Shown piece by piece: positions 1 through 14,375 of a stretch of 14,375 nt of DNA. A program made the translations under genes and the position numbers. The notes under the pieces were generated by a model. That model saw only the letters and a program-made list of their open reading frames with translations, did no database searches and was not told the DNA's origin. Source of the DNA: Actinomycetota bacterium (GTDB lineage Bacteria; Actinomycetota; Thermoleophilia; UBA2241); assembly GCA_003132645.1 (NCBI GenBank), contig PKYM01000186.1, positions 1 to 14,375 of the forward strand, read 5' to 3'. The number at the start of each line of letters is the position of its first letter. The stretch's first letter is position 1.

Positions 1-51
1 CTAGGCGCCCCGCCCCACACGCCTTATCCCGCTCGCCCCCGCCCGGAGCGC

Positions 52-948
52 TTACGACTGATCGGCGCGCTCATGAGAGGCCGGCTCGATGTGCACCAGC
101 ACTTCGCTGTGAGGCAGCCGCTGGCCGATGTCGCGCTCGATATGCTCGGCGATCCGGTGGGCGGCAGCCACCGTCATGTCGTCTGACACGGTGATGTGCA
201 AGTCGATCAGGTGTCTGGAGCCGGCGTGTCGCGAGCGCAGCTTGTGGTAGCCGATAATCAGCTCGCCGCGATGTTCGGCGACGGTCGCCCGCACGATGGC
301 GAGCTCGTCGTCGGGCAACGCTTCGTCTAACAGTACGCGCGTCGAGCGGCTGGCGATCCGCCAGGCCGTCCACATGATGAGACCGGCCACGGCGAGGGCC
401 AGCAGCGGATCGAAATACGTGCGACCGGTGACCTCGATCAGGGCGAGACCGGCGGCTACGCCCAGCGAGGTGTAGATGTCGGTCAGGTGGTTGGCGGCGT
501 CGGCTTCGAGCGCCGGCGATCCGACGCGATTCGCGACCCGATACAGGTAGATCGTGAGGCCGACGTTGACGGCCGCCGAGACGAGCATCACGGCGATGGC
601 GAGCGGCACGTGGTCGACCGTCTCGCCGGAGATCAGGTGACGGACGGCCTCGACGACGATCGCGATGCCGGCCGCGAAGACGATGGCCGCCTCGATGAAA
701 CCGGAGAAGTTCTCGACCTTGTCGTGCCCATAGCGATGGCGGAGATCGGCCGGCTGCGACGCCTTGCGCACGGACACGAGGGCGATGACGGCAGCCGCCA
801 GGTCGGTGCTCGAGTGCACCGCCTCGGAGATGATGCTGATCGAACCCGAGACCACGCCGACCGCCAGCTTGAAGGCGATGAGCGCCGTGTTCACTGCGAT
901 CGACACCCAGGCGGCGCGCGATTTCGCGGCGGCTGTCTCGCCGCTCAT
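52..948 (-). CDS. Cation diffusion facilitator (CDF) transporter, copy 1, with altered metal site
   Basis: A 298-aa CDF-family metal/proton antiporter expected to export divalent cations (Zn, Fe, Co or Mn) from the cytoplasm. It has the family layout: about six membrane helices (residues 14-200) and a cytoplasmic ZT-dimer domain (about 210-290). By eye it follows the E. coli YiiP numbering well. TM2 carries H45xxxD49, and D68, H71 and H75 sit where the loop site B lies. The C-terminal domain keeps its histidines and ends in a VHIEP motif. TM5 reads N153-H154-L-T-D157, so the usual metal-binding His of HxxxD is Asn. The ATG has a strong Shine-Dalgarno (GGAGGG, 957-962) 8 nt upstream. It lies 27 bp after the paralogue at 976-1890 and ends the operon. 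The family is certain; the substrate is not, and the His-to-Asn change may shift metal choice. Confidence 0.95.
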   Translation of the reverse strand: MSGETAAAKSRAAWVSIAVNTALIAFKLAVGVVSGSISIISEAVHSSTDLAAAVIALVSVRKASQPADLRHRYGHDKVENFSGFIEAAIVFAAGIAIVVEAVRHLISGETVDHVPLAIAVMLVSAAVNVGLTIYLYRVANRVGSPALEADAANHLTDIYTSLGVAAGLALIEVTGRTYFDPLLALAVAGLIMWTAWRIASRSTRVLLDEALPDDELAIVRATVAEHRGELIIGYHKLRSRHAGSRHLIDLHITVSDDMTVAAAHRIAEHIERDIGQRLPHSEVLVHIEPASHERADQS

Positions 949-975
949 GTAGCCCCCCCTCCGCGAGCCACTCGG

Positions 976-1890
976 CTAGTCGCTTTCAGGATCGTGCGAA
1001 CGTGGTTCGACGTGCACCAGCGCCTCCGAATTGGGCAGCAGCTCGGCGATGTCGGCCATGATGTGCTCGGCGACGGCATGGGCCTCGGCGACGGTCATGT
1101 CGTCGGGCACGGTGATGTGCAGATCGATCAGGCGCTTGCTGCCCGCCTTGCGCGAGCGCAGGCGGTGAAAGCCGATGATCAGCTCGCCGCGATGCTCGGC
1201 CACCTTCTCGCCGATGAGCTCGAGCTCGTCGTCGGGGAGGGCCTCGTCAAGGAGCACCCGGGCCGAGCGACTGACCAGCCGCCAGCCGGTCCAGACGATG
1301 AGCATGGCGACGGCGATCGCCAGGATCGGGTCGAAGTACTCCCAGCCCGTGATACGCACGAGGACGAGGCCGGTTGCGATGCCGGCCGACGTGTAGACGT
1401 CGGTGAGGAGGTGGGCGGCGTCGGCTTCGAGCGCGGCCGAGTCGGTGCGCCTTGCTGCCGGCGAGAGGAACTTGCGGGAGACCAGCAGGTTGGCGCCCGC
1501 TGAGACCAGCATCACGCCGACGCCCAGTTCGATGTGTTCGATGTGCGGTCCGTGGACGATCTTCTGGGCCGCCTCGTAGACGATCACGATGGCCGCCACG
1601 ATAATCAGCAGGCCCTCGATCACCCCGGAGATGTTCTCGACCTTCTCGTGGCCGTAGCGATGCGAGGGGTCGGCCGGTTTGGCCGCCGCCCTCACCGACA
1701 CGAGGGCGATGATCGAGGCCACGAGGTCGGAGCCCGAGTGCAGCGCTTCGGAGATGATGCCGATCGAGCCCGAGATCACGCCGACGATGAGCTTGAAGAC
1801 GATGAGTGTGGCGTTCGAGGCGATCGAGATCCAGGCGGCGCGCGCCTTGAGGGCGTGGTTGTGGACGTCGCTCACCGCGGGCGCGTTCAC
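976..1890 (-). CDS. Cation diffusion facilitator (CDF) transporter, copy 2
   Basis: A 304-aa CDF metal efflux protein, clearly paralogous to its downstream neighbour, with closely matching sequence along its length. It has six predicted membrane helices and a C-terminal ZT-dimer domain. The transport site is complete as an HD-HD type: H51xxxD55 in TM2 and H160xxxD164 in TM5, a pattern linked to Zn transport in the family. The loop ligands D74, H77 and H81 are present, as is a C-terminal VHVEP motif. The open frame runs up to 2073, but those 61 extra codons lie inside rdgB and are Arg-rich, without CDF character. The chosen GTG at 1890 overlaps the rdgB stop as GTGA. No good Shine-Dalgarno precedes it, so translation is probably coupled to rdgB. 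A second GTG five codons on is also possible. Confidence 0.94.
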   Translation of the reverse strand: MNAPAVSDVHNHALKARAAWISIASNATLIVFKLIVGVISGSIGIISEALHSGSDLVASIIALVSVRAAAKPADPSHRYGHEKVENISGVIEGLLIIVAAIVIVYEAAQKIVHGPHIEHIELGVGVMLVSAGANLLVSRKFLSPAARRTDSAALEADAAHLLTDVYTSAGIATGLVLVRITGWEYFDPILAIAVAMLIVWTGWRLVSRSARVLLDEALPDDELELIGEKVAEHRGELIIGFHRLRSRKAGSKRLIDLHITVPDDMTVAEAHAVAEHIMADIAELLPNSEALVHVEPRSHDPESD

Positions 1891-2582
1891 GGCGGCGGAT
1901 CGTCGGCGAGGCGCGCGAGCAGCGCCCGCGCTGCTCGCGCGCGGTGGCTCTGGAGGTTCTTGTCGGCGTCGGTCATCTCGGCCACGGTCACCTGTAGCCC
2001 GGCCGGGACGAACAGCGGGTCGTAGCCGAATCCCGCGGCGCCGCGTGGCGCCGCCGCGATGACGCCGGGCCACTCGCCGCGCACCGCCTGCGAACCGGCC
2101 GCGCCGTCTACCACGAAGGCGATCACGCAGACGAAGCGAGCGGCGCGGTCGGGCTCGGCGCTCGAGTCGGCGGACTCGTCGCCTTGTCCGGGCTCGCCGG
2201 GGCGGTCGGAAAGCGCGGCGAGCCCGGCAAGCTCGGCGAGCAGCCGTTCGTTGTTGGCGGCGTCGTCACCCTCGCGACCGGCGTAGCGCGCCGAGGTCAC
2301 GCCGGGCGCGCCGCCCAGCGCCGCCACCTCGATGCCCGAGTCGTCGGCGATGACCACGAGGCGCTCCGCGGCGGCGCCGGCCGGCTCCGCCGCGGAGCGC
2401 CTCGAGCCGGCCAGCGCGCGAGCCAGGGCCTCAGCTTTTTCCCGGGCGTTGGCTTCGAACGAAGTGACCCCCTCGGGCGGCAGCTCGACGCCGGTGGGCA
2501 TCGGCTCGACCTCGTGGGAAGCGAGGATCGCGCGGTATTCGGCGAGCTTGTGGGCGTTGCGGCTGGCGAGCACGAAGCGCAT
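1887..2582 (-). CDS. rdgB: RdgB/HAM1 non-canonical purine NTP pyrophosphatase (XTP/dITP)
   Basis: A 231-aa enzyme that hydrolyses ITP, dITP and XTP to monophosphates plus pyrophosphate, keeping deaminated purines out of nucleic acids. Visible family motifs are SxNxxK at residues 7-12, FEANAREKA at 42-50, ADDSG at 79-83 (catalytic Asp pair), PGVTSARYAG, GFGYDPLF and the C-terminal AEM...DKN..SHRARA. It is longer than the usual 195-205 aa because of two Ala/Glu/Ser-rich linkers, one before ADDSG (about 60-75) and one mid-protein before the RFVCVIAFV strand. These look like disordered surface insertions. The start is the ATG whose A is also the last base of the rph stop (TGATG). A TTG one codon upstream, overlapping the stop as TTGA, cannot be excluded. 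The rph-rdgB pairing is common in bacteria. Confidence 0.96.
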   Translation of the reverse strand: MRFVLASRNAHKLAEYRAILASHEVEPMPTGVELPPEGVTSFEANAREKAEALARALAGSRRSAAEPAGAAAERLVVIADDSGIEVAALGGAPGVTSARYAGREGDDAANNERLLAELAGLAALSDRPGEPGQGDESADSSAEPDRAARFVCVIAFVVDGAAGSQAVRGEWPGVIAAAPRGAAGFGYDPLFVPAGLQVTVAEMTDADKNLQSHRARAARALLARLADDPPP

Positions 2583-3349
2583 CAACCCACCGGCCCGCCA
2601 CTCGGCGTGACCCCGGCGGCCGGCGAACCTTGGCCGCCGGCGGCGATGGTCGCCTGCTGCACAGCCACGATGCGCGCCACGCCGACGGCGGCGAGATCGA
2701 GGAGCGTGTCGAGGGTCGCCCGCGGGAAGGGCTCCCCTTCGGCGGTGGCCTGCACTTCGATGAGGTGGCCCTCGCCCGTCATCACGACGTTCATGTCGAG
2801 CGCCGCGGCCGAGTCTTCGTCATAGTCGAGGTCGAGCCGCGGCTCGCCGTCGACGATGCCCACCGAGACCGCGGCCACGTCTTCGAACAGCGGCAGCCGC
2901 GGCCAGCGAGCGCTGCCGCTCAGCTTCTCGAGGGCGATGACGAGCGCCACGTAGGCCCCCGAGATGGCAGCCGTACGCGTGCCGCCGTAGGCCTGCAGCA
3001 CGTCGCAGTCGATGTGCAGTGTGCGCTCACCGAGCGAGCCCAGGTCGACCACGGCCCGCAGGCTGCGCCCGATCAGCCGCTGGATCTCCTGCGTGCGGCC
3101 GCCCTGCTTGCCGCGCACCGCCTCGCGAGGCGTGCGGTCGGCGGTAGCGGCCGGCAGCATACTGTACTCGGCGGTCAGCCAACCGGAGCCGGTGCCGCGA
3201 CGCCAGCCGGGTACGCCGTCGACCACCTTGACCGTGCACAGCACGTGGGTGTCGCCGAGACGCACGATCACCGAGCCGTCAGCGAACTTCGCCACGTCGC
3301 GTTCCATGGACAGGGGTCGCAGCTCATCGGTTTCTCTGCCGAGTCTCAC
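2582..3349 (-). CDS. rph: Ribonuclease PH
   Basis: A 255-aa phosphorolytic 3'-to-5' exoribonuclease that trims tRNA 3' ends, normally as a hexamer. The N-terminus (VRLGRETDELRPLS) matches the family's usual start. Other motifs are GSVIVRLGDTHVLC, GKQGGRTQEIQRLIGRSLR (phosphate-site Arg near residue 85), HIDCDVLQA-Y-GGTRTAAISGA and EDSAAALDMNVVMTGEG. The residue just before GGTRT, usually Asp (ADGGTRT), is Tyr121 here. The frame extends to a GTG at 3358 that overlaps the queT stop as GTGA. I prefer the GTG at 3349: it has a near-perfect Shine-Dalgarno (GAGGTGA, 3355-3361) 5 nt upstream and fits the family N-terminus. Length is typical (about 240-260 aa). It sits between queT and rdgB in one operon. 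Confidence 0.95.
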   Translation of the reverse strand: MRLGRETDELRPLSMERDVAKFADGSVIVRLGDTHVLCTVKVVDGVPGWRRGTGSGWLTAEYSMLPAATADRTPREAVRGKQGGRTQEIQRLIGRSLRAVVDLGSLGERTLHIDCDVLQAYGGTRTAAISGAYVALVIALEKLSGSARWPRLPLFEDVAAVSVGIVDGEPRLDLDYDEDSAAALDMNVVMTGEGHLIEVQATAEGEPFPRATLDTLLDLAAVGVARIVAVQQATIAAGGQGSPAAGVTPSGGPVG

Positions 3350-3354
3350 GCAGG

Positions 3355-3361
3355 TCACCTC
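3355..3361 (-). promoter_or_regulatory. Strong Shine-Dalgarno that decides the rph start
   Basis: On the minus strand this reads GAGGTGA, ending 5 nt before the GTG at 3349. It overlaps the stop codon of queT. The match favours the downstream GTG over the GTG at 3358, which lies inside this motif. Confidence 0.6.
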
Positions 3362-3873
3362 TTCAGTCGGGATGATGTCCGCTCGGGGGGGCGCGGTCGT
3401 TCAGCCAGTCCGAAGACCGCGCCGTGCGAGCCGATCAGGTTCAGCACCAGCAATCCGCCGGTAAACAGCACGACCGCCTCGCCGAGCGCCACGAGGCCGA
3501 CGCTGGGCCAGAAGGGCAGATGGAGGACCAGCGCGAGCTCGGCGCCGACGCCCAGCCCGTTGACTACCACCGGCGCCGCCAAGGCTACCACGCGAGGCCC
3601 GATGCGCCACATCGCCAGGGCGGCGATCAGCGTGAGCAGCGAGCCGATCACGACGTCGGCCAGACCGATGGGGCTCGTCAGGCCGTTCGCGATCGCTGTG
3701 CCGAGGGTCAGCCCGACCACCGCCGCGGGATCGACGCAGGCGAATGGCAGCAGCGCCTCGGAGATACGGAACTGCACCTGACCCGACGCCAGTCCGAAGG
3801 CGCCGGCGAGCAGCGTCAGGACGACGTAGGCGGCCGCGTAGGAGCTACCGCGGGCGAGAAGGCGAGTGGTCAT
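3355..3873 (-). CDS. queT: QueT-family transporter (ECF S-component, queuosine precursor uptake)
   Basis: A 172-aa integral membrane protein of the QueT family, substrate-binding S-components of energy-coupling factor transporters linked to uptake of queuosine precursors. Diagnostic features are QFRISEAL at residues 34-41 followed by a PAAVVGLTLGTAIANGL segment, an I-G-S-L-L-T helix, VVNGLGVGAEL and a final GEAVVLF helix, about five to six membrane segments in all. The Arg/Pro-rich tail is cytoplasmic or disordered. It should need an EcfA/EcfA'/EcfT module, which is not in this window. The start overlaps the murI end by 29 bp, and the stop abuts rph. No preQ1 riboswitch is possible directly upstream, because that DNA is murI coding sequence. 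Family recognition is firm; the substrate is inferred. Confidence 0.88.
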   Translation of the reverse strand: MTTRLLARGSSYAAAYVVLTLLAGAFGLASGQVQFRISEALLPFACVDPAAVVGLTLGTAIANGLTSPIGLADVVIGSLLTLIAALAMWRIGPRVVALAAPVVVNGLGVGAELALVLHLPFWPSVGLVALGEAVVLFTGGLLVLNLIGSHGAVFGLAERPRPPERTSSRLKR

Positions 3874-4786
3874 GACCGACCAGCGCCGTCAGGCGTTCGA
3901 GCCCGATCTGCTCGACGTCGTCGAGCGGCATCTGCAGGAACCGGGCGCCAACGGAGCGAAACGCATCGACCTCGCCGGTGCAGAAGAAGCGGTAGGCGCC
4001 CTCGCGCTCGGCGTCGTTTTCGATGCCCTGCCGCAGCAGGAGGTCGGCCACCTCGCGGGCGATCTCGGCGGCCGGATTGACCAGCGTGACGTCGCGTCCG
4101 AGATGGCGCTGCAACATCGGCGCGATCAACGGATAGTGGGTGCAGCCCATGATGACGACATCGGGGCGGCGCTCCTTGAGCGGCGCCGTGAAGTGCCGCA
4201 CGGCGGCCACGATCTCGTGGCTGGCGACGTCGCCGTCCTGGATGAACGAAGCCAGGCCGGGACAGGCCTGCTGGATCACCTCGGCGCCGCCATCGAGCGT
4301 GCCGATGGCGCGCACGTAGCTGCCGCTGGCCACCGTCGCCTCGGTGGCGAGGACGCCGATGCGCCGGTAGCGCGAAGTCTGCACCGCGGCCCGCGCGCCG
4401 GGCATGACGACCCCGACGATCGGCGTCGAGAACTGTTCCTGCAGCGCGGGCAGGGCCGCCGCGGTGGCCGAATAGCAGGCCACCACGAGCAACTTGACGG
4501 CGGTGGCATCGAGAAACGTCGCGATCTGGCGCGCGAAGAGGCGCAGCTCGTCCTGGCTCTTGGAACCGTAGGGAAAGCGCGCCGTGTCGCCGACGTAGAC
4601 GAAGTCTTCGGCCGGCATGGCGACCAGGCACTCGTGCAGCACGGTCAGGCCGCCGATGCCCGAGTCGAACATGCCGATCGGACGGGCACGCAGGTCGGCG
4701 CGGTCGTCGGCGCGCGGGCCGGGGCGGTCGTCGGGCCGCGGACCGGTGGGAGTATCGGCGGGATTGTCGGCGGGTGGCTCGGTCAC
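3845..4786 (-). CDS. murI: Glutamate racemase with altered CNT/CNS motif
   Basis: A 313-aa cytoplasmic, cofactor-independent enzyme that makes D-glutamate for peptidoglycan. Motifs are PIGMFDSGIGGLTV (36-49; catalytic Asp41, Ser42), GDTARFPYG (66-74), the first cysteine in VVACYSATAAAL (Cys104), ATEATVASGSY (147-157) and the second in MGCTHYPLI (Cys215, Thr216, His217). The residue after Cys104 is Tyr105, where the family nearly always has Asn (CNT/CNS). The catalytic domain follows a 35-residue extension rich in Pro, Asp and Arg, probably disordered. The GTG start is well supported by GAGGAG (4794-4799) 7 nt upstream. It is the first gene of the leftward operon, with a candidate -10 box at 4821-4826. 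Both cysteines are present, so it may be active, perhaps with altered kinetics or substrate. Confidence 0.95.
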   Translation of the reverse strand: MTEPPADNPADTPTGPRPDDRPGPRADDRADLRARPIGMFDSGIGGLTVLHECLVAMPAEDFVYVGDTARFPYGSKSQDELRLFARQIATFLDATAVKLLVVACYSATAAALPALQEQFSTPIVGVVMPGARAAVQTSRYRRIGVLATEATVASGSYVRAIGTLDGGAEVIQQACPGLASFIQDGDVASHEIVAAVRHFTAPLKERRPDVVIMGCTHYPLIAPMLQRHLGRDVTLVNPAAEIAREVADLLLRQGIENDAEREGAYRFFCTGEVDAFRSVGARFLQMPLDDVEQIGLERLTALVGHDHSPSRPR

Positions 4787-4820
4787 CGTTTCGCTCCTCG
4801 GCGTAAGGAAAGTCCGCGGA

Positions 4821-4826
4821 AGTATA
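4821..4826 (-). promoter_or_regulatory. Candidate -10 box for the murI operon
   Basis: On the minus strand this reads TATACT, 5 of 6 to the TATAAT consensus, in a very GC-rich context where such a hexamer is unusual. It lies 34 nt before the murI GTG, leaving room for a short leader that contains the GAGGAG ribosome site. I could not find a convincing -35 hexamer at 16-19 nt spacing. Confidence 0.4.
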
Positions 4827-4977
4827 CCGCACAGCGTCGCGGCCCCGTGCCTTTCCGAACCCGGCGCGCCCGACTGTAAAGCCCCGCGTGGTCGCCGCCG
4901 ATACAGACAGTGAGGCCGCCGGCAGGTAGCGCCGAAGGCGTAAAGGAGCGGCCCCCGACGACCGCGAGGCGCATGCG

Positions 4978-5397
4978 ATGGGCGACTGCGACATCGAAAA
5001 GTTCATCTTTCCCGACGGCAGCGAATTCGACATGCTCGTCTTCGAGTCCGGGTCCGAGTCCGCGCCGGACGCCGCGTGCCCGGTCGCGACCTCGGCGCCC
5101 GCCTCGCGCGAGGCCCACGTCTGCCCGCTGTGCGGGTCGCAGCTCGTACACCCGACCGACTGGCGGCGCACCGGCGCAGCCTGCTGGCGCGTCACCCTGC
5201 GCTGCCCGAACTGCGAGACGGTGCGCACGGTCACGCTCATCCGCGAGGAAGTCGAGCGGCTGAACCGGGCGCTTTATGAGGGCACCGAGCGACTCGCCCG
5301 CCAGGCCGACCAGCTCGTGCGTTACCATTTCGAGGAGGAGACTGCGAAGTTCGTGGCCGCCCTCGACGCCGACCTCATCCTGCCGATCGACTTCTAA
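4978..5397 (+). CDS. Small zinc-ribbon protein, conserved hypothetical
   Basis: A 139-aa soluble protein of unknown function. It has two CxxC knuckles, Cys49/Cys52 (CPLC) and Cys76/Cys79 (CPNC), separated by a Trp-containing strand region (DWRR...CWRVTLRC). This is the spacing of a zinc ribbon. The second half is a charged helix (about 88-127) ending in FVAALDADLILPIDF. The N-terminal 45 residues are acidic and Ser/Ala-rich. I recall very similar proteins (zinc ribbon, then E-rich helix, then ALDADLILP-DF) across Thermoleophilia, none with a known role. The ATG is preceded by GAGG (4966-4969) at 8 nt. It is transcribed away from murI and converges on the GAPDH-like gene with 59 bp between stops. 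It could be an RNA-polymerase- or ribosome-associated factor, but that is a guess. Confidence 0.85.
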   Translation: MGDCDIEKFIFPDGSEFDMLVFESGSESAPDAACPVATSAPASREAHVCPLCGSQLVHPTDWRRTGAACWRVTLRCPNCETVRTVTLIREEVERLNRALYEGTERLARQADQLVRYHFEEETAKFVAALDADLILPIDF

Positions 5398-5456
5398 GCC
5401 CCGCCGCCGGCGCCGCGAGTTGAGCCCTGGGGCCGTCGCGCCGTAGAGCTCTCGAG

Positions 5457-6692
5457 CTACATGTTCTCTGCCATGTGCGTGGTCAGCTCGCCGAGTCGCT
5501 GGGTGTAGCTGCCCATCTCGTTGTCGTACCAGCCGAAGACCTTCACGTGCGTGAGCGGCACGCGCAAGGTTTGACGTGACGCCCCTCCCCCACCTGACTG
5601 CGCGGGGACCTGGAGGTCGATGAAGCCGGTGCGGGTGTGGGTCTCGACGCCTTCGATGACCACGGCGGCGTTCTCGCCGAGCATGTCCGCCGAGACGTTC
5701 TGCTCGTCGCTGAAGACGAGCAGGCCCTGGGCTTCGCCCTGCGCCGCATCCCGATAGATGGCATTGATGACCTCGCGCTCCACATCGATCGTGCCGTCGG
5801 GAAGAGTCTCGCTCTGGAAGGTCACGTTGAGGATGATGAGGCTCACGCTGGCCGTGGGTATGCGCACCGAATCGGCCATGAAGCCGATGCGCGCGATCTC
5901 GGGCATCACCTGCTCCAGCGCCGCGGCAGCGTTGGTCGAGGTGAGCACCACGTTGCTCAGGGCGCTGCGGGTCTTGCGCAGATCGGTGGCCCCCGCCCCC
6001 GGCACCGCGTCTAGCACGGGCTGTGAGTTGGTGGCCGCGTGCACCGTGCTCATGCCAGCGGTGATCATGTTGCGCGTGAGGTCGCGCTCGAGCAGCGGCC
6101 GCAGCATGTGGGCCAACGCCGTGGTCGTACACGACGCCGCCGAGACCAGCCTGTGCCTGGCAGGGTCGAACTGATAGTCGTTGATGCCGTGGATGAGGAT
6201 GGCCGCGTCGTCCGGCAACGGGGTGCCCTGCTGGCCGCTCTTGAACGGCGAGCTCTGCACCACGGCCCAGGCGCCGGCGGCCAGATGGCCGCGCAGCGCG
6301 CCCTTGGGTGAGTCGGCCTCGGCGTAGGGGTCACGGAAGCGGCCGGTGCACTCCACCACAAGCGACACGCCGGCGTCCTTCCAGGGGATGTCCTTGGGGT
6401 CGCGCGCCTCGCGCAGAATGACGATCTCCTTGCCGTAGGCGGAGATCAGGCCTCGCTGCTCGTCTACGACTTGCACGTCGCGCACACCCGCCTGCCCGTG
6501 TAGAAAGCGATGCAGCGGACCGTAGGTGCTGTCCTTGGCGATGTACTGCACGACCGCGTCCAGCGACGTCCCCACCGGCCGGCCCACGTTCACCACGATG
6601 CGCTCGAAGTCGTCGCGCCCCAGGTGATACCAGAGCACAAGCTTGCCGATGCGGCCGAGCCCGTTGATGCCGAGCGTTCGTTGCACACCCAT
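5457..6692 (-). CDS. Divergent GAPDH-like dehydrogenase
   Basis: A 411-aa protein with the two-domain fold of phosphorylating glyceraldehyde-3-phosphate dehydrogenase. The Rossmann start is GINGLGRIG (8-16), the catalytic Cys188 lies in SCTTT, the catalytic His218 in TVHAAT, and ATDLRKTRSALSN, RIPTASVS and WYDNEMGS are all recognisable. It departs from classic GapA in several ways. SCTTN is SCTTT; STGAA is STNAA; the post-beta-2 segment reads VNVGRP instead of a stretch with the usual NAD-selecting Asp. It is about 70 residues longer, with insertions including a Gly-rich SGGGGAS loop near the C-terminus. The frame is open to 7568, but the ATG at 6692 has AGGAGG (6703-6708) 10 nt upstream and begins at the Rossmann strand. 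It may not be the main glycolytic enzyme. It is divergent to the giant dikinase-like gene. Confidence 0.88.
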   Translation of the reverse strand: MGVQRTLGINGLGRIGKLVLWYHLGRDDFERIVVNVGRPVGTSLDAVVQYIAKDSTYGPLHRFLHGQAGVRDVQVVDEQRGLISAYGKEIVILREARDPKDIPWKDAGVSLVVECTGRFRDPYAEADSPKGALRGHLAAGAWAVVQSSPFKSGQQGTPLPDDAAILIHGINDYQFDPARHRLVSAASCTTTALAHMLRPLLERDLTRNMITAGMSTVHAATNSQPVLDAVPGAGATDLRKTRSALSNVVLTSTNAAAALEQVMPEIARIGFMADSVRIPTASVSLIILNVTFQSETLPDGTIDVEREVINAIYRDAAQGEAQGLLVFSDEQNVSADMLGENAAVVIEGVETHTRTGFIDLQVPAQSGGGGASRQTLRVPLTHVKVFGWYDNEMGSYTQRLGELTTHMAENM

Positions 6693-6801
6693 CGCCTGAT
6701 CGCCTCCTGTCGGCGGACGGCCCCCGGGGCCTCTTAAGTCTCGCGTCCGGCGGTGTCCGCGGCCGCCGGCCGGCTGGTCGCTTTCCGAGTCGAGCACCGC
6801 C

Positions 6802-6831
6802 ATCCTAGAGGCTGTCGTCGTCGTACGGCAA
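6802..6831 (-). promoter_or_regulatory. Candidate promoter for the GAPDH-like gene
   Basis: On the minus strand a TTGCCG hexamer (6826-6831) is followed after 18 bp by TAGGAT (6802-6807), resembling -35 and -10 elements. It would give a leader of about 100 nt before the ATG at 6692. It lies in the shared divergent region with the 1412-aa gene. This is motif reading only. Confidence 0.35.
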
Positions 6832-6849
6832 CGCGCGCGTTGCGGCGTC

Positions 6850-6877
6850 TTGGCCGGCGTGGCCGCTAAGGTATCAT
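6850..6877 (+). promoter_or_regulatory. Candidate promoter for a near-leaderless transcript of the 1412-aa gene
   Basis: TTGGCC (6850-6855) and TATCAT (6872-6877) with a 16-bp spacer resemble a sigma-70-type promoter; the -10 matches 5 of 6. Only 10 nt separate the -10 from the ATG at 6888, and no Shine-Dalgarno lies between. Transcription would then start within a few bases of the ATG, giving a leaderless or nearly leaderless mRNA, which is common in actinobacteria. Confidence 0.45.
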
Positions 6878-6887
6878 TCGAGTCACC

Positions 6888-9800
6888 ATGGACACGGTGC
6901 AAGTACCCTTCGATTCCGACGCCCTGCGGGCCAATATCGCCACCACCGCCCAGACGGTCGTGATCCCCGATCGCTATCTGCCGCTGGTCTCCGCGGTCGC
7001 GGAGTTCTACGGCGTGCGTTCTTCCCTCACCGAGACGGTCGGCGAATACTTCCACACCTTCCGCAACGTCGACTTGCTGATCGAAGGCTTCCAGATCATC
7101 CTGCTGCGCAACTGGAGCTACTTCGAGCGCTCCGACGAGCGCGCCACGCTGTTCGGGCTGCTCGCCGAACTGGTGCTCGAGCTGCTCCACGCCCAGTTGA
7201 GCGACGCCCAGTTCTCGCTGCTGCTGCGCGGGCTGCTGACCTGGTCCACGGCGGTCCTGAACGGGCCCAACGGCGCCGTCTACGACGAGTCGCTGAAGAC
7301 GATCGGCGAGGCCCTGACCCGTTTGCTGCCGGGGAAGTGCTCGGCGTTCCTCGAGCGCGACGCGCTGGTGCGCGGCCTGGTCTCCCGGGCGAGCCGCCGG
7401 GCCGCCCTGGCGCCGGTCTACACCGAGCTCTACCGCGCCCTGCTTCTGACGGGCTACCGCCGCGTAGACGAGCGCCTCGACGTACCCGGCTGGGCCCTGG
7501 CCCAGGGCGCCGGGCTCACCGACCCGGCGGCCATTGCCAGGCGCTTCACCTTTCTCGCCAAACGGCACCTGGCCGGTTTGCTCGCCGGTGCCCAGACCGC
7601 CACCGGCGAGCAGTTGCTGCTACCCGACCTTCCCGTGTTCTCCGACATCCTCGGGCGGGCGATCGACCAGCTCTTCCACGTGCAGAACCTCGAGGACCGC
7701 TTCGCCGTGTGTCTCTTCTTTCTCAGGGACGACACGCTCGGCTATCGCCAGGACGAGGTCGTGGTCGACCTGCTGGGTGTCGTCAAGCAGATGATGCGCC
7801 CCGACAGACACATGGATGTCGACACCATCCTGAGCCGCCTCACGTCGTTCTTCCGCGATCGCGACAATCAGTTCCTGCTGATGCGCTTCAAGTGCTACGA
7901 AGCCATCGGGGTAGCGATCGGCGAGGCCTGCAACGTCGAGGCGGCCGACCATTTCCTCGAGGACATCCTCTCGTGGCGCTTCCAGTACCCGGAGATCCGC
8001 GGGTCCACTGACGAGTGGGAGACGGTGGTCAATCCCTACCACCTGCCCAAGATCCGCTGCTGGATGCACATCATCGAGTCCAACCCCGCCCTCTACGAGC
8101 GCCTCGCGGCGGCGCTCAACGTCCAGCTTCGGCTGGGCGGCGTGTACATCGCCGACACCGACCTCTTTCAGCGCGACGTCACCCGCTTCCTGAACGCCGA
8201 CATCCGGCCCATCTACTTCGTCGCCAAGCAGCTCCTGCGCACCCTGCCCGTATATTTCAGCGAGGTCGGCGCCGAGGGCGAGTTTCGCGCCGTCTCCACC
8301 GAGGTCGACGAGATGTGCTGGCGCGGCGACGCCCTTATGCACTTCCTGCGCAAGCAGTCGCACGCGGAGTCGTCGAACCGGCTGGTGGCGTTCAGTCGCG
8401 CCGTGCTGCACTACTGGATGACCCTCGACACCTCGCTCCTTTCGCCCTTCCTGTCGGCCAACACGCTGGCGGCGGTGCGCGTCGAGCTGGAGTGGGCCCA
8501 GGGTCCGCACGAGACGCTCCTGGCGCTGCAGAAGCAGTGCGCCACCCGGCAGGCTCCCGGGACGGTCGAGCCGGTCCCGCCCGCGGCCCGCGCTGAAGCC
8601 TTCGTCGAGATGCTGCTGACGCTGGCTCCGGCCGTGCTCGAGGCGCAGCTCGCCACCGTCGCGCCAGACCAGGCGTCGCGCGAGAACGACGGCGAGGGTC
8701 AAGGTGCGGGCAACGTCGACGACCGGCGCCGCGTGGCGCTCATGGTGCGGATCTATCGACTGCTGGCCCAGAAGTACTCCTTGTCGGCCGACGACGTGGG
8801 CGTCGCCGTCAGTAAGCACCTGCGGCTCGCCGACAAGGTGCGGCGCCGGTTCGAACGCGCGCTGCACGCCTGGCAGACAGGCCCCAGCCCGGCGCGCCGC
8901 GATCGCCTGCTCGACGCCGGCCTCAGTGTGCTCGAGGAGCTGAAGACCATCGTCCTCTCCCCCACGGCGTCGGCCGCCACCGAGAACCTCTACCAGAAGC
9001 GCCACATCGCAGCGGGCATCCCCTCGATCTACGGCAACTACAGCGAGCCCAAGTTCGACGCTTTGGGCCTGTCGTTTCGGGTCGAGAACCTGGTGGGCCG
9101 GCTGCTCGACGACCTGGTCGCCGAGGGCATCGAGCCTTTTGTGACGCGCGGCTCCCTGCGTCGCATGTTCACGATCATCGAGCGCTTCGAACAGGCGCTG
9201 GCCGTCGATGGCGTCGACTCCCGGGCCCTGGCCGCCAACCTGAGCATGCTGAAGGGGAGCTTCGCCAGCCGCACCTTCACGTTCCGCCAGTATCAGAACG
9301 TCTTCCAGTTTCTCGTCACCAGCGTCACCGGACTCTCGGCGAGCTCGATCCTGAGTCACGACCAGGTGCTGCACACCGTGCTCATCAATGACCCGCGCCA
9401 GTGCGAGGCGCGCTCGCTGTCGGTCGACGCGGTGGCCGAGATGGTGCTGCGCGAAGTGCTGGTCTCGGCGCTGGGCATGCAGGCCGTCGATCGCTACGTG
9501 GCGGCCGCCCTGCGCCAGATCTCGACCCTGAACAAACGTCTCGGCAGCCAGGCCCTCAGCCGCATGATGAACTACGACGAGGACCGCCTGATCTCGCCCA
9601 TCCACAAGCCCCAGCCCGGCACCGACGACCAGACCACGCTGGGCTTCAAGGGCCTCGGACTCAAGCAGATGGCGTCGTACGGGCACCGGGTGCCCGAGGG
9701 CTTCATCCTCACCACCGAACTGGCCGGCGCCCTGCCGGCGATGTCCTACCGGCCCCTCTACGACGACACCATCAGGCGCATCGGGAGTGCCGTGGGCCAG

Positions 9801-11126
9801 CTCGAAAAGCTGACGGGCCTGCGCCTGGGCGACCCGGCGCACGCCCTGCTGCTGTCGGTGCGCTCGGGAGCGGCGATCTCCATGCCCGGCCTGATGACCA
9901 CCTTCGTCAACGTGGGCCTGAACGACGAGCTGGCCGACGCGCTGTCGGCGGAGCCACGCCTCGGCTGGGCGGCCTGGGACTGCTACCGACGCTTTCTGCA
10001 GTCGTGGGCCATGTCGGCCGGCATCGATCGCGACTTCTTCGACGCCATCATGACCGAGTTCAAGAGCCGCTACGGGGTCGAGCAGAAGCTCGACTTCACC
10101 CCCGGGCAGATGCGCGAGATCGCCTTCACCTACAAGGCCCGGGCGAAGGAGACGGGCGTGGTGTTCGTCGACGACCCCTTCGAGCAGATCGTGGCCTGCG
10201 TGCAGAAGGTGCTCGAGTCGTGGGACTCGCCCCACGCGCGCATCTACCGCCGGCAGCTCGGCATCGCCGAGGAGTGGGGCACCGCCGTCGTGGTGCAGCG
10301 CATGGTCTTCGGCAACCTGAGCCGCGAGTCGGGCTCGGGTGTGACCTTCACGCACAACCCGCTCGAGCCCTACAGCCGGCAGGCGCGCCTGTTCGGCGAC
10401 TACGCCGTGCGCAGCCAGGGCGAGGACCTGGTCGGCGGCCTCGTGTTCCCCCTGCCGGTCTCCGAAGCCCAGCGGCTCGGCAGCCTCACCTACCGCGGCA
10501 CCGAGCACTCGCTCGAGCGCGACTACCCAGAGGTCTACCGGGAGCTGCTTTCAGTCGCCCGCGAGCTGGTCGGCGAGCGCGAGTTCGATCCCCAGGAGAT
10601 CGAGTTCACCTTCGAGTCGCCGGCCGCCGAAGACCTCTACGTGCTGCAGAAGCGAGCCGTGGTCCAGGAGCAGTCCAAAGACTCGGCCTACTTCGACACC
10701 TCCTCCCCCGACTACGGACCCCCGGTGGCGGTGGGCATGGGCGTGGCGGGCGGCGCCTACGCCGGACGCGTGGCGGTCAACGCCGAGCAGATCGACAAGT
10801 TACTGGCCGAGGCGCCGGCAGAGAACGTCGTGCTCCTGCGGCCCGACACGGTGCCCGAAGACATCGCCATCATCACGCGGGTGAACGCCATCCTGACGGC
10901 CCGCGGCGGGGCCACCTCGCACGCCGCGGTCACCGCCAAACGCCTGGGCAAGACCGCCGTGGTCGATTGCCGCGAGCTCGAGGTGATCGAACGCCAGGGT
11001 TCGGCGCGCCTGGCCGGCTACGAGCTGCACTTCGGCGACTGGCTGTCGGTCGACGGGCGCACGGGCAACATCTTCCTGGGCCGCATCCCCACCCTGACCG
11101 AGCCGGCGCTGGCCGAGCTCGACTGA
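6888..11126 (+). CDS. Giant dikinase-like protein: unknown 900-aa N-terminus, PPDK-type ATP-grasp and phosphohistidine domains
   Basis: A 1412-aa, probably cytoplasmic protein. Residues 1 to about 900 look mainly helical, match no family I know, and contain a Gly/Asp/Glu-rich linker near 590-612. From about 915 it follows pyruvate phosphate dikinase. G919-F-K921-G and the MASYGHRVPEGF motif form the ATP-binding start. SVRSGAAISMPGLM (Arg992), EEWGTAVVVQRMVFGN, GSGVTFTHNP, SQGEDLVGG and EIEFTFE...LYVLQKRA complete the ATP-grasp domain. A swivel domain (about 1285-1410) carries ARGGATSHAAV with phospho-acceptor His1345 and the adjacent Thr-Ser that PPDK regulatory proteins target in true PPDK. 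The protein ends there, so the roughly 350-aa PEP/pyruvate TIM barrel is missing. It should therefore phosphorylate its His from ATP and pass phosphate to an unknown acceptor, perhaps bound by the N-terminus. It is divergent to the GAPDH-like gene. Confidence 0.9.
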   Translation: MDTVQVPFDSDALRANIATTAQTVVIPDRYLPLVSAVAEFYGVRSSLTETVGEYFHTFRNVDLLIEGFQIILLRNWSYFERSDERATLFGLLAELVLELLHAQLSDAQFSLLLRGLLTWSTAVLNGPNGAVYDESLKTIGEALTRLLPGKCSAFLERDALVRGLVSRASRRAALAPVYTELYRALLLTGYRRVDERLDVPGWALAQGAGLTDPAAIARRFTFLAKRHLAGLLAGAQTATGEQLLLPDLPVFSDILGRAIDQLFHVQNLEDRFAVCLFFLRDDTLGYRQDEVVVDLLGVVKQMMRPDRHMDVDTILSRLTSFFRDRDNQFLLMRFKCYEAIGVAIGEACNVEAADHFLEDILSWRFQYPEIRGSTDEWETVVNPYHLPKIRCWMHIIESNPALYERLAAALNVQLRLGGVYIADTDLFQRDVTRFLNADIRPIYFVAKQLLRTLPVYFSEVGAEGEFRAVSTEVDEMCWRGDALMHFLRKQSHAESSNRLVAFSRAVLHYWMTLDTSLLSPFLSANTLAAVRVELEWAQGPHETLLALQKQCATRQAPGTVEPVPPAARAEAFVEMLLTLAPAVLEAQLATVAPDQASRENDGEGQGAGNVDDRRRVALMVRIYRLLAQKYSLSADDVGVAVSKHLRLADKVRRRFERALHAWQTGPSPARRDRLLDAGLSVLEELKTIVLSPTASAATENLYQKRHIAAGIPSIYGNYSEPKFDALGLSFRVENLVGRLLDDLVAEGIEPFVTRGSLRRMFTIIERFEQALAVDGVDSRALAANLSMLKGSFASRTFTFRQYQNVFQFLVTSVTGLSASSILSHDQVLHTVLINDPRQCEARSLSVDAVAEMVLREVLVSALGMQAVDRYVAAALRQISTLNKRLGSQALSRMMNYDEDRLISPIHKPQPGTDDQTTLGFKGLGLKQMASYGHRVPEGFILTTELAGALPAMSYRPLYDDTIRRIGSAVGQLEKLTGLRLGDPAHALLLSVRSGAAISMPGLMTTFVNVGLNDELADALSAEPRLGWAAWDCYRRFLQSWAMSAGIDRDFFDAIMTEFKSRYGVEQKLDFTPGQMREIAFTYKARAKETGVVFVDDPFEQIVACVQKVLESWDSPHARIYRRQLGIAEEWGTAVVVQRMVFGNLSRESGSGVTFTHNPLEPYSRQARLFGDYAVRSQGEDLVGGLVFPLPVSEAQRLGSLTYRGTEHSLERDYPEVYRELLSVARELVGEREFDPQEIEFTFESPAAEDLYVLQKRAVVQEQSKDSAYFDTSSPDYGPPVAVGMGVAGGAYAGRVAVNAEQIDKLLAEAPAENVVLLRPDTVPEDIAIITRVNAILTARGGATSHAAVTAKRLGKTAVVDCRELEVIERQGSARLAGYELHFGDWLSVDGRTGNIFLGRIPTLTEPALAELD

Positions 11127-11131
11127 AAGGT

Positions 11132-12040
11132 CTAGCCCGGCGCCACCGGCCCCGCCCGATTGGCCAGGAACACGCCGGCGACAACGACGACCGCCGCCAG
11201 AGCCTGTCCCGCCGTGAAGCGCTCGCCCAGCACGACGAACGCCGCCCCGACGGCGATCACGGGGACGATGTTGGTGAACGCCGAGGCCCTGCCGGCGGTC
11301 ACGAACCGCAGGCCGTAGTTGAGCAGCAGATAGGCGACGATCGAGCCCAGCAACGCGAGGTAGAGGACCGCGGAGACGGCGGCGGCCGTGGGCGTCCTCA
11401 CACCGACGACGGCCACCTCGAGCGCCGCCAGGGGCGCCATGAACAGCGCCCCGAACAGGGTCTGGAAGGTCGTCACGAACAGCGCCGAGCGCGTCACCAG
11501 CAGCCGGCGCGCCATGACCGTGTAGACGGCGCCCGCCAGCGAGGCCGCCAGCACGAGCAGATCGCCGCCCAGCGTCGTGTCCCCCGCTCCCCGCGCGCCG
11601 AACTCGACCAGCGCCATCACGCCGGCGAACGACAGCGCGACGCCCAGCCACTGGCCGGCCGCGGTGTGCTCGCGCACGGTCACCGCGTTCAAGACGAGCA
11701 CGAAGATCGGGATGGTGGCGATCAGGATGGCCGCGCTGCTCGCGCTCGTGTGCGCGATGCCCACGTTCTCGAAGGTGAAGTAGACGGTGAGTGAGACGAA
11801 GCCCAGCAGCGCCAGACGGCCGAGCTCGCGGCGGGACACCGGCTCGCGCTCGCCGCGCCGGCGCCAGGCCAGCCACAGGATCGCGCCGGCGACCGTGAAG
11901 CGCAGGAGGGCGATGAGGAGGGGCTCGAAGCCGCGCAGCGCCACCTTGGTGGCCACGAACGTCCCGCCGAAGGCGACCGTCATGGCCACCAGGGCGACGT
12001 AGGCTTTGACCGGAGGGTGTGGTGCGGGCGGGCCGTTCAC
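11132..12040 (-). CDS. EamA/DMT-superfamily transporter
   Basis: A 302-aa inner-membrane protein of the drug/metabolite transporter superfamily with ten predicted helices arranged as two EamA repeats (about residues 12-145 and 157-295). Typical features are the first-helix AFGGTFVATKVAL segment, the LRF motif after helix 2, the short R/K-rich loop (WRRRGER), the E-H-x-x-x-G-x-x-x-G pattern that starts the last helix of repeat 1, and its counterpart GERFTAGQALA in repeat 2. The substrate cannot be read from sequence; relatives export amino acids, purines or other metabolites. The GTG at 12040 is the furthest-upstream plausible start; no strong ribosome site precedes it. Its stop is 5 bp from the stop of the dikinase-like gene, tail to tail. 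Confidence 0.9.
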   Translation of the reverse strand: MNGPPAPHPPVKAYVALVAMTVAFGGTFVATKVALRGFEPLLIALLRFTVAGAILWLAWRRRGEREPVSRRELGRLALLGFVSLTVYFTFENVGIAHTSASSAAILIATIPIFVLVLNAVTVREHTAAGQWLGVALSFAGVMALVEFGARGAGDTTLGGDLLVLAASLAGAVYTVMARRLLVTRSALFVTTFQTLFGALFMAPLAALEVAVVGVRTPTAAAVSAVLYLALLGSIVAYLLLNYGLRFVTAGRASAFTNIVPVIAVGAAFVVLGERFTAGQALAAVVVVAGVFLANRAGPVAPG

Positions 12041-12322
12041 GCCCGGACTCTACCGCAGGCGCGCCCGGCAGACGAGCAAGCGCCGCTTGCGAGCTCGGCA
12101 GGGCCGGCCCCCTGACGCGGCGCACTCGAAGACTGCATGCCGCCCGTGCACTTCAGGCGAGAGGCCGGCTCCGCAAACGTCCGATGGGGCCGGGACCGTC
12201 TGCGCTCGACGAGGATGCGGAAGCGTTCTTCGCTCGTCCGCGCCTCCGCTTCGACCTGCCTTGCTGCGCGGCCGAGACGCTGGTGGGCGTTGGTCGGCGC
12301 AAACCCAGAAAGGACGCCCTCG
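12041..12322. other. Intergenic region between the EamA and LCP genes
   Basis: 282 bp without a convincing intact gene. It contains a 6-bp stem hairpin with a 3-nt loop at 12076-12090 (GCAAGC/GCTTGC), without a T-tract, just upstream of the EamA gene. It also holds a short minus-strand stretch that reads like the start of a PAS domain (12205-12285). No clear promoter hexamers were found for the EamA gene. Confidence 0.5.
12205..12285 (-). pseudogene. Possible remnant of a PAS-domain sensor protein
   Basis: The minus strand encodes HQRLGRAARQ followed by VEAEARTSEERFRILVE, 27 residues in one frame. The pattern EAEAR.SEERFR.LVE is the familiar helical lead-in to PAS domains in histidine kinases and diguanylate cyclases. 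After the final Glu the frame turns into Arg/Pro/Ser-rich sequence unlike PAS, and no start codon or kinase domain is attached. It immediately follows the LCP stop on the same strand. I read it as a decayed fragment; chance resemblance in a GC-rich frame is possible. Confidence 0.3.
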
Positions 12323-14095
12323 TCAGTGCACGGCCACACACGACGTGGCCAGGGCCAGCATGAGCGGGTTCGACAGCTCCTCGTCCAGAGTGTTTGAGAC
12401 CCAGTAGGCCGTCCCACCAACTCTCCAGGCGACCATGCGCAGCTTCGCGCCGTCGTAGTAGAGAGAGTAGCTGTGGGCGCCGATGGCCTTGATCGTGTCG
12501 GGGCTGGCAAGAATCGGTGGGTTCGTCCAGCGGAGAGCCTGCACGTCCCAGTAGCCCCCCTGCGGCGTGGTGCCCACAACGACGGCCGCGGGCACGGTGC
12601 CGTGGCCGGTCTTGCACCTGTAGGCGCGAAACTGGTCGTAACCGAGGCCCGGCGACCAGGCGGTCGGCATGGCGAGCGCGATGGGTGTCTGGTGCCGCAA
12701 CGCCTGCCACTGCGCCGCGTCGTGTGGAGCGTTGCTGACCACGGCTTGTGGACTCTGGCCACTCGCCGACGCCGCCGGCACGACAAGCTGCCCCGAGTAA
12801 GATGAGCCCACGGTCACGATGACGTGGCCGGTCGCAACGCTCTGGCCTGCAGCCACCTTGAGCTGAGCGGGTGCGAGCAGGCCGGCAAGGCCCCGGGCGA
12901 CGGAAACGCCGGCGGAGCTCGCCGAGACCGTCGTGGTCGCGTAGCCGAAGTTCGCAGCATTGCCACCGACCGCGACCACGTAACCTCTGGTCTGCAGCTG
13001 AGCGGCGACGGCCGCGGCAGCGCCCGCCCGGCCGGAGCCGTTCAGGACCGTGATCTTCACCTGGCTGCGGGGCAGTTGAGACACGCTCGCCTTCGACTGC
13101 CCCCGCAGCTGGGGGCTCACCGGGCTCAAGAACTCCTGGACTCCGGCCGCAATGTCCTGTGGCGTTGCGACAACGTAGGAGACACCGCCGATAGTGGGCG
13201 TCGTCCCCGTGATGTGGGCCTGGTAGATATGGTTGGTGTCGAGCTTCAGGCCGAGGGTGACCAGACCGTAGATCTTGCTCAGGCTGGCGATGTCGGAGAC
13301 GGCGTAGTGCGACATGATCGTGGCCACCGAGAAAAGATGCGGAAAGCTCGTGATCGTGGCCGAGCCCGCCAGCTCGCGCTTCATCTCGCGCAGGAACATC
13401 TGCTGCCGCACGATGCGCGTGAAGTCGCCGTTCTGGTCGTGGCGGAAGCGCACAAAGGAGAGCGCCTGGTGGCCGTTCAGAACCTGGTAGCCAGGCTGGA
13501 TGTCGATCGAAGCGTAGTTTGTCACGGCGGTGTTGTTGTAGTAGCGATGATCGACCATGAGGTAGGCCCCACCCAGCTTGTCGACGACCTTGATGAAGCC
13601 TTCGAAGTTGACGTCGATGAAGTCGTTGATGGGAACGCCGAGCAGCTGCTTGACCGTCTCGACGGTCAGCTTGGCGCCGCCCAGGGAGTAGGCCGCGTTG
13701 ATCTTGTTCAGGCCGAAGCCGGGGATGTCGACCCGCAGGTCGCGCGGCACGGAGAGCATCGAGATGCTGTTGGTCTGAGGATCGAGACGCACGACCACGA
13801 GCGTGTCCGAGCGGGCCCCGACGTCGGCTTGGTGCACACGCCGGTCGCTGCCGATGATCAGGATGTTGACCGGCCCAGACGGCAGCACCGGGCTGAGCTG
13901 CTGCTTGGCGGCCTTGACCTCGGCGGGGTCGTTGTGGGCGACCTGGGCGGCAGTGTGCTGGAGCCAGAGCCCCAGAGCACCGACCGCAGCGACGACAAGA
14001 CAGACCGCAACGAGACCAATCCATTTGAGGACTCGCAACCGCGGGTGCCGGTGCCTGGCCGACCCTGATGATGCGTACCGCGTGTAGTCAGCCAC
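12323..14095 (-). CDS. LytR-CpsA-Psr (LCP) family protein with LytR_C and an extra C-terminal domain
   Basis: A 590-aa membrane-anchored enzyme of the family that transfers polyprenyl-pyrophosphate-linked glycopolymers to peptidoglycan. It has a short basic cytoplasmic tail, one membrane helix (about 24-45) and an extracellular remainder. The LCP domain spans about 73-242 with NILIIGSDRR (78-86), ARSDT (95-99, catalytic-site Arg/Asp), SVPRDLRV (115-122), LNKINAAYSLGG (129-140) and the Arg-rich FVRFRHDQNGDFTRIVRQQ (214-232). A LytR_C domain covers about 345-432 (VKITVLNGSGRAG). A third domain (about 460-590) contains YWDVQALRW, YSLYYDGAKLRMV and YWVSNTLDEELSNPLML, similar to tails I associate with Thermoleophilia LCP proteins. 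The GTG at 14095 is the best start, with only a weak ribosome site. It lies 138 bp after a PBP gene on the same strand. Confidence 0.93.
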   Translation of the reverse strand: MADYTRYASSGSARHRHPRLRVLKWIGLVAVCLVVAAVGALGLWLQHTAAQVAHNDPAEVKAAKQQLSPVLPSGPVNILIIGSDRRVHQADVGARSDTLVVVRLDPQTNSISMLSVPRDLRVDIPGFGLNKINAAYSLGGAKLTVETVKQLLGVPINDFIDVNFEGFIKVVDKLGGAYLMVDHRYYNNTAVTNYASIDIQPGYQVLNGHQALSFVRFRHDQNGDFTRIVRQQMFLREMKRELAGSATITSFPHLFSVATIMSHYAVSDIASLSKIYGLVTLGLKLDTNHIYQAHITGTTPTIGGVSYVVATPQDIAAGVQEFLSPVSPQLRGQSKASVSQLPRSQVKITVLNGSGRAGAAAAVAAQLQTRGYVVAVGGNAANFGYATTTVSASSAGVSVARGLAGLLAPAQLKVAAGQSVATGHVIVTVGSSYSGQLVVPAASASGQSPQAVVSNAPHDAAQWQALRHQTPIALAMPTAWSPGLGYDQFRAYRCKTGHGTVPAAVVVGTTPQGGYWDVQALRWTNPPILASPDTIKAIGAHSYSLYYDGAKLRMVAWRVGGTAYWVSNTLDEELSNPLMLALATSCVAVH

Positions 14096-14233
14096 TGTGC
14101 TGCGACCCTGTCTCCGTCACGCCACGATCCCTTTCACTTTGCCTTCACCCGCACCTCCGTGCGTCCGCCGGCGGGGTCCTGTTCATCTACCTTTGCGTTG
14201 CCTGATCTCGCCCTGGACGCCGCGCCGCAGGTC
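14096..14233. other. Spacer between the PBP and LCP genes
   Basis: 138 bp between two minus-strand genes. It includes a 10-bp perfect palindrome (CCGCCGGCGG, 14165-14174) without a following T-tract. I see no convincing -35/-10 pair or terminator, so the LCP gene may be read through from the PBP gene or use a promoter I cannot recognise. Confidence 0.4.
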
Positions 14234-14375
14234 TCAGTCGCCATGCCCGACGCCGCCGACGACCGTGCCCTTCACGTTGAAGAGCGCATTGTAGATGAGG
14301 CGCGCGGCTGGCGCCGCGGCGACGGCGCCTTCGCCGCCCTGCTCGATCATGACGACGACCACGTACTTGGGGTCG
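14234..14375 (-). CDS. mrdA: Penicillin-binding protein C-terminus, probably PBP2 (partial)
   Basis: Only the last 46 codons and stop are in the window; the rest lies beyond the right edge. The minus-strand frame begins DPKYVVVVMIEQGGEGA and continues AVAAAPAARLIYNALF before a short Gly/Val tail and TGA. This is the typical end of class B transpeptidases: the strand after the KTG motif, followed by the G-x-x-A-A-P-x-x-x-x-I helix. The wording fits PBP2 (elongation transpeptidase) better than FtsI. It would act in the periplasmic/extracellular space in side-wall peptidoglycan cross-linking. The neighbouring LCP gene on the same strand fits a cell-wall cluster. Confidence 0.75.
   Translation of the reverse strand, partial: DPKYVVVVMIEQGGEGAVAAAPAARLIYNALFNVKGTVVGGVGHGD

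What the first reader, a model, noticed from the sequence alone, without database searches (positions are those of the whole stretch)
9640..11126. PPDK-type ATP-grasp plus phosphohistidine domain with no PEP/pyruvate barrel
The C-terminal third has the PPDK ATP-binding motifs (GFKG, SVRSGA, GVTFTHNP) and the swivel motif GGATSHAAV with His1345, then ends at residue 1412. In PPDK and PEP synthase the swivel His passes phosphate to pyruvate held by a TIM barrel, which is absent. Barrel-less members of this superfamily, such as rifampin phosphotransferase, and the differently ordered glucan water dikinase phosphorylate other acceptors. So this protein probably phosphorylates an unknown substrate.
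Basis: partly seen in the sequence, partly recalled or inferred. Interest (0 to 1): 0.8.

Follow-up and report, generated by a model that had tools for sequence, protein, structure and literature searches.

The report
Orphan dikinase partnered with a GAPDH
A large, widespread bacterial phosphate-transfer enzyme, usually mislabelled as an enzyme of pyruvate metabolism, lacks the pyruvate site and instead travels with a special form of the sugar-breakdown enzyme GAPDH, which points to an undescribed step in central carbon metabolism.

Summary
Window 6888-11126 (+) encodes 1412 residues with PPDK-type ATP-grasp and swivel domains (His1345) and no PEP/pyruvate barrel. Most PPDK catalytic positions are invariant in 75 aligned sequences, one as D321E. 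Residues 1-905 match no Pfam family and are predicted all-alpha apart from a hairpin. The assembly has its own PPDK and a PTS enzyme I but no barrel-only protein, so this is not a split PEP synthase.

The new result is the partner: a divergent GAPDH variant of about 412 residues (gapX) that has lost Asp32, so NADP(H) use is predicted. Of 61 loci with enough flank, the window's included, 48 have a gapX, an ordinary gapA or both next door. Dikinase and gapX co-occur: same 5 of 296 genomes; 50 shared of 51 and 52 in 198; same 1 of 247. PGK is retained in 50 of 51.

Best guess for the acceptor, unproven: 3-phosphoglycerate, giving 1,3-bisphosphoglycerate for gapX at the cost of ATP to AMP. Coupling to GAPDH is well supported; the acceptor is inferred. 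Five Bacteroidota/Chlorobiota-titled genomes carry the dikinase without gapX, near a NAD-type gapA.

The parts
6888..11126 (+). Whole 1412-aa barrel-less dikinase; 70 of 70 complete homologous ORFs end within 33 residues after their match to it
6888..8231 (+). Residues 1-448: alpha-helical, solenoid-like N-terminal region, no family match
8100..9602 (+). Residues about 405-905: conserved helical core with invariant D423 D425 Q428 E463 R467 T471 D474 R479 D481 R488 K489 H492 E494; proposed acceptor-binding region
   Evidence: 75-sequence alignments
8979..9044 (+). Residues 698-719: beta-hairpin whose low-confidence tip carries invariant K704 R705 H706 ... S713 Y715
9642..10661 (+). Residues 919-1258: PPDK-type ATP-grasp domain with conserved nucleotide-site residues
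10821..11066 (+). Residues 1312-1393: swivelling phosphohistidine domain, His1345 (codon 10920-10922)
5457..6698 (-). gapX: GAPDH variant of about 413 aa, divergent from the dikinase (start codon not settled); Asp32 replaced (N-V-G-R), catalytic Cys/His kept in the family

Best explanation
A GAPDH-coupled small-molecule dikinase. Shown by sequence or model: PPDK-type ATP-grasp and swivel domains with intact catalytic positions; no barrel; a conserved 900-residue, almost wholly helical region carrying many invariant charged residues; genomic coupling to GAPDH, above all gapX. Inferred: His1345 takes the beta-phosphate of ATP (AMP plus PPi or Pi released), swings to the helical core and hands it to an anionic acceptor there. 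Most likely acceptor: the carboxylate of 3-phosphoglycerate, giving 1,3-bisphosphoglycerate, which gapX reduces with NADPH to glyceraldehyde-3-phosphate. It would be an energy-committed gluconeogenic parallel to reversible PGK, as PEP synthase is to pyruvate kinase. Split confidence: GAPDH-coupled catalytic dikinase about 0.85; 3-PG/1,3-BPG as acceptor/product about 0.4.
For: Catalytic residues kept in 75 aligned sequences. GAPDH within 600 bp in 48 of 61 loci with enough flank, of both kinds in 12. Co-occurrence with gapX: same 5 of 296; 50 both, 1 dikinase only, 2 gapX only, 145 neither in 198 (recounted in 112), Fisher p 2.6e-43 without correction for relatedness; same 1 of 247, the centre genome. 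The link survives loss of adjacency: in G362, G543, G436, G400, G465, G519, G493 and G503 gapX lies beside PGK, away from the dikinase; in three of these eight (G543, G493, G503) a gapA sits next to the dikinase, in five no GAPDH was found in the fetched stretch. Operons gapA-dikinase-gapX-pgk (L078) and dikinase-gapX-gapA-pgk-tpi (L104). gapX keeps the Cys, His, Arg231 and Thr179 equivalents and lacks Asp32 in 38 of 38; Asp32 substitutions allow NADP use and Bacillus GapB (NADP) serves gluconeogenesis (PMC9145139, passages). gapX is the only GAPDH-I match in G340, whose locus lies on the 3.65-Mb chromosome record CP070843. T. dismutans, with the four-gene operon, cannot ferment sugars and is said probably to run gluconeogenesis, with a separate PEP synthase (PMC4911364, passages). 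Eleven invariant basic residues in 213-905 suit an anionic substrate.
Against: No direct evidence for 3-PG. PGK is retained (50 of 51 dikinase genomes; 35 of 40) and often sits beside gapX, so a second route to 1,3-BPG looks redundant. Five genomes (G323, G326, G328, G346, G348) have the dikinase without gapX and with a NAD-type gapA near it. Adjacency is not constant: eight rumen/Spirochaetales/UBP6-titled loci have no GAPDH nearby, though the four of their genomes searched hold a gapX-type match elsewhere, and five of eight further loci have none in the fetched stretch. No known member of the superfamily is recalled to phosphorylate a carboxylate. A solenoid-like N-terminus could mean a protein substrate.
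Confidence: 0.4

Rival explanations
1. Dikinase for another small substrate linked to triose phosphates (glyceraldehyde, dihydroxyacetone, glycerate, or a nicotinamide cofactor of gapX), feeding or serving GAPDH.
For: Same genomic link to GAPDH, PGK and TPI; PGK kept, so 1,3-BPG synthesis need not be the gap; known barrel-less relatives phosphorylate phenols and rifampin (PMC12167813, PMC4844700, passages).
Against: Why the dikinase should track gapX rather than all GAPDHs is then unclear; many invariant Arg/Lys/His residues suit a charged acceptor.
Confidence: 0.25
2. Protein-modifying or regulatory dikinase: the helical N-terminus docks gapX/gapA and His1345 phosphorylates it, or the pair forms an allosterically controlled complex.
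For: Solenoid-like N-terminal fold; tracks gapX far more tightly than PGK, the only pathway enzyme compared; precedent recalled: PPDK regulatory protein.
Against: Invariant charged positions spread over 377-896 are more typical of a small-molecule site; also occurs near ordinary gapA without gapX.
Confidence: 0.2
3. Alternative PEP synthase/PPDK in which the helical region binds pyruvate instead of the barrel.
For: Nucleotide half closest to PPDK; named PEP synthase or pyruvate,orthophosphate dikinase by several sources.
Against: No barrel; own genome has a PPDK; T. dismutans has a separate PEP synthase; would not explain the gapX link.
Confidence: 0.07
4. Degenerate or split PPDK without activity.
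For: Barrel lost.
Against: Catalytic positions kept in 75 sequences of several phyla; no barrel-only protein found in the assembly.
Confidence: 0.02

Closest known systems
Pyruvate phosphate dikinase (C. symbiosum 1kbl/9pzl)
   Same: ATP-grasp and swivel domains in the same order, catalytic residues kept, 3.3 A over 541 alignment columns
   Different: No PEP/pyruvate barrel; about 900-residue helical N-terminal region; D321 is Glu; partner GAPDH
Rifampin phosphotransferase (RPH)
   Same: Barrel-less dikinase with its own acceptor region and a C-terminal His swivel (PMC4844700, passages)
   Different: RPH order is ATP-grasp, acceptor domain, swivel; here the unassigned region is N-terminal of ATP-grasp. 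NCBIfam RPH 29 bits against a cut-off of 999
Two-component phenolic dikinases HpeHI / CreHI / PpsAB
   Same: Barrel-less dikinases dedicated to a small molecule (PMC12167813, passages)
   Different: Two polypeptides, phenolic substrates; Foldseek match to HpeI only weak (6.1e-4)
Glucan, water dikinase (recalled)
   Same: Barrel-less, other acceptor
   Different: Recalled order is carbohydrate-binding, His, ATP-grasp; here ATP-grasp precedes His
Bacillus GapA/GapB pair
   Same: Second, NADP-type GAPDH for gluconeogenesis (PMC9145139, passages)
   Different: No dikinase partner known to me (recall); gapX carries extra segments and is about 33% identical to the gapA set on average

Membership tests
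Pyruvate phosphate dikinase | ATP-grasp and phosphohistidine domains with catalytic residues | tested here: met
   (D321 to Glu)
Pyruvate phosphate dikinase | PEP/pyruvate-binding barrel (PF02896) | tested here: not met
Pyruvate phosphate dikinase | NCBIfam TIGR01828 cut-off (843 bits) | tested here: not met
   342 bits
PEP synthase | NCBIfam TIGR01418 cut-off (740 bits) | tested here: not met
   61 bits
Rifampin phosphotransferase | Order ATP-grasp, acceptor domain, swivel; NF041857 cut-off 999 | tested here: not met
   order; 29 bits
Rifampin phosphotransferase | Fold of the rifampin-binding domain | tested here: inconclusive
   No such match among the rows shown for the N-terminal model; not an exclusion
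HpeHI-type two-component dikinases | ATP-grasp on a separate polypeptide | tested here: not met
   one ORF; 70 complete single-ORF homologues
Glucan water dikinase | His domain before ATP-grasp, carbohydrate-binding N-terminus (recalled) | tested here: not met
   ATP-grasp 973-1188 before swivel 1312-1393; no other Pfam
Type I GAPDH (gapX partner) | Catalytic Cys/His and Arg231 | tested here: met
   38 of 38
Type I GAPDH (gapX partner) | TIGR01534 cut-off 367 bits | tested here: not met
   342.6 bits (L078) and 285.6 bits (window)
PGK replacement | Absence of PGK where the dikinase is present | tested here: not met
   PGK in 50 of 51 dikinase genomes
3-phosphoglycerate dikinase (proposed) | 3-PG-dependent AMP formation | not testable with these tools
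   needs biochemistry

The most novel reading that the evidence does not exclude
A widespread third energy-committing bypass of gluconeogenesis: an ATP to AMP 3-phosphoglycerate dikinase paired with an NADP(H)-type GAPDH, running beside the reversible PGK/GAPDH pair in bacteria of many phyla. It would be the first dikinase of this superfamily to make an acyl phosphate (from recall).
Probability: 0.35. Interest if true: 0.9.

Novelty: new variant of a known kind. Interest (0 to 1): 0.73.

Why it matters
The protein is common (519 matching stretches, from two patterns, encode a relative in one scan of species genomes; 51 of 198 genomes in one phylum sample) and is named PEP synthase or PPDK by several sources, which would mislead metabolic models. 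Near-perfect co-occurrence with a special GAPDH gives a concrete, cheap route to its function. If it acts on 3-PG/1,3-BPG, textbook lower glycolysis gains a new enzyme; if it modifies GAPDH, a new control mechanism of central metabolism is exposed.

Tried and rejected

Rows dropped: L018 and L021 left out of A1; 50 of 70 complete ORFs and 24 of the 240 listed proteins used in A2/A3; GAPDH translations with stops or covering fewer than about 300 query residues dropped; loci with short flanks (22 of 83) left out of the adjacency count.
Full report
What is there. The window's + strand ORF 6888-11126 encodes 1412 residues. Pfam recognises only PPDK_N and PEP-utilizers in the C-terminal third. Against sequences of solved structures the best match is C. 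symbiosum PPDK over residues 915-1403. NCBIfam places the nucleotide half nearest to PPDK (342 bits; cut-off 843) and far from PEP synthase (61-66 bits) and rifampin phosphotransferase (29 bits). In 75 aligned sequences (the window's and 74 homologues) the equivalents of PPDK K22, R92, R135, D280, E323, Q335, R337 and H455 are invariant, E279 is 69/75, T453 73/75, and D321 is replaced by Glu in all (residue roles recalled, mapping from the alignment).

Not a split enzyme. The assembly (88% complete) encodes a PPDK with barrel on contig C138, read there in two frames, and a PTS EIIA-HPr-EI protein on C39; no other match to the barrel model was found. Residues 1-905 have no Pfam match and are predicted alpha-helical apart from a hairpin, at good confidence (mean pLDDT 88-89). 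The C-terminal half aligns with PPDK 1kbl at 3.3 A over 541 alignment columns, the state in which the swivel lies near the nucleotide domain (PMC5371819, passages).

A real, widespread family. A scan of GTDB species genomes with an alignment of the N-terminal region found 519 stretches (from two patterns, so fewer genes) that encode a relative; 80 loci were kept, with titles from Actinomycetota/Thermoleophilia, Planctomycetota, Bacteroidota, Chlorobiota/Ignavibacteria, Cloacimonadota, Desulfobacterales and other Deltaproteobacteria, Acidobacteria, Spirochaetales and others. Seventy complete ORFs between 1300 and 1600 aa were counted; in 70 of 70 the match to the window's protein reaches residue 1396 or beyond and ends within 33 residues of the ORF's end, so none has room for a barrel after the swivel. 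Thirty-nine polar or aromatic positions of residues 213-905 are identical in at least 72 of 75 sequences; eleven basic ones are invariant (R467, R479, R488, K489, H492, K629, K704, R705, H706, R731, R855). K704-R705-H706 sit at the poorly predicted, probably mobile tip of a beta-hairpin (698-719). This looks like a conserved active site rather than a mere linker, but no pocket could be inspected.

The partner. In one search by far the commonest neighbour cluster (60 of 83 loci; the next had 9) was a GAPDH. Two kinds occur: gapA-like proteins of about 335 aa and gapX, about 412 aa, 33% identical on average. The window's own gapX lies divergently at 5457-6698. Of 83 loci examined, the window's included, 61 have at least 1.3 kb upstream and 1.6 kb downstream; 48 of these have a GAPDH within 600 bp (20 gapX, 16 gapA, 12 both), 5 more have one within 4.4 kb, and 8 have none nearby. 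The eight carry rumen-bacterium, Spirochaetales or UBP6 titles; the five of them in the tree form one clade (support 1.0). The loci are related, so 48 of 61 is not 48 independent events; the tree shows several deep lineages.

Co-occurrence. In 296 genomes of the window's phylum the N-terminal region occurs in 5 and gapX (E <= 1e-60) in the same 5. In 198 genomes of the phylum of G337 the dikinase (E <= 1e-20) occurs in 51 and gapX (E <= 1e-70) in 52; 50 have both, one has only the dikinase (G461, on a 3.5-kb contig), two only gapX (G353, cut at a contig end; G426, which also lacks a PGK match) and 145 neither. In 247 genomes of the phylum of G335 each occurs once, in the centre genome itself. 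In the second sample eight genomes noted by hand have gapX beside PGK and away from the dikinase (G362, G543, G436, G400, G465, G519, G493, G503), so the correlation is not just linkage; beside those dikinases a gapA was found in three and no GAPDH in five. Exceptions: of 40 dikinase genomes searched with the GAPDH model, by my count of match spans 33 hold a full gapX-type match and one (G330) a truncated one; five Bacteroidota/Chlorobiota-titled genomes (G323, G326, G328, G346, G348) hold none but have a NAD-type gapA near the dikinase; one (G329) has only a short fragment. Eight sequences of that gapA-only kind form one clade (support 1.0).

What gapX is. The catalytic Cys and His and the Thr179 and Arg231 equivalents are kept in 38 of 38, and the Asp32 position reads N-x-G-R in place of N-D in 38 of 38. 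Asp32 contacts the NAD 2'-hydroxyl and its substitution allows NADP use; the NADP-type GapB of Bacillus serves gluconeogenesis (PMC3728087 and PMC9145139, passages). In G340, the genome of L114 on the 3.65-Mb chromosome record CP070843, gapX is the only GAPDH-I match while PGK is present, which argues that gapX acts on G3P/1,3-BPG.

Direction and pathway. Operons gapA-dikinase-gapX-pgk (T. dismutans, L078) and dikinase-gapX-gapA-pgk-tpi (L104) place the enzyme in triose-phosphate metabolism. The T. dismutans genome paper lists TDIS_2021 (PGK) and TDIS_2022, TDIS_2024 and TDIS_2143 (GAPDH), states that the organism cannot ferment sugars and probably runs the pathway as gluconeogenesis, and names a separate PEP synthase; TDIS_2023 does not occur in its main text (PMC4911364, passages and term counts; that TDIS_2023 is the dikinase follows from gene order in L078).

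Mechanism proposed. ATP loads His1345 (inferred from conserved residues), the swivel carries the phosphate to the helical core, and an anionic acceptor is phosphorylated. I commit to 3-phosphoglycerate, making 1,3-bisphosphoglycerate for gapX. Textbook free energies (recalled: ATP to AMP+PPi about -46 kJ/mol, ATP to ADP+Pi about -31; 1,3-BPG hydrolysis about -49) make this step roughly 15 kJ/mol easier than through PGK, more if PPi is removed. The main objection is that PGK is retained in 50 of 51 such genomes and 35 of 40. Rivals are a different triose-level acceptor and phosphorylation of GAPDH itself.

Known or new. I saw no description of this family in the listings of nine answered paper searches, within a library that lacks most subscription papers and all preprints. 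Sources that name it call it PEP synthase, pyruvate,orthophosphate dikinase, PEP-utilizing enzyme, phosphohistidine swiveling domain or PEP/pyruvate-binding domain protein. The RPH paper says that its relatives are often misannotated as PEPS and PPDK and form a large unexplored group (PMC4844700, passages). I rate this a new variant of a known kind: the kinase chemistry is known; the N-terminal region, its GAPDH partner and the likely pathway step are not.

Noticed in passing
window 2582-3358, 1887-2585, 3355-3873 (-): RNase PH, Ham1/RdgB-type and QueT-type transporter genes in a row
   Followed up: no
window 52-948 and 976-2073 (-): Two adjacent cation-diffusion-facilitator exporters
   Followed up: no
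window 11132-12040 (-): EamA-type transporter convergent with the dikinase gene
   Followed up: no
window 12153-14068: Long overlapping frames on both strands (623 aa on -, 414 aa on +) without any Pfam match; the coding strand is undecided
   Followed up: no
L181:2933-7100 (G413): The dikinase lies in two overlapping frames on a 1.76-Mb contig; gapX follows in one frame. Could be a true split, a frameshift or an assembly error
   Followed up: partly
L101:8249-9232: The GAPDH beside this dikinase is strongly diverged: 197 bits to the GAPDH model and no Asp32 motif
   Followed up: no
L179 / G449: Two gapX-pgk pairs with identical scores in one genome, one of them beside the dikinase
   Followed up: no
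L076, L080, L087, L102, L123 upstream of the dikinase: A distinct gapA' subgroup (N-D-K-M; T-N-N-Q instead of T-N-D-Q) flanks the dikinase opposite gapX, hinting at heteromeric GAPDHs
   Followed up: no
G323, G326, G328, G346, G348: These genomes also hold a GAPDH-type match in an open frame of about 490-510 aa; its place relative to the dikinase was not studied
   Followed up: no
L066 and L069: Two dikinase loci carry the title of one assembly (Thermoleophilia UBA6103), so one genome may hold two copies
   Followed up: no
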